Positions 1 through 64,000 of a DNA stretch of 64,000 nucleotides are shown here, in pieces (the stretch's first letter is position 1; every line of letters begins with the position of its first letter). Position numbers and translations under genes: made by a program. The stretch spans positions 21,558-85,557 of the forward strand of contig JAFXAK010000016.1 in the NCBI GenBank assembly GCA_017517135.1. Reading direction: 5' to 3'. This DNA is from Clostridia bacterium. GTDB lineage: Bacteria; Bacillota; Clostridia; Oscillospirales; Acutalibacteraceae. The notes below the pieces were generated by a model that searched no databases, had not been told where the DNA came from, and worked only from the letters and a program-made list of their open reading frames with translations.

Positions 1-2
1 CA

Positions 3-1109
3 AAGCTGGGAGTAACCTTCTTTGATTATAATAAATATAATCTTCACAAGGTAGCTGCAGAGGACATGGAGTCCAGATATAAGGAAATTCAGGCAAAAAA
101 GCAGGAAAACAAGAAAAAACTCGCAGAATCAAGAGAACATTGTATAAACGGTGTTATCAATCAGACCGGTTGGGAAAGAGCTGTTGTTGAGGCTAAAATA
201 GACGAAGCAATAAAACGCACCGGCTGCCGTTACAAGGAATATCTTTTATACAGATTTTTTGAGCTGACAGAAGAAGAACAGGATCAGATCCCGATAATGT
301 CCTTCACCGCAAAGCTCACCAAAAAATTCAATGTTAATGCAGAGTTTGCCAGAATGCTGGACGATAAAGCAAGAACAAACATTTTCTTCTCAGAATTTAT
401 GAGGCGTCCGTGGTGTGTAAATACGGATGTAACCTTAGAAGATTTCAAGAAAATTTTTGCAAAAAGCACCAAGGTTATCTATAAGCCCCTTGAAGGCATA
501 GGCGGTCACGGAATTTCAACATACGAAATCAAAGACAAAAATTATGCAGAGGTTTTTTCTGAAATAGTCAAGCAACCCAAGGGTGTTGTTGAAGAATATG
601 TTGTTCAGCACCCGGATATGAGCAAGCTTTGTGCTTCTTCCGTAAACACCTTGAGAGTTGTTACAATCTGTTCAAAAACAAAACCCGTTACGCCCGACGG
701 AAAGTATATGGATATTGCATACGGTGCACTCAGAATCGGCGGCGGCACAGATGTTGTTGACAATTTCCACAGCGGCGGTATGGCGGCAGCAGTTGATATG
801 AAAACCGGTGAGCTTATTACCCATGCAGTAGACATGACAGGTGAAACATATATTGTTCATCCCGTATCGGGCACAAGAATCAAGGGCTTCAAAATCCCCT
901 TCTTTGATGAAGCAATGCAGATGGTCAGAGATATCTGTGCTAAAGAAGGTGTTGAGGGAAATCTCGGTTGGGATATCGCCATCTCAGAAAATGGTCCCGT
1001 GCTTATCGAAGCAAACAGAGGTCCCGGTGCAATTCTTTTGATTTCTCCTTATATCAATGAGAAAAAAGGTATGATGAGATATGTTCTTGATAAATATCTC
1101 GATATTTAA
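3..1109 (+). CDS. ATP-grasp protein, sugar-transfer type (5' end outside window)
   Basis: The frame is open to the left edge, so only the last 368 residues are visible; the ATG at 66 lies inside the coding frame and has no ribosome-binding site. The visible part is an ATP-grasp ligase-like fold of the type Pfam calls sugar-transfer associated. Motifs seen: KPLEGIGGHG (nucleotide loop), VVEEYVVQHP, SVNTLRVVT, and IEANRGPG near the C-terminus, where the family binds metal. All key positions look intact, unlike the first half of the neighbouring double ATP-grasp protein. Members usually sit in exopolysaccharide or envelope loci and probably join a carboxylate to an amine or sugar; the true substrate is unknown. 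A strong terminator follows at once. Family confident, function inferred. Confidence 0.85.
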   Translation, partial: KLGVTFFDYNKYNLHKVAAEDMESRYKEIQAKKQENKKKLAESREHCINGVINQTGWERAVVEAKIDEAIKRTGCRYKEYLLYRFFELTEEEQDQIPIMSFTAKLTKKFNVNAEFARMLDDKARTNIFFSEFMRRPWCVNTDVTLEDFKKIFAKSTKVIYKPLEGIGGHGISTYEIKDKNYAEVFSEIVKQPKGVVEEYVVQHPDMSKLCASSVNTLRVVTICSKTKPVTPDGKYMDIAYGALRIGGGTDVVDNFHSGGMAAAVDMKTGELITHAVDMTGETYIVHPVSGTRIKGFKIPFFDEAMQMVRDICAKEGVEGNLGWDIAISENGPVLIEANRGPGAILLISPYINEKKGMMRYVLDKYLDI

Positions 1110-1132
1110 TATATTTCCATAAAACCACAACA

Positions 1133-1169
1133 CCCCTTACGGCAGCACTGCCGTAAGGGGATATTTTTT
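1133..1169 (+). terminator. Intrinsic terminator of the first ATP-grasp gene
   Basis: A perfect 13-bp stem (1133-1145 with 1148-1160, CCCCTTACGGCAG) is followed by a T-rich run at 1163-1168. Confidence 0.85.
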
Positions 1170-1194
1170 GACCTAAGCACAGGTGTAAGCCCTT

Positions 1195-1331
1195 TACAAG
1201 AAAACGGCTTCGCCGTACGCCTACGGCGGAATGTTTTCGTATAGTCCATCTCCGAGGGAAGTTTACTTCCCGTTCGGAGGGACATATAATTTTTTTACTT
1301 TATAGGAATAAATTTCCTATAAAGTAAAAAA
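1195..1331. repeat. Hairpin-rich intergenic stretch with an 18-bp perfect palindrome
   Basis: Several short inverted repeats follow one another: a GGCTTCGCC-type hairpin near 1205, a CGCC/GGCG one near 1220, a GGGAAG/CTTCCC one near 1255-1272, and an 18-bp perfect inverted repeat with arms 1291-1308 and 1314-1331. The last arm starts with TTTTTT and ends with AAAAAA, so it could end transcription in either direction. No coding frame is evident here. Confidence 0.7.
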
Positions 1332-1357
1332 ACTGACCTCGCAAAAACGAAGTCAGT
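1325..1357 (-). terminator. Terminator of the double ATP-grasp gene
   Basis: Read on the minus strand, ACTGACTTCG pairs with CGAGGTCAGT (1348-1357 with 1332-1341, one mismatch), followed by a T run that is the complement of 1325-1331. Confidence 0.7.
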
Positions 1358-1388
1358 CTTTAACTTAAATTTTTAATTGCAGTTGAAA

Positions 1389-3830
1389 TTATTTATTTCT
1401 GTCGGGAAGCTTGAACAATTTTTTACCAAGATTCTTATCATAACCGTAGAGCTTCTTCTTGAGTTCAAGCTTATAAAGCAAGTAATCAATTGTTGCGGGG
1501 CTGTATTTCTCAATTGCGGGATAATCGGGGAATCTGTTGATTTCGGGGAATTTCAGTCCGTCGGGAGTTACGGCAAGGTCAAAGCCGAACCATTCGAGCT
1601 GCTGAATTTCTCTTGCAACATCAAGAACATCCTGCTTTACCTTTTCCCAGTTGGGCAGATAACCGTCAATCTTTTCGTGTGTATCGGGATGATACAGACA
1701 GGACTTGATTTCGTTTTCCTCAATAATTTTCGCATCATAGAAACGGCCTGTTTCAACATCAATACGGGCATACATACCGCCGGCACCCATATTATCAACG
1801 GCACCTGTACGGGAAGAACCGAAACGCATATATGCGTTACCTATCTGAGGATTCTTGCCGTCCTTTTTGAATACAAGCATACGGATTGTATTAACCGCAC
1901 CTGAGTAAATACGCTTGATTTCGGGATGCATATCTATATATTCCGTGATAAGATACTGATTCTTTTCATCCTGAAGAATATCAAGAACCTGCTGCTCGGT
2001 TGCTTCCTGATGATTAAGATAATATTTCTCACCGTCATAAGAGAACTTAAAGAAGCCGTTGCCGTGGGAGCCTTCGTCGGGCTTGAGAGCAAGGGAGCCT
2101 TTTTCCTTGACAAGACGGAAGATATCTTCATATACACCGTCGTATCCTTCGGGACAGTCCATCATAGGAAGAATCTTATTCTTACCGTCCTTAAGGCTGA
2201 TGTGATAGTAGTATTCGGGGAAGCAGTGGTTATATTCGGAGCAGATATACTTGACTGTAATCTTATCTTCCATCCAATGGCGGTACTTGGGATTGATGTG
2301 ACGCAACCACTTGTACTCAAAGTCTGAAATATAATTTTTCCAGTTTTCCTCTGTTATTCCGTACTGATGCAGTCTGTAGGAAATAAATCCGTGCTTAACT
2401 GCCCAGAGCTTTTCTTTAAGTGTTGTATCCTTGTTTGTCTTGAAATCCTTCCACTGGTCCTGGAACCAACGGATTGACAAATACGGAAGCAGTGTTTTGG
2501 GAAAGAACATTCTGCAGAAGCCCGCACGAATACGAAGCTTCATTTTGTGGCATCCGCGTGATAAAATCTTTGCAGGAGTGTAGGACTCCTTCTTCTGTGC
2601 CATCTTTTTCTTAAGATAAGCGGATGTTTCCTTGCTGAAGGGAATACGCTGGGGATATCCGGGATGGTTCATAACTCTTGTGATTCTGAAGCCGTCATCA
2701 GTAAGGATAATCTCAAGACCGAAAAATTCAAGCTGAGGAACAAAACGGCACAGCTTCTGAATAGTATCAACTATTTCCTGCCAGCAGGGAATATTTCTGG
2801 GAAGGAACTCCATTGTGTTGGGGTTAACCTCGTTCATTCCCTTGCAGGAATCGATAAGAGAAAGCTCACCTGTCTGTGTGTCTACAGTATAGAATATAGC
2901 CTTGCTCTCACCCCAGTTGATTTCCTGATTCAGGCTTTCATCAACCTTTTCCGATTCGGATTTCTTTGCCTTGAAAATATTTTCGTCAACAGCCTTTTTT
3001 GCTGAAAGAGCCGTACAGAAAAGCTCTTCATCCTTTTCAAAAGCAATACCCGCCATTGCTTTTCTGTATGCTCTGTTTTCCTGAAGGCTGTGAACCTTAC
3101 GGAAGCGGATATAGGACTCGCCGATTACGGGATCATTTCCGTGCTCATTGAAAACAACCAGACGAAGCTTACCGCCGACGAATGCCCTTGAAGCGGCAAC
3201 TGCCTCACAGACAACAACGATTCCGCCGAATCTCTGGATACGCCTTCTCAGAGTTTCAACAGGAAGCTCCTGACCGTCAAGATAATATTTCTTACCGTCA
3301 AATGCGATAAGCCAGCTCATTCTGCTGACAGAACGCTTTATACACAGAATCTTCTTTTCCCTAAGAAGATCAATAACTGCATCAATAGTATCAGGACCGT
3401 TTTTATCCTGAAGATTGATAACCTGAGTTTTTCCGTCACGCTTATTGATCTGGAAATAGCACTTGGGCATTGTGTCACGGAAGGGCTTGAAAATAGTATG
3501 AACCGTTACCAGGTCAGAAATCCATTTGCTGTAAATTCCGTTAAGGGGACGAAGATACGCATAATCCTTTGCGGATATTGTATCGTTACGGTTCTCCTCA
3601 GTAATACCGAGATTCTTAACCTGAGAGGGTAAAAATCCGTTCTTAACAGCCCGTCTGACCTGACTGAGAGAATACTCTCCTCCCTGCAATGCCTTACGGT
3701 AATTTCTGTACACACTTCTCACCCAGGTCTTTGCTTCCTCACCGACATATCCGGCAGAGGCCATAGGGAAAGCACGCATATCAACAATAGCATTTTTAAC
3801 TTTTTTAACAACCTTTTTTGAAGCCATCAT
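1389..3830 (-). CDS. Double ATP-grasp protein, sugar-transfer type
   Basis: 813 residues, built from two copies of the ATP-grasp module seen in the first gene. The second copy (about residues 430-813) keeps the motifs: LALKPDEGSHGNG nucleotide loop, YLITEYIDMHP, SGAVNTIRMLV, and FPEINRFPDYP at the end. The first copy has lost them: the loop reads LCIKRSVSRMSWL and the acidic end reads RVMNHPGYPQR, so it is probably a non-catalytic partner domain. The start at 3830 is chosen because GGAGAGGG lies just upstream and the likely promoter (3902-3930) overlaps the N-terminus of any longer frame. Probably an envelope or polymer modification enzyme; the substrate is unknown. It is divergent from the CapA-like gene. 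Confidence 0.8.
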   Translation of the reverse strand: MMASKKVVKKVKNAIVDMRAFPMASAGYVGEEAKTWVRSVYRNYRKALQGGEYSLSQVRRAVKNGFLPSQVKNLGITEENRNDTISAKDYAYLRPLNGIYSKWISDLVTVHTIFKPFRDTMPKCYFQINKRDGKTQVINLQDKNGPDTIDAVIDLLREKKILCIKRSVSRMSWLIAFDGKKYYLDGQELPVETLRRRIQRFGGIVVVCEAVAASRAFVGGKLRLVVFNEHGNDPVIGESYIRFRKVHSLQENRAYRKAMAGIAFEKDEELFCTALSAKKAVDENIFKAKKSESEKVDESLNQEINWGESKAIFYTVDTQTGELSLIDSCKGMNEVNPNTMEFLPRNIPCWQEIVDTIQKLCRFVPQLEFFGLEIILTDDGFRITRVMNHPGYPQRIPFSKETSAYLKKKMAQKKESYTPAKILSRGCHKMKLRIRAGFCRMFFPKTLLPYLSIRWFQDQWKDFKTNKDTTLKEKLWAVKHGFISYRLHQYGITEENWKNYISDFEYKWLRHINPKYRHWMEDKITVKYICSEYNHCFPEYYYHISLKDGKNKILPMMDCPEGYDGVYEDIFRLVKEKGSLALKPDEGSHGNGFFKFSYDGEKYYLNHQEATEQQVLDILQDEKNQYLITEYIDMHPEIKRIYSGAVNTIRMLVFKKDGKNPQIGNAYMRFGSSRTGAVDNMGAGGMYARIDVETGRFYDAKIIEENEIKSCLYHPDTHEKIDGYLPNWEKVKQDVLDVAREIQQLEWFGFDLAVTPDGLKFPEINRFPDYPAIEKYSPATIDYLLYKLELKKKLYGYDKNLGKKLFKLPDRNK

Positions 3831-3901
3831 TAATTCCCTCTCCACACATTTTTGTGTTTTTTTACATTCAAATATAAAACCAGAACCAATTTTTCCGTTA
3901 C

Positions 3902-3930
3902 AGTATAACACATACAAAGTCAAAGTGCAA
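3902..3930 (-). promoter_or_regulatory. Promoter of the double ATP-grasp gene
   Basis: On the minus strand TTGCAC (3925-3930), a 17-bp spacer and TATACT (3902-3907). It gives a leader of about 65 nt to the start at 3830. Confidence 0.65.
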
Positions 3931-3999
3931 TATATATATAAGACTTTTTTGTGTTATTCAATCTTATTTTATATAATTCTGTCTTTATTTAAAAAGTAC

Positions 4000-4028
4000 T
4001 TGCAAACACATTTTCGCTTTGCTATAAT
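4000..4028 (+). promoter_or_regulatory. Promoter of the CapA-LRR gene
   Basis: TTGCAA (4000-4005), 17-bp spacer, TATAAT (4023-4028). Confidence 0.75.
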
Positions 4029-4102
4029 ATTGCAGAAATATATTTTATGTGCGTTATTATGCCAAAAAAACTATGATAACCTTAAAGGAGAGGACACAGT
4101 CA

Positions 4103-5995
4103 ATGAATTATTCTCAGATTGATAAGTTTGAGTACAAATCTCCCAGCTACGCATTGTGCAACAGAGAAGGCACAGGCATTGATTCCGATTCCAACAAAAA
4201 GCTCCGCCGTTTCACACAGGCAGACAACAACACATTCACATCAGTTGCAGAAGGCAAAAATTCCGTATCACTTCTGTTCGGCGGCGACCTGCTTTGTCAA
4301 GAAGACCTTATAAAGGCTTATCAGAAGCAGGACGGCAGCTATGATTTCTCACTCTGCTTTGAATACATCAAGCCCCTTCTTCACTCCGCAGATTTCACAG
4401 CAGCAGCTTTAAGAACTCCTGTTTCTCACACCTCTCCCTATCAGGGTGAAATATTATCTCACGAGGGTCCCCGTTACTATAATGCTCCCGTAGCATACCT
4501 TGAAGCACTCTCTCAGGCAGGCTTTGATATGCTCACAACAGAAGGTAACCACTGCCTTGATACAGGCGTAAGAGGACTTTTCGAAACAATTGAAAACATC
4601 AGCAAATTCGGAATGATTCAGACAGGCACAAGCTGCGATGAAAACGGTGCAAAATTTGTTATCGTAAACATCTGCGGCTTCAAGGTAGGTATCACTGCCT
4701 TCGGCGGTAATTATAACAATATGCGCCGTAACCTGACTGCAGAGGGTAAAGCTGCATTGCTCAATCCCTTCTCCTTTGATGCAGCAGCTGAAATCCGCAC
4801 CCAGATGATCAGAAACGGTGCTGAATACACAATCTGTCTTCCCTTCTGGGGCAAGGAATATACCGAAGAGCTCACTGAAAAGCAGATAGAAACAGCAAGA
4901 ACTCTCTCTCTTCTCGGCTTTGACCTTGTGCTCGGCTCTCACCCCCATATGTTGCAGCATTTCAATCTTGTTAACGGCAAGCCTGTTGCTTTTTCATTGG
5001 GTGACCTTATATCCGTTCCCAACTCAAAAAAGAAGGGCACCGAAGACACAGTGCTGTGTCATGTACAGCTGACACGCGCTGAAAATTCAATCGAAACAAA
5101 TATTGAATTTATCCCCTGCAAAATTGTCAAGGGCTACAAGGGTATCCCCTATACCGTTCTCCCCGTTTCAATGCAGATGGGCATTACCGATTCTCAGGAG
5201 CCCGTTATTGCAAAAACAGGCGACCGTGTACTTAAGCGCCTGAACTGTAAGGCTTCCAGAATCCGTATGGATTTCCCCGTAGACGGCAACACCTTCCTTA
5301 ACATCCGTGCAATGGAAAAGGATGAGCTTCCTGTGCGTCTGGCTGCACTCACTCCCGCTGAAAAGCACGAAAACACTATTCCCGCAGTTGAAATGCCTCA
5401 GGAGCTTACAGAGGATAAGAATTCTTACCGCCTTGAAAAGAAATGTCTGTATAAGCTTGAAGGCAAGACTGCTAAATTAGTTTTATTCGGCAGAACAGGT
5501 GAAACAGTAACTCTTCCCAGAAAGGTTGAAAATCTTCCCGTCCGTAAGGTTTCAGGCGGCGGCGTGAAGAATACAACAACCCGTCTTATATATCTCGGCA
5601 GATCCGTCCACAGCATTGAGGATGAAGCATTTGCAGATTTTACAGCACTGGAGAGTGTTCGTATCTTCAAGTGGCTCAAGAAGGTCGGCAACAGAGCTTT
5701 TGCCGGTTGCTCAAGCCTTACAGGTATTATCCTTCCCAAGAATGCTCAGGAAATCGGTGCTGAAGCCTTCCTTAACTGTTCAAGCCTTCTCAGCATCAAG
5801 ATTCCCCCCAAAGTAACATCAATTGGTGAGGATGCATTCTCAGGCTGTGAAAAACTCACTATCTTCTGTGAAAGAGGATCAGCTGCTGACGATTATGCAA
5901 AAACAAATAAAATCCCCGTAAAATATATGCCTTTAACCGCGAAAGCTGCTGTCGCAGAAGCAGATGACGATGACGACGATGAGGGCGATGCGTAA
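4103..5995 (+). CDS. CapA-family phosphoesterase-like protein fused to BspA-type leucine-rich repeats
   Basis: 630 residues. Residues about 53-330 are a CapA/PgsA-type domain (poly-gamma-glutamate or capsule synthesis, metallophosphatase fold) with FGGD (59-62), EGNHCLD (147-153) and GSHPH (278-282). From about 470 to 600 come leucine-rich repeats of the BspA type (phrases such as IGAEAFLNCSSL and IGEDAFSGC). The protein ends in a run of Asp/Glu. I see no signal peptide or membrane helix, although CapA proteins are normally membrane-anchored, so this one may be cytoplasmic or exported by another route. The start at 4103 is preceded by AAGGAGAGGA; an in-frame ATG at 4073 is less well placed. 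Its ATP-grasp neighbours suggest a role in an anionic polymer. Confidence 0.8.
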   Translation: MNYSQIDKFEYKSPSYALCNREGTGIDSDSNKKLRRFTQADNNTFTSVAEGKNSVSLLFGGDLLCQEDLIKAYQKQDGSYDFSLCFEYIKPLLHSADFTAAALRTPVSHTSPYQGEILSHEGPRYYNAPVAYLEALSQAGFDMLTTEGNHCLDTGVRGLFETIENISKFGMIQTGTSCDENGAKFVIVNICGFKVGITAFGGNYNNMRRNLTAEGKAALLNPFSFDAAAEIRTQMIRNGAEYTICLPFWGKEYTEELTEKQIETARTLSLLGFDLVLGSHPHMLQHFNLVNGKPVAFSLGDLISVPNSKKKGTEDTVLCHVQLTRAENSIETNIEFIPCKIVKGYKGIPYTVLPVSMQMGITDSQEPVIAKTGDRVLKRLNCKASRIRMDFPVDGNTFLNIRAMEKDELPVRLAALTPAEKHENTIPAVEMPQELTEDKNSYRLEKKCLYKLEGKTAKLVLFGRTGETVTLPRKVENLPVRKVSGGGVKNTTTRLIYLGRSVHSIEDEAFADFTALESVRIFKWLKKVGNRAFAGCSSLTGIILPKNAQEIGAEAFLNCSSLLSIKIPPKVTSIGEDAFSGCEKLTIFCERGSAADDYAKTNKIPVKYMPLTAKAAVAEADDDDDDEGDA

Positions 5996-6015
5996 TAATT
6001 AAATGCTTTAACAGC

Positions 6016-6058
6016 AAAGACTTGTACATTCGAAAAAAGGTGTACAAGTCTTTTTTTT
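6016..6058 (+). terminator. Terminator after the CapA-LRR gene
   Basis: A 13-bp stem (6016-6028 with 6041-6053, AAAGACTTGTACA) ends in a run of eight T. Confidence 0.9.
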
Positions 6059-6067
6059 AACATACAG

Positions 6068-6096
6068 TTGACCAAAATCTGCTTTCGTTATATAAT
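6068..6096 (+). promoter_or_regulatory. Promoter of the secreted phosphoesterase gene
   Basis: TTGACC (6068-6073), 17-bp spacer, TATAAT (6091-6096). Confidence 0.8.
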
Positions 6097-6127
6097 CAAT
6101 GTATACAGAACCTCGGAGGAATAATTT

Positions 6128-7423
6128 ATGTCTGCATTTATTTCTTTACTTTTAGGCTTTCTTTCTCTTTTTACATCGCTTTTTGTCCCCCTGTCAAAGG
6201 CTCAGATACCGGAGAACAATGATGATTTTGTACCCGTTGCCCGTTTTATCGCAACAAGTGACACTCATATCACCGCTCTCGGAGACAAGGGCTGTACAAG
6301 AATTGCGAAAATGATAAACTCCGCTTATGCCATAGCCGAGGCAGATTCAGACTACAATAAGCTTGATGCGGTTGTTTTCGCAGGAGATATCACCGACAGC
6401 GGTACTTTCACCGCTTTTTCCGCCTTTGCGGCAACCACCGACAAGGCAATAAAGGGCGATACCGAGAGACTTGCAGTTGTTGCAAAATCGCACGACTCGT
6501 CCTCTTTCGGCAGCGATGCACTTGACACATTTACTTCCCTTACAGGGCAGGAGCCTGATTTCCACAGAGTTATAAACGGCTTCCACTACATAGGTATTTC
6601 CCGCTCCCCCACAGACGAGCATTACACAGCCGAGCAGGTTAAATGGCTTGACACCGAGCTTGAAAAAGCAACAAAAGAAGCTCCCGAGCAGCCCGTTTTC
6701 GTATTTACTCACGAGCATGTACTGAACACCGTTTTCGGTAGCTTTGCATATGACGGCTGGGGTATGGATACCTTCCTCGATGTACTCAACAAATATCCTC
6801 AGGTTATTCATATTTCGGGACATTCACACTACCCCGCAAACGATCCCCGTTCAATATGGCAGGGCAATTTCACAGCTATCGGTGACGGCGGACTTGCTTA
6901 CTATGAATTTACGGTTGATAATGAAACATCAGTTCATCCCCACAACTACAAGAGTATGACACAGGCTCTTCTCATTGAAATTGATGCAGACAACCGTGTG
7001 CTTATAAGAGTTTTGGATGTTGATGCAGGCGAATTTGTCAAGGAATATCTTGTTGACAATGTCTCCTCTTCCGTAAAGCTCAAATACTCCCACGATGCGA
7101 GAAAGCTTTTAAGCACAGCTCCCGTATTCGATGAAAATGCCGCTCTTAGCGTAAAGAAGTCCTGCGGTAAATACAAAATCACCGTTCCTCAGGCAAAGGT
7201 TACGGGCGATAATGAAGTATACTTATACAGAATCAGCATAACCGATTCCGACGGTAATGAAGTATATTCCGCCCGGGAGCTTTCACAGTATTACTTTGCA
7301 GACACACCCGACAGCATCACATTCAGCGGCATCAGCCTTAAAAACGGCAGTTACACCGTAAGTGTTGCAGCCGAAGATGTATGGGGTAATCTCAGCGAAG
7401 CTCTCACAACTCAGATAGGCTAA
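6128..7423 (+). CDS. Secreted calcineurin-like metallophosphoesterase
   Basis: 431 residues, starting after GGAGG. The N-terminus is a long hydrophobic stretch (residues 3-22), a signal peptide or membrane anchor. The catalytic domain shows SDTH (44-47), GDITDSG (86-92), THEH (194-197) and GHSH (231-234). The usual GNHD motif reads KSHD (120-123): the Asn that normally binds metal is Ser, so activity or metal use may differ. After about residue 330 there is a beta-rich region resembling an Ig-like domain. It acts outside the cell, probably on phosphate esters. A second secreted phosphoesterase with intact GNHD lies at 48600. The pyrophosphatase gene follows 35 bp downstream, probably on the same transcript. 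Confidence 0.8.
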   Translation: MSAFISLLLGFLSLFTSLFVPLSKAQIPENNDDFVPVARFIATSDTHITALGDKGCTRIAKMINSAYAIAEADSDYNKLDAVVFAGDITDSGTFTAFSAFAATTDKAIKGDTERLAVVAKSHDSSSFGSDALDTFTSLTGQEPDFHRVINGFHYIGISRSPTDEHYTAEQVKWLDTELEKATKEAPEQPVFVFTHEHVLNTVFGSFAYDGWGMDTFLDVLNKYPQVIHISGHSHYPANDPRSIWQGNFTAIGDGGLAYYEFTVDNETSVHPHNYKSMTQALLIEIDADNRVLIRVLDVDAGEFVKEYLVDNVSSSVKLKYSHDARKLLSTAPVFDENAALSVKKSCGKYKITVPQAKVTGDNEVYLYRISITDSDGNEVYSARELSQYYFADTPDSITFSGISLKNGSYTVSVAAEDVWGNLSEALTTQIG

Positions 7424-7458
7424 ATCATAAACGCGAATCTTTCGATAGGAGGGAAAAT

Positions 7459-9072
7459 ATGGATCCTATTTATGTAACCGGACATAAGAATCCCGACACG
7501 GATTCAATTGTGGCGGCTATTGCTTATGCATCCCTGAGAAATGCTCTGGGTGACAGAGAATATACAGCAGCCTGCCTCGGGCTTGTATCAGACGAAACAC
7601 AGCTTGTGCTTGACCATTTCGGCTTTGAAGCTCCCGTTCTGATAACGAATTTATATACACAGGTACAGGACCTGGACTTTGATAAGCCTCCGATTCTCAA
7701 TGCAGGCCTCAGCGTTGACAGGGCTTGGAATGAGCTTCAGCAGCGAAAGGAGCTTCGTGCAATTCCCGTTGCTAATGACGACGGCACTCTGCTCGGAATA
7801 ATCACCCGCGAAGACATCGCAAACTACAATATGGAGCTTAATAATTCGAGTGTCCTTGATAAAGTACCGCTGTTCAATGTCTTGTCCGTGCTCGAGGGCA
7901 AGGTCATCAATGATGCGGGCGAATATTTAGATACCGTATCAGGCGAGGTTGTTCTCGCTATCCCCGAAAGCAGAGGAACTGATATATTCCCCGACAGCGA
8001 CCGTGTTGTAATCTGCGGTCATCAGCCCGATATGATACGCCGGGCTTTAGAGCAGAATGTAAACTGTCTTATCCTCTGCCGTACTCAATTGGATGCCGAG
8101 CTTTCTCAGATAGAAACCTCAACCTGTATTATCTCAACTCCTTTTGATGCATACAAGGCTACGAGACTGATTTTCCAGTCAACACCCATCCGCAGAATCT
8201 GTACCACAAAGGACTTAGTATGCTTCCACTTAGAGGACAGAGTTGACCTTGTAAAGGAAATGGTATGGAAATACAGAAAAACCTGTTATCCCATCCTCGA
8301 TGAAAAAGAAAAGATTGTAGGCATACTCACAAGATATCATCTGCTTCGTCCGAGAAAAAAGCGTGTTGTTCTCGTTGACCATAATGAGATTTCGCAGTCT
8401 GTCCCCGGCTTAGAGGAAGCCGAAATTCTCGAAATAATTGACCATCACAGACTTGCTGATATTCAGACAACAAACCCCATTTTCGTCAGAAATGAGCCTG
8501 TAGGCTCCACCAATACAATAATAGCGTCTATGTTCCAGGACAAGGGACTGCTTCCCTCTGAGAAGCTCGCGGGAATGATGGCGGCGGCAATTCTGTCGGA
8601 CACCGTAATGTTCAAGTCCCCCACCTGTACCGTACGGGACATCCGCACAGCGGAAAGAATGGCGCGAATTGCAAACATCTCTCTTGAGGAGCTTGGCAAA
8701 AAGATTTTCTCAGGCTCGGGCGAGGGCAAAACTGCAAACGATCTGCTTTATACGGACTACAAGGAATTCCATATTGCAGGCCACGATTTAGCAGTATCAC
8801 AGATTACCTGCTTAGACAGCGCGAGCATCCTTTCAAGAAAACAGGAGCTGCTTGACCAGATGAAGGTCATTGCAGACAAAACCGAGGCTTCCTTAGTTAT
8901 TCTGATGCTGACAGATGTACTTTTAGAGGGCAGCTATCTGCTTTTTGTGGGTGACGAGGATATAATCGGTCAGGCTTTTGATGTAACACCGAAGGATAAC
9001 GAAGTATTCCTCCCCGATGTTATGAGCCGTAAAAAACAGATAATTCCCACATTATCGGCTTTGTGGGGTTAA
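7459..9072 (+). CDS. ppaC: Manganese-dependent inorganic pyrophosphatase with CBS/DRTGG insert
   Basis: 537 residues, the usual length for CBS-type family II pyrophosphatases of Clostridia. It splits pyrophosphate to drive biosynthesis. The DHH domain opens with GHKNPDTDS (residues 8-16) and continues after the insert with VDHNE and IDHHR. The insert (about 70-295) contains two CBS halves, such as CYPILDEKEKIVGILTR, with a DRTGG region between them. In the family these bind AMP, ADP or diadenosine polyphosphates and control the enzyme. The start has a good AGGAGGG site. A terminator follows at 9114. Confidence 0.93.
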   Translation: MDPIYVTGHKNPDTDSIVAAIAYASLRNALGDREYTAACLGLVSDETQLVLDHFGFEAPVLITNLYTQVQDLDFDKPPILNAGLSVDRAWNELQQRKELRAIPVANDDGTLLGIITREDIANYNMELNNSSVLDKVPLFNVLSVLEGKVINDAGEYLDTVSGEVVLAIPESRGTDIFPDSDRVVICGHQPDMIRRALEQNVNCLILCRTQLDAELSQIETSTCIISTPFDAYKATRLIFQSTPIRRICTTKDLVCFHLEDRVDLVKEMVWKYRKTCYPILDEKEKIVGILTRYHLLRPRKKRVVLVDHNEISQSVPGLEEAEILEIIDHHRLADIQTTNPIFVRNEPVGSTNTIIASMFQDKGLLPSEKLAGMMAAAILSDTVMFKSPTCTVRDIRTAERMARIANISLEELGKKIFSGSGEGKTANDLLYTDYKEFHIAGHDLAVSQITCLDSASILSRKQELLDQMKVIADKTEASLVILMLTDVLLEGSYLLFVGDEDIIGQAFDVTPKDNEVFLPDVMSRKKQIIPTLSALWG

Positions 9073-9113
9073 TGAAGCATTTATTTATACTTTATTCTTA
9101 TTAAACATAAAAT

Positions 9114-9160
9114 GACCTCCTTGTATTTGGTAATACCGATTTACAGGGAGGTCTGTGTTT
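9114..9160 (+). terminator. Terminator after ppaC
   Basis: A 12-bp stem (9114-9125 with 9142-9153, GACCTCC/GGAGGTC core) ends in a modest T run. Confidence 0.65.
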
Positions 9161-9189
9161 TGACGGGAAGGAGCAGAATATCTATATCC

Positions 9190-9218
9190 TTGATTTTTTC
9201 TATACAAATAAGTATAAT
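9190..9218 (+). promoter_or_regulatory. Promoter of the TPR-nuclease gene
   Basis: TTGATT (9190-9195), 17-bp spacer, TATAAT (9213-9218). Confidence 0.7.
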
Positions 9219-9254
9219 TAATTTAGATATTTTCAATATTAAAGGACTGGTTAG

Positions 9255-10754
9255 ATGTACACACAAGTAGAGTTATCATCCTACATAGATGATTTAGAAA
9301 ATCTCTCGTATGAAAATACGATTGAGTTTTTGGAAAAAAATAAGAAAACTGAAAATTTTCAAGCATTAGTTGAGCATATATGCAATATATCATTAGATAT
9401 TATTCAAAGGACTTTTTATAAATATGATTTGTCCAACGAGCAAAATACAGTCATTGATACATTTGTAAAAGCAACTAAATATATAACAACCGAAGCTTTG
9501 TATTATTACAAGGCTGTTGCATGCTATTTCAAAAACGATCGAAAAAATACAATCAAATATCTCAAAACGGCAAAGGATATAGGATTTTTTAGTGATAATA
9601 AATCCGATTTTACCATTGATGAATTTGCACTATGTTTTATAGCACCATTTAAAAATGGTTATCCGGGATTTTGGGATGATATTTATTATTTACTTTCTGA
9701 TTTACCTTTGGAAAAAGGAGTTTTAGATTTATGTAAAGCTGTTGATGTTTTTTATAATTCAGAGGATACATTATCAATAAATTCAGCGTTAATTAATGTT
9801 TTAACCGTAAGTCCTGAAAGTTTAGTTGTTAAAGAGATGCTCGCAATAAATTATTATAACGAAGGCAAATGGGGTAATGCAGTTGCATTATTAGAGCAAA
9901 TCGGCGAAAAAACAACACTGCTATTTAGTGATGATTTATACTTTATGCTGGGTTGGGGTTACGGAAAACTAAAAGAAACAGTCAACGAAATAGCTGCATA
10001 TAAAAAAAGCTATGAAATATATCCTGAAGGAAATTCCACACTAAACAATCTCGGATATGCTTACTATAAAGCAAAACAATACAACAAAGCGATAGAATGC
10101 TTTGAGGAATGTATAAAAAATAAAGCAGATCTTAAATATTCTGCTAACAACTATGTTCGCACATTACTTGCTGTTCACAGATATAAAGATGCAAAGCAAT
10201 TTATAAAAAATTCCCCTGTGAAAATTTATAAGAATTTGCTTGACAAAGTAACAGCAGCCCCTAATTCCAATGCACAAATCAAGAATGATAAAAATATCGA
10301 ATTACTTGAAGATCATTACACAATTTGTGAAAAAGATATTAATATCGGTGTTAAAAAACAACAATTTACAAGTGAAAAAATTCTCGAAGATGAACTTGCA
10401 TTGAGAATTGAGTCAGGTATCCCTGTTTTTAGTAAAAAACTGAAAATGTACAGAAGAAATGGGATATATGGGAGACAGTATATATTATCTAACGGCAAAA
10501 GACCTGATTTGTTAGCAGAAGACGATGAAGGCAATTTATATGTAATTGAATTAAAGAAAGATAGTGGATATGATGATGCCTATGAACAGACTGTTGATTA
10601 TTTAAATTGGTTTGATGCTAATTGGGGAAATAGTTTTAATAACATCTATGGAATAATATGCCTTAATAATCCAACATCAGATTTATTAAACAAAATTCAT
10701 AAAAATAAACGAGTAAGGGTTTTTGAATATCAGATTTCATACACTGAATTATAA
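9255..10754 (+). CDS. TPR protein with C-terminal NucS-like nuclease domain
   Basis: 499 residues. Residues about 70-330 are alpha-helical with TPR-like units, the clearest being NNLGYAYYKAKQYNKAIECF. The last 130 residues look like the C-terminal catalytic domain of NucS/EndoMS, a PD-(D/E)xK nuclease: an EDEL helix start, YGRQY, then RPDLL (Asp about 418) and VIELKK (Glu 432, Lys 434). The protein lacks the N-terminal DNA-binding half of NucS and has a TPR scaffold instead. The gene is visibly richer in A and T than its neighbours, has its own promoter and terminator, and sits alone, so recent acquisition is likely. A defence or DNA-repair role is inference; no partner gene was found. Confidence 0.7.
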   Translation: MYTQVELSSYIDDLENLSYENTIEFLEKNKKTENFQALVEHICNISLDIIQRTFYKYDLSNEQNTVIDTFVKATKYITTEALYYYKAVACYFKNDRKNTIKYLKTAKDIGFFSDNKSDFTIDEFALCFIAPFKNGYPGFWDDIYYLLSDLPLEKGVLDLCKAVDVFYNSEDTLSINSALINVLTVSPESLVVKEMLAINYYNEGKWGNAVALLEQIGEKTTLLFSDDLYFMLGWGYGKLKETVNEIAAYKKSYEIYPEGNSTLNNLGYAYYKAKQYNKAIECFEECIKNKADLKYSANNYVRTLLAVHRYKDAKQFIKNSPVKIYKNLLDKVTAAPNSNAQIKNDKNIELLEDHYTICEKDINIGVKKQQFTSEKILEDELALRIESGIPVFSKKLKMYRRNGIYGRQYILSNGKRPDLLAEDDEGNLYVIELKKDSGYDDAYEQTVDYLNWFDANWGNSFNNIYGIICLNNPTSDLLNKIHKNKRVRVFEYQISYTEL

Positions 10755-10760
10755 GTCAAA

Positions 10761-10799
10761 AGAACCAAGGCTATTTTTAACCTTGGTTCTTGTCTTTTT
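10761..10799 (+). terminator. Terminator after the TPR-nuclease gene
   Basis: A perfect 10-bp stem AGAACCAAGG (10761-10770 with 10781-10790) is followed by TGTCTTTTTG. Confidence 0.8.
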
Positions 10800-10877
10800 G
10801 TCAGATGTGGCCTCAAGCTGTAAAAAAATATTAAGTTTAACATCAGACATCTATGCAGAGCGTTTTTATTCTGACTT

Positions 10878-11309
10878 TTAAAAGCTATACTGTGAAAAAG
10901 GCACAAGCTCTGCCTGAAGCCTACTTACAATAAACGGATTGAGCTTGAATGGGAGATGGCTCGGCATAGCGAAAACAGAGGTCTGATTTAATTTCAGGAT
11001 ACTGAATCCGTCATATTCCTCGATATAGAAAAAATATTCTCTGTGGGAGCCGTATTCGGAAATAACAACTGTATTACATTCAAAATCAAACCGACAGTTT
11101 AGCTCCTCTATATCGTCTTGTTTACTTAAAGTGTCGATAATATCATCCCTCTTCAGAGCTGTCTTATAAACAAATTTCCGCATATAAATATCATAATTTA
11201 TAATACCGTCAGTTGTTTTATAGTGCTTTCTGAACATAGGGATAATTATACTTAAAACCAAAGGTATAAGAATACAAACAAGGAATATAGCGTAAATCAA
11301 ACCGTCCAT
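10878..11309 (-). CDS. Small membrane protein of unknown function
   Basis: 143 residues, not recognised. Residues 4-25 (IYAIFLVCILIPLVLSIII) form one membrane helix, followed by a basic stretch and a soluble domain of about 110 residues with no known motif. AGGAGGGG sits before the ATG, and a promoter lies at 11331-11359. It is convergent with the TPR-nuclease gene and shares its AT-rich character in part, but there is no sign that they work together. Confidence 0.6.
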   Translation of the reverse strand: MDGLIYAIFLVCILIPLVLSIIIPMFRKHYKTTDGIINYDIYMRKFVYKTALKRDDIIDTLSKQDDIEELNCRFDFECNTVVISEYGSHREYFFYIEEYDGFSILKLNQTSVFAMPSHLPFKLNPFIVSRLQAELVPFSQYSF

Positions 11310-11330
11310 AAGTGTCCCCTCCTGTTTATC

Positions 11331-11359
11331 ATTATAACATAATATTACTGTTTTTACAA
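11331..11359 (-). promoter_or_regulatory. Promoter of the small membrane protein gene
   Basis: On the minus strand TTGTAA (11354-11359), 17-bp spacer, TATAAT (11331-11336). Confidence 0.75.
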
Positions 11360-11392
11360 TTACTGCTACAGCAAAGGCTCTAAAAAATCAAG

Positions 11393-11600
11393 CCGGAGGA
11401 TTGGATATAATCAATCCGATTCCGTTTGCCCGGCAGGGCAACATCATTGTGCCGAAGTCACACATCATTGACGAAGTCACTTCATTTGCCGTAAGGCAAC
11501 ATCGTTTTGTGTCCGCTTTTCGTACAATGAAGTTTGCTGCAAACAGCAAAACGAAGTACTCACTACGCTCGTAACGATGTTGTGTCCTTGCGGACACAAA
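11393..11600. repeat. Array of hairpins separated by an 8-bp spacer that flips orientation (copy A)
   Basis: About eight different small hairpins, such as TTTGCCCGGCAGGGCAA and TTGCTGCAAACAGCAA, follow one another. Between them lies a near-constant 8-mer, ACATCATT, ACATCATT, ACTTCATT, ACATCGTT in the left half and AATGAAGT, AACGAAGT, AACGATGT in the right half. The right spacers are the reverse complement of the left consensus AC(A/T)TC(A/G)TT, so the whole array is also a large imperfect palindrome. It lies just beyond the tmRNA terminator. A close relative is found at 16746-16925 beside tRNA-Arg. Confidence 0.8.
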
Positions 11601-11603
11601 CAC

Positions 11604-11642
11604 AAACAAATAAGGACTTGCAAAAGCAAGTCCTTATTTGTT
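11604..11642 (-). terminator. Terminator of tmRNA
   Basis: A long stem (AAATAAGGACTTGC with GCAAGTCCTTATTT) closes directly after the tmRNA CCA end; T-rich sequence follows on the minus strand. Confidence 0.85.
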
Positions 11643-11994
11643 TGGTGGAGGCGAGGGGAGTCGAACCCCTGTCCGAAAAACCCTCCTCACGACTTTCTAC
11701 GAGCGTAGTTACTTATTTAATCTCGTCCTCCCCGGCGTGAAGTAACACACTCCCGGGAAGACCAGCCCTTTGATTCACGATGAAATACAAGGCTCTCTTT
11801 CATTCGCGTTCACCGCTCAATGACGCCACGCACCGAGTCGCGGTACTCTCGGGAATGACGGCTGTTGCACTTAGGCAGCAGCTAAAACTGTTTTATTGTT
11901 GTTATTTATTTTATAACTTGAAGCTTTTATAGAGGTGCCCCGCCTCTGCTCGCTTATCGAAACTCAGATTCCCCGTCGAAATCCTTTCGCCCCC
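11643..11994 (-). ncRNA. ssrA: Transfer-messenger RNA (tmRNA)
   Basis: 352 nt, rescuing stalled ribosomes together with SmpB. The 3' end has a tRNA-like half with T-arm GGGGTTCGACTCCCC and an encoded CCA at 11643-11645. The 5' end GGGGGCG (from 11994) pairs with CGCCTCC of the 3' end to form the acceptor stem, and the conserved GGATTTCGACGGGG follows. The tag frame ends NNNNKTVLAAA then TAA, with the LAAA-type degron end. The resume codon was not fixed; an in-frame GCT upstream would give a 17-residue tag. smpB lies about 0.9 kb away on the same strand. A promoter is seen at 12151-12179. Confidence 0.95.
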
Positions 11995-12000
11995 ATATAG

Positions 12001-12115
12001 CAGATTTGTTTTACAAATCTGCGGTGATATATTTTGCTGCGCAAAATGTGAAATCACTTCGTGGTGAAATTCTGCCTTCGGCAGAGTGAAATACCGACTT
12101 CGTCGGTGTTGAAAG
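12001..12115 (-). repeat. Hairpin array with ATTTCAC spacer in the tmRNA leader
   Basis: Between the promoter and the mature tmRNA 5' end lie five hairpins (minus strand): ACCGACGAAGTCGGT, TCTGCCGAAGGCAGA, CACGAAGTG, ATTTTGCGCAGCAAAAT, and a GCAGATTTGT/ACAAATCTGC stem. The 7-mer ATTTCAC separates the first four and ATATCAC the last. Loops are mostly CGAAG or similar. The array must be transcribed and then removed when tmRNA matures. Confidence 0.75.
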
Positions 12116-12150
12116 AATGATTGTGTTATACACTTTCTTTCGGGAAGATT

Positions 12151-12179
12151 ATTATATATTATTTTTCTGAGAATATCAA
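12151..12179 (-). promoter_or_regulatory. Promoter of tmRNA
   Basis: On the minus strand TTGATA (12174-12179), 17-bp spacer, TATAAT (12151-12156). It predicts a leader of about 150 nt before the mature 5' end. Confidence 0.75.
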
Positions 12180-12189
12180 CTGGAAATCA

Positions 12190-12732
12190 TCAGCTTATTT
12201 CTATTGATATTACAGTCCCGTCCTCGGCTTCTACATTAAGAATTTCTCCCACAACGCCCTCTTCGGTGAGTTGGAGTATCTCTTCCATTTGTGCGTTGCT
12301 TATAGAAGTATTGCCTACTATTCCGGATATTCCGTTTCCGATTCTTGCTACTTTTTTGGCAAGTGCCACCGGCACGGTTATATTTGTGGGTTTCTTGTTT
12401 ACAGGAGTTATTCTTATTTTTAATTTGAGTTTACTGTTATCCGTAACAGTACGCTTTGGTGCTTCTTTTCTTTTTGTTTCGCCTGTTAAAAGCTCTTCAA
12501 TGCCAACACCGAGAATTTCTGATATCTTCGGTAAAATAAGGATATCCGGACAAGACAGGTTATTTTCCCATTTTGATACAGCCTGCGGTGTAACATCAAG
12601 ATAATTTGCAAAATCCTCCTGAGTAAGTCCTTTTCTTTTTCTCACCGCAGATAATCTTTCTCCGAGTGTTTTTGCATCGTTGATTTTTTCTTCGCTTGCG
12701 TTTTCGTTTTCTTTTTTTGTAAATAAAGTCAT
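12190..12732 (-). CDS. XRE-family transcriptional regulator
   Basis: 180 residues from the ATG at 12732, preceded by AAAGGAG. Residues about 22-80 form a Cro/CI-type helix-turn-helix: LGERLSAVRKRKGLTQEDFA and VTPQAVSKWENNLSCPDI. The C-terminal part (about 100-180) resembles the SHOCT-like oligomerisation domains found in clostridial regulators. Upstream a perfect 9-bp inverted repeat (TTTGTTCAA at 12760-12768, TTGAACAAA at 12802-12810) may be its own operator. Targets are unknown. It lies between smpB and tmRNA, but nothing ties it to ribosome rescue. Confidence 0.8.
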   Translation of the reverse strand: MTLFTKKENENASEEKINDAKTLGERLSAVRKRKGLTQEDFANYLDVTPQAVSKWENNLSCPDILILPKISEILGVGIEELLTGETKRKEAPKRTVTDNSKLKLKIRITPVNKKPTNITVPVALAKKVARIGNGISGIVGNTSISNAQMEEILQLTEEGVVGEILNVEAEDGTVISIEIS

Positions 12733-12759
12733 TTTCTTTTTCTCCTTTCGGCTTTGCCG

Positions 12760-12810
12760 TTTGTTCAAAAATATTTTAACGGAAAAACCGAAAAATTTGA
12801 ATTGAACAAA
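12760..12810. promoter_or_regulatory. Candidate operator of the XRE regulator
   Basis: A perfect inverted repeat TTTGTTCAA ... TTGAACAAA with a 33-bp gap; a TAAAAT box (minus strand) lies between the arms. Autoregulation is inferred. Confidence 0.4.
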
Positions 12811-12880
12811 GGTTGAAACGGAGTCAATTTTCCAAACGAAAAGTTGTTTTTTGCCAAAATCGAACTAAACCAACGGTTGA

Positions 12881-13345
12881 TTAAGCATTTTTGTCGCCTC
12901 TGAGAGAGCGCTCAATATCTCGGTTTGCGCTCTTTCTGGCTTCGGTTTCGCGTTTGTCGTATAATTTTTTACCCTTACACAGACCTATCTGCAGTTTTGC
13001 CCGTCCGCGTACGAAATATACCGACAGCGGAATTATCGCATATCCCTGTTGCTTTGTCAATCCGAAAAGCTTGGAAATTTCACGCTTATGCATAAGCAGT
13101 TTCTTCACTCTCATCGGATCGCGGTTGAATATATTTCCTTTTTCATAGGGTGAAATATGCATTCCGCAGGCAAAGATTTCACCGTCTTTTATATTGCACC
13201 AGGAGTCCTTGAGGTTCACTCTCCCCTCTCGTATAGACTTTACCTCGGTGCCGTAAAGCTCAAGACCTGCTTCATAGGTTTCTATTATAAAATAGTCATG
13301 ATAAGCTTTCTTGTTCTGTGCTACAGTTCTTTGTGCGTCTGCCAT
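12881..13345 (-). CDS. smpB: SsrA-binding protein SmpB
   Basis: 154 residues, the normal length. It binds the tRNA-like domain of tmRNA and leads it into stalled ribosomes. Family motifs seen: NKKAYHDYFI near the start, ELYGTEVKSIREG, DGEIFACGMHISPYE, and the basic C-terminal tail GKKLYDKRETEARK that enters the empty mRNA channel. It follows argS by 31 bp, probably in the DUF1934-argS-smpB operon, with the tmRNA gene close by on the same strand. Confidence 0.96.
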   Translation of the reverse strand: MADAQRTVAQNKKAYHDYFIIETYEAGLELYGTEVKSIREGRVNLKDSWCNIKDGEIFACGMHISPYEKGNIFNRDPMRVKKLLMHKREISKLFGLTKQQGYAIIPLSVYFVRGRAKLQIGLCKGKKLYDKRETEARKSANRDIERSLRGDKNA

Positions 13346-13376
13346 ATTTTCACCTACTTCCTTTTACTTATCATTT

Positions 13377-15065
13377 TTACATAGTCTCGGGAGCATCTAC
13401 CTTGAGAAGTCCGAGAACATTACCGAGTACTGTTTTTGCGCTGCTGCAAAGGAAAAGTCTTGCTGTCATAAGGTCTTTCTCTTCAATATCACAGCGGCAG
13501 GCATTATAGAACTTATGGAAGAGTGTTGCAAGCTCAACTGCATATCTTGTAAGCTTTGAAGGATCCAGAGCATTTGCTGCACTTTCAACCTCACCTGTAA
13601 GGGATGCGATATGGCGGATAAGCTCTTTTTCCTCGTTTACGGTGAGAAGCTGAGCCTGAGCATCTGTACAGCCCGCATATTTTACGCCCTTCTCTTCCAT
13701 TTTTCTGAAAATGGAGCATATACGGGCGTGTGCATACTGACAGTAATACACGGGATTCTGTGAAGACTCCTCAACTGCAAGGTCGAGGTCAAAGTCGCAA
13801 TGTGAATTTGCCTCTCTTGTGTTGAAGAAAAATCTTGCTGCATCAATCGGCACCTCTTCAAGGAGAGTTACGAGTGTGATAGCCTTACCCGAACGCTTTG
13901 AAGCCTTGATTACTTCACCGTCCTTAACAAGACGAACCATCTGCATAAGCACTACCTGAAGTCGCTCGGGATCAACACCGAGTGCGGTGAGAGCGGCTTT
14001 GAGTCTGGGTACATAGCCGTGGTGGTCTGCACCGAGAATATCAACAGCTAAATCGAAATTTCTTTCGCAGAGTTTATTATAGTGGTATGCGATATCGGGT
14101 ACTATATATGTCAAAAAGCCGTTTGAACGGACAAGCACAAAGTCCTTATCACAGCCGAACTGTTCTGCCTTGAACCATACTGCACCGTCAAGCTCATAGG
14201 TGTAGCCCTTTTCGGTAAGAAGCTTTATAACATTTCTTGCGGCACCCGAATTGTGGAGCGTGCTTTCCTTGAACCAGGTGTCATACTTGATTTTATACTT
14301 GAGCAAATCTCTTTCAAGTCCTGCTATGTTAAGAGGAAGTGCATATTCAACAAGTGCCTTTCTTCTCTCCTCTTCACTTACGCGTATATACTTATCGCCG
14401 TGGATTTTTGCAAATGCTTCGGCGTGGTCGATAATATCCTGACCGTGATAAGAATCCTCGGGCATTTCAATTCCGTCCTCATACAAAGCACGGTATCTCA
14501 AATCAAGTGACAGACCGAACTTTTCGATCTGATTTCCGCCGTCGTTTATATAAAACTCTCTTTCGGTTTCATAGCCTGCCCAACTGAGTACCTCTGCAAG
14601 ACAGTCACCCATTGCACCGCCTCTTGCATTACCTACATGCATAGGTCCTGTGGGGTTTGCTGAAACGAATTCAACAAGAGCCTTTTTGCCCTTGCCCATC
14701 TCGGAATGACCGTATTTTTCACCCCTTGCTTCAACATCCTTGAGTATATCTGCATAATATGCGGGGGAAAGCGTAAAGTTTATAAAGCCCGCACCTGCAC
14801 ATTCAACACAGGAGAAGTATGTATTCTCAAGGTCAATACAGTCCTTTATTGCATTTGCAATCTTTATGGGGGGCATACGGAATGCTCTTGCGTGTGACAA
14901 AGCGGCATTTGTGGAATAGTCACCGTTTTTTCTGTCGGCAGGGATTTCAACCTTGAAGTCAAGAAGCCCGGCCTCGGGAAGAAGACCTGTTTCCATTGCC
15001 TTTTTAAGTGCAGCTTCAACTGCTGTATATATCTGCTTTTCTGCATTTTTAACAAGTATACTCAT
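13377..15065 (-). CDS. argS: Arginyl-tRNA synthetase
   Basis: 562 residues, a normal class I ArgRS. It charges tRNA-Arg in the cytoplasm. The N-terminal domain carries NGDYSTNAA; the HIGH-type motif is HVGNARGG (143-150). The KMSK region is degenerate (KASKRSGKAIT), as usual for ArgRS, and the DALR anticodon-binding domain forms the C-terminus. The DUF1934 gene lies 23 bp upstream, the order seen in Bacillus (ywiB-argS). tRNA-Arg(CCG) lies about 2 kb away. Confidence 0.96.
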   Translation of the reverse strand: MSILVKNAEKQIYTAVEAALKKAMETGLLPEAGLLDFKVEIPADRKNGDYSTNAALSHARAFRMPPIKIANAIKDCIDLENTYFSCVECAGAGFINFTLSPAYYADILKDVEARGEKYGHSEMGKGKKALVEFVSANPTGPMHVGNARGGAMGDCLAEVLSWAGYETEREFYINDGGNQIEKFGLSLDLRYRALYEDGIEMPEDSYHGQDIIDHAEAFAKIHGDKYIRVSEEERRKALVEYALPLNIAGLERDLLKYKIKYDTWFKESTLHNSGAARNVIKLLTEKGYTYELDGAVWFKAEQFGCDKDFVLVRSNGFLTYIVPDIAYHYNKLCERNFDLAVDILGADHHGYVPRLKAALTALGVDPERLQVVLMQMVRLVKDGEVIKASKRSGKAITLVTLLEEVPIDAARFFFNTREANSHCDFDLDLAVEESSQNPVYYCQYAHARICSIFRKMEEKGVKYAGCTDAQAQLLTVNEEKELIRHIASLTGEVESAANALDPSKLTRYAVELATLFHKFYNACRCDIEEKDLMTARLFLCSSAKTVLGNVLGLLKVDAPETM

Positions 15066-15088
15066 TTTATCTCCCTCTTTTCAAATAA

Positions 15089-15511
15089 TCAGAAAGTATT
15101 TCCCACTTCAATCAGCATTTCATTGCCGCTTGTGAAATTTCCGTAAAAATCTATTGTATACACAAGCTTCAGCGTGCCGCCGTCGGGAGTCATTTTATTT
15201 TCAACCGTGCTTGCGAAAACACCCATCTGCATTTCGCCGTACGGTGTGCCGTACTGGAAATTATGTCTTCTGCCCGCTTCAAGGATAATTTCGTTGTTCA
15301 TATCCCCTCTTCGCAAAAGATTTACGCTTTTACCGTCTTTCACGGTAAGAACGGTGTGGCTTTTCAGTCCGTCTTCAAAAATCTCATCGAATTCGAGAGT
15401 ATAATTCTCATTATCACCGCTGAGCGTTCCGCGTGTGGTGATTTCGATTGTATCCTCGCCGTCCTCGGTGCTCTGGAGGCTTGTTATCTTTATTATTCTT
15501 TCATTTTCCAT
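15089..15511 (-). CDS. DUF1934 beta-barrel protein (YwiB-like)
   Basis: 140 residues of alternating beta strands, matching the DUF1934/YwiB family, which is regularly found before argS in Firmicutes. Visible family phrases are LEFDEIFEDG, NFQYGTPYGEMQMGV and KLVYTIDFYGN. The fold is lipocalin-like in this family; no biochemical role is established. It has its own promoter (15542-15570) and a good AAGGAGG site, and is the likely first gene of the operon with argS and smpB. Confidence 0.85.
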   Translation of the reverse strand: MENERIIKITSLQSTEDGEDTIEITTRGTLSGDNENYTLEFDEIFEDGLKSHTVLTVKDGKSVNLLRRGDMNNEIILEAGRRHNFQYGTPYGEMQMGVFASTVENKMTPDGGTLKLVYTIDFYGNFTSGNEMLIEVGNTF

Positions 15512-15541
15512 TTCTTAAACCTCCTTGATATTTTTCAAAAT

Positions 15542-15570
15542 ATTTTATCATAAATATACACAAAAATCAA
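15542..15570 (-). promoter_or_regulatory. Promoter of the DUF1934-argS-smpB operon
   Basis: On the minus strand TTGATT (15565-15570), 17-bp spacer, TAAAAT (15542-15547). Confidence 0.7.
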
Positions 15571-15612
15571 TATCAATTTTTGTGCAAAAGAAGAAAAGCT
15601 GTTTTGCGCAAA

Positions 15613-15652
15613 AGAAAAAAACCGTGTTTCGCCATAAAAAGAGAAACACGGT
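15613..15652 (-). terminator. Terminator after the Ca/Na antiporter gene
   Basis: A perfect 10-bp stem ACCGTGTTTC/GAAACACGGT (15621-15630 with 15643-15652), with a T run on the minus strand (complement of 15614-15620). Confidence 0.85.
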
Positions 15653-15673
15653 CTGAAAAATCAAGGCTGTAAA

Positions 15674-16693
15674 TCAGATTGCAAACTGCAGCACACAAAA
15701 AGCTGCATAGATGCCGAGCATAACAATTCCCTGCCAACGGGAGAGCTTCTGCTTAATGAGTGTGGGAACTGTGAGTATAAGCATTACTGCGAGCATTACG
15801 GGGATATCAATCACAAGCGAGGAATTGATACCGTTTACAAGACCTGATACGGGAAGCTCAAAGGGACTGATTGTGATAGCCGCACCGCTTACAAGCACAA
15901 GGTTGAAAAGGTTAGCACCGATGATGTTACCGAGTGACAGGGAGCCGTGTCCTTTTATAAGTGAGGTTATTGCGGTTACAAGCTCGGGGAGAGATGTGCC
16001 GAGCGCTACTATTGTGAGACCTATTACCTTTTCGGAAACACCGAAATTTTCTGCTATTACTATAGCATTGTCAACAAGTAAATCTGCACCTACTGCAATA
16101 AGAACAGCACCGAGAACAAGAAGAATTATATCCTTGAGAAGAGAGTCCTTTGTGCCGGCTGCCTCTGATTCCACAACGAAGTCTTCACCGCTTGCAGCCT
16201 CCAGAGCTTCCTCTGTTTCATGTCCTTCAAGCTCAGAATTGCTGTTCTTCATTCTGAAAACGGTAGCAATCATATAAACAACAAAGGTTGCAAGAAGAAT
16301 GATGCCTGTTGTGCGTGCGAATGCGCCGAAAACATAGGAGCATACACAATAAATGGCAGCTGCACCGAAGAAAAATGCAACGGGCATTATAAGACTTTTT
16401 CTTGCTGCCTTACCGGGCTTGACAGCAATGGTAAGAGCCGCGATAAGAGATGTGTTACAGATAATTGAGCCTATAGCATTTCCGTATGCAATAGAACCGC
16501 TTCCCTGAAAAGCCGCACCTGCAGAAACCATAACCTCGGGAAGAGTTGTACCGATGGAAACAACTGTTGCACCGATTAAGATTTCGGGAAGACGGAAGCG
16601 ACGCGCAATACCTGAAGCACCGTCAACAAACCAGTCACCGCCCTTGATGAGCAGAATAAAACCTACAGCGAGTAATAATACGGGAATAAGCAT
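15674..16693 (-). CDS. Calcium/sodium antiporter (CaCA family)
   Basis: 339 residues, about ten membrane helices, the YrbG-type size. It exchanges Ca2+ (possibly another cation) for Na+ or H+. The two alpha repeats characteristic of the family are clear: GATVVSIGTTLPEVMVS in the first half and GLTIVALGTSLPELVTA in the second, each followed by the GN-type region (YGNAIGSII, LGNIIGANLFN). A cytoplasmic acidic loop lies between the halves (about 150-185). AAAGGAG precedes the start. Confidence 0.92.
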   Translation of the reverse strand: MLIPVLLLAVGFILLIKGGDWFVDGASGIARRFRLPEILIGATVVSIGTTLPEVMVSAGAAFQGSGSIAYGNAIGSIICNTSLIAALTIAVKPGKAARKSLIMPVAFFFGAAAIYCVCSYVFGAFARTTGIILLATFVVYMIATVFRMKNSNSELEGHETEEALEAASGEDFVVESEAAGTKDSLLKDIILLVLGAVLIAVGADLLVDNAIVIAENFGVSEKVIGLTIVALGTSLPELVTAITSLIKGHGSLSLGNIIGANLFNLVLVSGAAITISPFELPVSGLVNGINSSLVIDIPVMLAVMLILTVPTLIKQKLSRWQGIVMLGIYAAFCVLQFAI

Positions 16694-16745
16694 TTTCTTT
16701 CTCCTTTGACATCTAAACTTTTATATTTTTGAAGTAACCAAAACA

Positions 16746-16925
16746 CAGGTTCGTTTGCCTGTCAGGGCAACTTCATTGTGCTGCAAGCACACTTCATTGG
16801 CAAAGCCACTTCATTTACCGTCAGGAAACTTCATTTTATGTCCGCTTATCGGACAATGAAGTTGACTGTAAACAGTCAAATGAAGTACTCGCTTCGCTCG
16901 TAATGAAGTTATGTCCTGCGGACAT
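16746..16925. repeat. Array of hairpins separated by a flipping 8-bp spacer (copy B)
   Basis: Hairpins such as TGCCTGTCAGGGCA, GTGCTGCAAGCAC, GGCAAAGCC, TGACTGTAAACAGTCA and TATGTCCTGCGGACATA alternate with the 8-mer ACTTCATT (four times in the left half), then AATGAAGT (three times in the right half). The switch happens at the central GTCCG/CGGAC hairpin, so the array is also one large palindrome. Same architecture and related hairpins as copy A at 11393-11600. It lies beyond the tRNA-Arg terminator. Confidence 0.85.
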
Positions 16926-16930
16926 AAACT

Positions 16931-16963
16931 GAAAAAACCCCGTTCTCATCAGAACGAGGTTTT
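16931..16963 (-). terminator. Terminator of tRNA-Arg
   Basis: An AACCCCGTTCT/AGAACGAGGTT stem with A/T runs on both sides; on the minus strand it directly follows the tRNA. Confidence 0.85.
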
Positions 16964-16966
16964 TTC

Positions 16967-17043
16967 TGGCCCGCCCGAAGGGATTCGAACCCCCGTTCTT
17001 CAGAATCGGAATCTGCTGCGTTATCCAGCTGCGCCACGGACGG
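16967..17043 (-). tRNA. tRNA-Arg, anticodon CCG
   Basis: 77 nt including an encoded CCA. The acceptor CCGTCCG pairs with CGGGCGG, the T-arm is GGGGG-TTCGAAT-CCCTT, and the anticodon loop TTCCGAT sits on a CAGA/TCTG stem, giving CCG (reads CGG). The outermost anticodon-stem pair is G-A by my fold, a mild oddity. The promoter is at 17076-17104. Confidence 0.93.
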
Positions 17044-17075
17044 ATTTCTGATGTAACAATAACAATCGGTTTCAT

Positions 17076-17104
17076 ATTCTACACTAATTTTTCCCTGCAG
17101 TCAA
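17076..17104 (-). promoter_or_regulatory. Promoter of tRNA-Arg
   Basis: On the minus strand TTGACT (17099-17104), 17-bp spacer, TAGAAT (17076-17081). Confidence 0.75.
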
Positions 17105-17129
17105 CACAAAAAAGCAAATTTGATATTAG

Positions 17130-17215
17130 TTAAAAATATAACAATATTGTTAAAAATATAACAGTAAAAGTACTTGACTAAATGCATACTTTTATTGCAC
17201 AATTACAGTAAAAGA
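17130..17215. repeat. Short AT-rich direct repeats before rqcP
   Basis: GTTAAAAATATAACA occurs twice in a row (about 17130-17165), and ACAGTAAAAG occurs twice about 45 bp apart, each followed by a GACTAAA/ATG-like stretch. I could not find a convincing -35/-10 pair; the repeats may be regulatory. Confidence 0.4.
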
Positions 17216-17241
17216 AAATGACTAAAATGAGGTAATAAAAA

Positions 17242-17484
17242 ATGAGATTGGACAAATACTTAAAGGTATCAAGACTTGTTAAAAGACGCACCGTTGCAAA
17301 TGAGCTTTGTGATGCAAAGCATGTTGATGTTAACGGAAAAACCGCAAGAGCGTCCTATGAAATAAAGGTAGGCGACATTATTGAAATACAGATGGGGGCA
17401 AACCGCATCAAAGCCGAGGTGCTTGTTGTTTCCGAATATGTAACAAAGGAAAATGCTTCGGCTATGTATAAATTATTGCCGTAA
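17242..17484 (+). CDS. rqcP: S4-domain RNA-binding protein RqcP
   Basis: 80 residues, essentially one S4 domain: MRLDKYLKVSRLVKRRTVAN, then VNGKTARASYEIKVGD. It closely resembles Bacillus RqcP (YabO), which holds the P-site tRNA on the large ribosomal subunit while RqcH adds alanine tails to stalled chains. The C-terminus ASAMYKLLP also matches. The context here (protease, not the yabO operon) is not typical. No RqcH gene lies in this window. The ATG is preceded by only a weak GAGGTAAT site. Confidence 0.85.
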   Translation: MRLDKYLKVSRLVKRRTVANELCDAKHVDVNGKTARASYEIKVGDIIEIQMGANRIKAEVLVVSEYVTKENASAMYKLLP

Positions 17485-17598
17485 ACCGCAATTTTAAACT
17501 ATTTTAAATAATTCGGGGATAGTATATATCCGAAACATACAGCAGATGCGTACGGCTGCTGTATGCATTTCAACTAAACAAAGAAATTGTGTGATTTT

Positions 17599-18993
17599 AT
17601 GGAAAAAATTAATGCTCAGAAAAAAAAGGCGGCAAGAAAACGCCGTCTTGCATTTGCCGCAGTCCTTGTTGTTATATGCACTGCGGTAAGCTCCGTTTCG
17701 GGAGCGGTTTCTTCGTATATGGTCTATAATATGCTGGTGAGAAATGAAGAAACAAGCGACACAACAACCGAACAGTATATTGAAGAAAGCACAACTCAGG
17801 TAAGCGTTATCTTCCCCGAGGAAACAACCGTGCTTGAAAATGTGAACGAAGAAAACACCTTTATGCCCGAAACCACAACTGAAACAACAACACAGGCAGT
17901 TGAACAGCCGTCAGCTCAGCCTCAGGAAAGCACCACAGCATACACCGAAAACACCACGGCTGTCCCTGAAACCACTACTCAGGCTCCCGTGAATGTAACT
18001 CAGCCGACAGCATCTGCCGACACAAAGAGCAAGGGCGAAATATATTCTCAGGCGGTTGACAGCATTGTTTGTATAACAATTACGGGCTATAAGACCTATT
18101 CGTCCTTTTTCGGTCAGTCCTATAAGCAGAAATTCACATCCTCCGGCTCGGGCTTTATAATCTCAAAGGACGGATATATAGTAACCAACCACCATGTTAT
18201 TGAGGGTGCCGAAGAAATTTCCGTGTCCACCTATGACGGCAGCGAATACTCGGCAAGTCTTATAGGCAGCGAAGAAGCAAACGATGTTGCCGTTATTAAA
18301 ATAAACGGCTCGTTTACTCCCGTAAAAACAGGTTCATCAGCCGATTTACAGGTCGGTGACGAGATTATGGTTATCGGCAACGCGCTGGGCGAGCTTGCAT
18401 ATACATTTACTGACGGTATTGTGAGCTATTTGAGCCGAGCTGTCACAACCGATTCGGGTGCAACCATAAATATGTTCCAGACAAATGCCGCTATTAATGA
18501 GGGAAACTCGGGCGGTCCCGTATACAATATGAACGGTGAGGTCGTTGGCATTGCAAGTGCTAAATACGCGTCCTCCTCCATTGAGGGACTGGGCTTTTGT
18601 ATTCCGATAGACGATGTCAAGGCAATAATAAATGACCTCAGAACATTAGGATATGTTTCGGGCAAGCCGCTTCTCGGTATTTCCGTACAGACAATAAACT
18701 CCTCTATGTCCCTGAAATACGGCTACCCCACAGGCTGTTATATCGTGGCTCTTGACGAAAATTCCTGCTGTGCAAAAGCGGGACTTAGCGCAAAGGATGT
18801 CATAACACATATTGACGGAGAGAGAATTTCGGGGGCAGACGCTTTGTCTTCTCTGCTTTCTCAGAAAAAAGCCGGTGACAGCCTTGAAATCACCTATACC
18901 AGAGAGTCCTCTTCATACACACTTACACTTACTTTAGACGAATATAAGCCATATGAACCCCGCACAAGCTATTCAAATGTGTACGATTTTTAA
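17599..18993 (+). CDS. HtrA-type membrane-anchored serine protease with PDZ domain
   Basis: 464 residues from the ATG at 17599. A basic cytoplasmic N-terminus (KKKAARKRR) leads to one membrane helix (about 18-45), then a Thr/Glu-rich linker to about residue 140. The trypsin-like domain has GSGFIISKDGYIVTNHHV (His 199), NDVAVIKI (Asp 229) and EGNSGGPV (Ser 304), so the triad is complete. A PDZ domain follows (about 365-450: LLGISVQ, AKAGLSAKDVITHIDG). It degrades misfolded proteins outside the membrane. The SD is weak; a TTG at 17587 is an alternative start. A Mn-riboswitch gene follows. Confidence 0.92.
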   Translation: MEKINAQKKKAARKRRLAFAAVLVVICTAVSSVSGAVSSYMVYNMLVRNEETSDTTTEQYIEESTTQVSVIFPEETTVLENVNEENTFMPETTTETTTQAVEQPSAQPQESTTAYTENTTAVPETTTQAPVNVTQPTASADTKSKGEIYSQAVDSIVCITITGYKTYSSFFGQSYKQKFTSSGSGFIISKDGYIVTNHHVIEGAEEISVSTYDGSEYSASLIGSEEANDVAVIKINGSFTPVKTGSSADLQVGDEIMVIGNALGELAYTFTDGIVSYLSRAVTTDSGATINMFQTNAAINEGNSGGPVYNMNGEVVGIASAKYASSSIEGLGFCIPIDDVKAIINDLRTLGYVSGKPLLGISVQTINSSMSLKYGYPTGCYIVALDENSCCAKAGLSAKDVITHIDGERISGADALSSLLSQKKAGDSLEITYTRESSSYTLTLTLDEYKPYEPRTSYSNVYDF

Positions 18994-19013
18994 CTTTTTT
19001 TACCATACAGGTA

Positions 19014-19041
19014 TTTACAAAATATTTTTTTGATGTATAAT
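19014..19041 (+). promoter_or_regulatory. Promoter of the riboswitch/P-type ATPase transcript
   Basis: TTTACA (19014-19019), 16-bp spacer, TATAAT (19036-19041). Confidence 0.65.
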
Positions 19042-19045
19042 ATAC

Positions 19046-19193
19046 TCTAAAGGGAGTAGCTCGCAAACAGATTTTTCTGTATGCGGTATACGGCGTCATT
19101 CACGGGCGTTCTCTTCAGTAACGCTCCGCCTGTACCTTAATGAGTGAGACTTTTACCGCTTTTCAATAATAAAAACGGTAAAGGTCTTTTTTT
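19046..19193 (+). promoter_or_regulatory. yybP-ykoY (manganese) riboswitch with terminator
   Basis: The conserved aptamer blocks are present: TAAAGGGAGTAGCTC at the start, ACGGCGTCATTCACG with the helix closing at CTCCGCC in the middle, and GAGTGAGACTTTTACC at the end. The last block (19147-19158) also forms one arm of an intrinsic terminator with CGGTAAAGGTC (19176-19186) followed by seven T, so ligand binding should prevent termination. In this family Mn2+ is the ligand and the switch turns genes on. It sits 39 bp before the ATPase start. Confidence 0.9.
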
Positions 19194-19231
19194 ATAAGTT
19201 ACCCCCCATAATCAAGAAAAGAGGTATAAAA

Positions 19232-21916
19232 ATGAAGCACTATCTTGAAACTGCTGAAGCTGTTTTTCAGGAAGTAAAATCCTCTCCCGAGGGATTAAGC
19301 TCAGCAGAAGCCGCAAAGCGTCTTGAAGCAAACGGCAAAAACAAGCTCGCTGAAGCTAAAAAGGACTCAATGCTCAAAAAGTTCTTTGACCAGATGAAGG
19401 ACCCTATGATCATTATCCTTATTGTTGCTGCCGCAATCTCAGCAGTAACAGAATTTATTGAAGCAAAAAATGCAGGTCACAGCTTCTTCCCCACCGATAC
19501 ATTTATCATTCTTGCAGTTGTTATAATCAATGCCGTTCTCGGTGTTATGCAGGAAAGCAAGGCGGAAAAGGCTGTTGAAGCTCTGCAGAAGATGTCTGCC
19601 GCAACAACAAAAACCCTGCGTGACGGCAAGGTTGAAGTAATAAAGAGTGAAGACCTTGTTGTGGGTGATGTTATTCTTCTTGATGCCGGTGATGCTATCC
19701 CCGCAGACTGCCGTATTTTTGAATGTGCAAGTATGAAAATCGAGGAAGCGGCTCTCACAGGTGAATCCGTCCCCGTAACAAAGCTTGTAAACGCTTTAAT
19801 GGGCAAGAAGAACGAGGACGAGGTACCTCTCGGTGACCGTAAGAATATGGCTTATATGGGCTCCACCCTTGTTTACGGCCGCGGTAAGGCTGTTGTTGTT
19901 GCAACGGGTATGGACACCGAAATGGGTAAGATAGCAAATGCTATTTCTCTTGCCCAGGAAGGCAAAACTCCCCTTGAAATCAAGCTCGAGCAGCTTTCAA
20001 AGATTCTCACAAAGCTCGTTCTCGGTGTATGCCTTGTAATTTTCGCATACAATATCATTATGTATTTCGTAAACGGCTCTCAGGGTGCATTCTACGAGGT
20101 TGCTCTTGACTCCTTCATTACTGCTATCGCTCTCGCAGTTGCAGCTATCCCCGAAGGTCTTGTTGCCGTTATGACAATCGTGCTTTCAATCGGTGTTACG
20201 AATATGTCAAAGAAAAATGCCATTATCCGTAAGATGAATGCCGTTGAAACACTCGGCTGTACACAGATTATCTGCTCCGACAAGACAGGTACTCTCACAC
20301 AGAATGTTATGACCGTTGTTGACCACTATGCTCAGGACGAAAAGCTCCTTGCAACTGCTATGGCTCTTTGCACAAATGCAGAGGTTGAGGAAGACGGCAA
20401 GAGCACAGGCGAGCCCGACGAGGTTGCCCTTATAAACTACGCAAAAACTCTTAATCTCAAAAAGGCTGACCTTGTTGCTGCCGCTCCCAGAGTGGGTGAG
20501 GTTCCCTTCGATTCAGGCAGAAAGATGATGAGTACCGTTCATAATATAAACGGTGTTTACACTCAGTACACAAAGGGTGCTCCCGATGAAATTCTCAAGA
20601 AGTGTACACACGCTCTTATAGACGGTCAGGTCGTTGAAATGACAGAAGCTATCCTCGCTAAGGTTTCCGAGGAAAACACAAGAATGGGTAACAAGGCTCT
20701 CCGTGTGTTTGCGGTAGCATATAAAGAATATACAACAGCTCCCGCAGTATACGAATCCGCTGAGCTTGAATGTGATATGATTTTCATCGGTCTTACGGGT
20801 ATGATTGACCCTGTCCGTCCCGAGGTTAAGGATGCTATCGTTGAATGCCGCGGTGCAGGTATCACACCTATTATGATTACGGGTGACCACATCAACACCG
20901 CAAAGGCTATTGCAAGAGAGCTCGGTATTCTCACAGACGATTCCCAGGCTATGATGGGTGCCGATATTGATAAATACACAGACGAGGAATTTGAAAAAAT
21001 CGTTGAAAACATTTTCGTATATGCCCGTGTTCAGCCCGAACACAAAACACGAATTGTTAATGCATGGAAGAACAAGGGCTTCGTTACCGCTATGACCGGT
21101 GACGGTGTAAACGATGCTCCCTCTATCAAGAGTGCGGATATCGGTGTAGGTATGGGTATCACCGGTACAGATGTTACAAAGAATGTTGCAGATATGGTTC
21201 TCACAGACGATAACTTTGCAACTATAGTTTCAGCCGTTGGCGAAGGCAGAAGAATTTACGACAACATCCGTAAGGCTATTCAGTTCCTTCTCGGCTCAAA
21301 CCTTTCAGAGGTTATTTCAATCTTCTTCGCAACCATTATGAGCTTTACAATTCTTGAAGCTCCCCACCTTCTTTTCATCAACCTCGTAACAGACTCTATT
21401 CCCGCACTTGCTCTCGGACTCGAAAAGCCCGAAGCCAACATTATGAGAAGAAAGCCCAGAAGCAAAACTGACGGTATCTTCGCAGGCGGCCTCGGATTTG
21501 ACTGTGCTTATCAGGGTGTACTCGTAAGTATTCTCACTGTTGTTGCTTTCTATATCGGTGAATACCTTGAAACAGGTCACCTTGTTTTCAGAAACATTCC
21601 CGACTCCTCCGAGGGTATGACAATGGCATTCTTCACAATGGCTATGTGTGAAATCTTCCACTCCTTCAATATGCGTTCCCAGAGAGGTTCTGCAGTTGCT
21701 ATGGTATTCAAGGGACATCACAATGTTGCTCTCTACGGTGCAATGATAGGCTCCTTCCTTCTCACAACTGCTGTTGTTGAAATTGACTTCCTTTCAAATC
21801 TCTTCGGCTTTGCTCACCTTGACCTCAAGGCATACCTCATTTCTCTTGCTCTCTCAGTTTCAATCATCCCGATTGTTGAAATTGTAAAGCTTATACAGAG
21901 AAAGCTTGCTAAATAA
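19232..21916 (+). CDS. P2-type cation-transporting ATPase (Ca/Mn exporter)
   Basis: 894 residues. Cation N-terminal domain, ten predicted membrane helices, actuator motif TGES (about 176-179), phosphorylation motif DKTGT (Asp 350), PEGL in helix M4 (AAIPEGLVAVM), and the hinge TGDGVNDAP. The PEGL and M6 sequence (LLFINLVTDSIPALALG) place it with SERCA-like P2A pumps that move Ca2+ or Mn2+ out of the cytoplasm. The Mn riboswitch directly upstream argues for manganese export; this is inference from known pairs. Strong preference for a few codons suggests good expression. A terminator follows at 21933. Confidence 0.92.
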   Translation: MKHYLETAEAVFQEVKSSPEGLSSAEAAKRLEANGKNKLAEAKKDSMLKKFFDQMKDPMIIILIVAAAISAVTEFIEAKNAGHSFFPTDTFIILAVVIINAVLGVMQESKAEKAVEALQKMSAATTKTLRDGKVEVIKSEDLVVGDVILLDAGDAIPADCRIFECASMKIEEAALTGESVPVTKLVNALMGKKNEDEVPLGDRKNMAYMGSTLVYGRGKAVVVATGMDTEMGKIANAISLAQEGKTPLEIKLEQLSKILTKLVLGVCLVIFAYNIIMYFVNGSQGAFYEVALDSFITAIALAVAAIPEGLVAVMTIVLSIGVTNMSKKNAIIRKMNAVETLGCTQIICSDKTGTLTQNVMTVVDHYAQDEKLLATAMALCTNAEVEEDGKSTGEPDEVALINYAKTLNLKKADLVAAAPRVGEVPFDSGRKMMSTVHNINGVYTQYTKGAPDEILKKCTHALIDGQVVEMTEAILAKVSEENTRMGNKALRVFAVAYKEYTTAPAVYESAELECDMIFIGLTGMIDPVRPEVKDAIVECRGAGITPIMITGDHINTAKAIARELGILTDDSQAMMGADIDKYTDEEFEKIVENIFVYARVQPEHKTRIVNAWKNKGFVTAMTGDGVNDAPSIKSADIGVGMGITGTDVTKNVADMVLTDDNFATIVSAVGEGRRIYDNIRKAIQFLLGSNLSEVISIFFATIMSFTILEAPHLLFINLVTDSIPALALGLEKPEANIMRRKPRSKTDGIFAGGLGFDCAYQGVLVSILTVVAFYIGEYLETGHLVFRNIPDSSEGMTMAFFTMAMCEIFHSFNMRSQRGSAVAMVFKGHHNVALYGAMIGSFLLTTAVVEIDFLSNLFGFAHLDLKAYLISLALSVSIIPIVEIVKLIQRKLAK

Positions 21917-21932
21917 TTAATAGGCCAAAAGT

Positions 21933-21974
21933 AATACCCTTGCGGAGAAATAACTCTCTGCAAGGGTATTTTTT
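21933..21974. terminator. Bidirectional terminator between two convergent genes
   Basis: A perfect 11-bp stem AATACCCTTGC (21933-21943 with 21960-21970), extended by GGAGA/TCTCT, with T runs on both sides. Confidence 0.85.
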
Positions 21975-21997
21975 CATATCAACAAAGACTTTTGCCG

Positions 21998-22756
21998 TCA
22001 CTGTGCATAAATCAACTCTTTTTCAGCCTCAGCCTTTTCGTGCTTCTTTTTTATTAAAACAAGCACGGCAAACAGAACTAATGCAGCGGGAATCGTTGTA
22101 ATCGTTGCGTCAATCATATCGAGCATTGTATCCCATAAGGGGAACTGACCGACACCGCCGTTTGCGCCCTGACCGAATATTTTAAACCATATATCGTCCT
22201 GAGGGGGTACATAGTAATAGCCCTGATTCTGCGAACCTATGAAATAATCGCTTATAAACTCCTGAATCTCCCATAACACCATAATTACAAAGGAGAAAGA
22301 AAAAGAACAGTAGGTTGCAATAACGGGATTTGTGCAATATTTTTCTTTTTGGTCTTTTGTTACAAATGCTTTATATATGTAATAGCCGGCGATAACAACA
22401 ACGGGACCGGACAGAAGATGCAACAAACGGTCGAATTTAGGAATACGGTCGTACACAAAAAGAAGATGGCCGAAGAATATACCTAAAACCTCCATAAGAT
22501 TTATAAGGTGCTGACATCTGAAATCAATTCTTGCAAAAAAAGATTTTTTCGGTGCAACAAAGCGCAGCGCAGTCATAGCATATGCAGTCAGCATATTGAG
22601 AGAGTCAAGCGTTCTGTATGCATTGTCTTTTGCAAAAATTACCGCACATAAAAGCATAATTCTTGCAACCCACCACAAAACATATTCAAAAACGGTTATT
22701 TCTTCAAAAAGCTGCTTTCTCAGCTCTTTTGCTCTGTTAACAATTTTCATAATCAA
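21998..22756 (-). CDS. Multi-pass membrane protein, DUF2238/YjdF-like
   Basis: 252 residues with about six membrane helices. Phrases FDRLLHLLSG, VLWEIQEFISDYF and WDTMLDMIDA resemble the DUF2238/YjdF family, whose conserved charged residues in helices are typical and whose job is unknown. The TTG at 22756 is nine bases after AAAGGAAG, better spaced than the ATG two codons later. It has its own promoter (22793-22821) and is convergent with the ATPase gene. Family call is moderate. Confidence 0.65.
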   Translation of the reverse strand: MIMKIVNRAKELRKQLFEEITVFEYVLWWVARIMLLCAVIFAKDNAYRTLDSLNMLTAYAMTALRFVAPKKSFFARIDFRCQHLINLMEVLGIFFGHLLFVYDRIPKFDRLLHLLSGPVVVIAGYYIYKAFVTKDQKEKYCTNPVIATYCSFSFSFVIMVLWEIQEFISDYFIGSQNQGYYYVPPQDDIWFKIFGQGANGGVGQFPLWDTMLDMIDATITTIPAALVLFAVLVLIKKKHEKAEAEKELIYAQ

Positions 22757-23125
22757 AAACAGATACTTCCTTTCTGATATTATGCAGAAAGCAATATACT
22801 CTCTTTTTTCTTCTCTGTAAAGAATAGTTACTTAATTTTAATAAAATTTTAATTTTTGTTATCAATCTGTAATAATTTATGCACTCAATAAGAAAAAATC
22901 TTACGATTTATCAACCCCCTACCCCCACTCTTGGGGGAAAGGTGTTTCTTGATATAAGCAAATTGCTCACTTCGCGAGCAATTTCCTATATATTAAAAAT
23001 AAAACAGCAAATTATTTGTATACACTTACCAAAATTATTCGCTTTATTTTAGGCTTTTCGCTTCATTGACTATTTTTTCCTCTTATGATAAACTTAATAT
23101 ATATTTATTATTAGGAGGGGATTTT
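22757..23125. other. Gene-free stretch with recurrent hairpin
   Basis: 369 bp without a credible gene. It holds the minus-strand promoter at 22793, a CCCCCACTCTTGGGGG hairpin (about 22921-22938), and an AAATTGCTC...GAGCAATTT hairpin followed by CCTATATAT (about 22969-22998) that recurs at 51265. A plausible promoter for the PHP gene is TTGACT (23066-23071) with TAAACT 17 bp on (23089-23094). Confidence 0.6.
22793..22821 (-). promoter_or_regulatory. Promoter of the DUF2238-like gene
   Basis: On the minus strand TTTACA (22816-22821), 17-bp spacer, TATATT (22793-22798). Confidence 0.6.
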
Positions 23126-24679
23126 ATGAAAAAGGCATTATCTGTTTTTCTGGCAGCTCTTATGCTTATGAGCTTGCTGCCTGCTGCCTCCTTTGCGGCA
23201 GACACGGATAAAAACTTTATTATCGACAATCCTTATGAAGAAGTGGACTGGGATTTATGGCAGGACTACAAAACTCAGCTTCACTGCCACACAACAGCAA
23301 GTGACGGCTTCCTCACAATAAAGGAATTTGTACAACTTCACTATGACTGCAACTACGATATCGTAGCCCTTACAGACCACGGCACACTCAACCGCGGCTG
23401 GAATGTTGCTCCCGACACTGTTCCGCTTATGCGTCTTATCAAGAAAGAACGCACCAAGATGGAAGACATAATTCCTCTCTCGGACGAAGAGTATGCGGCA
23501 TATCTTGACGGTACGGCTGCATCCGAAAAAAGAACACACGAAAACGGTATGCTCGATGTACCTCTCGGAAACGAGCAGAATATGGCAACACCCTTTGCTG
23601 ACTGTCATTTAACAAGCTATTATGCCGAATACGGTCAGGGCTATGCAGGTGTTTTCGGTGACTACGAAACACCCTCAAGAGAGGTTGCAAAGCTCGGCGG
23701 TATCACCTTCCTTTCACATGTCGGTGAATATGTATATCCCGATAAGGATACCGTAAACCACACAGGAAAGTTGGTTGACGAATATTATGTAAACAAATTC
23801 GCAAGAATTTTCCTTGACTATCCCGGTTCCTCACTCGGTATGGGTATAAACTCCGCAACAGACGCACACACTCGCTGCGACAGAATACTTTACGACCAGA
23901 TTCTGCAGAAAACAATCCCCAACGGCGTTGTTCCGTGGTGTAACACCTTTGCTGATTCTCACAGCTACACATCCGTAAACGATGCATACACAATGACCTG
24001 GATGCCTGAATTAACAAATGAAGCTTTCAGAGAAGCTCTTGAAAACGGCTGGTGGTTCTCAGTTTCTCACTTCACAAACGGATATGAGCTCAACGGTATG
24101 TCAGAATACCCCGGCTTTGTTGAGCAGGAGGTTTACGATACAGAACGCTACTGGCTTGACAACACTCCTCAGGTAACAAGAATTGAGGTTGATGAAGAAA
24201 ATGACACAATTACTGTATACGGTGTCAACTTCAATCAGATAACATGGGTTTCAGACACAAATGTTATTGAACGCACAACTCTTACAGAGGGTACGGACTA
24301 CACCTATTATACAGGTGAAGACGGTGCAACCTACTCAACAGAGGCTAAGGTTACTATTGACCTTCATTCCGATGAGCTTCTGGGTGAAGCTAATCTCTAT
24401 GTAAGATTCTATATCACGGGTATAAACGGCATCTGCTATTCTCAGCCCTTCGTGCTCAATGTTGAGGGTGAAGAATTTACCCCCGTAGAGGTTCCCGAAA
24501 CACACGATATTTCAACATTCTTAAGATCATTCGTAACAATTGTTGACTATATCTTCTTCAAGTTAAGTCCCGTTATATGGGCATTCAAGTATTTCGCATT
24601 GGGCTATGATCCCATTGAGCAGCTTTCTGACTCAACGGTTGATCTTTTCAATTCAATATTCACAGGCACAGGGTGCTGA
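23126..24679 (+). CDS. Secreted PHP-domain protein
   Basis: 517 residues from the ATG after AGGAGGGG. Signal peptide 1-24 (cleavage near SFAAD). The PHP fold starts with QLHCHTTASDG (metal-binding His 53, 55) and TDHGT, continues with FLSHVGEY, and closes with TDAHTR/ADSHSY. PHP domains hydrolyse phosphoesters with three metals. About residues 370-470 form a beta-sandwich, and the C-terminus (FVTIVDYIFFKLSPVIWAF) is a hydrophobic, aromatic helix that could hold the protein at the membrane. The next gene, 20 bp away, is a diverged copy. The substrate is unknown. Confidence 0.8.
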   Translation: MKKALSVFLAALMLMSLLPAASFAADTDKNFIIDNPYEEVDWDLWQDYKTQLHCHTTASDGFLTIKEFVQLHYDCNYDIVALTDHGTLNRGWNVAPDTVPLMRLIKKERTKMEDIIPLSDEEYAAYLDGTAASEKRTHENGMLDVPLGNEQNMATPFADCHLTSYYAEYGQGYAGVFGDYETPSREVAKLGGITFLSHVGEYVYPDKDTVNHTGKLVDEYYVNKFARIFLDYPGSSLGMGINSATDAHTRCDRILYDQILQKTIPNGVVPWCNTFADSHSYTSVNDAYTMTWMPELTNEAFREALENGWWFSVSHFTNGYELNGMSEYPGFVEQEVYDTERYWLDNTPQVTRIEVDEENDTITVYGVNFNQITWVSDTNVIERTTLTEGTDYTYYTGEDGATYSTEAKVTIDLHSDELLGEANLYVRFYITGINGICYSQPFVLNVEGEEFTPVEVPETHDISTFLRSFVTIVDYIFFKLSPVIWAFKYFALGYDPIEQLSDSTVDLFNSIFTGTGC

Positions 24680-24699
24680 AATTAACGGAGGTAAAATAA

Positions 24700-26064
24700 A
24701 TGAAAAACATCAAAAAAATTCTTTGCATTGCTCTGAGCATGCTTCTTATTGCTCAGATCGGTGTTCTTGCTGCAGGTGCTGCAGACAAGGACTACACAAT
24801 CGTTTCTCCCTATGAGGATGTAATCTGGGATGGCGAAAACGCATGGGGCGCATACAAGGGCTCTCTTCACACTCACTCAACATATTCAGACGCTGACGAA
24901 ACACTTGTTACTATGGTAAAAGAACACTATAACCAGGGATACGATTTCCTTGCATTCGCAGACCACGGCACAACAGGTGTTGCCTGGAACAAGGCTCCCT
25001 CTATTGTTGCTCTTTATTACTATCAGCTCATAATCGGTAATAAGTTCGAACACCTCACAGATGAGGAATTCGAAGCTATCACAAGCGGTACATACAACAA
25101 CAGAGGCAAGGGTATGACCTGCGTTACAGGTGCTAACGAATTCAACTATATTTCTCTTACAAAAAACCATGTAAACGGATACTTTATCACATCTAAAGCT
25201 AATGCTTTCCCCGGCGGTGAAAACGAAAAGGGCTACACAGATGCTCTCGATTATATCGACAAGGCAGGCGGTCTTTCACACATCAACCATCCCGGTGACT
25301 GGCTTGCTTCCAACCAGAATCCCGAGGTTGTAAACGATCCCGCAAAGGTTGAATTCTTCGGTGATCTTATCCTTAAATACGATTCATGCCTGGGCACAGA
25401 GGTTTTCAATGAAAGAAACGGCACAACAGGCTATGACAGAGTTCTCTGGGATAACCTTCTTATGTATACTCTCCCCTACGGCAAAACAGTTATCGGCTTC
25501 AGCAATAACGATGCTCACCATACCGGTACAGTTGATACTTCATTCAGCATTTTCATGATGGATGAAAACAATATGGAAGCAGTAAAGGAAACAATGCAGA
25601 GCGGTGCATTCTTTATGGTTACAAGAATGCTCAGAAAAAATGTTGTAAACGAAATCGGTCCCGAAGAGGAATTCGATGCAAGCAACACAGAGCTCGCTTA
25701 TCCCATGTTCAATAAGCTCACCGTTGACGGTCACAAGATTACTGTTTCAGTTAAGGATGCTACTCAGGTACAGTTCATTGCAGACGGCAAGGTTATTTCA
25801 AAATCCGCTGTTGATGCAAACGGTGCTACAGTTACTCTTGACCTCGACACTATTGAAGGTGCAGAAGATTTCCTTTATGTCAGAGTTGAAGCTCTCGGCG
25901 AGGGCGGTATGACTCTTTCTCAGGCACTTGTAATTGATGACGGCAGCGAAAAGCCTGATTATGAAGAAGTAACCCGCGATTGTGCAGGCTTCTTCGAATA
26001 CATCTACCGTTCATCAAAGCTCTGCTCCATTATTAACGAGCTCATTGCTCTTATAAAAGGCTAA
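24700..26064 (+). CDS. Secreted PHP-domain protein, tandem paralogue
   Basis: 454 residues, start after GGAGG. Signal peptide 1-28. Same plan as the preceding gene: opening phrase IVSPYEDVIWD, then SLHTHSTYSD (His 57, 59), FADHGTTG, LSHINHPGDW, NNDAHHTG, a beta domain, and a C-terminal helix FFEYIYRSSKLCSIINELIA. The two are clearly a duplication, but divergence is high, so they probably act on different phosphoesters. Co-transcribed with its paralogue. Terminator at 26070. Confidence 0.8.
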   Translation: MKNIKKILCIALSMLLIAQIGVLAAGAADKDYTIVSPYEDVIWDGENAWGAYKGSLHTHSTYSDADETLVTMVKEHYNQGYDFLAFADHGTTGVAWNKAPSIVALYYYQLIIGNKFEHLTDEEFEAITSGTYNNRGKGMTCVTGANEFNYISLTKNHVNGYFITSKANAFPGGENEKGYTDALDYIDKAGGLSHINHPGDWLASNQNPEVVNDPAKVEFFGDLILKYDSCLGTEVFNERNGTTGYDRVLWDNLLMYTLPYGKTVIGFSNNDAHHTGTVDTSFSIFMMDENNMEAVKETMQSGAFFMVTRMLRKNVVNEIGPEEEFDASNTELAYPMFNKLTVDGHKITVSVKDATQVQFIADGKVISKSAVDANGATVTLDLDTIEGAEDFLYVRVEALGEGGMTLSQALVIDDGSEKPDYEEVTRDCAGFFEYIYRSSKLCSIINELIALIKG

Positions 26065-26069
26065 AAATG

Positions 26070-26103
26070 TTGACGGGTGTTCAATGAACACCCGTCAATT
26101 TTA
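26070..26103 (+). terminator. Terminator of the PHP operon
   Basis: A perfect 13-bp stem TTGACGGGTGTTC (26070-26082 with 26086-26098), then TTTTA. Confidence 0.85.
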
Positions 26104-26267
26104 TTGGTCTTCAGTAAAGGCATCGCAGCTTAAAATTGCGATGCCTTTGACATTTGTGACATAATATATTTTGTAAATATTCAAAAACAAGTGAGACCTT
26201 TTAAGCTCTCTTGCGTTTAATAAGTGAAAGGGCAAAAAAAACGCACCTTTCGGAAAGGAGTAGGTCA

Positions 26268-26825
26268 ATGGATAACGGTGCAAGTAGCTACCGCCGTTTC
26301 CTTGATGGTGATGACAAAGGCTTAGCGGAAATTGTAAGGGATTACAGAGACGGGTTGACACTTTATCTTAACGGTATCGTAAACAATATATGCGTAGCTG
26401 AAGAGCTGATGGAAGAAACCTTTTTTAAGCTCATAACAAAAAAGCCGAGGTTCAATGCGAAATACTCGTTCAAAACATGGCTTTATACCATCGGGCGAAA
26501 TGCAGCGATTGATTATCTCAGACACAATACAAAACATACGGACACATCCTTTGATGATTTGGAGAAATATATTCAGGATGAATATGATTTAGAAAAGCTC
26601 TATATCGTAGAAGAAGATAAAATTGCTGTACACAGAGCATTGAAGAAGTTACATCCCGAATACAGACAAATCCTTTGGCTGCTCTATTTTGATGGTATGA
26701 GCAATTGCGAGGCTGCAGTAGTTATGAAAAAAAATACCCGTCAGATAAAAAACCTCGTTTACCGTGCAAAAAGTGCTTTGAAATCAGAACTTGACAAGGA
26801 GGGCTTTGTTTATGAAAAACTATGA
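26268..26825 (+). CDS. ECF-type sigma factor
   Basis: 185 residues from the ATG after AAAGGAG. Region 2 (about 20-90) contains AEELMEETFFKLITKKP and the region-2.4 phrase FKTWLYTIGRNAAIDYLR; region 4 (about 125-180) contains LHPEYRQILWLLYFDGMSN and the HTH-like VVMKKNTRQIKNLVYRAKSALK. It directs RNA polymerase to a small regulon, probably envelope stress. Its stop codon overlaps the next gene by 14 bp, the usual layout for a sigma factor and its membrane-bound partner. I could not name its own promoter. Confidence 0.9.
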   Translation: MDNGASSYRRFLDGDDKGLAEIVRDYRDGLTLYLNGIVNNICVAEELMEETFFKLITKKPRFNAKYSFKTWLYTIGRNAAIDYLRHNTKHTDTSFDDLEKYIQDEYDLEKLYIVEEDKIAVHRALKKLHPEYRQILWLLYFDGMSNCEAAVVMKKNTRQIKNLVYRAKSALKSELDKEGFVYEKL

Positions 26826-27672
26826 CGAATTAACAAATAATCTGCTCGAACGAAGAGACCGTTACATTGCAGAGCAAAAGAAGAAAAGAAAAAGAGTGAT
26901 TGGTGTAACAGCCTCACTGTCGTGCATCTGCCTTGTTGCACTGCTCGGCTTCGGCATGTGGCAGGTCGGGCTATTCAACAGCAAACCGCCTGTTACCTCA
27001 GATGAAGCTACCACTAACGGCAAAAATGCTTATGTTACCCCCGTAGAACCGGACAACACTCAGACAACACAACCGGACAACACTCAGACAACACAACCCG
27101 TCAATAATGAAAATCAGACAGATATAACACAAAATGATGATCCTGCAAGAATTATGTGGGTAATAAACAGGGTTGAAGGTCAGTTAGGTGCAGCAAAATT
27201 GAATTTCAGTACTGATAAATACTACTCTGAAACAAAAACACTCACAGACATTGCTGATTATCTCGGAAAAGATATGTCAAACCTTCAAGCAGCTATATCA
27301 CAGGGATTTAAGTTTCTGGGAAGGTATGAAACGGATTTCTACTATGAGTTGGACGGGAAACTTGCTTACGACAGTTGTGCTTTCGGTTATGAAAAAAACG
27401 ATCAGCAGATAACAATTAATGTAAGTAAAATCGGTGTTCCGTATGATTGCATATATGTACTGAATAACCCTACTGTATCAAACTTAAACGGTGTTGAAGT
27501 CACAATAGGCGGTATCTATAAAACCGATAATTCCGGGTATTGTGATCTTGTGTTTGCAGATTTCTCTCACGCAGGAAAACAATACAGAGTAAGTGTCAGA
27601 AATATTCCTTCTGACGGTGACAAGGATGCATTTGTTTTGATTGCCGAAATTATTTATGAAATAACGAAGTAA
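26812..27672 (+). CDS. Membrane protein, probable anti-sigma partner
   Basis: 286 residues, start after AAGGAGGG inside the end of the sigma gene. A short charged cytoplasmic N-terminus (1-30, rich in Lys/Arg) is followed by one membrane helix (about 31-56), then an extracytoplasmic part. A linker has an exact 24-bp tandem repeat coding DNTQTTQP twice (about 27051-27098). The outer domain (about 105-286) is not recognised. Translational coupling and topology suggest it holds the sigma factor inactive; no zinc HXXXCXXC motif is seen. The role is inferred from layout. Confidence 0.7.
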   Translation: MKNYDELTNNLLERRDRYIAEQKKKRKRVIGVTASLSCICLVALLGFGMWQVGLFNSKPPVTSDEATTNGKNAYVTPVEPDNTQTTQPDNTQTTQPVNNENQTDITQNDDPARIMWVINRVEGQLGAAKLNFSTDKYYSETKTLTDIADYLGKDMSNLQAAISQGFKFLGRYETDFYYELDGKLAYDSCAFGYEKNDQQITINVSKIGVPYDCIYVLNNPTVSNLNGVEVTIGGIYKTDNSGYCDLVFADFSHAGKQYRVSVRNIPSDGDKDAFVLIAEIIYEITK

Positions 27673-27686
27673 ATACGATAACAAGA

Positions 27687-27735
27687 GAGGCAGTATCAGA
27701 CATCGTAACAGATGTTTTGATACTGCCCCTTGCAT
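27687..27735. terminator. Weak terminator-like hairpin
   Basis: GGCAGTATCA pairs with TGATACTGCC (inner ACATC/GATGT too); only a short T-rich tail. It lies between convergent genes. Confidence 0.5.
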
Positions 27736-27803
27736 ACTATCCTCAAATTCCCCATAGAAAATATCACGAAAATTTGAATGCTTTTTTTCTTATATTAAAT
27801 TTT

Positions 27804-28778
27804 TCAATCACCGAAAAATTCTGCTATCGCATCAAGATATTTTTCCATAACATCGTTTGTGCTCATATAAATCTCGTGCTTTGTTTTTTCGGTTTTTATC
27901 ATTTTTGCAGTAGGTACCATAGCTACAAATTCGTCCTGCTTGTCGTTCATTACGAGCTTATCGTTCTCTGCCTGGAAGAGAAGAATGTCTGCTTTTATAT
28001 TTTTGTTTCTGTCCTTGTCAAGATTTCTGAAGCTTACCTCGGCTGCCTGCTTTACCCAGCCGGCTGTGGGAGAAGAGTTCTGAAAGTGACGGTCGTTGCA
28101 TCTTTTTGTGTGTGCATATGTAAATCTCTCACGGCTTGTGTCCGAGGAATCCTCAAAGGCTCTGTCCTTATTAAACTCAGAGCTGCCGAGCAGCATAGCT
28201 TTAAGACCTAACTTACACAAAACAGAAGCCGCCGCAGAGGCAACAGAAATGGGCAGTCCCATTGTTATCGGCATTATCATAGGTGAAGAAAGAACTGCTT
28301 TACCGAATACCTCGGGATATGTCTGCAGATACTGTACGGCTATCGCTCCGCCCATTGAGTGCGAATACAAATATAATGGCGTGTTGCCGCTCTGAGGAAC
28401 TACTATATCCTTAACAAAGCAGTTGAGGTCTTCAACATAGTCCGAAAAACGCTCTATATGTGTGCTTTCAAATACTTTCACATCTCTGTGGGAATTGCCG
28501 TGTCCTCTGTTATCAAAGGTAAACACCGAAAAGCCCATCTGTATATAGTAATACACCATTTCACGGTACTTTTCACAAAATTCCGTAAAGCCGTGCACCA
28601 TCACAACACAAGCCCTTGCTTCGTCGGATACATAGTTTTCGTAATAAAGCTTTTTACCGTCAAAGCCGTTGAAAAAGCCCTGTGTGCGTCTTTCCTCAAG
28701 GTAAGGCTCAACTTTAGTCTGCATAGTACTGATAAAGTCCGCTTCGTTTATAAGCTCGATTTTTGTTTTAATTGCCAC
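27804..28778 (-). CDS. Alpha/beta hydrolase, lysophospholipase/monoacylglycerol lipase type
   Basis: 324 residues. Canonical fold: MVHGFTE (oxyanion region, 60-66), FDNRGHGNS (88-96), nucleophile SHSMGG (Ser 141), acid in FQAENDKLV, and final His in KTKHEIYMS. The phrase set matches the PldB-like Serine aminopeptidase S33 group, which cleaves lysolipids and monoglycerides. No signal peptide, so cytoplasmic. It starts with GTG at 28778 behind a GGGGGTG stretch; no nearby ATG is better. The promoter is at 28806-28834. Several other ester- or lipid-type hydrolase genes lie within 4 kb. Confidence 0.87.
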   Translation of the reverse strand: MAIKTKIELINEADFISTMQTKVEPYLEERRTQGFFNGFDGKKLYYENYVSDEARACVVMVHGFTEFCEKYREMVYYYIQMGFSVFTFDNRGHGNSHRDVKVFESTHIERFSDYVEDLNCFVKDIVVPQSGNTPLYLYSHSMGGAIAVQYLQTYPEVFGKAVLSSPMIMPITMGLPISVASAAASVLCKLGLKAMLLGSSEFNKDRAFEDSSDTSRERFTYAHTKRCNDRHFQNSSPTAGWVKQAAEVSFRNLDKDRNKNIKADILLFQAENDKLVMNDKQDEFVAMVPTAKMIKTEKTKHEIYMSTNDVMEKYLDAIAEFFGD

Positions 28779-28805
28779 AATAACACCCCCGTATGATTTA
28801 CTCTT

Positions 28806-28834
28806 ATTTTAACATTTAAGGAAAAATTTTTCAA
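28806..28834 (-). promoter_or_regulatory. Promoter of the alpha/beta hydrolase gene
   Basis: On the minus strand TTGAAA (28829-28834), 17-bp spacer, TAAAAT (28806-28811). Confidence 0.65.
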
Positions 28835-28851
28835 TATTAAAAAAATTTATG

Positions 28852-28880
28852 TTTACTGTGACGAAAAAGTGTGCTAACAT
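28852..28880 (+). promoter_or_regulatory. Promoter of the acyltransferase-like/SGNH operon
   Basis: TTTACT (28852-28857), 17-bp spacer, TAACAT (28875-28880). Confidence 0.55.
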
Positions 28881-28939
28881 AGGGTGATGGTAGTAATCCG
28901 AACCATGCCTATATATGTATAAAAAAGGAGATTTCTTTT

Positions 28940-29860
28940 ATGAAACATTATAATCAGTTCTTTGCAGATTTTATGTCCCGCTACAGCTACCCCGAAATTG
29001 CGGTTGAAACCTTTTCAAGGGTGTTAAAGCGTCTTGACGATGAAAAGGATTTCGGCGATAAAATAGACGAGCTTGTTACTGCCTATATGAATCCCGAAAA
29101 CGAGGAGCTTGGTCCCTTCCTTGACAAGGTTACCGAGCTTTCAAAGGAATATAACGAAAACGAATACACAATGCATTTCATCTTCCTGCTTCTGTGTACA
29201 CCTATCCTCAAAGAAAACTACGAAAAAGCAGGTATCCCTGAGTATCTGTACTGGGACACAATGGACGACCTTCGCTGCAAGCTCAAAGAATGTATTGACT
29301 GTGAAGAGGTTGCAGGTACCTTTGTTGCAGGCTGGTTCAACGGCTTTTTCAAGCTCGAACGCTTTGCTTACGGCAGATTCCAGTATGAAATTTCAGACTG
29401 CCGCACCGAAAAAGACTATGTTCTCTCCTGCGGCAAGGTTGTGAAAGACGGAGATACATACATAGGCTTCCATATCCCCTCCTCGGGCATTCCGCTTACA
29501 GACGATGTGAGACTCGACTCCTATAAAAAAGCATATCAGGCATATAAGCACCTTTTCCCCGACGGTATTGTGATTTTCGGCTGCGGCTCATGGCTTTTAT
29601 ATCCCCCGCACTACGATTTCCTCCCCGAAAACAGCAACATTCTCAAGTTTATGTCTGACTTTGAGATAGTAAAATACAAATCAAAGGATGAATTCAGCGA
29701 CGGCTGGAGAGTTTTTGCTAAGGACTCCGATTTACCCATCGATCAGCTCCCCCGCAACACCTCTCTCAGACGCGCCTTTGCAGACTGGCTTCAGGCAGGC
29801 AACAAAACAGGCGACGGCTTCGGTCTTATAGCCTTTGACGGCGAAAAGATTTTACGATAA
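28940..29860 (+). CDS. Acyltransferase-like protein (DUF5596 type)
   Basis: 306 residues, start after AAGGAG. An all-helical N-terminal half (about 1-130) is followed by an alpha/beta half with HIPSSGIPL, FPDGIVIFGCGSWLLYPP and NTSLRRAFADW. This looks like the two-domain family with an N-terminal acyltransferase-like domain and a GNAT-like C-terminal domain described under DUF5596; I am moderately sure. No signal or membrane segment. It precedes the SGNH hydrolase by 24 bp, so both are probably made together, suggesting a pair that adds and removes acyl groups. That link is inference. Confidence 0.55.
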   Translation: MKHYNQFFADFMSRYSYPEIAVETFSRVLKRLDDEKDFGDKIDELVTAYMNPENEELGPFLDKVTELSKEYNENEYTMHFIFLLLCTPILKENYEKAGIPEYLYWDTMDDLRCKLKECIDCEEVAGTFVAGWFNGFFKLERFAYGRFQYEISDCRTEKDYVLSCGKVVKDGDTYIGFHIPSSGIPLTDDVRLDSYKKAYQAYKHLFPDGIVIFGCGSWLLYPPHYDFLPENSNILKFMSDFEIVKYKSKDEFSDGWRVFAKDSDLPIDQLPRNTSLRRAFADWLQAGNKTGDGFGLIAFDGEKILR

Positions 29861-29884
29861 GTAATACAGTAAAGGAGAATACTT

Positions 29885-30505
29885 ATGAAGACTATAGTTT
29901 TTCAGGGCGACTCAATAACCGATGTCGGAAGAAACCGCGATAATATAATGGAGCCGGGTATGGGCTATCCCCTGCTCGTTTCCGCTGAGCTGGGCTTCAG
30001 ATTTCCGGGAGAATACAAATTTATAAATGAGGGTGTCAGCGGTGACAGAGTTGTTGATGTCTATGCAAGAATACGCCGCGATATAATAAACAACAATCCC
30101 GATATTCTCACCATTCTTATCGGTGTAAATGATGTGTGGCACGAATTGGGCGAGGAGCCTAACGGTGTTGACAATGAAAAGTACTTCAAGGTATACTGCG
30201 ATTTAATCGAAGAGGTAAAAAGAATGTGTCCGCAATGTGAAATTTATATTCTTGAGCCCTTTGTTCTCAAAGCAAGTGCAACTGCCTCAAAATGGGATAT
30301 TTTCAGCCGTGAGGTTGCAAAGAGAGCTGAATCTGCAAAGAAATGTGCAGAAAAATTCTCTCTTACATTCATTCCTTTACAGGAGGATTTCAACAAGGCC
30401 TGCGAGAAAGCACCCGCTTCCTATTGGCTGGGTGACGGTGTTCACCCCACCTTTGCAGGTCATGAGCTTATTGCTAAAAAGCTTATTGAAAATATCTGTA
30501 AATAA
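29885..30505 (+). CDS. SGNH/GDSL-type esterase
   Basis: 206 residues, start after AAAGGAG. The four blocks are complete: VFQGDSITD (Ser 10), GVSGDRV (Gly), IGVNDVW (Asn) and DGVHPTFAGH (Asp 184, His 187). No signal peptide, so intracellular. Enzymes of this type remove acetyl or acyl groups from carbohydrates and lipids. It shares a transcript with the acyltransferase-like gene and lies just before the ceramidase-like gene, which has its own promoter. Confidence 0.9.
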   Translation: MKTIVFQGDSITDVGRNRDNIMEPGMGYPLLVSAELGFRFPGEYKFINEGVSGDRVVDVYARIRRDIINNNPDILTILIGVNDVWHELGEEPNGVDNEKYFKVYCDLIEEVKRMCPQCEIYILEPFVLKASATASKWDIFSREVAKRAESAKKCAEKFSLTFIPLQEDFNKACEKAPASYWLGDGVHPTFAGHELIAKKLIENICK

Positions 30506-30508
30506 AAA

Positions 30509-30536
30509 TTGCATTTTAAAATAATTGTGTTATAAT
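30509..30536 (+). promoter_or_regulatory. Promoter of the ceramidase-like gene
   Basis: TTGCAT (30509-30514), 16-bp spacer, TATAAT (30531-30536). Confidence 0.75.
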
Positions 30537-30570
30537 AGAAAAGTAAAATTTTAACTTGGAGTGAAATAAA

Positions 30571-32427
30571 ATGAAAAAGTTTATTGCTGTTCTCCTTTGT
30601 ATGAGCATGCTTTTCGCTTGTTCTTTCGTTGCAGTTTCTGCTGAAAGCACTGCCGAGCAGTCATATTCCTCTGTTATGGACTATGTTTCAGCCTGCAGCA
30701 GTACTGCAAACACACCCGCTGTCGCTCAGGAAACCGAAGAAAATACTGAAGTCAGCATCAACAATTCTCCCGCTATCCAGTTCAAGAGAATTTTTGCCAA
30801 GGCTCTCAACTGGTTAAGCAACCTCTTTATCAATGATGTGGTAGGCACCGCACTCAATCTTATAGTGCCCGATTCACCTGCCGTTAAGGATTATGAGGAT
30901 TTCAACATTGAAGAATACGGCAACTTCTATGCAGGTATGGATGAATTCCTTGACGAGCCCGCAGATAACGCTGTTTGGTCCTTAGGCTACGGCTCCGCTT
31001 CAATTATGCCCTTTGATTTCGGTGAAAAGGCATATGCAAAGGGGGCTTATATGCCCTACTATTTCGGCAACGAAATGCACGGTGAGGAAGAACTCAGAGT
31101 CCGTGCTGTTGTTCTTGACGATAACTCAGGCAGAGGCAAGGTTGTTTTCGCTGTTGTTGACGCTATGGGTATCTGCAATGACGATGTAAGAACAATCCGT
31201 GCCGCTTTAGCACAGCTTGCTAAGGAATACAATGTTGTAAGCATCAACATTTCCGCAACTCACATCCACTCGGGTATTGACTCTCAGGGTGTATGGACTG
31301 ATCCCGTAGGCGTACTTTTCAATAATGTTACAGCTATCAAGGACGAGGATGTAAAATACGGTGTTGACCGTACCTTCTTACAGGCTATGGTTGACGGTAC
31401 AAAGGAAGCAGTTGAAGAAGCTCTCAAGTCTATGACAAAGGGTAAGCTTTACTATTCAACAACTGATATCTCCGATTATGTCTGGGACCGTACAGCTCCC
31501 ATCTCAATCGACGAAAACCTTTATAAGCTTGAATTCATCCCCACAAAGGCTACTGCTACTCCCACAATTATTGCAAGCTTCGGCTGTCATCCCGAATCCG
31601 CAAGCTATGACTGGCAGGAAGACGACAAGTTCTCCGCAGACTTTGTTTGGTCAATGGAAGAGGTTATGAATGCCGCAGGCTATAACTTCATTTACATTCA
31701 GGGACAGGTATGTACAGCAACCTCCTCAAGAGGTCTTTCAAATGACGGAGTTGACACAAATGCACATTCAACTGCTGTCCGTTACGGCTATGAACTCGGC
31801 TACATCACTCTCACAATGAGCAACACAACCGCTGAAAGAATCAGAATCAATAACGCTACAGGCGACAAGCTCGGTGTTAAGGAATATGCAGACAAGGAAG
31901 AATATGCCGACTATACTGTATGGTATGAAGACCTTGAAACCGTTGAAAAGGTTGAGGTTGAGCCTCTTCTCAACATCACAATGGAGCAGTTCCCCATCAA
32001 GATTGAAAACAATATTGTAGCTCTTCTCGGCAAAACCTCTATTGCAGACAACCTTGTGCTCAAGGATGATTTCTTCGGCTACTACACAGTAACAGAGGTA
32101 GGCTATATGGAAATCGGTGATGTTCTCAAGGTTTACATAAGCCCCGGTGAAACCTTCGGTGAGCTTCTTGACGGCGGCGACGGTATTGAAGGCTTCCCCT
32201 ACAACTCCATCAGAGAAACAGTAGGCGAGAATACAATCGTATTCGATCTTATGAACGACGCTGCAGGCTATGTTGCAAACGATGCAAACTTTGTTCTTGC
32301 AGGCTTACAGTACAACGAAGCTGACGATGTATTCGACAGCGACACCTGGTGCCTCATCTCCTACGGCAAGCACACAGCAAGCACTCTTCTCAGCCACTTC
32401 TACGGACTTGTAGAGGCTAACAGCTGA
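30571..32427 (+). CDS. Secreted neutral/alkaline ceramidase-like hydrolase
   Basis: 618 residues. Signal peptide 1-24, then a low-complexity part and an aromatic helix (FKRIFAKALNWLSNLFIN, about 67-84). The catalytic region resembles the N-terminal domain of neutral ceramidases: YGSASIMPFDF, RVRAVVLDD, NISATHIHSG (zinc His) and FGCHPESASYDW ... FSADFVWSMEE. The serine motif of true ceramidases (GDVSP) is not seen; the matching place reads QGQVCTATSS, so the substrate may be another amide or ester. About 618 residues is in the usual family range. It acts outside the cell. Promoter at 30509, terminator at 32443. Confidence 0.72.
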   Translation: MKKFIAVLLCMSMLFACSFVAVSAESTAEQSYSSVMDYVSACSSTANTPAVAQETEENTEVSINNSPAIQFKRIFAKALNWLSNLFINDVVGTALNLIVPDSPAVKDYEDFNIEEYGNFYAGMDEFLDEPADNAVWSLGYGSASIMPFDFGEKAYAKGAYMPYYFGNEMHGEEELRVRAVVLDDNSGRGKVVFAVVDAMGICNDDVRTIRAALAQLAKEYNVVSINISATHIHSGIDSQGVWTDPVGVLFNNVTAIKDEDVKYGVDRTFLQAMVDGTKEAVEEALKSMTKGKLYYSTTDISDYVWDRTAPISIDENLYKLEFIPTKATATPTIIASFGCHPESASYDWQEDDKFSADFVWSMEEVMNAAGYNFIYIQGQVCTATSSRGLSNDGVDTNAHSTAVRYGYELGYITLTMSNTTAERIRINNATGDKLGVKEYADKEEYADYTVWYEDLETVEKVEVEPLLNITMEQFPIKIENNIVALLGKTSIADNLVLKDDFFGYYTVTEVGYMEIGDVLKVYISPGETFGELLDGGDGIEGFPYNSIRETVGENTIVFDLMNDAAGYVANDANFVLAGLQYNEADDVFDSDTWCLISYGKHTASTLLSHFYGLVEANS

Positions 32428-32442
32428 ATAAATATTTAACTA

Positions 32443-32480
32443 CGGCAGGATGTCAAAAAAAAGACATCCTGCTGTTTTTT
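32443..32480 (+). terminator. Terminator after the ceramidase-like gene
   Basis: A 12-bp stem (32443-32454 with 32463-32474, CAGGATGTC/GACATCCTG core) ends in TTTTTT. Confidence 0.85.
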
Positions 32481-32557
32481 ATGTTCAGAATTATTGACTT
32501 TTCTCAAAAAACTGATAACATAAAAATATACAATACTTTGAAAGCGGATATGACCAA

Positions 32558-33667
32558 ATGAATTATTCTGTTGATAAAACTTCCAAGAAAAGTGCATATA
32601 TTCAGCTTTATGAGCTGTTAAGACGCGATATCTGTAACGGGACTTATCCGTATGGGGCAAAGCTTCCCTCGAAGCGTATTCTTGCAGAGGAAACCTCTTT
32701 AAGTGTCATTACGGTAAGTCACGCTTATGAAATTCTCTGTGATGAGGGATATGTTGAGGCAAAGGAGAAAAGCGGATATTTTGTTTCCTATAAATCTCAG
32801 GATTTTTATTCGCACACGGAGACACAGGGCAGCTTTCAGCCAAAAAATCAGCAGCTTCATAATGCAAAAAGTGAATTTCCGTATTCCGTGCTTGCAAAAA
32901 CCATGCGCAAGGTAATGGCAGATTATTCGGACAGGCTTCTTGTAAAGTCCCCCAACCGCGGCTGCGCTCAGCTGCAGGGAGCTATATCGGCTTATCTTGC
33001 AAGAAGCAACGGTATACATGTCCGTCCCGAACAGATAATCATAGGCTCGGGAGCAGAATATCTGTATTCCCTGATTGTTCAGCTTCTGGGCAAGGAGAAT
33101 ATTTTTGCACTCGAAAATCCGTCTTATGACAAAATAAGACGGGTATATAAAGCCAACGGTGTTGAGTGCGATATGCTGAAAATGGGAAAGCACGGTATAA
33201 AAACCGAGGAGCTTGGAAGAACTGAAGCCCGTGTACTGCACATAACTCCGTTCAACAGCTTCCCCAGCGGTATCACGGCAAGCGCCACAAAACGGCAGGA
33301 ATATATATCCTGGGCAAAAAAACGCGGCGGCTTTATTATAGAGGACAATTTCGATTCGGAGCTTACCGTTTCAACAAAGAATGAAGACACCGTATTTTCT
33401 CTCTGCGATACTCCCTGTGTTATATATCTCAACACCTTTTCAAAGACAATAGCCCCCTCTATGCGTGCGGGCTATATGGTACTCCCCGAAAGTCTTTTGG
33501 AGGAATTTGAAAAGAAATTAGGCTTTTATTCCTGCACCCTGCCCGTATTTGAACAGCTCGTCCTCGCTGAACTCATAAATAACGGTGACTTTGAAAGACA
33601 TATAAACCGAACAAGAAGAAAACGCAGAAAAAACGGGATGCTGTTGAGAGAAAGCACCGTAAAATAA
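32558..33667 (+). pseudogene. MocR-type regulator (GntR domain plus aminotransferase domain), C-terminus missing
   Basis: 369 residues, while MocR proteins usually have about 460-480. The winged-helix GntR domain is intact (about 10-75: AYIQLYELLRRDICNGTYPY, LPSKRILAEETSLS). The PLP-dependent fold follows with IIGSGAEYLY, ALENPSYDK, IIEDNFDSE and the lysine motif YLNTFSKTIAPSMRAGYM. It breaks off shortly after FERHINRTRRKRRKN, where the small C-terminal domain should begin; translation of the following 170 bp in three frames shows no relic of it. Either a decayed gene or a shortened regulator that can still bind DNA. The STAND operon starts just after, so insertion-linked loss is possible. 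Confidence 0.7.
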
Positions 33668-33824
33668 GGACGAATCTAAAAAAAGAAAAAAAGTAAACGG
33701 AGCATTATCTTCGCTTGAAAAAAAAATTACATATATTATTTGCAGTATTGCGTATTCACCTCAAGCTTCAAGTATTATTTCAGCGCATTACAATTCAAGC
33801 AATTTGCATACACCCTGCCGTAAA

Positions 33825-33853
33825 TTGACTTTTGTTTGAGTTTATTCTATAAT
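33825..33853 (+). promoter_or_regulatory. Promoter of the membrane protein/STAND operon
   Basis: TTGACT (33825-33830), 17-bp spacer, TATAAT (33848-33853); a near-consensus site dedicated to the operon. Confidence 0.8.
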
Positions 33854-33879
33854 AATAAAAAAGGAAAGGGAGAAAATAT

Positions 33880-34356
33880 ATGTTGGATTTTTTCTGTAAT
33901 ATTTCATTGGGAGAATTTCAATGGACAGAGATTGTTTATGCTGTTGGCGGTTCTTTTATCGGTATTTTTGTTCCGTTGTTTATTGAAAAAAGAAAAGACC
34001 GCCGTCAGAAAAAAGAGGCACGAAAAAAATTGCTGTTCAGCCTGAACCGCGAGTTGGATTCTATATTACAACAGATTGAAGAAAACAAATCCGATATTTT
34101 TTCTTTCACAACCTTTGTGTGGCAATCAAGCATAGCAGCCGGCATGTTGCCGGATATGCTGGCTGATAAATCCATACAGGGTGAATTGCTGATAGAAATC
34201 TATTCTGAACTGTCACTGCTTCAGGAATTGCACAATGATTTTTGCCAATGCACCCAGGAGGAAAATCTGCAGGATATCTGGAACAGCATCACACAAAAGC
34301 GCAATGAAATATATACAAAAATAGCACAGTATCGTAATAGCAGTAATATTCGCTGA
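33880..34356 (+). CDS. Small one-helix membrane protein, partner of STAND NTPase
   Basis: 158 residues, start after GGAAAGGGAG. Residues about 18-36 (IVYAVGGSFIGIFVPLFIE) form one membrane helix, followed by a strongly basic patch (KRKDRRQKKEARKK) that should lie in the cytoplasm, then a helical domain with coiled-coil character (LNRELDSILQQIEENKSD and ITQKRNEIYTKIAQYRN). No known domain. Its stop lies 14 bp before the STAND gene, with no terminator between, so the two are one operon. A membrane-acting effector or anchor for the NTPase is a reasonable guess, not shown. Confidence 0.7.
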   Translation: MLDFFCNISLGEFQWTEIVYAVGGSFIGIFVPLFIEKRKDRRQKKEARKKLLFSLNRELDSILQQIEENKSDIFSFTTFVWQSSIAAGMLPDMLADKSIQGELLIEIYSELSLLQELHNDFCQCTQEENLQDIWNSITQKRNEIYTKIAQYRNSSNIR

Positions 34357-34370
34357 AAGAAGGTATTTTT

Positions 34371-37300
34371 ATGTTTAACGGCAGAAGGTATAACCAAAAC
34401 ATAGAGAAGCTCTGGGAGCTGAACGAAGAAAAATCTAATAATGCTATTGACAGTAAATCTGTTAATGACAGCCATTTTCAGAAAATCAATGATGCAGAAA
34501 ATCATACGAAGCTGATATTAAAAACCGGTCAGACGCAGTATGTGGATGGTATCAAACAGAATATTATTGATATAATCCGCTCATGGCTGCAGGAAGAAAA
34601 CAGCAAAATCTTTACTCTTTACGGAAAAATGGGTTCCGGCAAGAGCTTCTTTTCAGCCCGTCTGTATCAGGAAATCAGTGCTGATAAAAATCACTATGAT
34701 ACTGTGGTTTTTACCAGTCAGCAGCTCTACCGAGATACTGCAAATGTATATAACATGCTGATTTCCTTGGCACACCAGCTGTTTAACTCTGTTGAACACT
34801 GCAACACATATTTTTCCGAACACCATCTGCGAATTGATTCAATCGCTGACCTCACAGAGGATGTTTTAATCAATGCTTTTGAGGGAGCAGCTCTTCAGAA
34901 AACAGTATTTATAATCATCGACGGTCTGGATGAATATCCCCGTCAGGATTGTGAAATGTTTCTGGAAACTCTTGGTATGCTGCGTCAGCGGATTAATCCG
35001 CGTGTTAAAATATTTTTCTCATCACGCCCCGAAGCATATATAATATCACAGCTGCAAAATGATTACGGATACAGCTCATATCAAATTGAGCCGAATGATG
35101 AGCAGAGCCTCGCAGACTGCTCACGCTTTCTTGATGCCAAATGTACTAAAGCTGATATCCCGATGGATGAGGAGCTAAAGAGGGTACTGATTGAAAAAAG
35201 TGAATGCAGTCTGAAATATCTGGAATGCTTCTTCAATGACATTTCCTGCGGCTCCATTCAGGTCACTTCAGATTTTATTGAAAGCTTACCTATGGGCTTA
35301 TCAAATTATTACCGTGATCAGCTTGTGCGATACTTTGGCAATGAAGGTATCAGCTTCTATCAAACAAAAATAGTTCCGTTACTGGAGTTGCTGTGTGTGG
35401 CATGGCATCCGATTACTATTGAAGATGCGGCAGACATTCTTGGTTGCCGTGAATCCGACATCAACAGCATAATATCCCGTTCCGGAACATTGTTATGGCG
35501 CAACAACCGCTATGTAATGCTGTATCAGTCGGAATCTATCCGTGAGTTTTTAATAGATGAGCGCTATTGCCCGGAAAAATACCGTATAAGCAGAGATAAC
35601 GGCAATCAATACATATTGCATCGTCTGGAAGAAATGATGGACAACGGCGAGGACATAGAAAACAATATGTATTTGTTCAGGTGTGCCGTAGAACACATTA
35701 CCCAGCAGGATCGCATTACAAACACAGACCGGGCACTGCTGATACGAATAATCGCCTGCTTTTCCCTTAAAGCAGATATTATGTTCAACCTCAGCAGACG
35801 GATATTGGAAAAGAATGATCGCGAAATACAGGCCTTCTTCAGATATCTTATGGCAAATTCCGAAATATCACCGATTCTTCAGGATGCCTTTTGTATTCGC
35901 ATGATTGCCGCAGCAATAACCGAACAGCAGACGAAAAAGCTTCTTGATGTATTGGATATGCTGGAAGGCCCTGAAAAATTTGCGTTTTTAGTAAATTACG
36001 CTCGCGGCAGGATAGGCGAAACCCAAGGACATTTTGATGTTGCCTTAAAATACCTGAAGCTGGCTGATGCTTCGCTCGGAAACGATGAACACTCACAGTT
36101 CAGACATATCTATATTGAGGATGAGCTTTGTCGTGTATACCGACAAACAAACTGTATTACAGAAGAAGAAAATACACAGCGCCATATTATGAATATTTCT
36201 GCTTCCGAACAGCTTCTTCTGAAATATCAGAATAATGAAGGTCCTGAATACCTGATTATGATGCGAAATTTATTTGTATCATATGACCAGCTGGCACGGC
36301 TGTGCCTTAAGCTGGAAAAGCAGGCAGATCCTTCATTGCGCGAAAACTATGCAAATAAACTTCAGGCACTGCTGAAAACAGATATAATCGATTACAACAA
36401 GGCAGGATATTTCCTTCTGACTGCTGAAGTCTGCTGGCAAAAAGCGCTTAAGCTTACAAAAATTTGCCAGAAGCACGATACATGTTCCGATTCCCGGATT
36501 TACGATTTGCATTTTGCTTTTTATGCATTGGGAGAATTGTATTTCCGCAAAGATTTTCCTGCCTACAACCCCGTCAACGGTCTGCAATATTTTGAAGACG
36601 GTCTGTCTTCTATTATGGATATCGCCTTACAGCCGGAGTCTCATGTCAGATACATTAAAGTGCCCATAAAGCTTTACAAAAAGCTGACTTTGCTGTATAC
36701 AGAAATGGGCGAATACAGACAAGCAGAAAAATATCAAACAGAAAATACCAGACTGTGCGATCTGTATGCATTATACCATCCCAGTGTCAATGCCGCTTTC
36801 GAAAAATGCCTGTGCTATGAAGCAGCGGCAGATATAATAAAAGCAGAAAAGGGGATTTCTGCAGCAGAAAACAGCTATCTGGAGGCTGTTCAGCATTACC
36901 TTGAATGCGCCCAGAAATACAGCAACCTGTTTGTTCTGGATGCCCCCCGTATAGTTTATCATAAAATTGCCTTAGAATATAAAAAAATGGATAATCATCT
37001 GAAATCCATTGAATTCTCAAAGCTGGAGCTGGAGGAAACAAAGAAGCGCTACCAAAAAGATCAATCCGATAAGATGCTTTGGAATATGGGGATTCTTCAG
37101 GAGCATATTGCCCATGCATTACGAAAAACCGATCCGCAGGGCTCCGTCTCACAGCGCATAGAATTATTGGAGTCCTCTTTTGAGATTTATAATGAGCTGG
37201 CGGAGAAATATTCAGAAACAGAAAGATATTTTGTTTCTCCTTTTATAGTGCTTCCTCAATTGTTCTCTGATTATCTGGCTGCCCAAAAGTGTGATTCCGC

Positions 37301-38180
37301 GCTGAAATGCCTGGATAATGCCATTTTACTGGGTAAGCGAATAGCACCGGACACCCGATACTGTGATAATAGTCTGGATTTACCCATACAAATGTATTTT
37401 GCTGTCATGCAGCTTATCAACGATGAAGCAATTCATAAAAAATACCTTGATGCATGCAAGGAATATTTTACATTTGTGTCAACATATTGTCCTGCGGAGA
37501 AAATAGCAGCTGCAAAGTTTGAATTACTGCTGAATGATTGCCGGGTTATTATGAAAACAAGTGGTATTGAAGCAGCTGAGCCTTTGTTTGCAAACTATAT
37601 ACAGCAGGCTAAGGAATATGCCGAAAAATATCCGTCTCCGGAAAGCTACGAAAATATTGTTCGCGGATATATAACACTATATCAAGGATACTGGAAAGAC
37701 AACCAACAGGAAAAAGCTGGTCTTGCCCTGCAGAATACATTTATAACTCTGGAGCAAGGTATAAGACAGTGTCATAATTCTGTGGATATCCGAATTGTAC
37801 AATGTCAAACATATGGTACTTTGGCAAGTATTTACAGCAATAGCTCCGATATTAATCAGACAAACGATGCTATAGCTCTGTTTCTTATGCAGATTATGAA
37901 TTATATACAATTATACAATGATTCCGAAAATCCATCCGATAAAGATATTTTCAACAAATTGGTAATAGATGTTACTCATAACCTGATTGCTGTTCTGGAA
38001 AAACATGACAGTTTAATTGAGCTTTACAGAGCTTCTCCCGCTTGTTCTGAAGAAATACTGTTGGGTTATGTAAAAGTTATACTGGCAGCCTATACATATC
38101 TTGTTGCGCTGAATCAACCCGAAGCCCAGGGAAAGTTAGATTATTACCGGGATTTGCTGAATCAACTGAACAAGGAATAA
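34371..38180 (+). CDS. NACHT/STAND NTPase with TPR-like sensor region
   Basis: 1269 residues. Residues 1-60 have no known effector domain. The NACHT-type NTPase has Walker A GKMGSGKS (85-92), Walker B VFIIIDGLDEYP (179-190) and a sensor SSRPE (217-221). A winged-helix part follows at about 340-410 (HPITIEDAADILGC, YQSESIREFLIDE). From about 520 to the end the protein is all helices with TPR-like pairs (ALKYLKLADASLG, YRQAEKYQTENTRLCD), the expected ligand-sensing part. Proteins of this plan act as switch-type sensors, in bacteria often against phages (Avs, bNACHT). The effector may be the membrane protein encoded just before. A defence role is inferred. Confidence 0.8.
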   Translation: MFNGRRYNQNIEKLWELNEEKSNNAIDSKSVNDSHFQKINDAENHTKLILKTGQTQYVDGIKQNIIDIIRSWLQEENSKIFTLYGKMGSGKSFFSARLYQEISADKNHYDTVVFTSQQLYRDTANVYNMLISLAHQLFNSVEHCNTYFSEHHLRIDSIADLTEDVLINAFEGAALQKTVFIIIDGLDEYPRQDCEMFLETLGMLRQRINPRVKIFFSSRPEAYIISQLQNDYGYSSYQIEPNDEQSLADCSRFLDAKCTKADIPMDEELKRVLIEKSECSLKYLECFFNDISCGSIQVTSDFIESLPMGLSNYYRDQLVRYFGNEGISFYQTKIVPLLELLCVAWHPITIEDAADILGCRESDINSIISRSGTLLWRNNRYVMLYQSESIREFLIDERYCPEKYRISRDNGNQYILHRLEEMMDNGEDIENNMYLFRCAVEHITQQDRITNTDRALLIRIIACFSLKADIMFNLSRRILEKNDREIQAFFRYLMANSEISPILQDAFCIRMIAAAITEQQTKKLLDVLDMLEGPEKFAFLVNYARGRIGETQGHFDVALKYLKLADASLGNDEHSQFRHIYIEDELCRVYRQTNCITEEENTQRHIMNISASEQLLLKYQNNEGPEYLIMMRNLFVSYDQLARLCLKLEKQADPSLRENYANKLQALLKTDIIDYNKAGYFLLTAEVCWQKALKLTKICQKHDTCSDSRIYDLHFAFYALGELYFRKDFPAYNPVNGLQYFEDGLSSIMDIALQPESHVRYIKVPIKLYKKLTLLYTEMGEYRQAEKYQTENTRLCDLYALYHPSVNAAFEKCLCYEAAADIIKAEKGISAAENSYLEAVQHYLECAQKYSNLFVLDAPRIVYHKIALEYKKMDNHLKSIEFSKLELEETKKRYQKDQSDKMLWNMGILQEHIAHALRKTDPQGSVSQRIELLESSFEIYNELAEKYSETERYFVSPFIVLPQLFSDYLAAQKCDSALKCLDNAILLGKRIAPDTRYCDNSLDLPIQMYFAVMQLINDEAIHKKYLDACKEYFTFVSTYCPAEKIAAAKFELLLNDCRVIMKTSGIEAAEPLFANYIQQAKEYAEKYPSPESYENIVRGYITLYQGYWKDNQQEKAGLALQNTFITLEQGIRQCHNSVDIRIVQCQTYGTLASIYSNSSDINQTNDAIALFLMQIMNYIQLYNDSENPSDKDIFNKLVIDVTHNLIAVLEKHDSLIELYRASPACSEEILLGYVKVILAAYTYLVALNQPEAQGKLDYYRDLLNQLNKE

Positions 38181-38188
38181 AAAAAATA

Positions 38189-38216
38189 TTTACTAAACAT
38201 TTTTTTGTGTTATAAT
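38189..38216 (+). promoter_or_regulatory. Promoter of the sugar symporter gene
   Basis: TTTACT (38189-38194), 16-bp spacer, TATAAT (38211-38216). It starts right after the STAND stop codon; no terminator hairpin lies between. Confidence 0.65.
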
Positions 38217-38257
38217 GTTTTTATCACTATTCTTTACTGAAAGGATGTCTTTTTCTT

Positions 38258-39769
38258 ATGGCTAAGGAAACGAAAAAAAGAGCCGGTTATGTTGTGCCGC
38301 AGAAAGAACTTAATATGTTCGCAATAGGTGCAATGGGCCAGGGTATGATTTATGCAATGATGTCAAGCTACATAAGCGACTATTATGTAAATGTGCTTCA
38401 GCTTCCGCTTATGTTCGTGCTTCTTCTTATGCTCTTTGCCCGTCTGTGGGATGCCATAAACGATCCTCTTATGGGCATAATTGCAGACAAGAGAAACTCA
38501 AAAAGAGGCAAGCTCAAGCCCTACATAATTTATGCTGTAGCCCCCATTGCGGTGCTTACCGTTCTTATGTATTCAAGTCCTGATTTACCGCAGAAATCTC
38601 TTATGATATATGCAGCTGTTGTTTATATCCTCTGGGGTATGGCATATACGCTTGCCGATGTTCCTTTCTGGGGTATTCCCAATCTTATGACACCTCACGC
38701 AGAGGAAAGAGGTCATGTTATTTCGCACACAAAAACACTCAACAGCATAGGCTCTGCCGTTCCCGAGGTGCTTTTCCTCGTTGCAGGTCTTGCGCTCCCC
38801 CTTGTTATTGACACTTCTGACGCTATCGCCTACAACAAAACAAAATACCTTGTAATTGCTATAGCAACCGTTGTTATAGGTATAATTATGTACGGTAACT
38901 GCTATTTCCATGTAAAGGAAAGAGTTATCATTCCTCCCAAAACAAGACAGCCCGGTGAGCCCTCCACACTTGCAAGAATATTCAAGTGCAAGCCCCTTAT
39001 GCTTGTTGTTGCTATGGGTATTCTCTCCAGCGGAAGATATATGGTACAGGCTGCCGCAATCCATGTTGCAAGATATGCCTTCTACATAGGTCCCGAGCTT
39101 ACTCCCGATATGTCAATAGCAGAGAGAACCGCAAATATTGATGCTTCCGTTTCAATGGTTAAAACAATTTTCCAGGTATGTGCAATAGTCGGTATGTTCG
39201 GTGCTGTTCTCTTTATGCCCAAGCTTATGAAAAAGTTTGACTATAAGAAAATAGTTATCACAACCTGTCTTTTAGGCTTCGTTGCAAGCATATTCACAAC
39301 CGTTATCGGCTGGTTTACTCTCAACCTCTATGCTTGTATACCCTTTATAATCATCTCCTGTATTCCTCTCGGTGTTATAAATGTTATCACAAACGCTATG
39401 ATTTGTGACTGCCTTGACTTCGTTGAGCTTACAACAGGCTTCAGAGACAACGGACTGGGTGCTGCCTGCAACGGCTTTATAAATAAGCTGGGTAATGCAC
39501 TCGCAACAAGCGGTATCATTGTTATGTATATGTTCATAGGACTTAACCCCGAAAATATGTTAAGCTCCACCGCTATCGTTGCCGCAACTGACCTTACCGC
39601 AACTCAGAATTTTGCTATGTTCTCACTCGTTTCAATTGTTCCCGGTATCAGTATGCTCCTTTGCTCAATTCCTATGTTCTTCTATAAGATTTCAGGCAAG
39701 GAAAAGGAAAGAATCGTAAATGAGCTTGCAGCAAAAAGAGCTGAACAGGGTATCACAGTAGCAGAATAA
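38258..39769 (+). CDS. GPH-type (MelB-like) sugar:cation symporter
   Basis: 503 residues, twelve predicted membrane helices, normal size. The family marks are in place: DAINDPLMGIIADK after helix 2 with its conserved Asp pair, RGKLKPYI, and LADVPFWGIPNLMT in the helix 4-5 region. Such carriers take up glycosides, pentosides or hexuronides with Na+ or H+. The sugar cannot be told, as no glycosidase gene adjoins. Its own promoter separates it from the STAND operon. The C-terminus (residues about 480-503) is cytoplasmic and charged. Confidence 0.87.
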   Translation: MAKETKKRAGYVVPQKELNMFAIGAMGQGMIYAMMSSYISDYYVNVLQLPLMFVLLLMLFARLWDAINDPLMGIIADKRNSKRGKLKPYIIYAVAPIAVLTVLMYSSPDLPQKSLMIYAAVVYILWGMAYTLADVPFWGIPNLMTPHAEERGHVISHTKTLNSIGSAVPEVLFLVAGLALPLVIDTSDAIAYNKTKYLVIAIATVVIGIIMYGNCYFHVKERVIIPPKTRQPGEPSTLARIFKCKPLMLVVAMGILSSGRYMVQAAAIHVARYAFYIGPELTPDMSIAERTANIDASVSMVKTIFQVCAIVGMFGAVLFMPKLMKKFDYKKIVITTCLLGFVASIFTTVIGWFTLNLYACIPFIIISCIPLGVINVITNAMICDCLDFVELTTGFRDNGLGAACNGFINKLGNALATSGIIVMYMFIGLNPENMLSSTAIVAATDLTATQNFAMFSLVSIVPGISMLLCSIPMFFYKISGKEKERIVNELAAKRAEQGITVAE

Positions 39770-39772
39770 TTT

Positions 39773-40267
39773 TCAATGCATATTGAACTCTAACACATAC
39801 ACCGCCCCGAATTCCGACGAGAAGGCACGGGCGGTGTAGTCTGTTTTTTCTGAAACGGACACAAAATCCGTAAACAGCACACCATCGGCAAATAATCCGG
39901 TTTCATCAATAAGCCCCTCCCGTTCCTTTTCTGATACAAAAATCCGTGTCAGCTCCTCGCAGAAGGTTTCATACTCCGAAACGGTGCTTTCGTCTGCCGT
40001 ACTCCATACTGCGGCACTTATGCGGATAACATTCAGATTACTGTCCTCCTTTACGGTCAGCAGAACATCGTTTTCCGAACGGAAGGAATAGTATATATAG
40101 TAAACAGCATCCGAATAAAAAATATCCTCATAGGAAAAAAAATATTTTTCGTCTGCATTTTCAAGGCGGATTTTAAGCTCCGAAAGATCAAATCTCTCCT
40201 CTTTTTTACAGCCGGAAACAGAAATAATAAGCATAAAACACAGCAAAATCGACAAAAATCTTTTCAT
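39773..40267 (-). CDS. Small lipoprotein of unknown function
   Basis: 164 residues from the ATG at 40267 (AAAGGAAA upstream). Signal peptide with a lipobox ISVSGC, so Cys about 20 should carry the lipid and the protein sits on the outer face of the membrane. The mature part is beta-rich and acidic, without a known domain. It is divergent from the adaptor-like gene and ends almost flush with the symporter stop (three bases apart). No function is proposed. Confidence 0.7.
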   Translation of the reverse strand: MKRFLSILLCFMLIISVSGCKKEERFDLSELKIRLENADEKYFFSYEDIFYSDAVYYIYYSFRSENDVLLTVKEDSNLNVIRISAAVWSTADESTVSEYETFCEELTRIFVSEKEREGLIDETGLFADGVLFTDFVSVSEKTDYTARAFSSEFGAVYVLEFNMH

Positions 40268-40334
40268 TTTTATTTTCCTTTCAAAAAACTGAGAAAATTT
40301 TTCAAAGCATATTCCATAATTCAAATTTATGCAT

Positions 40335-40366
40335 TATAATAAAGATAAAGACCTGACAAAGGAGGT
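40335..40366 (+). promoter_or_regulatory. -10 box and strong SD of the adaptor gene
   Basis: TATAAT at 40335-40340 (-35 weak, TTCCAT at 40312) and AAAGGAGG at about 40359-40366 before the ATG at 40373. Confidence 0.5.
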
Positions 40367-40372
40367 ATTGAA

Positions 40373-41308
40373 ATGGATAAAAATAATTTTGATAAAAATG
40401 ATTATCCCGATATATCGGGGATTTTCGATATAGATGAAAGCACACTTCCGAAAGAGCTGATAGTAACAGAAAAACAAAAAAAAGACCGCCGCAGAAAGCC
40501 TATTCTCATTTCCGAGGACAAGGAAAAGCAGTTTGAAAAGGAAAGAGAAAAGCAGTTAAAGGCCGCATAGAAAAAACAGAGAAAAAAAGAACAGACAAAA
40601 AAGAAAATCAAAAAGACGGGAATTGCCTCATTAATCGGTGTACTTATCATTCTTGCGGCCGTTTTCTCGCTGAAAAGCTTTATAGACACCAAAAAAGCTC
40701 CCGATGTAATGCTAAGTACCGCTCAGACAGGAGAAATATCTGTCTCACATCTCTCCCACGCGCTTATGCTTCTCTCCGACACAGGCTCTCTTTATGCCGC
40801 ATTTGTTGACAACGATTTCGACCTGCACTCGATTGAAAACGGACTTTCGGCAATAATCACAAGTGCGGATGAACGCCAATTCGTAGCCCATATTCAGGCA
40901 ATACGCTCCGAGGAGCCGGGCAGCGAAATCACCTCAAGAATACAGGCTATGCTGCCCAACGGCATATATTCCTCTGCCTCAAACTATGTTATTTATGCAG
41001 TCCCCACACAGAGCATCACGGGAATGAACGAAAACGATACCGTAACGGTTGAAACCGTCATAGACTATGCAACAAATGCTCTGATAATCCCCTCTGCCGC
41101 CCTTTTTTCGGACGAAAACGGTGACTTCGTGTGGAAATATTCCTCCCTTACAAAGAGGATAAAAAAGGTGTATGTAACAGCAGGAATAAACAACGGGGCA
41201 AATGTGCAGATTACCGAGGGATTAAAGAAAAACGATTCGGTTGTATATCCTGAAAATATTGAAGCTGCTACCCTTTCGGATAATCAGAAGGTAAATATAG
41301 TACAATAA
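40373..41308 (+). pseudogene. Membrane-anchored adaptor-like protein with in-frame TAG
   Basis: One continuous frame of 312 codons broken only by TAG at 40568-40570 (codon 66). Before it: an acidic N-terminus, then a very Lys/Arg-rich stretch. After it, in the same frame, KKQRKKEQTKKK continues the basic stretch, followed by a membrane helix (GIASLIGVLIILAAVFS) and an outer domain with VYVTAGINNGANVQITEGL and NDSVVYP, similar to the end of HlyD/RND-type membrane-fusion proteins. No start with a ribosome site exists after the TAG. A CAG-to-TAG change would explain it, giving Gln in a QKKQRKKEQ context. Dead gene, or read through; see findings. Confidence 0.7.
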
Positions 41309-41386
41309 GTATGCGGGTTGTAAAAAGCTTTCGTTTTTTCAGCCCCATTTTTTCTTTTTAAAACAGGCTGAAATATATTTTATTTA

Positions 41387-41415
41387 TTGCATTTATTTTT
41401 ATTTTGTGTTAGAAT
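41387..41415 (+). promoter_or_regulatory. Promoter of the dockerin/Cys-repeat gene
   Basis: TTGCAT (41387-41392), 17-bp spacer, TAGAAT (41410-41415). Confidence 0.7.
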
Positions 41416-41459
41416 ATAAAAGTATATTTGTATCTTCAGGACTCTTTAGGAGGATTTTT

Positions 41460-44384
41460 ATGAAAAAGCTTTTATTTTCACTGATTTTATGCCTTGTTAC
41501 GCTTATCGGCTTGTGTGCTTTTGCATCTGCCGAAGAGATTGACCTCGGCGGATATGAAATAGCTGAAAGCAAGGAGCATTGCTCAGGTATGGGGGATGTA
41601 AATTCCGACGGAACGGTCACCTCTGCTGATGCAAGACTTATTCTGCGTCAGGCGGTAGCGCTCGAACGCTTCACTTCCGAGCAAAAGGCGGTTGCCGACC
41701 TCAACGGTGATGCTATAATAAATTCCGCAGATGCAAGACTTGCATTGAGACTTGCAGTAAAGCTTGACGAGCAGCCTCCTCATTCAACCGAAAATGTTGT
41801 GCTTTCGGAAGCTACCTGCTCAGCTAAGGGCATTGTAGGTCAGATCTGCAAGGCATGCAATAAAGTAGTCACCTATTCACAGACAAGCGTTTCGGGACAT
41901 ATTGTCGGCAACTGGGTAACGGTAAAGCAGGCAACCTGCTCAGAAAACGGTCTGAAGCAGAAGATATGCACAATATGCGGTAAGGTGCTTGAAGAAAAGG
42001 AAACAACAGCATCACACACCTTCGTATATGAAGACGGCTTCAAGGGTGCGGACTGTATGAAGGTTTTAACTGTAAAACAGACCTGTACACAGTGCGGTGT
42101 CACACAGAGCAAAATTGTTAACCCCATAGGAAAGCACTCCTTCGCATGGGTAACAACCAAGCCCGCTACCTGCTCAAAGCCCGGACTTGCCGAATACAAA
42201 TGTACCGTCTGCGGTGACACGGGTAACGGTCAGACAAAGACTGTCAACTGTTCGGGGGTCAAGATTGAGCAGACAGTAAAGGCTCCCACATGTACAGAAA
42301 ACGGTATTTCTGCAAAGGTTTGCTATGTATGCGGTGAACAATCGGACGAAAAGGTATTGCCCGCAACAGAGCATGAATATAACTACAATATCAAAAAAGT
42401 GGTAAAGGAACCTACCCACCTTGAAACAGGTACTGCCAAGGTAAGCTGTAAGAAATGCGGTGCTACAAAGGAAATTGAAATAGAAAAGCTCAATCACACC
42501 GCAGAGGATACGGGTGTTATCATAAAGGCTCCCACCTGTTCAAAAGAGGGTATCAAACAGGTTAAGTGTAAATACTGCGGAATTGTTGAAGAAGCTATCC
42601 CCGCAACAGGTGAACATATAAAGAGTGAAGCCAAGAAAACCGTAAAGGCGGCTACCTGTACATCAAACGAGCTTATCTCATACTATTGCACGGTATGCGG
42701 CAATTATGAGGGTATATATGAGCCCACGGAGCTTAAGGACACAAAGCTTCCCCACACTCCCGCAAGCAAATGGACTCAGACAAAGGCTCCCACCTGTTCA
42801 AAGGAAGGCACAAAGGTTAAATACTGTACTGTATGTAACGAGATTGCACTCACCGAAAAGGTTGCAAAAACCGCACATACACCTGCAGAAAAATGGGTTG
42901 AAACAAAAACTGCAACCTGCTCAGTTGCGGGTGAAAAGGTTAAATACTGTACTGTCTGCAACCGGGTAGCACAGAGAGCTGCTACAGAAAAAACAGCTCA
43001 CTCTCCCGCAACCTACTGGTCAGTTATCAAAGAGGCTACCTGCTCGGCTGAGGGCACAATGGCTAAGCTTTGCACAAACTGTAAAGCACCTACAAGCACA
43101 AAAGCCATCCCGATGACCTCACACACTCCCGGCAGCTGGAAAACAATTACTCCCGCAACCTGCATAAAAGAGGGTGTTAAAGCAAGACTTTGTGCTGTTT
43201 GCTCAGCTCAGATTGAAACAGCTTCAATCAAGAAGGCTGCTCACACTCCCGGTGCTTGGGTAACAACAAAGGAAGCTACCTGTACAAAAGAGGGTACAAA
43301 AATAAGACTCTGTTCAATCTGTAATGTTCAGACCGACAGCGGTATTGTTCCCACAAATGATAATCACTCCCCCTCAAACAAATGGACAGTTATAACCGAG
43401 CCCACATGTGTAAAAGCAGGTCTCAAGGCTAAGCTTTGCACGGCTTGCTCCGCTCAGGTTGAAACAGATACTATAGAAAAAACAACAACACATACACCCG
43501 CAGACCAATGGACAACCGTTAAAGCGGCAACCTGCTCGGCTGAAGGTGTCAAGGTCATAAAATGTGTACACTGCTCGGCTAACCTGCAGACCGCAGCCAT
43601 TAAAAAGCTTGACCACACTCCCGGCTCCTGGCAGACCAACAAACAGCCTACCTGTTCAAAGCCGGGTGAAAAGATAAAGCTGTGCACGGTATGTAAGAGC
43701 ATAGCTGCAACACAGACAATCCCCGCAACAGGTAATCATACATACGGCGGATCATGGATAACAACAGAGCACGCAACCTGTGTTTCTGAGGGTGAGGCAA
43801 GAAGATACTGTTCTAATGCAGACTGCAATGCATACGAGACAAAGGCACTTGCAAAGAATTCTTCAAACCATGTTTCTCAGGAAACATACATAAAGAATGC
43901 AAAAGAGACCTCCTGTAAGGAAGCAGGCTACACGGGTGATGTTTATTACAAGTGCTGTGACAATCTCAAGGAAAGCGGCAAGCCCATCACAAAGCTTGAC
44001 CATAGCCCCGGTGAGTTAATCCTTGAAAGCTTCGGCACGGTAAACGAAGACGGTACTGTTTCAGCAGGTAAAAAGTGCATAAGATGTACCGTATGCTCTG
44101 AAATCGTCTACAGCGAGGACTTTGAAAAGCTTGTTGTTATCGACACAGCTTCTCTGTTCAAGGCATTGCCCGACAGCTCACTCACAAACGATGAGGATGC
44201 AATACTCTACTTTGAAATCAACGGCGAAGCAGGACAGACCTATGAGGTATCCTATGTATACGACTCACTTGATGCTCCCGTTATATTTGAAGCACAAAGC
44301 GGCACGGTATATTCAATAGACCTCTCTCTGATTCCCGCAGATGCGGTCATCTACCTTGCTGTTGCAACACAATACACTGAATAA
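41460..44384 (+). CDS. Secreted dockerin protein with about 18 Cys-rich repeats
   Basis: 974 residues, start after AGGAGG. Signal peptide 1-23. Residues 45-100 form a type I dockerin: GDVNSDGTVTSADARLILR and DLNGDAIINSADARLALR, both with Ca-binding Asp/Asn. From 110 to about 880 run some 18 tandem units of about 40-55 residues, each built as (A/P)TC-(S/T)-x-x-G ... CxxC ... H(T/S)P, for example ATCSVAGEKVKYCTVC. Three Cys and one His per unit could bind zinc or form disulfides. A beta domain ends the protein. Dockerins normally bind cohesins; no cohesin or cellulosome gene is nearby. Adhesion or surface display is inferred. Confidence 0.8.
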   Translation: MKKLLFSLILCLVTLIGLCAFASAEEIDLGGYEIAESKEHCSGMGDVNSDGTVTSADARLILRQAVALERFTSEQKAVADLNGDAIINSADARLALRLAVKLDEQPPHSTENVVLSEATCSAKGIVGQICKACNKVVTYSQTSVSGHIVGNWVTVKQATCSENGLKQKICTICGKVLEEKETTASHTFVYEDGFKGADCMKVLTVKQTCTQCGVTQSKIVNPIGKHSFAWVTTKPATCSKPGLAEYKCTVCGDTGNGQTKTVNCSGVKIEQTVKAPTCTENGISAKVCYVCGEQSDEKVLPATEHEYNYNIKKVVKEPTHLETGTAKVSCKKCGATKEIEIEKLNHTAEDTGVIIKAPTCSKEGIKQVKCKYCGIVEEAIPATGEHIKSEAKKTVKAATCTSNELISYYCTVCGNYEGIYEPTELKDTKLPHTPASKWTQTKAPTCSKEGTKVKYCTVCNEIALTEKVAKTAHTPAEKWVETKTATCSVAGEKVKYCTVCNRVAQRAATEKTAHSPATYWSVIKEATCSAEGTMAKLCTNCKAPTSTKAIPMTSHTPGSWKTITPATCIKEGVKARLCAVCSAQIETASIKKAAHTPGAWVTTKEATCTKEGTKIRLCSICNVQTDSGIVPTNDNHSPSNKWTVITEPTCVKAGLKAKLCTACSAQVETDTIEKTTTHTPADQWTTVKAATCSAEGVKVIKCVHCSANLQTAAIKKLDHTPGSWQTNKQPTCSKPGEKIKLCTVCKSIAATQTIPATGNHTYGGSWITTEHATCVSEGEARRYCSNADCNAYETKALAKNSSNHVSQETYIKNAKETSCKEAGYTGDVYYKCCDNLKESGKPITKLDHSPGELILESFGTVNEDGTVSAGKKCIRCTVCSEIVYSEDFEKLVVIDTASLFKALPDSSLTNDEDAILYFEINGEAGQTYEVSYVYDSLDAPVIFEAQSGTVYSIDLSLIPADAVIYLAVATQYTE

Positions 44385-44396
44385 ATATACAACATG

Positions 44397-44442
44397 CCCC
44401 GCTTACGCTGAACAGACGGTGTAAGCGGGGCTTATATTTTTT
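44397..44442 (+). terminator. Terminator after the dockerin gene
   Basis: The stem GCCCCGCTTAC/GTAAGCGGGGC is followed by TTATATTTTTT. Confidence 0.85.
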
Positions 44443-44516
44443 CCCTTGATATGCCTAAAATATCCCTTTATTTTTAATATTTTGTAAATATACAGTAAAA
44501 AATAAAAAAATTACAC

Positions 44517-44545
44517 TTGTATATAGATTTCTCTTATGCTATAAT
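44517..44545 (+). promoter_or_regulatory. Promoter of the CDP-glycerol transferase/murI operon
   Basis: TTGTAT (44517-44522), 17-bp spacer, TATAAT (44540-44545). Confidence 0.7.
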
Positions 44546-44622
44546 CAACTTGTTGTAAAAAATTACAATTTGTAATCACTGTAGCAAAAAACATTTCGGT
44601 GTTGAGGAGTGAAAATTAAAAG

Positions 44623-45801
44623 GTGAAATTTGATGCCTTATCCCCTACCGGCATTTCCAGACTGATTTCTTTTCTGAAATTCTTTGCAGATAAATTATAC
44701 AGATTAATGAAGCGCCTTCCCTCTAAAAACAAGGTGATTTTTCTCAGCCGTCAGAGTGATAAGCCGGGCCTGGATTTTCTCCTGTTAAGAGACGAGCTTC
44801 TGCGCCGTGATCCGTCTGTTAAAATTGTTATGATAACAAAGAGGCTGGAAAAAAATCTTACAAGTATAATAAGGTTTGTGTGGTATACATTTGTCAGTCT
44901 CTATCATCTGGCAACATCCTCTGTCTGTGTGCTTGACAGCTATTGGCCCGTTGTTTCTATGCTTCAGCACAAGGAAAGCCTGACGGTTATACAGATGTGG
45001 CACGCTATCGGCAAAATGAAGCAGTCGGGCTATCAAACACTCGGTAAAAAATACGGAAGAAAAGAAGATCTGGCGGAAGCTATGGATATGCACAAGGGCT
45101 ATGATGTTGTCATTGCGGGTGCCGATTCTATGAATGACTATTACTGTGCTTCTTTCGGTGTTGAAAAGGAGCAGCTGCTCAATATAGGTCTTCCGAGAAT
45201 TGACTATCTCATAGAAAACAGGAAAAGCAACAGAGATCTTCTGTTGACAATATATCCCCAGCTTAAAGGCAAAACCATTGTTCTTTATGCCCCCACCTTC
45301 AGACGAGGTATTGCTATAGACTACAGCAGAGTGGTAAAAGCATTCCCCACGGACAAATATGCCCTTATAGTAAAGCCGCATCCGAACCAGAGTGTAAAAA
45401 ACAAAGAGGAATTATTGCCTTATATGTACAGTAATCTGCCTACCATTGCGGTGCTCGATGCCTGTGACATTGTTATTACAGACTTCTCCGCAATTTCATT
45501 TGAAGCGGCAGTACTCAACAAGCCTATATATTTCTATTTGTATGACTACGAGGATTATCTTGCAACAAACGGGGTAAACATAAACCCGTATGAAGAAATG
45601 CCCAACAGCGTATTCAAAAGTCTCAACAAGCTTATCAGAGCTATAACAACAAAGCCCTATGATATGGAAGCACTTCAGGGCTTCCGCGAGCGTTATCTCC
45701 CCGCTCAGATGGGACAGTCTACAAAGCGTCTTACAAAGCTTATCCTTGACTGTATCAGATACGGTAAGCAAGAGGGCTTGAACAGGAATTTAAACAACTG
45801 A
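44623..45801 (+). CDS. CDP-glycerol glycerophosphotransferase family protein
   Basis: 392 residues, starting with GTG; GAGGAG lies about 13 bases upstream. It matches the TagB/TagF family, which transfers glycerol- or ribitol-phosphate from the CDP form to build wall teichoic acid: QMWHAIGKMK, IGLPRIDYL, VLYAPTFRRG, VKPHPNQ and the donor-binding VITDFSAISFEAAVLNKP are seen. At 392 residues it has only the catalytic domain, similar to TagB, without a long N-terminal part. Membrane-associated on the inner face. murI follows after 10 bp, coupling two wall functions. Confidence 0.9.
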   Translation: MKFDALSPTGISRLISFLKFFADKLYRLMKRLPSKNKVIFLSRQSDKPGLDFLLLRDELLRRDPSVKIVMITKRLEKNLTSIIRFVWYTFVSLYHLATSSVCVLDSYWPVVSMLQHKESLTVIQMWHAIGKMKQSGYQTLGKKYGRKEDLAEAMDMHKGYDVVIAGADSMNDYYCASFGVEKEQLLNIGLPRIDYLIENRKSNRDLLLTIYPQLKGKTIVLYAPTFRRGIAIDYSRVVKAFPTDKYALIVKPHPNQSVKNKEELLPYMYSNLPTIAVLDACDIVITDFSAISFEAAVLNKPIYFYLYDYEDYLATNGVNINPYEEMPNSVFKSLNKLIRAITTKPYDMEALQGFRERYLPAQMGQSTKRLTKLILDCIRYGKQEGLNRNLNN

Positions 45802-45811
45802 GAGGTACAAT

Positions 45812-46621
45812 ATGGATAATCGTCCTATAGGAGTATTTGACTCCGGAATAGGTGGACTCAGCGGTGTAAGAGAGCTGAAGCGTGAGCTCAACAATGAAAG
45901 CATTGTTTATTTCGGCGACACAGCCCGCACCCCCTACGGCGACAAGTCTCCCGAAACAATCAGACAGTACACCTGTCAGATAACAGATTTTCTTGCTTCA
46001 AAGGGTGTAAAAATGCTTGTTATTGCCTGTAACACAATAACAGCACTCTGCCTTGATGTTCTGCGTGAGCGCTATCCCGATATTCCGGTTGTGGGTATCA
46101 TAGCCCCCACAGCAAAATATATGGCTCAAAGAGAAAACAAGCATAATATCGGTGTTATTGCAACTAAAGCCACAATAAACAGCGGCTTATATACAAAGCT
46201 TCTTATTGAGAGCGGTGTAAAAACCGAAGTTTTTGCAAAGGCTACTCCCATTCTCGTACCCATTATTGAAGGCGGCTTCGCTGAGGGTGTGGTTGCTGAA
46301 ACAATAACAAAGCATTACCTTGATGAAATGGTAAACAAAAACAAAATCGGCTCACTTATTTTAGGCTGCACACACTATCCCTTTGTTGAACAGGCAATAC
46401 GCACAAACTATCCCGAGCTTGAAATCATAAATCCCGCAACTGTACTTTCAAAGGAAGTTAAAAAGCTGCTTATTGAAAATGATATGGCAGCCGAAGACAC
46501 AAACACTCCCGAATACCTGTTCTGTGCAAGCGACCTTTCTCCCACATTTAAGGATATTGTAAGCCGTATAAATCCCGACGGCAGATATACGCTCGAATGT
46601 CAGTCGGTAGAGAATTATTGA
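45812..46621 (+). CDS. murI: Glutamate racemase
   Basis: 269 residues, the normal size. It makes D-glutamate for peptidoglycan. Catalytic motifs: VFDSGIGGLS (8-17), VIACNTITA (Cys 73) and LGCTHYPF (Cys 186), plus FGDTARTPYG. The start is 10 bp after the CDP-glycerol transferase stop. Terminator at 46639. Confidence 0.96.
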   Translation: MDNRPIGVFDSGIGGLSGVRELKRELNNESIVYFGDTARTPYGDKSPETIRQYTCQITDFLASKGVKMLVIACNTITALCLDVLRERYPDIPVVGIIAPTAKYMAQRENKHNIGVIATKATINSGLYTKLLIESGVKTEVFAKATPILVPIIEGGFAEGVVAETITKHYLDEMVNKNKIGSLILGCTHYPFVEQAIRTNYPELEIINPATVLSKEVKKLLIENDMAAEDTNTPEYLFCASDLSPTFKDIVSRINPDGRYTLECQSVENY

Positions 46622-46638
46622 CACAATAACTATTGAAA

Positions 46639-46680
46639 AAAAGAGATGTGATTTTTGTTTTACATCTCTTTTTTTTATAT
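46639..46680 (+). terminator. Terminator after murI
   Basis: The stem AAAGAGATGT/ACATCTCTTT is followed by a long T run. Confidence 0.85.
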
Positions 46681-46688
46681 AAAATATA

Positions 46689-46717
46689 TTGCACCGCTTA
46701 TTTTTTTCTGCTATATT
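46689..46717 (+). promoter_or_regulatory. Promoter of the Na/Pi cotransporter gene
   Basis: TTGCAC (46689-46694), 17-bp spacer, TATATT (46712-46717). Confidence 0.7.
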
Positions 46718-46765
46718 ATTTTTATATAATATTTACATAATATTTTATTTTTGCGGAGAATAGCT

Positions 46766-48526
46766 ATGGATATTTTTTCTGTAATTTCATTTTTATTGGG
46801 TATCACCTTCTTCCTTTTCGGAATGAAGGTAATGTCGGGGGATCTTGAGAAGCTTGCAGGCGGAAGGCTTGAGGCTCTGCTGAAAAAGGTCACAAAAAAT
46901 CCGCTGTTAGGTCTTATAGTAGGCATAGCAATAACAATGGCTGTGCAGTCCTCCTCTGCCGTAACGGTAATACTTGTGGGACTTGTAAACTCGGGTATTA
47001 TGCAGTTTGCTCAGTCTGTGTATGTTATTTTCGGTGCAAATATAGGCACAACAATTACGGCATGGCTTCTGTCCCTTTCAGGTATTGAGAGCGACTCGAT
47101 TGTTATGCAGATGATGAAGCCCGTAAACTTTGCTCCGATTCTCGCATTTATAGGTGTTATCTTCCTGATGTTCTCAAAGAACGAGAAGAAAAAAAGCATA
47201 GGCACAATTTTTATAGGCTTCACGGTGCTTATGTACGGTATGGATTTTATGACGGATTCTGTTGATGTTATGGTGGAAAGCTATAACCTTTCTGAGCTTT
47301 TCGTAAAATTCAGCAATCCGCTTTTAGGTGTTCTTATAGGTGCTCTTGTTACGGCTGTTATTCAGTCCTCATCAGCATCTGTCGGTATACTGCAGGCTCT
47401 TGCAATGACGGGAGCTATAACCTACGGGGCTGCTATCCCGATTATTATGGGCCAGAATATAGGTACCTGTATCACTGCCCTGATTTCCGCTGTAGGCACA
47501 AACGCAAAGGCAAGAAGAGTTGCCGTTGTGCATACCGCGATAAATGTTATCGGCACGCTTATCTGTCTTACTGCATTTGAAATTGTTGATTTGTCCTTCG
47601 CTCCCGCACTTTTCGATGAGGCGGCTGCCGGCTGGAGCATTGCTGTTATCCACTCCGTATTCAATATTTCGATAACAGTAATTCTGATGCCCTTTACAAA
47701 GCATCTTGCAAGACTTACTGAATTGATAGTTCCCGATAAAACAAGCACAAAAGCACCTAAGCTTATTTTCCACCCCGACGAACGCTTGCTCACATCTCCC
47801 TCCATTGCGGCAAACGAATGTGACGGCTATTCGTCAAAGATGTGCGAAACCGCAAAGGAAATGCTTATAACCTCCTTCTCCATTCTCTGCAATTACGACA
47901 GGCAGACAGATGAATGGATCAATATGCAGGAGGAAACACTTGACTCCTATGAGGACGGTCTGGGCACCTTCCTTGTCAAGCTTTCCTCAAGGTCTCTTTC
48001 TGAGGCTGATTCAAAGAAAATCACCAAAATGCTTCACGCAATAGGTAATTTTGAGAGATTGGGCGACCACTCGGTAAATCTTCTCAAAACATCAAGAGAA
48101 ATAAAGGAAAAGAAGATTGTTTTCTCTCCCGAAGCCTATGAGGAGCTTACAGTCCTTACCGACGCTCTCATAGAAATCATCACGATAACCTCGAATGCCT
48201 ATATCCACAATGATATACAAAAGGCAATGCGCGTTGAACCCTTGGAGCAGCTTATAGATAAGCTGATTTCCGTATCCAGGAAAAACCATGTAAAACGAAT
48301 GAAAAAAGGTGAATGTACCTTTGAGCTCGGTTTTGTTTTCTCGGATATCTTAACCAACTGCGAGAGAATTTCAGACCATTGTTCAAACATTGCAGTTACA
48401 ATAATTGAAGCCGACAACAACAGCTTTGATACTCATAAATATCTTAATGATGTCAAGGCAAATGACGAGGAATTCAAAAACCTTTATGCTGAATTTAAGT
48501 CCAAATATTCCATTGAAAAAGTGTGA
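46766..48526 (+). CDS. Na+/phosphate cotransporter with PhoU-like domain
   Basis: 586 residues from the ATG after GCGGAGAA. The membrane part (1-320) has the two inverted Na_Pi_cotrans repeats, each with the QSSS motif: AVQSSSAVTVILVG and VIQSSSASVGILQAL, plus GANIGTT and GQNIGTC. The cytoplasmic part (about 350-560) is helical and PhoU-like (MLHAIGNFERLGDHSVNLL and NCERISDHCSNIAV). Takes up phosphate with sodium; the PhoU-like part may sense phosphate. Its own promoter, and no neighbour of the Pst system. It may recover phosphate freed by the secreted phosphoesterase encoded next. Confidence 0.92.
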   Translation: MDIFSVISFLLGITFFLFGMKVMSGDLEKLAGGRLEALLKKVTKNPLLGLIVGIAITMAVQSSSAVTVILVGLVNSGIMQFAQSVYVIFGANIGTTITAWLLSLSGIESDSIVMQMMKPVNFAPILAFIGVIFLMFSKNEKKKSIGTIFIGFTVLMYGMDFMTDSVDVMVESYNLSELFVKFSNPLLGVLIGALVTAVIQSSSASVGILQALAMTGAITYGAAIPIIMGQNIGTCITALISAVGTNAKARRVAVVHTAINVIGTLICLTAFEIVDLSFAPALFDEAAAGWSIAVIHSVFNISITVILMPFTKHLARLTELIVPDKTSTKAPKLIFHPDERLLTSPSIAANECDGYSSKMCETAKEMLITSFSILCNYDRQTDEWINMQEETLDSYEDGLGTFLVKLSSRSLSEADSKKITKMLHAIGNFERLGDHSVNLLKTSREIKEKKIVFSPEAYEELTVLTDALIEIITITSNAYIHNDIQKAMRVEPLEQLIDKLISVSRKNHVKRMKKGECTFELGFVFSDILTNCERISDHCSNIAVTIIEADNNSFDTHKYLNDVKANDEEFKNLYAEFKSKYSIEKV

Positions 48527-48536
48527 CATTTGCCTA

Positions 48537-48566
48537 TTTACTTTTTTTACTTTTTTATGGTAAAAT
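48537..48566 (+). promoter_or_regulatory. Promoter of the phosphoesterase/GH16 operon
   Basis: TTTACT (48537-48542), 18-bp spacer, TAAAAT (48561-48566). Confidence 0.55.
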
Positions 48567-48599
48567 ATAGTATATAAATCTCTCAAGGAGTGTAAGAAA

Positions 48600-50309
48600 A
48601 TGAAGAAAGTATTATGTATTCTTTTAAGTGCCGTTATGGCACTTTCAGGCCTTTCGGTTATGGCTTTTGCCGAAGAAACAGCAGCTGACCTCGGTATTGC
48701 AGTAGGCTCTGACCTGCATTATAATGTGCCGTCCGAGGAGCTTGAAACGGTTATCGAGGGCGACGATATCTACTGGTACGCAAACCGCCGTGCAGCACTC
48801 GAGGAAGAAAGCGGACTTATCATTGACGAATTTTTAGCGCAGTGTGCCAAGGATGATACTGTTGAATATGTACTTATCCCCGGTGACCTTGCAGACAACG
48901 GCAAGTCAATTCAGCAGGAGCATATTGATGTTGCAGAGAAGCTTAAAAAATTTGAAGAAGAATCAGGCAAGGATGTGTTTGTTATCCCCGGCAACCACGA
49001 TTACGGTGTTGACTGTGCAACAAATCTTGACGATTTTGTAAGAATTTATGCTGATTTCGGCTTCGATAAGGCTATAGAAACCTTTGAGGGCACCGCTTCC
49101 TACACAGCAGACCTTGGTGACAAATACCGTCTTATCGCGCTCGACTCCTGTGATCCTACTGTTTCAACCGCAGACGGAATGAGCCTCAAGGAAATTATGT
49201 GGGTATGCGATCAGGCAGATAAGGCTTACGAAGACGGCAGATATCCTATCCTTATGATGCACCACAATCTTCTTGACCATCTTCCTATGCAGAGAATCGT
49301 ATCAAAGAACTTTATTGTCCGCTTCCACTACACAACAGCAACTCTCTTTGCTGACCACGGTATCAAGGTTGTTTTCTCAGGTCACGAGCATTGCAACGAC
49401 ACAACCTCCTACACAACACCCTCAGGAAACACAATCTACGATTTTGCAACAACCTCTCTTTCAATGTATCCCATTCAGTATACAGTAATGCAGCTCAATG
49501 ACGATACTATTTCCTACAATGCAAAAACAATCACCTCCATTGACACAGAGGCTCTCACAAGCACCGTAAAGGGCTACACCGAGGAGCAGCTTGCTCTTAT
49601 GAATGAGGACTTCAATGCTTATGCAAAGGGCTTCCTCAAAGCAGGTGTGCGCTACAGACTTGAGCTTTCTCTCTCAATGGAAAAGATGGGTATAGCTGAG
49701 GATGCAATTTATTATAACCTTGTAAACACCGCTGTTTCAGGTCTCACGGATATACTTAAAATGCCCCTCTACGGTGAAAACAGCGTTCAGGAATTGGCAA
49801 AGGAATATAACATTGTAATTCCCGAAAGCAATTACGAAACACCCTGGGACCTTGCAACAGAGCTTGTTGCCGCTCACTATGCGGGCGAGGAAGCTTTCAA
49901 TGTTGACAACACAGAGGTTGCAATACTTCTCCGTACGGTAGCACTCATTCTCCACTCTGACCTTGCAACAGTCAATGACGAGGTGTTCATTTCCGTTGTA
50001 AACTCACTTCTTGACAGTATGGGAATCACATCCACCGCTACTCAGGATATAAGAAAGCTTGCCGCTAAGATTTTCGGCGGTGTGAAACCGGGTGAATATT
50101 TCATCACTCTTCTCATTTCTCCCTTGCTTTATGAATTTGCCTTTGACGGTGACGCAGTTCCCGACAACAACGGTGAATTTGCCGGCTACAATTCAGATGT
50201 AACAAATCTCGACAACATCATGACAAACATAAGCAATATGTTCAATAAGCTTCTTATTTACTTTGAAAACGCTTTTGTTGTTATAGGCAGAATGTTCGGA
50301 ATAAACTGA
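48600..50309 (+). CDS. Secreted calcineurin-like metallophosphoesterase
   Basis: 569 residues. Signal peptide 1-24. All five motifs are complete: GSDLHYN (SDLH 37-40), PGDLADNG, PGNHDYG (GNHD 131-134), MMHHNLLD and SGHEHCND. After about residue 330 comes a helical extension without known domain. The C-terminus (ISNMFNKLLIYFENAFVVIG) is a hydrophobic aromatic helix, as in several other secreted enzymes of the window. Substrate unknown; phosphate monoesters or glycerophosphodiester-type compounds are typical. The GH16 gene follows 23 bp on, without a terminator. Confidence 0.87.
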   Translation: MKKVLCILLSAVMALSGLSVMAFAEETAADLGIAVGSDLHYNVPSEELETVIEGDDIYWYANRRAALEEESGLIIDEFLAQCAKDDTVEYVLIPGDLADNGKSIQQEHIDVAEKLKKFEEESGKDVFVIPGNHDYGVDCATNLDDFVRIYADFGFDKAIETFEGTASYTADLGDKYRLIALDSCDPTVSTADGMSLKEIMWVCDQADKAYEDGRYPILMMHHNLLDHLPMQRIVSKNFIVRFHYTTATLFADHGIKVVFSGHEHCNDTTSYTTPSGNTIYDFATTSLSMYPIQYTVMQLNDDTISYNAKTITSIDTEALTSTVKGYTEEQLALMNEDFNAYAKGFLKAGVRYRLELSLSMEKMGIAEDAIYYNLVNTAVSGLTDILKMPLYGENSVQELAKEYNIVIPESNYETPWDLATELVAAHYAGEEAFNVDNTEVAILLRTVALILHSDLATVNDEVFISVVNSLLDSMGITSTATQDIRKLAAKIFGGVKPGEYFITLLISPLLYEFAFDGDAVPDNNGEFAGYNSDVTNLDNIMTNISNMFNKLLIYFENAFVVIGRMFGIN

Positions 50310-50332
50310 TAATTTTTTTCGGAGGGATTTTT

Positions 50333-51250
50333 ATGTTTCAGGCTTTTTTACAGACCTTTTTCAGTGCATTGATTTCTCTTTTGATGCTCATTTCCCCCAC
50401 TCTTCCCAATCAGATAGGTCTTCCGGCTAATCCCGCAGGTCAGTCTCTCGACCTTGACAGCCGTTTTGAGCTTGTGTGGTCAGACGAATTTGACGGAACT
50501 CAGGTTGACTCAACAAAATGGCAGTCTCCCTGGTGGGTAACAGAGAGAAAGGGCGGCTACTGGCACGAGGATCTGGCAAGTGTCAAGGACGGCAATCTCA
50601 TTATCACAACCGCATATTTCGACAAGCCTCTTAAAAATTACTATTACGAAAAATGGCACGACACCATAGATTTCAAGGACTATAAGTCCGGTTGGTATTC
50701 CGCTTGCCTTACAACTCAGGATACCTTTGAGCAGACCTACGGCTATTTTGAATGCAGATGCATTCTCCCCAAATCAACAGGTATGTGGTCGGCATTCTGG
50801 ATGATGAATGACGGTGTTACAAAGGTTGACGGCACAGGCAAGGACGGCACAGAGGTTGATGTATTCGAGTCAATGTTCTACAAGGATGTCCCCTACGGCT
50901 TCGGCGACTGTGTTCAGACAGGTGTTATCTTTGACGGCTACGGCGAAGCAAGTCAGGGTGTGGGGCTCGGAAAATACAATGCAATAAACCCCTATGAGGA
51001 ATACAATACCTACGGTGTTGAATGGAACGAAAACGAATATATTTTCTATATAAACGGTGTTGAAACCTGCAGAACATCATTCGGCGGAGTAAGTCAGAAT
51101 CCCGAATATCTCCTCCTCTCCTGCGAGGTTGCAGGCTCCGACGGTGTGGCATTCGCAGACCGTCACGGCACAGGCAAAATGAATATGGAGCCCGGCGACG
51201 AAGCATATTTCATTGTAGACTATGTAAGAGTATATCAATATAAGAACTAA
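50333..51250 (+). CDS. Secreted glycoside hydrolase family 16
   Basis: 305 residues, start after GGAGGG. An N-terminal hydrophobic helix (about 1-22) acts as signal or anchor. The beta-jelly-roll domain starts LVWSDEFDGTQVDSTKW; the catalytic signature reads E-V-D-V-F-E (Glu 174 nucleophile, Asp 176, Glu 179 acid/base), the beta-bulge type found in laminarinases. Aromatic patches YWHEDLASV and MWSAFWMMND line the cleft. It should cut beta-1,3 or beta-1,3-1,4 glucans outside the cell. It shares a transcript with the phosphoesterase. Confidence 0.92.
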   Translation: MFQAFLQTFFSALISLLMLISPTLPNQIGLPANPAGQSLDLDSRFELVWSDEFDGTQVDSTKWQSPWWVTERKGGYWHEDLASVKDGNLIITTAYFDKPLKNYYYEKWHDTIDFKDYKSGWYSACLTTQDTFEQTYGYFECRCILPKSTGMWSAFWMMNDGVTKVDGTGKDGTEVDVFESMFYKDVPYGFGDCVQTGVIFDGYGEASQGVGLGKYNAINPYEEYNTYGVEWNENEYIFYINGVETCRTSFGGVSQNPEYLLLSCEVAGSDGVAFADRHGTGKMNMEPGDEAYFIVDYVRVYQYKN

Positions 51251-51263
51251 TCGGTAAAAAGAA

Positions 51264-51299
51264 ATTGCTCGCATTTGTGAGCAATTTCCTATATATACA
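51264..51299. repeat. Recurrent hairpin with CCTATATAT tail
   Basis: AAATTGCTC pairs with GAGCAATTT, followed by CCTATATAT, directly before fucO. The same stem and tail, with another loop, occur at about 22969-22998. It may serve as a terminator for the GH16 gene or, since TTGCTC and TATATA lie 19 bp apart, as a promoter. Confidence 0.55.
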
Positions 51300-51320
51300 A
51301 AAACGGAAAGGTGATTTAAT

Positions 51321-52466
51321 ATGAACAAGTTTGTACTCAACGAAACATCATACCACGGTGCGGGAGCTATCAAGGCAATTCCCGACGAAATCAAAAACAG
51401 AGGCTTCAAAAAGGTTTTTGTTGCAACAGACCCCGACCTTATCAAGTTCGGTATTGCTTCAAAGGTAACTGACCTTCTTGATGAAGCAAACATCCCCTAT
51501 GCTGTTTTCTCAGATATAAAGGCTAACCCCACAATCGAAAATGTAAAAGCAGGTGTTGAGGCTTTCAAGGCGTGTGAAGCTGACTGTATCGTTGCTATCG
51601 GCGGCGGCTCTGCTATGGACACAGCAAAGGCTGTAGGCATCATCATCACTAACCCCGAGTTTGCAGATGTCCGTTCTCTTGAGGGTGTTGCTCCCACAAA
51701 GAACCCCTGCGCTCCCATTATCGCAGTTGCAACAACTGCAGGTACTGCTGCTGAGGTTACTATCAACTATGTTATCACAGATGTTGAAAAGAAGCGTAAA
51801 TTCGTTTGCGTTGATGTTCACGATATCCCCGTTGTTGCAATAGTTGACCCTGATATGATGAACACTATGCCCGCTGCTCTCACAGCTGCAACAGGTATGG
51901 ACGCTCTCACACACGCTATCGAAGGCTACATCACAAAGGGTGCCTGGGAGCTTTCGGATATGTTCCATATCAAGGCTATTGAGGTTATTGCAAAGTCTCT
52001 TCGCGGTGCAGTTAAGAACGAGGCTGACGGCAGAGAGGGTATGGCTCTCGGTCAGTATATCGCAGGTATGGGATTTTCAAATGTAGGACTTGGTGTTGAC
52101 CACTCAATGGCTCACACACTTTCCGCTTACTACGATATGCCCCACGGCAAGGCTTGCGCTACACTTCTTCCTACAGTTATGGCTTACAACGCTGAATACA
52201 CAGGCGAAAAGTACAGAGATATCGCCCGTGCAATGGGTGTTAAGGGTACTGACGATATGACACAGGAGGAATACAGAAAGGCTGCCGTTGATGCTGTTAA
52301 GCAGCTCAGCGAGGATGTTGGTATTGTATCTTCTCTCAAGGGTGTTGTAAAGGAAGAAGATGTACACGCTCTCGCAGTTGACGCATTCAACGATGCTTGC
52401 CGTCCCGGTAACCCCAGAGAAACATCAGTTGAAGAAATTGAGGCTCTTTACAGAAGCCTTATGTAA
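51321..52466 (+). CDS. fucO: Iron-containing alcohol dehydrogenase, lactaldehyde reductase type
   Basis: 381 residues, full length, start after GGAAAGGTG. It matches FucO/DhaT-like group III alcohol dehydrogenases: IGGGSAMDTAKA (NAD binding), TTAGTAAEVTINYVI, and the iron site with Asp/His in LTHAIEGY, GVDHSMAHTLSAYYDMPHG. It reduces lactaldehyde to propanediol or related small aldehydes. A narrow codon choice (GCT, GGT, AAG rich) suggests high expression. No fucose pathway gene lies nearby, so the exact substrate is open. Confidence 0.88.
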   Translation: MNKFVLNETSYHGAGAIKAIPDEIKNRGFKKVFVATDPDLIKFGIASKVTDLLDEANIPYAVFSDIKANPTIENVKAGVEAFKACEADCIVAIGGGSAMDTAKAVGIIITNPEFADVRSLEGVAPTKNPCAPIIAVATTAGTAAEVTINYVITDVEKKRKFVCVDVHDIPVVAIVDPDMMNTMPAALTAATGMDALTHAIEGYITKGAWELSDMFHIKAIEVIAKSLRGAVKNEADGREGMALGQYIAGMGFSNVGLGVDHSMAHTLSAYYDMPHGKACATLLPTVMAYNAEYTGEKYRDIARAMGVKGTDDMTQEEYRKAAVDAVKQLSEDVGIVSSLKGVVKEEDVHALAVDAFNDACRPGNPRETSVEEIEALYRSLM

Positions 52467-52497
52467 TGCTCAGATTAATTTCATACTAATAACAAAA

Positions 52498-52545
52498 AAA
52501 CAGCTTCGGTTTGTATTGTACAAACTGAAGCTGTCTTCTTTTACT
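52498..52545. terminator. Bidirectional terminator between fucO and the MFS gene
   Basis: A perfect 16-bp stem (52500-52515 with 52519-52534, ACAGCTTCGGTTTGTA with one G-T type change) flanked by A and T runs. Confidence 0.85.
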
Positions 52546-52557
52546 TTATTTTATTGA

Positions 52558-53937
52558 TTAATCGTTGTTTTCTTCAACCTTAAAGCCTTTTTTGATGAGT
52601 ATGCCTAAGGGGATGAATACGAGCAGAGCGATAATTGCGCTGTATAAGAACATACTTGCGGCGGGGACAATGGTTTCAACACCGTATTCGTTTATATAGG
52701 TTATATTGGAGCTTCTGCATGCGATATCGCCGACAAAGGGACCTACAACCATAGGAATGAGAACAACGAAAATCATTCTGATACCCTGGAAAAGTCCTGC
52801 CTTACCTACGGGGATAAAGTCACGGATTGCGGCATTGAGCTGAATTGTAAGCACAAGGTAGCCTACAACTGTGGGAGCAACACCGATAAGCACACCGACA
52901 ATATTCTTTGTTGTGGAAAGCACACCGAGACCTATAACCATACAGATAACTGCGGGAATAAAGCCGTATGCCTTGTTTTTGCCCGAAAGCTTCATAAGAA
53001 TAACCACGCCCGCAACGAGAGCTGCAACCGCTAAAACTGCGGGAATCAGAACACCTGCGGAGAGGAAATTGAGCCCCTCATTTGCGGGAAGAATTACATA
53101 CTGCAGATAAACGAAGAGATAGGGGAAGAATACCTGGAATGCAACATTGAAAAGACAAACACTTGCAAGTGTGAGATACAGACGGGAATTCTTTACAACA
53201 ACGCTCGGTCTGAAGCCGAAGAACAAGTCGCTCCAGTAGGTTGACTTCTTTTCGGGCTCTTTTGTTTTGATTTCGGGATCCTCAAGAAGGAAGAGACCGA
53301 CAACACCGCAGAGAGTAACAACAACACCGAGGATAATGAAGAATGCCTTGTATGTTATGGTACCTGCCTGTGCGAGTGTACCGACACCCATAACCGCACC
53401 CATTGCGAGGAAGCCTATAAAGGTAAAGGCTGTTTCAACCTTAGGTCTGCTTGCGGGGGTGGTAACATCCGTTACCCACGCATTGAAAGCAGAGTCATTA
53501 CTTGTTGAGCCCATAAAGGTCATAAGCATATCCATTACGATTACTGCCCATACGGTTGCCGTAAGAACACCTGCAGCATCGGTAAGACCTGTAATTGAGG
53601 CAATAGTGTCTCTTGAAATAAAGCCGAAAAGTCCTGTTACAATACCCCAGGCAATGTAGCCCACGGAGATGAAGACCTTTCTCTTCTTCATTTTGTCACT
53701 CAGCGTTCCCATAATGAAGGTTGTGAGAACTGCGGTTATTGCCGACAAAGCAACCATTCGGCTGATTGCCGTTGTGGGTGACATTGTGCCTGCTATAGCC
53801 TCGGCAGAAGCACCTGCATAAACAGAGTTGTAAAGAAATGTATTGAAATACATATTCTCAACATTCCACGCAACACCGCCCATAAAGTTAAACAGAAGAA
53901 TGTTAAACCAGAGACGCTTGGTAAGTTTCTTTTCCAT
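52558..53937 (-). CDS. MFS transporter
   Basis: 459 residues, twelve membrane helices. After helix 2 comes the MFS signature-like GTLSDKMKKRKVFI with its conserved Asp and basic run; helix 4-5 region MGSTSNDSAFNAWVTDVT. The general layout (Asn/Ser-rich second half, cytoplasmic loop LEDPEIKTKEPEKKS) resembles sugar- or nucleoside-type carriers, but the substrate cannot be told. RBS AAAAGGAG. Convergent with fucO, own promoter at 53968. Confidence 0.82.
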   Translation of the reverse strand: MEKKLTKRLWFNILLFNFMGGVAWNVENMYFNTFLYNSVYAGASAEAIAGTMSPTTAISRMVALSAITAVLTTFIMGTLSDKMKKRKVFISVGYIAWGIVTGLFGFISRDTIASITGLTDAAGVLTATVWAVIVMDMLMTFMGSTSNDSAFNAWVTDVTTPASRPKVETAFTFIGFLAMGAVMGVGTLAQAGTITYKAFFIILGVVVTLCGVVGLFLLEDPEIKTKEPEKKSTYWSDLFFGFRPSVVVKNSRLYLTLASVCLFNVAFQVFFPYLFVYLQYVILPANEGLNFLSAGVLIPAVLAVAALVAGVVILMKLSGKNKAYGFIPAVICMVIGLGVLSTTKNIVGVLIGVAPTVVGYLVLTIQLNAAIRDFIPVGKAGLFQGIRMIFVVLIPMVVGPFVGDIACRSSNITYINEYGVETIVPAASMFLYSAIIALLVFIPLGILIKKGFKVEENND

Positions 53938-53967
53938 ACTTTTTCTCCTTTTCGTGTGAATAAATAA

Positions 53968-53996
53968 AGTATATCACATTATTTAAGAAAGTGAAA
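53968..53996 (-). promoter_or_regulatory. Promoter of the MFS gene
   Basis: On the minus strand TTTCAC (53991-53996), 17-bp spacer, TATACT (53968-53973). Confidence 0.5.
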
Positions 53997-54006
53997 TATA
54001 TTTATA

Positions 54007-54924
54007 TCATTTTTTTGCATTTCTGTGCAGGAAAATTCCGTCTTCATAGCCTTGAATTCTCTTATCGGTATCGGCACGACGCAGTCTTTCCTGTGCCCAT
54101 ACGCAATACTGCTTGTTTTTTTCAACGGAAAAATATTTTCGTCGGAGCTTCTTTGCCGTAACGGCAGTTGTTCCCGAGCCTCCGAAGGGATCAAAGACAA
54201 AATCATTTTTGTCTGAGCTTGCTAAAATAAGCTTTGCTATGAGCTTTTCGGGCTTCTGTGTGGGATGTGCGGTGTTTTCGCTCATAGACCAGAACGGTAC
54301 CGTTATATCGTCCCAGAAGTTTGACGGACAGGTAAGCCTTGTGTTGCCGTTTTCTCCCTCATTCCAGTCCTTGGGCCTGCCGTTTTCCCTGTAGGGAGCA
54401 AGCACCTGTCTTTGCACCTTGACGGCATTAAGATTGAAGGTGTAATTCTCACCCTTTGTGCAGAACCATATGTCCTCCATAGAGTTCTTCCAGTTGCGTT
54501 TTGCACCTCTTCCCTTTTCCCGCTGCCAGGTTATGCGGTTTCTTACCGTGAAAAACTCGGGAAGAATATTTGCTATAATTATGCTCGTCTGCCAGTCACA
54601 GCAGACATAGAGCGTAGCGCCGTCCGTCATAACTCTGTATACTTCACTGAGCCACAGCCTTGTGAATTCGGTATAGCTTTCGCGGTCAGTCTTTCTGAAA
54701 ATATCTCCGCCGTAGTCCTTTGTAAGGTTATACGGAGGATCGGCTATTACCAGGTCGAAAATACCGTCTTCAATTCTTGAAACGACCTCAAAAAAATCCC
54801 CGTGAACAAATAAGTTTTCAGCCGTTTCTTTATTTATTTTACCCTTGGGACATTCTGCCCTTTCAAAAAGCTCTTTTGAGTCCTCAAGAGAGATATTTAT
54901 GGTTTTGTTTCTCCCGGATTTCAT
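54007..54924 (-). CDS. Orphan site-specific DNA methyltransferase, beta class
   Basis: 305 residues, start after GGAG. Catalytic motif IV DPPY (62-65) comes before the SAM-binding motif DPFGGSGTT (245-253), the beta-class order of N6-adenine or N4-cytosine methyltransferases; HPTQKP (220-225) precedes it as usual. The target-recognition part is about residues 135-215. No restriction endonuclease gene is near, so it is an orphan or solitary enzyme with a regulatory or protective role. Recognition sequence unknown. Divergent from rny, promoter at 54956. Confidence 0.9.
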   Translation of the reverse strand: MKSGRNKTINISLEDSKELFERAECPKGKINKETAENLFVHGDFFEVVSRIEDGIFDLVIADPPYNLTKDYGGDIFRKTDRESYTEFTRLWLSEVYRVMTDGATLYVCCDWQTSIIIANILPEFFTVRNRITWQREKGRGAKRNWKNSMEDIWFCTKGENYTFNLNAVKVQRQVLAPYRENGRPKDWNEGENGNTRLTCPSNFWDDITVPFWSMSENTAHPTQKPEKLIAKLILASSDKNDFVFDPFGGSGTTAVTAKKLRRKYFSVEKNKQYCVWAQERLRRADTDKRIQGYEDGIFLHRNAKK

Positions 54925-54955
54925 ACTGTTCTCCTAAAAATCCAATATTAGTATA

Positions 54956-54984
54956 ATATTATCATAATATATTAAAAAAAGCAA
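54956..54984 (-). promoter_or_regulatory. Promoter of the methyltransferase gene
   Basis: On the minus strand TTGCTT (54979-54984), 17-bp spacer, TAATAT (54956-54961). Confidence 0.55.
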
Positions 54985-55228
54985 TTTAAATATATAAATT
55001 ATATTAAAGTGTCTTTAATCTATTGACTTTTTATATAAATAATTATAAAATAATTAAGATAATGCATAAGTATTATATTTTTGAAACTAAAGTATATGCT
55101 TTTTTAAATAAATCGTGGTTATTTAGACGCATTATTCTATATCCCGCACGGACGCTTACGGTCCGTACTTTCTAATATCAAATCGCATAAAAAGCAAAAA
55201 AAATAAAAACGGAGGTGTATTTGATTTT
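54985..55228 (+). promoter_or_regulatory. AT-rich promoter region and long leader of rny
   Basis: TTGACT (55023-55028), 17-bp spacer, TAAAAT (55046-55051) gives a leader of about 170 nt. The leader is AT-rich and carries one hairpin, ACGGAC-GCTTAC-GGTCCGT (about 55148-55166), and GGAGGTG eleven bases before the ATG. No known riboswitch is recognised. Confidence 0.6.
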
Positions 55229-56788
55229 ATGGATATAAGCATAACTATAGCAATAATCATTGCTGTTGTTGCTGCAGCGATTTCCGGTGTGGCTTGCTTT
55301 TTCTTAGGCTCTGCTCACAGACGCAAGGTTGCCGAAAAGGCAATAGGCTCTGCAACTGAAGAAGCCAAAAGAATAGTAAGCAATGCTCTTTCCCAGGCTG
55401 AGTCCAAGAAGAGAGAAATGGTTCTCGAAGCAAAAGACGAAATCCACAAGGAAAGAACAGAGCTCGACAAGGAAATCAAAGAAAGAAGAAACGAAGTCCA
55501 GCGTCAGGAACGCAGACTTATTCAGAAAGAAGAATCCCTTGACAAGAGAGTTGATTCTCTTGAAAAGAAAGAGGAAAACCTTGCTTCCAAAATAAAGGAA
55601 GCAGAAGAAAGATTAGCTGAAAGCGAAGCTCTCAAGAAAAGTCAGTTTGATATGCTTGAAAAGATTTCAGGCTACACAAAGGAACAGGCTAAGGAATACT
55701 TAATCAAAAACCTTGAGGGTGAGCTTATTCACGAAAAGGCTGTCAAAATCCTTGAAATTGAACAGAAAACCAAGGAAGAGGCTGATAATCTCGCAAAAGA
55801 AATTATCACCGCAGCTATCCAGCGTTGCGCAGCAGACCACGCGGCTGAGGCAACCGTTTCCGTTGTTGATCTGCCCAATGACGAAATGAAGGGCAGAATC
55901 ATAGGCAGAGAGGGTAGAAATATCCGTACTCTCGAAAGCATCACGGGTGTTGACCTTATTATAGACGATACTCCCGAGGCTATTACCGTTTCAAGCTTTG
56001 ATCCCGTAAGAAGAGAGGTCGCAAGACTCACAATCGAAAAGCTTATCACAGACGGCAGAATTCATCCCTCAAGAATTGAGGAGATTTTTGAAAAATCCAA
56101 AAAAGAGGTTGAGCAGACCATCAAGCAAACAGGTGAAAGAGCTGTTCTTGAAGCAGGTGTCAACGGTATCAACGGTGAAATCGTGAAGCTTCTCGGTAAG
56201 CTCAGATACCGCACAAGCTACGGTCAGAATGTACTTAACCACTCACTTGAGGTTTCCTATATTGCAGGTCTTATGGCTGCAGAGCTCGGTGTTGATGTAA
56301 AAACAGCTAAGAGAGCAGGTCTTCTCCACGATATCGGTAAGGCCCTCGACCACGAAATGGAGGGTACACATATCGCTCTCGGTGTTGAATTCGCCAAGAA
56401 ATACAAGGAAAAGGATGAGGTCATTCACGCAATTGAAGCTCATCACGGCGATGTTGAAGCAAAAACACTTATTGCAGTTCTCGTTCAGGCTACCGATGCT
56501 ATTTCCGCAGCTCGCCCCGGTGCAAGACGAGAAAACATCCAGAACTACATCAAGCGTCTTGAACAGCTTGAAGCTATCTCAACCTCCTTTGAGGGTGTTG
56601 AAAAGTCCTTCGCAATCCAGGCAGGAAGAGAAGTCAGAATTATGGTTAAGCCCGAAGTGGTTTCCGATGACAAAATGGTTATTCTCGCAAGAGAAATATC
56701 CAAGAAAATCGAAGAAGAGCTTGAATATCCCGGACAGATTAAGGTTCATATCATCAGGGAAAGCCGTGTCTTTGGTTACGCAAAGTAA
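55229..56788 (+). CDS. rny: Ribonuclease Y
   Basis: 519 residues, typical length. The membrane-anchored endoribonuclease starts mRNA decay in Firmicutes. Membrane helix 4-27, then a long coiled coil rich in Glu/Lys (about 30-200), KH domain (about 210-270: [19 protein letters not shown]), and HD domain (about 335-430) with [12 protein letters not shown] (His-Asp 367-368) and EAHHGDVE. ymdB follows after a terminator, the Bacillus gene order. Confidence 0.96.
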
Positions 56789-56818
56789 TTACTTTGCATT
56801 AAAAGTAATTAAAAACCA

Positions 56819-56853
56819 CAATCTCCCGAAAGTAAATTTTCGGGAGATTAATT
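56819..56853 (+). terminator. Terminator after rny
   Basis: A perfect 12-bp stem AATCTCCCGAAA/TTTCGGGAGATT, then AATTTTT. Confidence 0.8.
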
Positions 56854-56876
56854 TTTAAGGATAAGAGAATTTAGCT

Positions 56877-57656
56877 ATGATTATACTTTTTGTCGGTGAT
56901 GTTGTGTCAACCGCGGGCTGTGAATTTTTAAGAAAAAAACTGCCCGAAATCAAAAAAAAATATAATGTTGATTTCTGTATTGTAAACGGAGAAAATTCCG
57001 CACAGGGCAACGGTATACTGCCGCAGTCCGCAAATCATATTTTCACAAGCGGTGCAGACCTTATAACAACGGGAAATCATGTTTTAAGAAGAAACGAAAT
57101 CCATTCTATGCTTGAAGAGGAACACACTCCCGTTTTAAGACCGCAGAATATGCACCGTACCGTTCCGGGCAAGGGTGTTTATATATCAGAGAAAAAGGGA
57201 ATGCGTCTGGGCGTTGCAAATATTATGGGCTCCGTTTATATGGACAGCGTTTCAAATCCCTTTGACTGTGCCGACAGTATTCTTGAATTTTTCAGAAAAG
57301 AAAATGTGAAGAATATACTCATAGATTTTCACGCAGAGGCAACTGCCGAAAAGCGTGCAATGGGCTTTTATCTTGATTCAAGGGTATCCGCTGTACTGGG
57401 CACTCACACCCATGTACAGACCGCAGACGAGCAGATACTCCCCGGCGGCACGGCATATATCACGGATGCGGGTATGACGGGGGTTACACACTCCGTTCTC
57501 GGAGTGAAAATTGAGTGTGCAACACAAAAAATGAGAACGGGTATGCCCGTAAAATTTGAAAATCCCGAGGGCGAGTGCTCTATGGGATGTGTTATTGTTG
57601 AAACAGACAACAAAACAGGAAGGGCTGTCAGAATTGAAAGATTATTTATCTCCTAA
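56877..57656 (+). CDS. ymdB: YmdB-type metallophosphoesterase
   Basis: 259 residues, normal for the TIGR00282 family. Motifs VGDVVS, VNGENSAQGNG, TTGNHVLRR, DFHAEATAEKRA and GTHTHVQTAD supply the two-metal site. In Bacillus YmdB hydrolyses 2',3'-cyclic nucleotides and affects biofilm and motility choice, and its gene follows rny as here. Cytoplasmic. The SD before it is weak (AAGGATAAG); the peptide-binding lipoprotein gene overlaps its end. Confidence 0.93.
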   Translation: MIILFVGDVVSTAGCEFLRKKLPEIKKKYNVDFCIVNGENSAQGNGILPQSANHIFTSGADLITTGNHVLRRNEIHSMLEEEHTPVLRPQNMHRTVPGKGVYISEKKGMRLGVANIMGSVYMDSVSNPFDCADSILEFFRKENVKNILIDFHAEATAEKRAMGFYLDSRVSAVLGTHTHVQTADEQILPGGTAYITDAGMTGVTHSVLGVKIECATQKMRTGMPVKFENPEGECSMGCVIVETDNKTGRAVRIERLFIS

Positions 57657-59172
57657 CATATTAAAAAGATCAATATGTGTTTTGCTCGTATTTGTCTGTC
57701 TTTTTTGTTTCTGCTCGTGTTCGGGTAATTTCACGGGGAACGAGGAGAGCACTATTGAAGAGGAAACAACTGTCAAGGTTATGCCCGAGGGCGTAATCAC
57801 TATGGCTTATACCTCCCTTGACTCTATAAATCCCTTTGTTATCACATCCGTGCTTAATTCCTCTCTTATAAGCCTTGTCTATCAGCCTCTTTATCAGCTT
57901 GACACGGGCTTTATGCCTGAAAGAATATTAGTTTCCCAAGAAAATATTGAGGGACATTCGGTGAGAATTGAGCTTCTCAGCGAGCTTATGTTCTCGGATT
58001 CAAGCACACTTACCTCGGCAGATGTTGTTTATTCCTTCAACAAGGCAAAATCTGCTCCTCTTTACAGGGAAGCTCTTAAAAATATAGAAAAATGTGAGCA
58101 GAACGGCAAATATTCAGTAATTTTCTCCTTAAAGCAGGCAGATGTCAATGTGCTTAACTGCCTTACCTTCCCTATAGTCAAGTCTGGCACGGCAGACAAT
58201 GAAAATTCCGTTCCCGTGGGCAGCGGATATTATAAATTCATAAAAAAAGACCTGAGACTGTCTTTGGAATGTAATCTTCTGTATATGGGTGATCTGCCGA
58301 AAATCGGCACCGTGCGTCTTTATGACATAACAGACACCACCTCTCTTATGCATCTTCTCGATATGGGTACGATTGATACCTTTTATTCCGACCTTTCCGA
58401 CGGTGAAGCACAACGGACATATTCGGGCTCTACGGATATTTATCTCAACAACCTTGTTTTTCTGGGACTTAACAAGGAACACTACCGTGTTTCCTCAACT
58501 GATATAAGACGGGCTGTTTCCTTTGCTCTTGACCGTCAGTCAATAACAGAAAGTGCATTTTTAGGACACGCGAGAGCTACCGTTTTACCGTTCAACACCT
58601 CCTGGGAGAGCATTGCTTCCTCGGGCTTTGCTACAAGCGTGCCCGTTGCAACAGACCTCAACAGCGCAGATACGCTTCTTGACACATTCTCGAGCGGAAC
58701 AAACGGAAAAACAATATATTTCACCCTTATATGCAGCAATTCAAACTCCTTTATGAGAAACACCTGTGCTCTGATAAAGGAGCAACTGAAAAAGGTAAAT
58801 ATAGAGGTTGATGTAAAGCTGCTTGACGAAACGGCTTTCAGAAACACCCTTGCAAGCGGTGAGTATGATATGTATTTATCCGAAATAAAGCTTACGCAGA
58901 ATATGGATTTATCCCCCTTCTTTGACAGCAAGGGTGCCGCCGCATACGGAATGACAAACTCTCTTTCTCGACTTGACGAATGCTACTACGAGTATCTGAG
59001 CGGCACGGCAGAGCTTGACACCTTCCTCAAGGAATTTTACGAGGAAATGCCTTTTATTCCTATCTGCTACAGAAACGGACAGTTAAGCTATTCAAGAAAC
59101 ATAACCTCGGCTGTTATTTCAACGGAGAGAAATCTGTATGCAAACATTGCCGAATGGACATTATCTAAATAA
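57634..59172 (+). CDS. Peptide/solute-binding lipoprotein (SBP family 5)
   Basis: 512 residues from a TTG at 57634 inside the end of ymdB, after GGAAGGG; an earlier TTG at 57556 would put a non-signal stretch before the export signal. Signal segment SICVLLVFVCLFCFCSCSG ends in Cys residues that can serve as lipobox. The mature part matches family 5 (OppA/DppA-like) binding proteins: SLDSINPFVITSVLNSSL, LTSADVVYSFNKAKS, DIRRAVSFALDRQSI. The expected OppBC permease genes are absent; a heterodimeric exporter follows instead. So it may be an orphan receptor or work with a distant permease. Confidence 0.85.
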   Translation: MKDYLSPNILKRSICVLLVFVCLFCFCSCSGNFTGNEESTIEEETTVKVMPEGVITMAYTSLDSINPFVITSVLNSSLISLVYQPLYQLDTGFMPERILVSQENIEGHSVRIELLSELMFSDSSTLTSADVVYSFNKAKSAPLYREALKNIEKCEQNGKYSVIFSLKQADVNVLNCLTFPIVKSGTADNENSVPVGSGYYKFIKKDLRLSLECNLLYMGDLPKIGTVRLYDITDTTSLMHLLDMGTIDTFYSDLSDGEAQRTYSGSTDIYLNNLVFLGLNKEHYRVSSTDIRRAVSFALDRQSITESAFLGHARATVLPFNTSWESIASSGFATSVPVATDLNSADTLLDTFSSGTNGKTIYFTLICSNSNSFMRNTCALIKEQLKKVNIEVDVKLLDETAFRNTLASGEYDMYLSEIKLTQNMDLSPFFDSKGAAAYGMTNSLSRLDECYYEYLSGTAELDTFLKEFYEEMPFIPICYRNGQLSYSRNITSAVISTERNLYANIAEWTLSK

Positions 59173-59180
59173 GGATATCT

Positions 59181-60911
59181 ATGAAAAATTTACTTGTTCA
59201 CATAAAAAAATACAAAGCCGAAACCGTGCTCGCCCCGCTTTTCAAGATGCTTGAAGCCTTGTTTGAGCTTTTTGTACCCTTAGTTGTAAAGCAGATTATT
59301 GATACGGGTATCGCAAACGAAGATGTGCCGTACATACTTAAAATGTGCGGTATTCTTGCCGTTCTTGCCCTTGTGGGCTTGGGCTTCTCGATAACCGCAC
59401 AGTTCTTTGCCGCAAAGGCGGCAGTAGGCTTTGCAACGAGCCTGAGACATTCCCTTTTCTCACATATACAGGGACTTTCCTATACGGAAATTGACACCTT
59501 AGGCTCCTCAAAGCTTATCACGAGAATGACAAGCGATGTAAATCAGGTGCAAAACGGCATAAACCTTACTTTGCGTCTGCTTCTTCGCTCTCCTTTTGTG
59601 GTTTTCGGTGCTATGATTATGGCTTTCACGGTGGATACCAAAGCTGCTCTCGTTTTCGTGGGGACAATTCCCGTGCTGTCAATTGCCGTTTTCGGTATTA
59701 TGCTCATAACTATGCCCCTTTATAAGGGTGTACAGAAAAAGCTTGACGCTGTTTTGTCCGCAACAAGACAGTCTCTCACGGGCAGCAGAGTTTTACGAGC
59801 CTTTTGCAGAGAAGAGCACGAAATCAGGGAATTTACCGAAAAGAACTCTCTTCTTGCAAATGCACAGCTTGTTGCAGGCAGAATCTCGGCTCTTCTCAAT
59901 CCCCTCACCCTTGTGCTCATAAACACGGCAATCATTATTCTTATATACACGGGTGCTTTAAGGGTGCAAAGCGGTATTCTCACTCAGGGTGCCGTTGTGG
60001 CTTTATATAACTATATGTCACAGATTTTAGTTGAGCTTATAAAGCTTGCAAACCTCATTATAAGCATCACAAAGGCTTTTTCGAGTGCAAGAAGAATTCA
60101 GGATGTGTTTGATACTAAGGCTTCTATGGAATATCCCGAAGAGGGTGCCGTGCCTGATTTCAATGCACCGGCGGTTGCTTTCAGGTCTGTTTCGATGAAA
60201 TATGCCGCGTCATCTGAAAGCTCTCTCGAAAATATCTCCTTTGAAATTCAGAAGGGCGAAAAAATAGGTATTATCGGCTCAACGGGAAGCGGCAAAACAA
60301 CACTTATAAATTTAATTCCCCGCTTTTATGATATAAGCGAGGGTGAAATCAGTCTTTTCGGCAATCCGATAAAAAGCTACTCAAAGGAAACTCTTTCCTC
60401 CCTTGTAAGCGTAGTCCCCCAGAAAGCGGCTCTTTTTACGGGTACTATAAGAGAAAATCTGCTGTGGGGCAATAAAAACGCGAGCGAAGAGGACATACAG
60501 AAGGCTATAGAAATTTCTCAGAGTACATCTGTTATAAACTCAAAAACTGACGGACTTGACGAAATGATTGAACAAGGCGGAAAAAATTTATCGGGCGGTC
60601 AGAAGCAGAGGCTCACCATTGCAAGAGCCTTACTTAAAAATTCTCCCATTCTCATTCTTGACGACTCGGCTTCCGCATTGGATGCGGCAACCGATCTGGC
60701 ACTCAGAAAGGCTATAAATACAATGGAAAACTCCCCTGCCGTATTTATTGTATCTCAGAGGACATCTGCTGTTTCCTCCTGCGATAAAATACTGGTGCTT
60801 GAAGACGGCGAGGCTGTGGGTATGGGTACGCACGACAGCTTATTACAGACCAACGAGGTCTACAGAGAAATACACGCTTCTCTCGCTCAAGGGGGTGTGT
60901 CAAATGGCTGA
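59181..60911 (+). CDS. ABC exporter, half-transporter 1 (degenerate catalytic site)
   Basis: 576 residues: six membrane helices (1-310) then the nucleotide-binding domain. Walker A GSTGSGKT (about 366-373), signature LSGGQ (470-474), Walker B ILILDDSASALD. The catalytic Glu after Walker B is Asp (495), so this half carries the degenerate site typical of heterodimeric exporters such as TM287/288 and BmrCD. Starts 8 bp after the lipoprotein gene and overlaps the second half-transporter by 8 bp. Likely exports drugs, lipids or peptides. Confidence 0.9.
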   Translation: MKNLLVHIKKYKAETVLAPLFKMLEALFELFVPLVVKQIIDTGIANEDVPYILKMCGILAVLALVGLGFSITAQFFAAKAAVGFATSLRHSLFSHIQGLSYTEIDTLGSSKLITRMTSDVNQVQNGINLTLRLLLRSPFVVFGAMIMAFTVDTKAALVFVGTIPVLSIAVFGIMLITMPLYKGVQKKLDAVLSATRQSLTGSRVLRAFCREEHEIREFTEKNSLLANAQLVAGRISALLNPLTLVLINTAIIILIYTGALRVQSGILTQGAVVALYNYMSQILVELIKLANLIISITKAFSSARRIQDVFDTKASMEYPEEGAVPDFNAPAVAFRSVSMKYAASSESSLENISFEIQKGEKIGIIGSTGSGKTTLINLIPRFYDISEGEISLFGNPIKSYSKETLSSLVSVVPQKAALFTGTIRENLLWGNKNASEEDIQKAIEISQSTSVINSKTDGLDEMIEQGGKNLSGGQKQRLTIARALLKNSPILILDDSASALDAATDLALRKAINTMENSPAVFIVSQRTSAVSSCDKILVLEDGEAVGMGTHDSLLQTNEVYREIHASLAQGGVSNG

Positions 60912-62664
60912 AAAAAGAAAAGCCCCTAAGGGCACGGTAAAAAAGGTACTGAGCTTTATAGGTATCTATAAATTCAGAATACTTCTCTCTCTTATCTGTG
61001 CGGCTGTAAGCGTGGGGGCTACGCTGTACATCCCTCTGCTTTTCGGTAACGCACTCGATGTAATAAAAGAAAATGAAGATTTTTCTCTTGAAGCAATTGC
61101 AGAAATTCTTATAAAAACATTCGTTTGGATTACCGTCTGCAGTGTTGTTACCTGGATTATGAATACGGTAAACAACAAAATCACATTTTATGTTTCAAGG
61201 GACATAAGAAACACCGCTTTCAGGAAAATAAACATTCTCCCCTTAAACTACCTTGACACACATCCCACCGGAGACACCTTAAGCCGTGTTATCACGGATG
61301 TTGACCAATTCGCAGACGGTCTTCTGATGGGCTTTACACAGCTTTTCACAGGCTTGCTCACAATTCTCGGCACATTGGGTATACTGTTCTTTCTTAATTT
61401 CAGAATTGCCCTCGTTGTGCTGCTCTTAACTCCCGTTTCCCTTTTCGTTGCCCGCTTCATTGCAAATCACACCTTTGATTTTTTCAAATCCCAGTCGCTC
61501 ATAAGAGGTAAGCAGACGGCAATTATTGACGAAACTCTCGGGAATCTTAAAACAGTAAAGGCTTTTTCAAAGGAAGAAGACCAATTGCACAGCTTTGACG
61601 AAACAAACTCTGCCCTGCAAAAGGCCTCACTCAATGCAATTTTCTATTCTTCCCTTACCAATCCCGCAACAAGATTTGTAAATTCCCTTGTATATGCCGC
61701 AACGGCTTTTGTGGGTGCTCTTGCAGTTTTCTCCGGCGGCGGCACGCTTACGGTAGGCTTACTGACAAGCGTTTTAAGCTATGCAAATCAGTACACAAAG
61801 CCCTTCAACGAAATATCCTCTGTTGCGGCAGAGCTGCAGAATTCCCTCGCCTGTGCCGCACGGGTTCTTGAGCTTATTGAGGCTGAAGCGGAAGTTCAGG
61901 ATAAAGCAGATGCAGTAATAATGGAAAAAGCAGACGGAAATATGGAATTCAGGGATGTATGCTTTTCCTACGATAAAAACCAGAAGCTCATTGAGGACTT
62001 TAATCTCAGCGTTAAAAACGGTCAGAAAATCGCTATTGTCGGCCCCACGGGCTGCGGCAAGACAACGCTTATCAATCTTATAATGCGTTTTTATGATGTT
62101 GACAAGGGAGGAATTTATCTTGACAATACGGACATAAGAGACATAACAAGACACTCTCTTCGCTCCAATATAGGTATGGTTTTACAGGAAACATGGATAA
62201 AGGGCGGCACGGTGGCTGAAAATATCAGCATAGGCAAACCCGATGCCACAAGAGAAGAGATATTCGAAGCCGCAAAAAAGGCACACGCCCACTCGTTTAT
62301 AAAGCGTCTGCCAAAGGCTTACGACACCGTTCTTTCAGAGGACGGAGAGGGACTTTCCCAGGGACAGAAACAGCTTTTGTGTATCACAAGAGTTATGCTC
62401 GCTCTCCCCGAAATTCTCATTCTTGACGAGGCTACATCCTCAATAGATGTGCGAACGGAAATCCGTATACAAAAGGCATTCAACACACTTATGGAAAACC
62501 GCACAAGCTTCATAGTCGCCCACCGCCTTTCAACAGTTATGGGAGCAGACATAATCCTCGTTATGAAGGACGGTAAAATTATAGAAAAAGGCAATCACAA
62601 GGAACTTATGGAAAAGAACGGATTTTACACCGAGCTTTTCAATTCACAGTTTGCGGTGGTATAA
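60904..62664 (+). CDS. ABC exporter, half-transporter 2 (canonical catalytic site)
   Basis: 586 residues from the ATG at 60904, behind GGGGGTG; upstream in-frame codons lie inside the previous gene. Six membrane helices, then Walker A GPTGCGKT (380-387), signature LSQGQ (484-488; the usual LSGGQ changed) and Walker B ILILDEATSSID with Glu 509 present. The Asp-for-Glu in half 1 together with LSQGQ here make one degenerate and one active ATP site, exactly the asymmetric pattern known for heterodimers. Translationally coupled to half 1. Confidence 0.92.
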   Translation: MAEKRKAPKGTVKKVLSFIGIYKFRILLSLICAAVSVGATLYIPLLFGNALDVIKENEDFSLEAIAEILIKTFVWITVCSVVTWIMNTVNNKITFYVSRDIRNTAFRKINILPLNYLDTHPTGDTLSRVITDVDQFADGLLMGFTQLFTGLLTILGTLGILFFLNFRIALVVLLLTPVSLFVARFIANHTFDFFKSQSLIRGKQTAIIDETLGNLKTVKAFSKEEDQLHSFDETNSALQKASLNAIFYSSLTNPATRFVNSLVYAATAFVGALAVFSGGGTLTVGLLTSVLSYANQYTKPFNEISSVAAELQNSLACAARVLELIEAEAEVQDKADAVIMEKADGNMEFRDVCFSYDKNQKLIEDFNLSVKNGQKIAIVGPTGCGKTTLINLIMRFYDVDKGGIYLDNTDIRDITRHSLRSNIGMVLQETWIKGGTVAENISIGKPDATREEIFEAAKKAHAHSFIKRLPKAYDTVLSEDGEGLSQGQKQLLCITRVMLALPEILILDEATSSIDVRTEIRIQKAFNTLMENRTSFIVAHRLSTVMGADIILVMKDGKIIEKGNHKELMEKNGFYTELFNSQFAVV

Positions 62665-62699
62665 TTTAAGAATTTTGCTGAAATTTTAGTCCTCATCAG

Positions 62700-62839
62700 G
62701 TAGGGAACGATGCCCACATCGTTCCGTTCATGGGAAATTCTAACTTTTTTACAACCAATTTGTTGTTTGAGGAAATACAATGTCTGCAAGGGGAAATTAC
62801 CCTTCCCGAATGCGGAACGATGTGGGCATCGTTCCCTAC
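62700..62839. mobile_element. MITE-like element, copy 1 (140 bp)
   Basis: Terminal inverted repeats of about 27 bp: GTAGGGAACGATGCCCAC... at 62700 and ...GTGGGCATCGTTCCCTAC ending at 62839. Each end is itself a hairpin (GGAACGATG/CATCGTTCC). Inside there is no credible gene. A second copy lies at 63655-63796, with the same TCAG just before the left end. No clear target duplication. Confidence 0.75.
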
Positions 62840-62865
62840 AAGTACAAATCATTACTTTCTACAAA

Positions 62866-62899
62866 AAAAAACAGCAGGCTGCGAAACCTGCTGTTTTTT
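62866..62899. terminator. Terminator-like hairpin before the small XRE gene end
   Basis: AAAACAGCAGG (62868-62878) pairs with CCTGCTGTTTT (62887-62897), with A and T runs outside. Its left half, CAGCAGGCTGC, recurs after MITE copy 2 at about 63826. Confidence 0.75.
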
Positions 62900-62902
62900 C
62901 AT

Positions 62903-63109
62903 TTATTCACAATCTTCTACAAACTCTGCAATATCTTCAAGTCTGCATTTTAATGCACTGCAGATTTTATCAAGTGTCTTTGTTTCTATATTGTCATTTG
63001 CTCTTAATCTGCGGACAGTTTTACTGTCAATTCCGCATTTTTCACGAAGATAATATGTGGAAATTTTTTTCTTTTCCATTGTGTCCCAAAGTCTGTCGAA
63101 TTTAATCAT
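62903..63109 (-). CDS. Small Cro/CI-type HTH regulator
   Basis: 68 residues from the ATG at 63109 (GGGGTGG upstream). Nearly the whole protein is the HTH domain: FDRLWDTMEKKKISTYYLRE, GIDSKTVRRLRANDNIETKT, LDKICSALKCRLEDIAEF. It resembles the YozG/YdaS-sized Cro/CI proteins common in gut Firmicutes. Divergent from the SLOG-like gene with only 84 bp between, so it may control it. Confidence 0.85.
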   Translation of the reverse strand: MIKFDRLWDTMEKKKISTYYLREKCGIDSKTVRRLRANDNIETKTLDKICSALKCRLEDIAEFVEDCE

Positions 63110-63193
63110 ACTACCACCCCTTGACACGATATATTATGGGGATTATAATCTTTAATATTAAGGGGATATAATCCCCATATACGAAGAGGTATT

Positions 63194-63619
63194 ATGATTT
63201 GTACATTTTTCGGACACAAGGACACACCAAAAGAAACAGAGCCGACCTTACGGACGACTCTGTTGGATTTGATTATAAATAAAAATGTAACTGTATTTTT
63301 TGTGGGGAACAACGGTAATTTCGATGCTATGGCACGAAGACAGCTAAAGGATTTGTCTGTTATTTATCCCATAAAATATTATGTTGTTTTAGCATATCTC
63401 CCCTATACAAAAAATAAGGATGATGATATGTCAGACACGATTTATCCCGAGGGGCTTGAAAATGTGCCCAAACGCTTTGCAATATCGTGGAGAAACAAGT
63501 GGATGATTAAACAATCCGATATTGCGGTGACCTATGTTAAACACTCCTTCGGCGGTGCCGCACAGTTCAAGGAGCTGGCACAAAAGCAGGGAAAAACAGT
63601 GATTGAGTTGAGCAAATAA
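63194..63619 (+). CDS. SLOG/Rossmann-like protein of unknown function
   Basis: 141 residues. Starts CTFFGHKDTP, with FFVGNNGNFDAMA and SFGGAAQFKELAQ: short glycine motifs of a Rossmann-like nucleotide-binding fold, similar to YpsA/DUF1273-type SLOG proteins. SLOG domains bind nucleotide-derived ligands and some take part in immunity; most small single-domain members like this have no known role. SD is weak (GAAGAGG 7 bp before ATG). Flanked by two copies of the MITE-like element and divergent from an HTH gene. Confidence 0.65.
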   Translation: MICTFFGHKDTPKETEPTLRTTLLDLIINKNVTVFFVGNNGNFDAMARRQLKDLSVIYPIKYYVVLAYLPYTKNKDDDMSDTIYPEGLENVPKRFAISWRNKWMIKQSDIAVTYVKHSFGGAAQFKELAQKQGKTVIELSK

Positions 63620-63654
63620 TTTTCCGTATTCGGCAGCGTTTTCGTCTTCGTCAG

Positions 63655-63796
63655 GTAGGGAACGATGCCCACATCGTTCCGTTTGAGGGGTGGGTAACTT
63701 TTATTTACACACATCTATTGTCAGATATAATGCTAAAATCTTTGTAAAATGGTTAGAATTTGCCTTATACGGAACGCTGTGGGCATCGTTCCCTAC
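63655..63796. mobile_element. MITE-like element, copy 2 (142 bp)
   Basis: Same ends as copy 1 (GTAGGGAACGATGCCCAC... and ...GTGGGCATCGTTCCCTAC), one mismatch (GCTG for GATG) in the right end. The insides differ. After the right end, as with copy 1, about 30 bp of unrelated sequence leads to CAGCAGGCTGC. Confidence 0.75.
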
Positions 63797-63913
63797 CACT
63801 TCGGACTTTTGGTTTCATCAAAAAAACAGCAGGCTGCTTAGAGTCGCACTCTAAAGGACAGTTTGGAAACAGGTTGCGGTGTAGCCCGTTAGGGCTACGC
63901 CGTTTTCCTTATT
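63797..63913. repeat. Hairpin-rich intergenic stretch
   Basis: Holds CTTAGAG-TCGCA-CTCTAAG-like and GCGGTGTAGCCC-GTTA-GGGCTACGCCG hairpins (the latter 63877-63902, followed by TTTTCC). No gene. The second hairpin may end the minus-strand gene entering from the right. Confidence 0.6.
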
Positions 63914-64000
63914 TCAAGCGGTTTTTAGCGGATTTTCACGCATTTCCTGAATGGTTTCAAGAATCTCTTGTTCTGTAGGTATATTTATGATACCCGCTGC
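63914..64000 (-). CDS. C-terminal end of an unidentified gene (cut by window edge)
   Basis: Minus-strand frame open to the right edge, ending TGA at 63914-63916. The last 28 residues include NIPTEQEILETIQEMREN, an amphipathic helix, and end PLKTA. Too short to name. Called coding because the frame is clean, its composition is protein-like, and a hairpin follows. Confidence 0.45.
   Translation of the reverse strand, partial: AAGIINIPTEQEILETIQEMRENPLKTA

What the first reader, a model, noticed from the sequence alone, without database searches (positions are those of the whole stretch)
33825..38180. Two-gene membrane protein plus NACHT/STAND NTPase operon: candidate immune system
Seen: a near-consensus promoter, a 158-residue one-helix membrane protein with basic and coiled-coil parts, then 14 bp later a 1269-residue protein with Walker A, IIDGLDEYP Walker B, SSRPE sensor, winged helix and about 750 residues of TPR-like helices. 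Known: STAND NTPases such as Avs and bNACHT sense phage proteins and trigger an effector. Here the STAND protein has no effector domain at its N-terminus, so the separate membrane protein could be the effector. I do not recognise this pairing as a described system. It sits beside a decayed regulator, as islands often do.
Basis: partly seen in the sequence, partly recalled or inferred. Interest (0 to 1): 0.78.

Follow-up and report, generated by a model that had tools for sequence, protein, structure and literature searches.

The report
Rare membrane-protein plus NLR-like gene pair
A Clostridia bacterium carries a rare two-gene unit, a small one-helix membrane protein made together with a large NLR-like sensor protein, which looks like an immune system whose killing part is a separate membrane protein instead of being fused to the sensor; the defence role is inferred, not tested.

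Summary
A (33880-34356) is a 158-aa one-helix membrane protein; 14 bp on, B (34371-38180) is a 1269-aa NACHT/NPHP3_N-type STAND protein with a TPR-fold array. Two MAG contigs carry the same promoter-A-B cassette (A 66% and 47%, B 53% and 45% identity; gaps 14 and 15 bp), with different neighbours. All 3 convincing A proteins found lie before a B. No B orthologue was found in 26 other genomes of the genus, 397 others sampled of the family or 383 of the order. So this is a rare, patchy, paired unit, not a core regulator. B's nearest other relatives are TIR-NACHT-TPR proteins: 8 of 10 scanned have a Pfam TIR domain where B has only about 65 residues, and none of 12 shows an A. Best reading: an NLR-like defence module whose fused effector is replaced by a membrane protein in trans. 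Defence, A-B contact and membrane damage are inferred. The neighbouring regulator is not decayed, and no defence island was seen among the flanking genes scanned. New variant of a known kind.

The parts
33825..33853 (+). promoter-like site, TTGACT-17-TATAAT
   Evidence: 11 of 12 consensus matches; similar sites before A in L018 and L019 (read)
33880..34356 (+). gene A, 158 aa, one TM helix then an all-helical domain
   Evidence: ORF; hydrophobic segment; helical model, mean pLDDT 60.6; homologues 66% and 47%
33928..33987 (+). TM helix of A, about residues 17-36, with invariant G24, S25, F26, G28, P32
34371..38180 (+). gene B, 1269 aa, NACHT/NPHP3_N-type STAND protein
   Evidence: homologues 53% and 45%
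34458..34568 (+). conserved segment before the NACHT core, B residues 30-66 (73% and 54% identity); candidate contact with A
   Evidence: the contact is inference
34623..34646 (+). Walker A, residues 85-92
34908..34934 (+). Walker B, residues 180-188
35361..35585 (+). likely winged-helix part, residues 331-405, 95% and 75% identical to L018 and L019
35658..38177 (+). helical repeat array, residues about 430-1269, TPR-type superhelix, least conserved part apart from the N-terminal 29 residues
   Evidence: (residues to 880 modelled)

Best explanation
A self-contained two-gene defence module of the NLR/STAND kind with its effector in trans. B rests as a nucleotide-bound NACHT protein; its TPR superhelix recognises an invader protein or a disturbed host protein; nucleotide exchange lets B assemble. 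B carries no effector domain, so the assembly recruits and clusters A, probably through the conserved segment before the NACHT core. A sits in the cytoplasmic membrane with its helical domain inside; clustering packs its GxxxG-containing TM helices together and opens or depolarises the membrane, stopping or killing the infected cell. Shown: anatomy, pairing, rarity, changing neighbourhoods, selection on A. Inferred: defence, A-B contact, assembly, membrane damage.
For: A and B are adjacent with 14-15 bp gaps in 3 of 3 loci, and both are conserved. Rare and patchy: no orthologue in 26 other genomes of the genus or 383 others of the order. Different neighbours each time, with a tyrosine recombinase near L018's pair and a RepA_N gene beside L019's. 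The nearest other relatives of B have a TIR domain before the NACHT part (8 of 10 scanned) and no A, so A stands where an effector is missing. The closest solved folds include STAND-TPR 6mfv, Avs3 and SAMD9. A conserved GxxxG lies in the TM helix. NACHT core, winged helix and A are conserved while the repeat array diverges. A TIR-STAND-TPR protein is a tested antiphage system with swappable N-terminal effectors, and TM proteins of defence systems are believed to be suicide effectors (PMC9122126, passages).
Against: No functional test. No PADLOC model fits beyond a partial match of B (PDC-M16A, E 5.6e-4, 50 residues). No match in plasmids, phages or viral contigs. No defence genes among the 8 flanking proteins scanned. 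A resembles no known pore or toxin. Only three pairs are known, all from closely related B proteins, so pairing is one evolutionary association, not three independent ones.
Confidence: 0.5

Rival explanations
1. A is the membrane anchor or membrane-stress sensor and B acts through another, unseen output: A feeds a signal into B instead of executing it.
For: A has one TM helix and a long cytoplasmic helical domain; its short outer segment GEFQW is invariant. A published two-gene conflict system is proposed to use a 5' single-TM protein with small residues in the helix as sensor (PMC7159879, section 33).
Against: B has no recognisable output domain, so the executioner would be missing from the operon.
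Confidence: 0.22
2. The pair is a non-defence signalling or envelope-control device: a TPR sensor with an NTPase switch acting on a membrane partner.
For: No defence island in the flanks scanned; the TPR part also resembles peptide-sensing Rap proteins.
Against: Rare, patchy, changing neighbourhoods; closest relatives are TIR-NACHT-TPR proteins.
Confidence: 0.17
3. A toxin-antitoxin-like pair in which A holds B in check.
For: Small gene first, large gene second, tightly coupled, as in many such operons (general knowledge).
Against: B has no recognised toxic domain and A is a membrane protein.
Confidence: 0.07

Closest known systems
TIR-STAND-TPR (TIR-NLR) antiphage protein of P4-like satellites (PMC9122126, passages)
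   Same: STAND NTPase with C-terminal TPRs; B's nearest unpaired relatives have this architecture
   Different: effector TIR is fused at the N-terminus there; B has none and is paired with membrane protein A
bNACHT proteins (PMC12169576, passages)
   Same: NACHT core with a C-terminal sensor part
   Different: described as tripartite with an N-terminal effector; B lacks it
Avs (AVAST) STAND proteins
   Same: Avs3 is among the best fold matches
   Different: fused effector (recalled); no PADLOC Avs model matches B up to E 10
Fungal NWD2/HET-S and PNT1/HELLP pairs (PMC12881547, passages)
   Same: adjacent genes for an NLR and a membrane-acting effector in trans
   Different: those share an amyloid motif; no shared motif between A and B was found
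EACC1 two-gene conflict system, System 4 (PMC7159879, section 33)
   Same: 5' gene for a single-TM protein with small residues in the helix; two genes
   Different: there the 3' gene has a caspase or cyclase and the TM protein has alpha+beta extensions; here NACHT-TPR and helical

Membership tests
bNACHT / bacterial NLR-related | NACHT-type P-loop NTPase with Walker A and B | tested here: met
   Pfam NACHT and NPHP3_N over cut-off; motifs
bNACHT / bacterial NLR-related | C-terminal sensor part | tested here: met
bNACHT / bacterial NLR-related | N-terminal effector domain in the same protein | tested here: not met
   about 65 residues before the NACHT part, no Pfam, NCBIfam or PADLOC domain there
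bNACHT / bacterial NLR-related | protection against phage | not testable with these tools
   needs bench work
TIR-STAND-TPR (TIR-NLR) | N-terminal TIR domain | tested here: not met
   no such domain in B, while 8 of 10 scanned relatives have it
TIR-STAND-TPR (TIR-NLR) | STAND NTPase followed by TPR-type repeats | tested here: met
Avs (AVAST) | match to a PADLOC Avs model | tested here: not met
   only PDC-M16A listed for B up to E 10
EACC1 System 4 | 5' single-TM protein with alpha+beta extensions | tested here: inconclusive
   single TM and small residues present; the low-confidence model shows helices only
EACC1 System 4 | 3' protein with caspase or cNMP cyclase domain | tested here: not met
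   no such domain in B
HET-S/NWD2-type amyloid pair | amyloid motif shared by effector and NLR | tested here: not met
   phmmer of A against B: best stretch E 0.84; a dedicated amyloid-motif model was not available
CARD-NLR | CARD and protease components and gasdermin-like effector in the operon | tested here: not met
   operon holds only A and B between a GntR/aminotransferase regulator and an MFS gene

The most novel reading that the evidence does not exclude
A is a dedicated membrane-permeabilising effector switched on by direct assembly with an effector-less bacterial NLR: a bacterial NLR plus membrane-executioner gene pair that works without fused effector, second messenger, protease or amyloid relay, and arose by replacing the TIR of a TIR-NACHT-TPR ancestor.
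Probability: 0.28. Interest if true: 0.75.

Novelty: new variant of a known kind. Interest (0 to 1): 0.52.

Why it matters
If true, it would show that the bacterial NLR platform can drive a separately encoded membrane protein directly, and it gives a small two-protein system of about 4.4 kb with its own promoter in which NLR-to-membrane signalling could be studied. It would also widen defence searches: A has no significant profile match and B only a weak, partial PADLOC match.

Tried and rejected
Core regulator: rejected. Decayed regulator as a sign of an island: rejected. Insertion site: in the 9 MFS and 9 regulator loci of the genus looked at, the two flanking genes are not near each other within the 1.5 kb held, so no empty site could be shown. 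Flanking repeats: only short imperfect pairs.

Searches that found no relative: plasmids and phages with A and with B; viral contigs, five scans; PDB by sequence with B; first genome-contig scan with B alone. PDB by sequence with A gave APE2256-family CRISPR proteins at E 0.005 and MLKL at E 0.18, over 54-63 residues; taken as chance. PHROGs: best for A is E 6.7e-4, a family of unknown function, one member of three; not pursued.

The A profile in the class matched 15 other genomes at E 9.5e-4 to 0.03 (16 loci). I listed the ORFs of 8 of these 16 loci (7 genomes); by eye none has an A-like gene before a NACHT gene. The other 8 were not opened. L032, L037 and L042 score, but they were fetched by that very profile; the ORFs hit look like a riboflavin kinase/FAD synthetase type protein (L032, L042; name recalled) and a flavodoxin-like one (L037; recalled).

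L009 was first taken as a B relative but is a TIR-TPR protein similar only in its TPRs. L017 holds two NACHT-TPR proteins with other N-termini.

Rows not independent: L024, L027 and L029 come from one MAG and have the contig sizes of G001 contigs C11, C13 and C141; L026 likewise G693 C213. L027 and L029 were not given to Pfam; TIR there rests on reading their N-termini. For L031 only 25 of 56 families were shown, so a TIR there is not excluded. L026's picked ORF gave no TIR; a TIR-like stretch lies in frame upstream of that start. L024's contig ends 197 bases before its gene, so an A there cannot be excluded. The tree warns that long branches meet, and L031 is a very long row.

Literature: no description of this pairing in search listings 51, 52, 66, 67, 68, 87, 88, nor in the passages read. 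These cover only the open-licence library; the bNACHT founding paper was not held, and no supplements were read, those of DefensePredictor (PMC13092281, passages) included.
Full report
What is there. The window holds an intact two-gene operon: A, 158 aa, at 33880-34356, and B, 1269 aa, at 34371-38180, both on the + strand, 14 bp apart. A promoter with 11 of 12 consensus matches and a 17-nt spacer lies at 33825-33853, although promoter-like sites as a class are not enriched over shuffles there. The G+C of the region (about 0.40) does not stand out from the window.

Protein A. One hydrophobic segment lies within residues about 12-40 in all three homologues. In the window protein, 11 basic against 5 acidic residues follow it (residues 35-60); in the other two the balance is 7:5 and 7:7. 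With the acidic N-terminus this suggests, by the positive-inside rule (general knowledge), N-terminus out and helical domain in. The TM helix holds invariant G24, S25, F26, G28 and P32. The model is helical but weak (pLDDT 60.6) and finds no PDB match at E 0.001. The best family matches of A are weak: Pfam 0.027, PADLOC 0.006, NCBIfam 0.022, PHROGs 6.7e-4.

The pairing. Searches with single proteins found little. B: in 60 relatives only the window's genome and three 23-24% hits in G001; own genome only among 391 of the class at E 1e-10; own genome and three partial 25-26% hits among 398 of the family. A: own genome only among 60 relatives. A scan of the genome-contig collection with an alignment of B and distant kin gave 14 loci, of which two are true relatives: L018 (an Oscillospiraceae MAG) and L019 (a sheep-colon Clostridia MAG). 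Both have an A directly upstream: A 66% and 47%, B 53% and 45% identity, gaps of 14 and 15 bp. Both have a consensus-like promoter with 17-nt spacing before A (read by eye). A profile of the three B proteins over 384 genomes of the order found only the window's own at E 1e-15. A profile of the three A proteins over 391 genomes of the class found the own A and 15 genomes with weak hits (E 9.5e-4 to 0.03) judged chance; 8 of the 16 loci were opened.

Neighbourhoods. The window's flanks are a GntR/aminotransferase regulator (MocR type, name recalled) and an MFS transporter. In L018 a tyrosine recombinase (E 3.5e-26) and a camelysin-like gene lie upstream; in L019 a RepA_N replication initiator gene lies downstream. 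Three loci, three settings, with mobility-type genes near two. Of 8 flanking window proteins between 26.8 and 40.3 kb, none matches PADLOC at E 0.001. Of the 44 ORFs listed for the window, 10 were scanned with Pfam and 12 with PADLOC, so defence genes further out are not excluded; two candidates are named under Noticed in passing. The regulator is not decayed: 11 other genomes of the genus have homologues at 50-56% identity over nearly its whole length, and 8 of 9 ORFs compared are 351-365 aa.

Where the effector went. Apart from the two pair loci, one search gave 12 relatives of B. Ten were scanned with Pfam and 8 show TIR_2 before the NACHT part. Of the two without, L026 has an in-frame TIR-like stretch upstream of the start I picked, and L031 had only 25 of 56 families shown. 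L027 and L029 were not scanned; they share the N-terminal sequence type of L024. The match to B's NACHT part begins at residue 177-242 in 10 of the 12, at 95 in L026 and at 283 in L031, against about 65 in B. A profile search of ORFs of 40 aa or more found no A in any of the 12 (best E 1.8), with the caveat that L024 holds only 197 bases upstream. On a tree of the NACHT and winged-helix region with 15 rows, the three pair-B form one group (100/100) on a long branch; the tool warns that long branches meet. So presence of A and absence of a fused effector go together, most simply with one origin.

Selection. Between window and L018, A has dN 0.19 and dS about 2.0 (near saturation). By region, identity to L018 is 38% for B residues 1-29, 73% for 30-66, 72-73% for 67-330, 95% for 331-405, 50% for 406-540, 46% and 40% for the two halves of the rest, and 68% for A. 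L019's B is 177 residues shorter, mainly in the C-terminal array. A conserved engine and partner with a changing repeat array is what a sensor under shifting pressure would show; relaxed constraint in the repeats would look similar.

Mechanism and comparison. A TIR-STAND-TPR protein is a tested antiphage system in which the N-terminal effector can be replaced by SIR2 or nuclease domains, and TM proteins of defence systems are believed to be suicide effectors (PMC9122126, passages). bNACHT proteins are described as tripartite with an N-terminal effector (PMC12169576, passages). The pair fits that logic with the effector in trans. Fungal NLR/HET-S pairs work in trans through a shared amyloid motif (PMC12881547, passages); no shared motif was found here. 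A published two-gene conflict system with a 5' single-TM component (PMC7159879, section 33) is similar in layout but not in domains. CARD-NLR systems use several components (PMC13236601, passages). I therefore propose an NLR-like module with a membrane effector in trans (0.5), with an anchor or sensor role of A (0.22), non-defence signalling (0.17) and a toxin-antitoxin-like pair (0.07) as rivals. No step beyond sequence and predicted structure has been tested.

Noticed in passing
window 9255-10754: A 499-aa TPR-containing protein in the window's lowest G+C stretch (about 0.31), near the tmRNA gene; partial PADLOC matches to candidate defence families PDC-S11 (E 7.9e-10, residues 404-458) and PDC-S02.
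   Followed up: partly
window 54007-54924 (-): DNA N6/N4 methyltransferase (Pfam E 3.9e-47; PADLOC type II methyltransferase E 3.3e-66); whether a restriction partner lies nearby was not examined.
   Followed up: partly
window 41406-44384: 992-aa protein with many diverged repeats of the kind ATCxxxGxxxxxCxxC, read by eye; not searched.
   Followed up: no
L012, L013, L014 (G001): One genome of the same genus carries at least three similar TIR-NACHT-TPR genes (same contig sizes as L024, L027, L029), grouped at 99/96 in the tree: a small paralogous family of NLR-like proteins.
   Followed up: partly
L017:5718-13426: Two 1229-1274-aa NACHT-TPR type proteins divergently placed, with a start of what looks like a type I restriction methylase gene (recalled, by eye) further along.
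   Followed up: partly
L009:4875-8459: 1194-aa protein with TIR and about a dozen TPRs, no NACHT in Pfam; its TPRs resemble B residues 681-946.
   Followed up: partly
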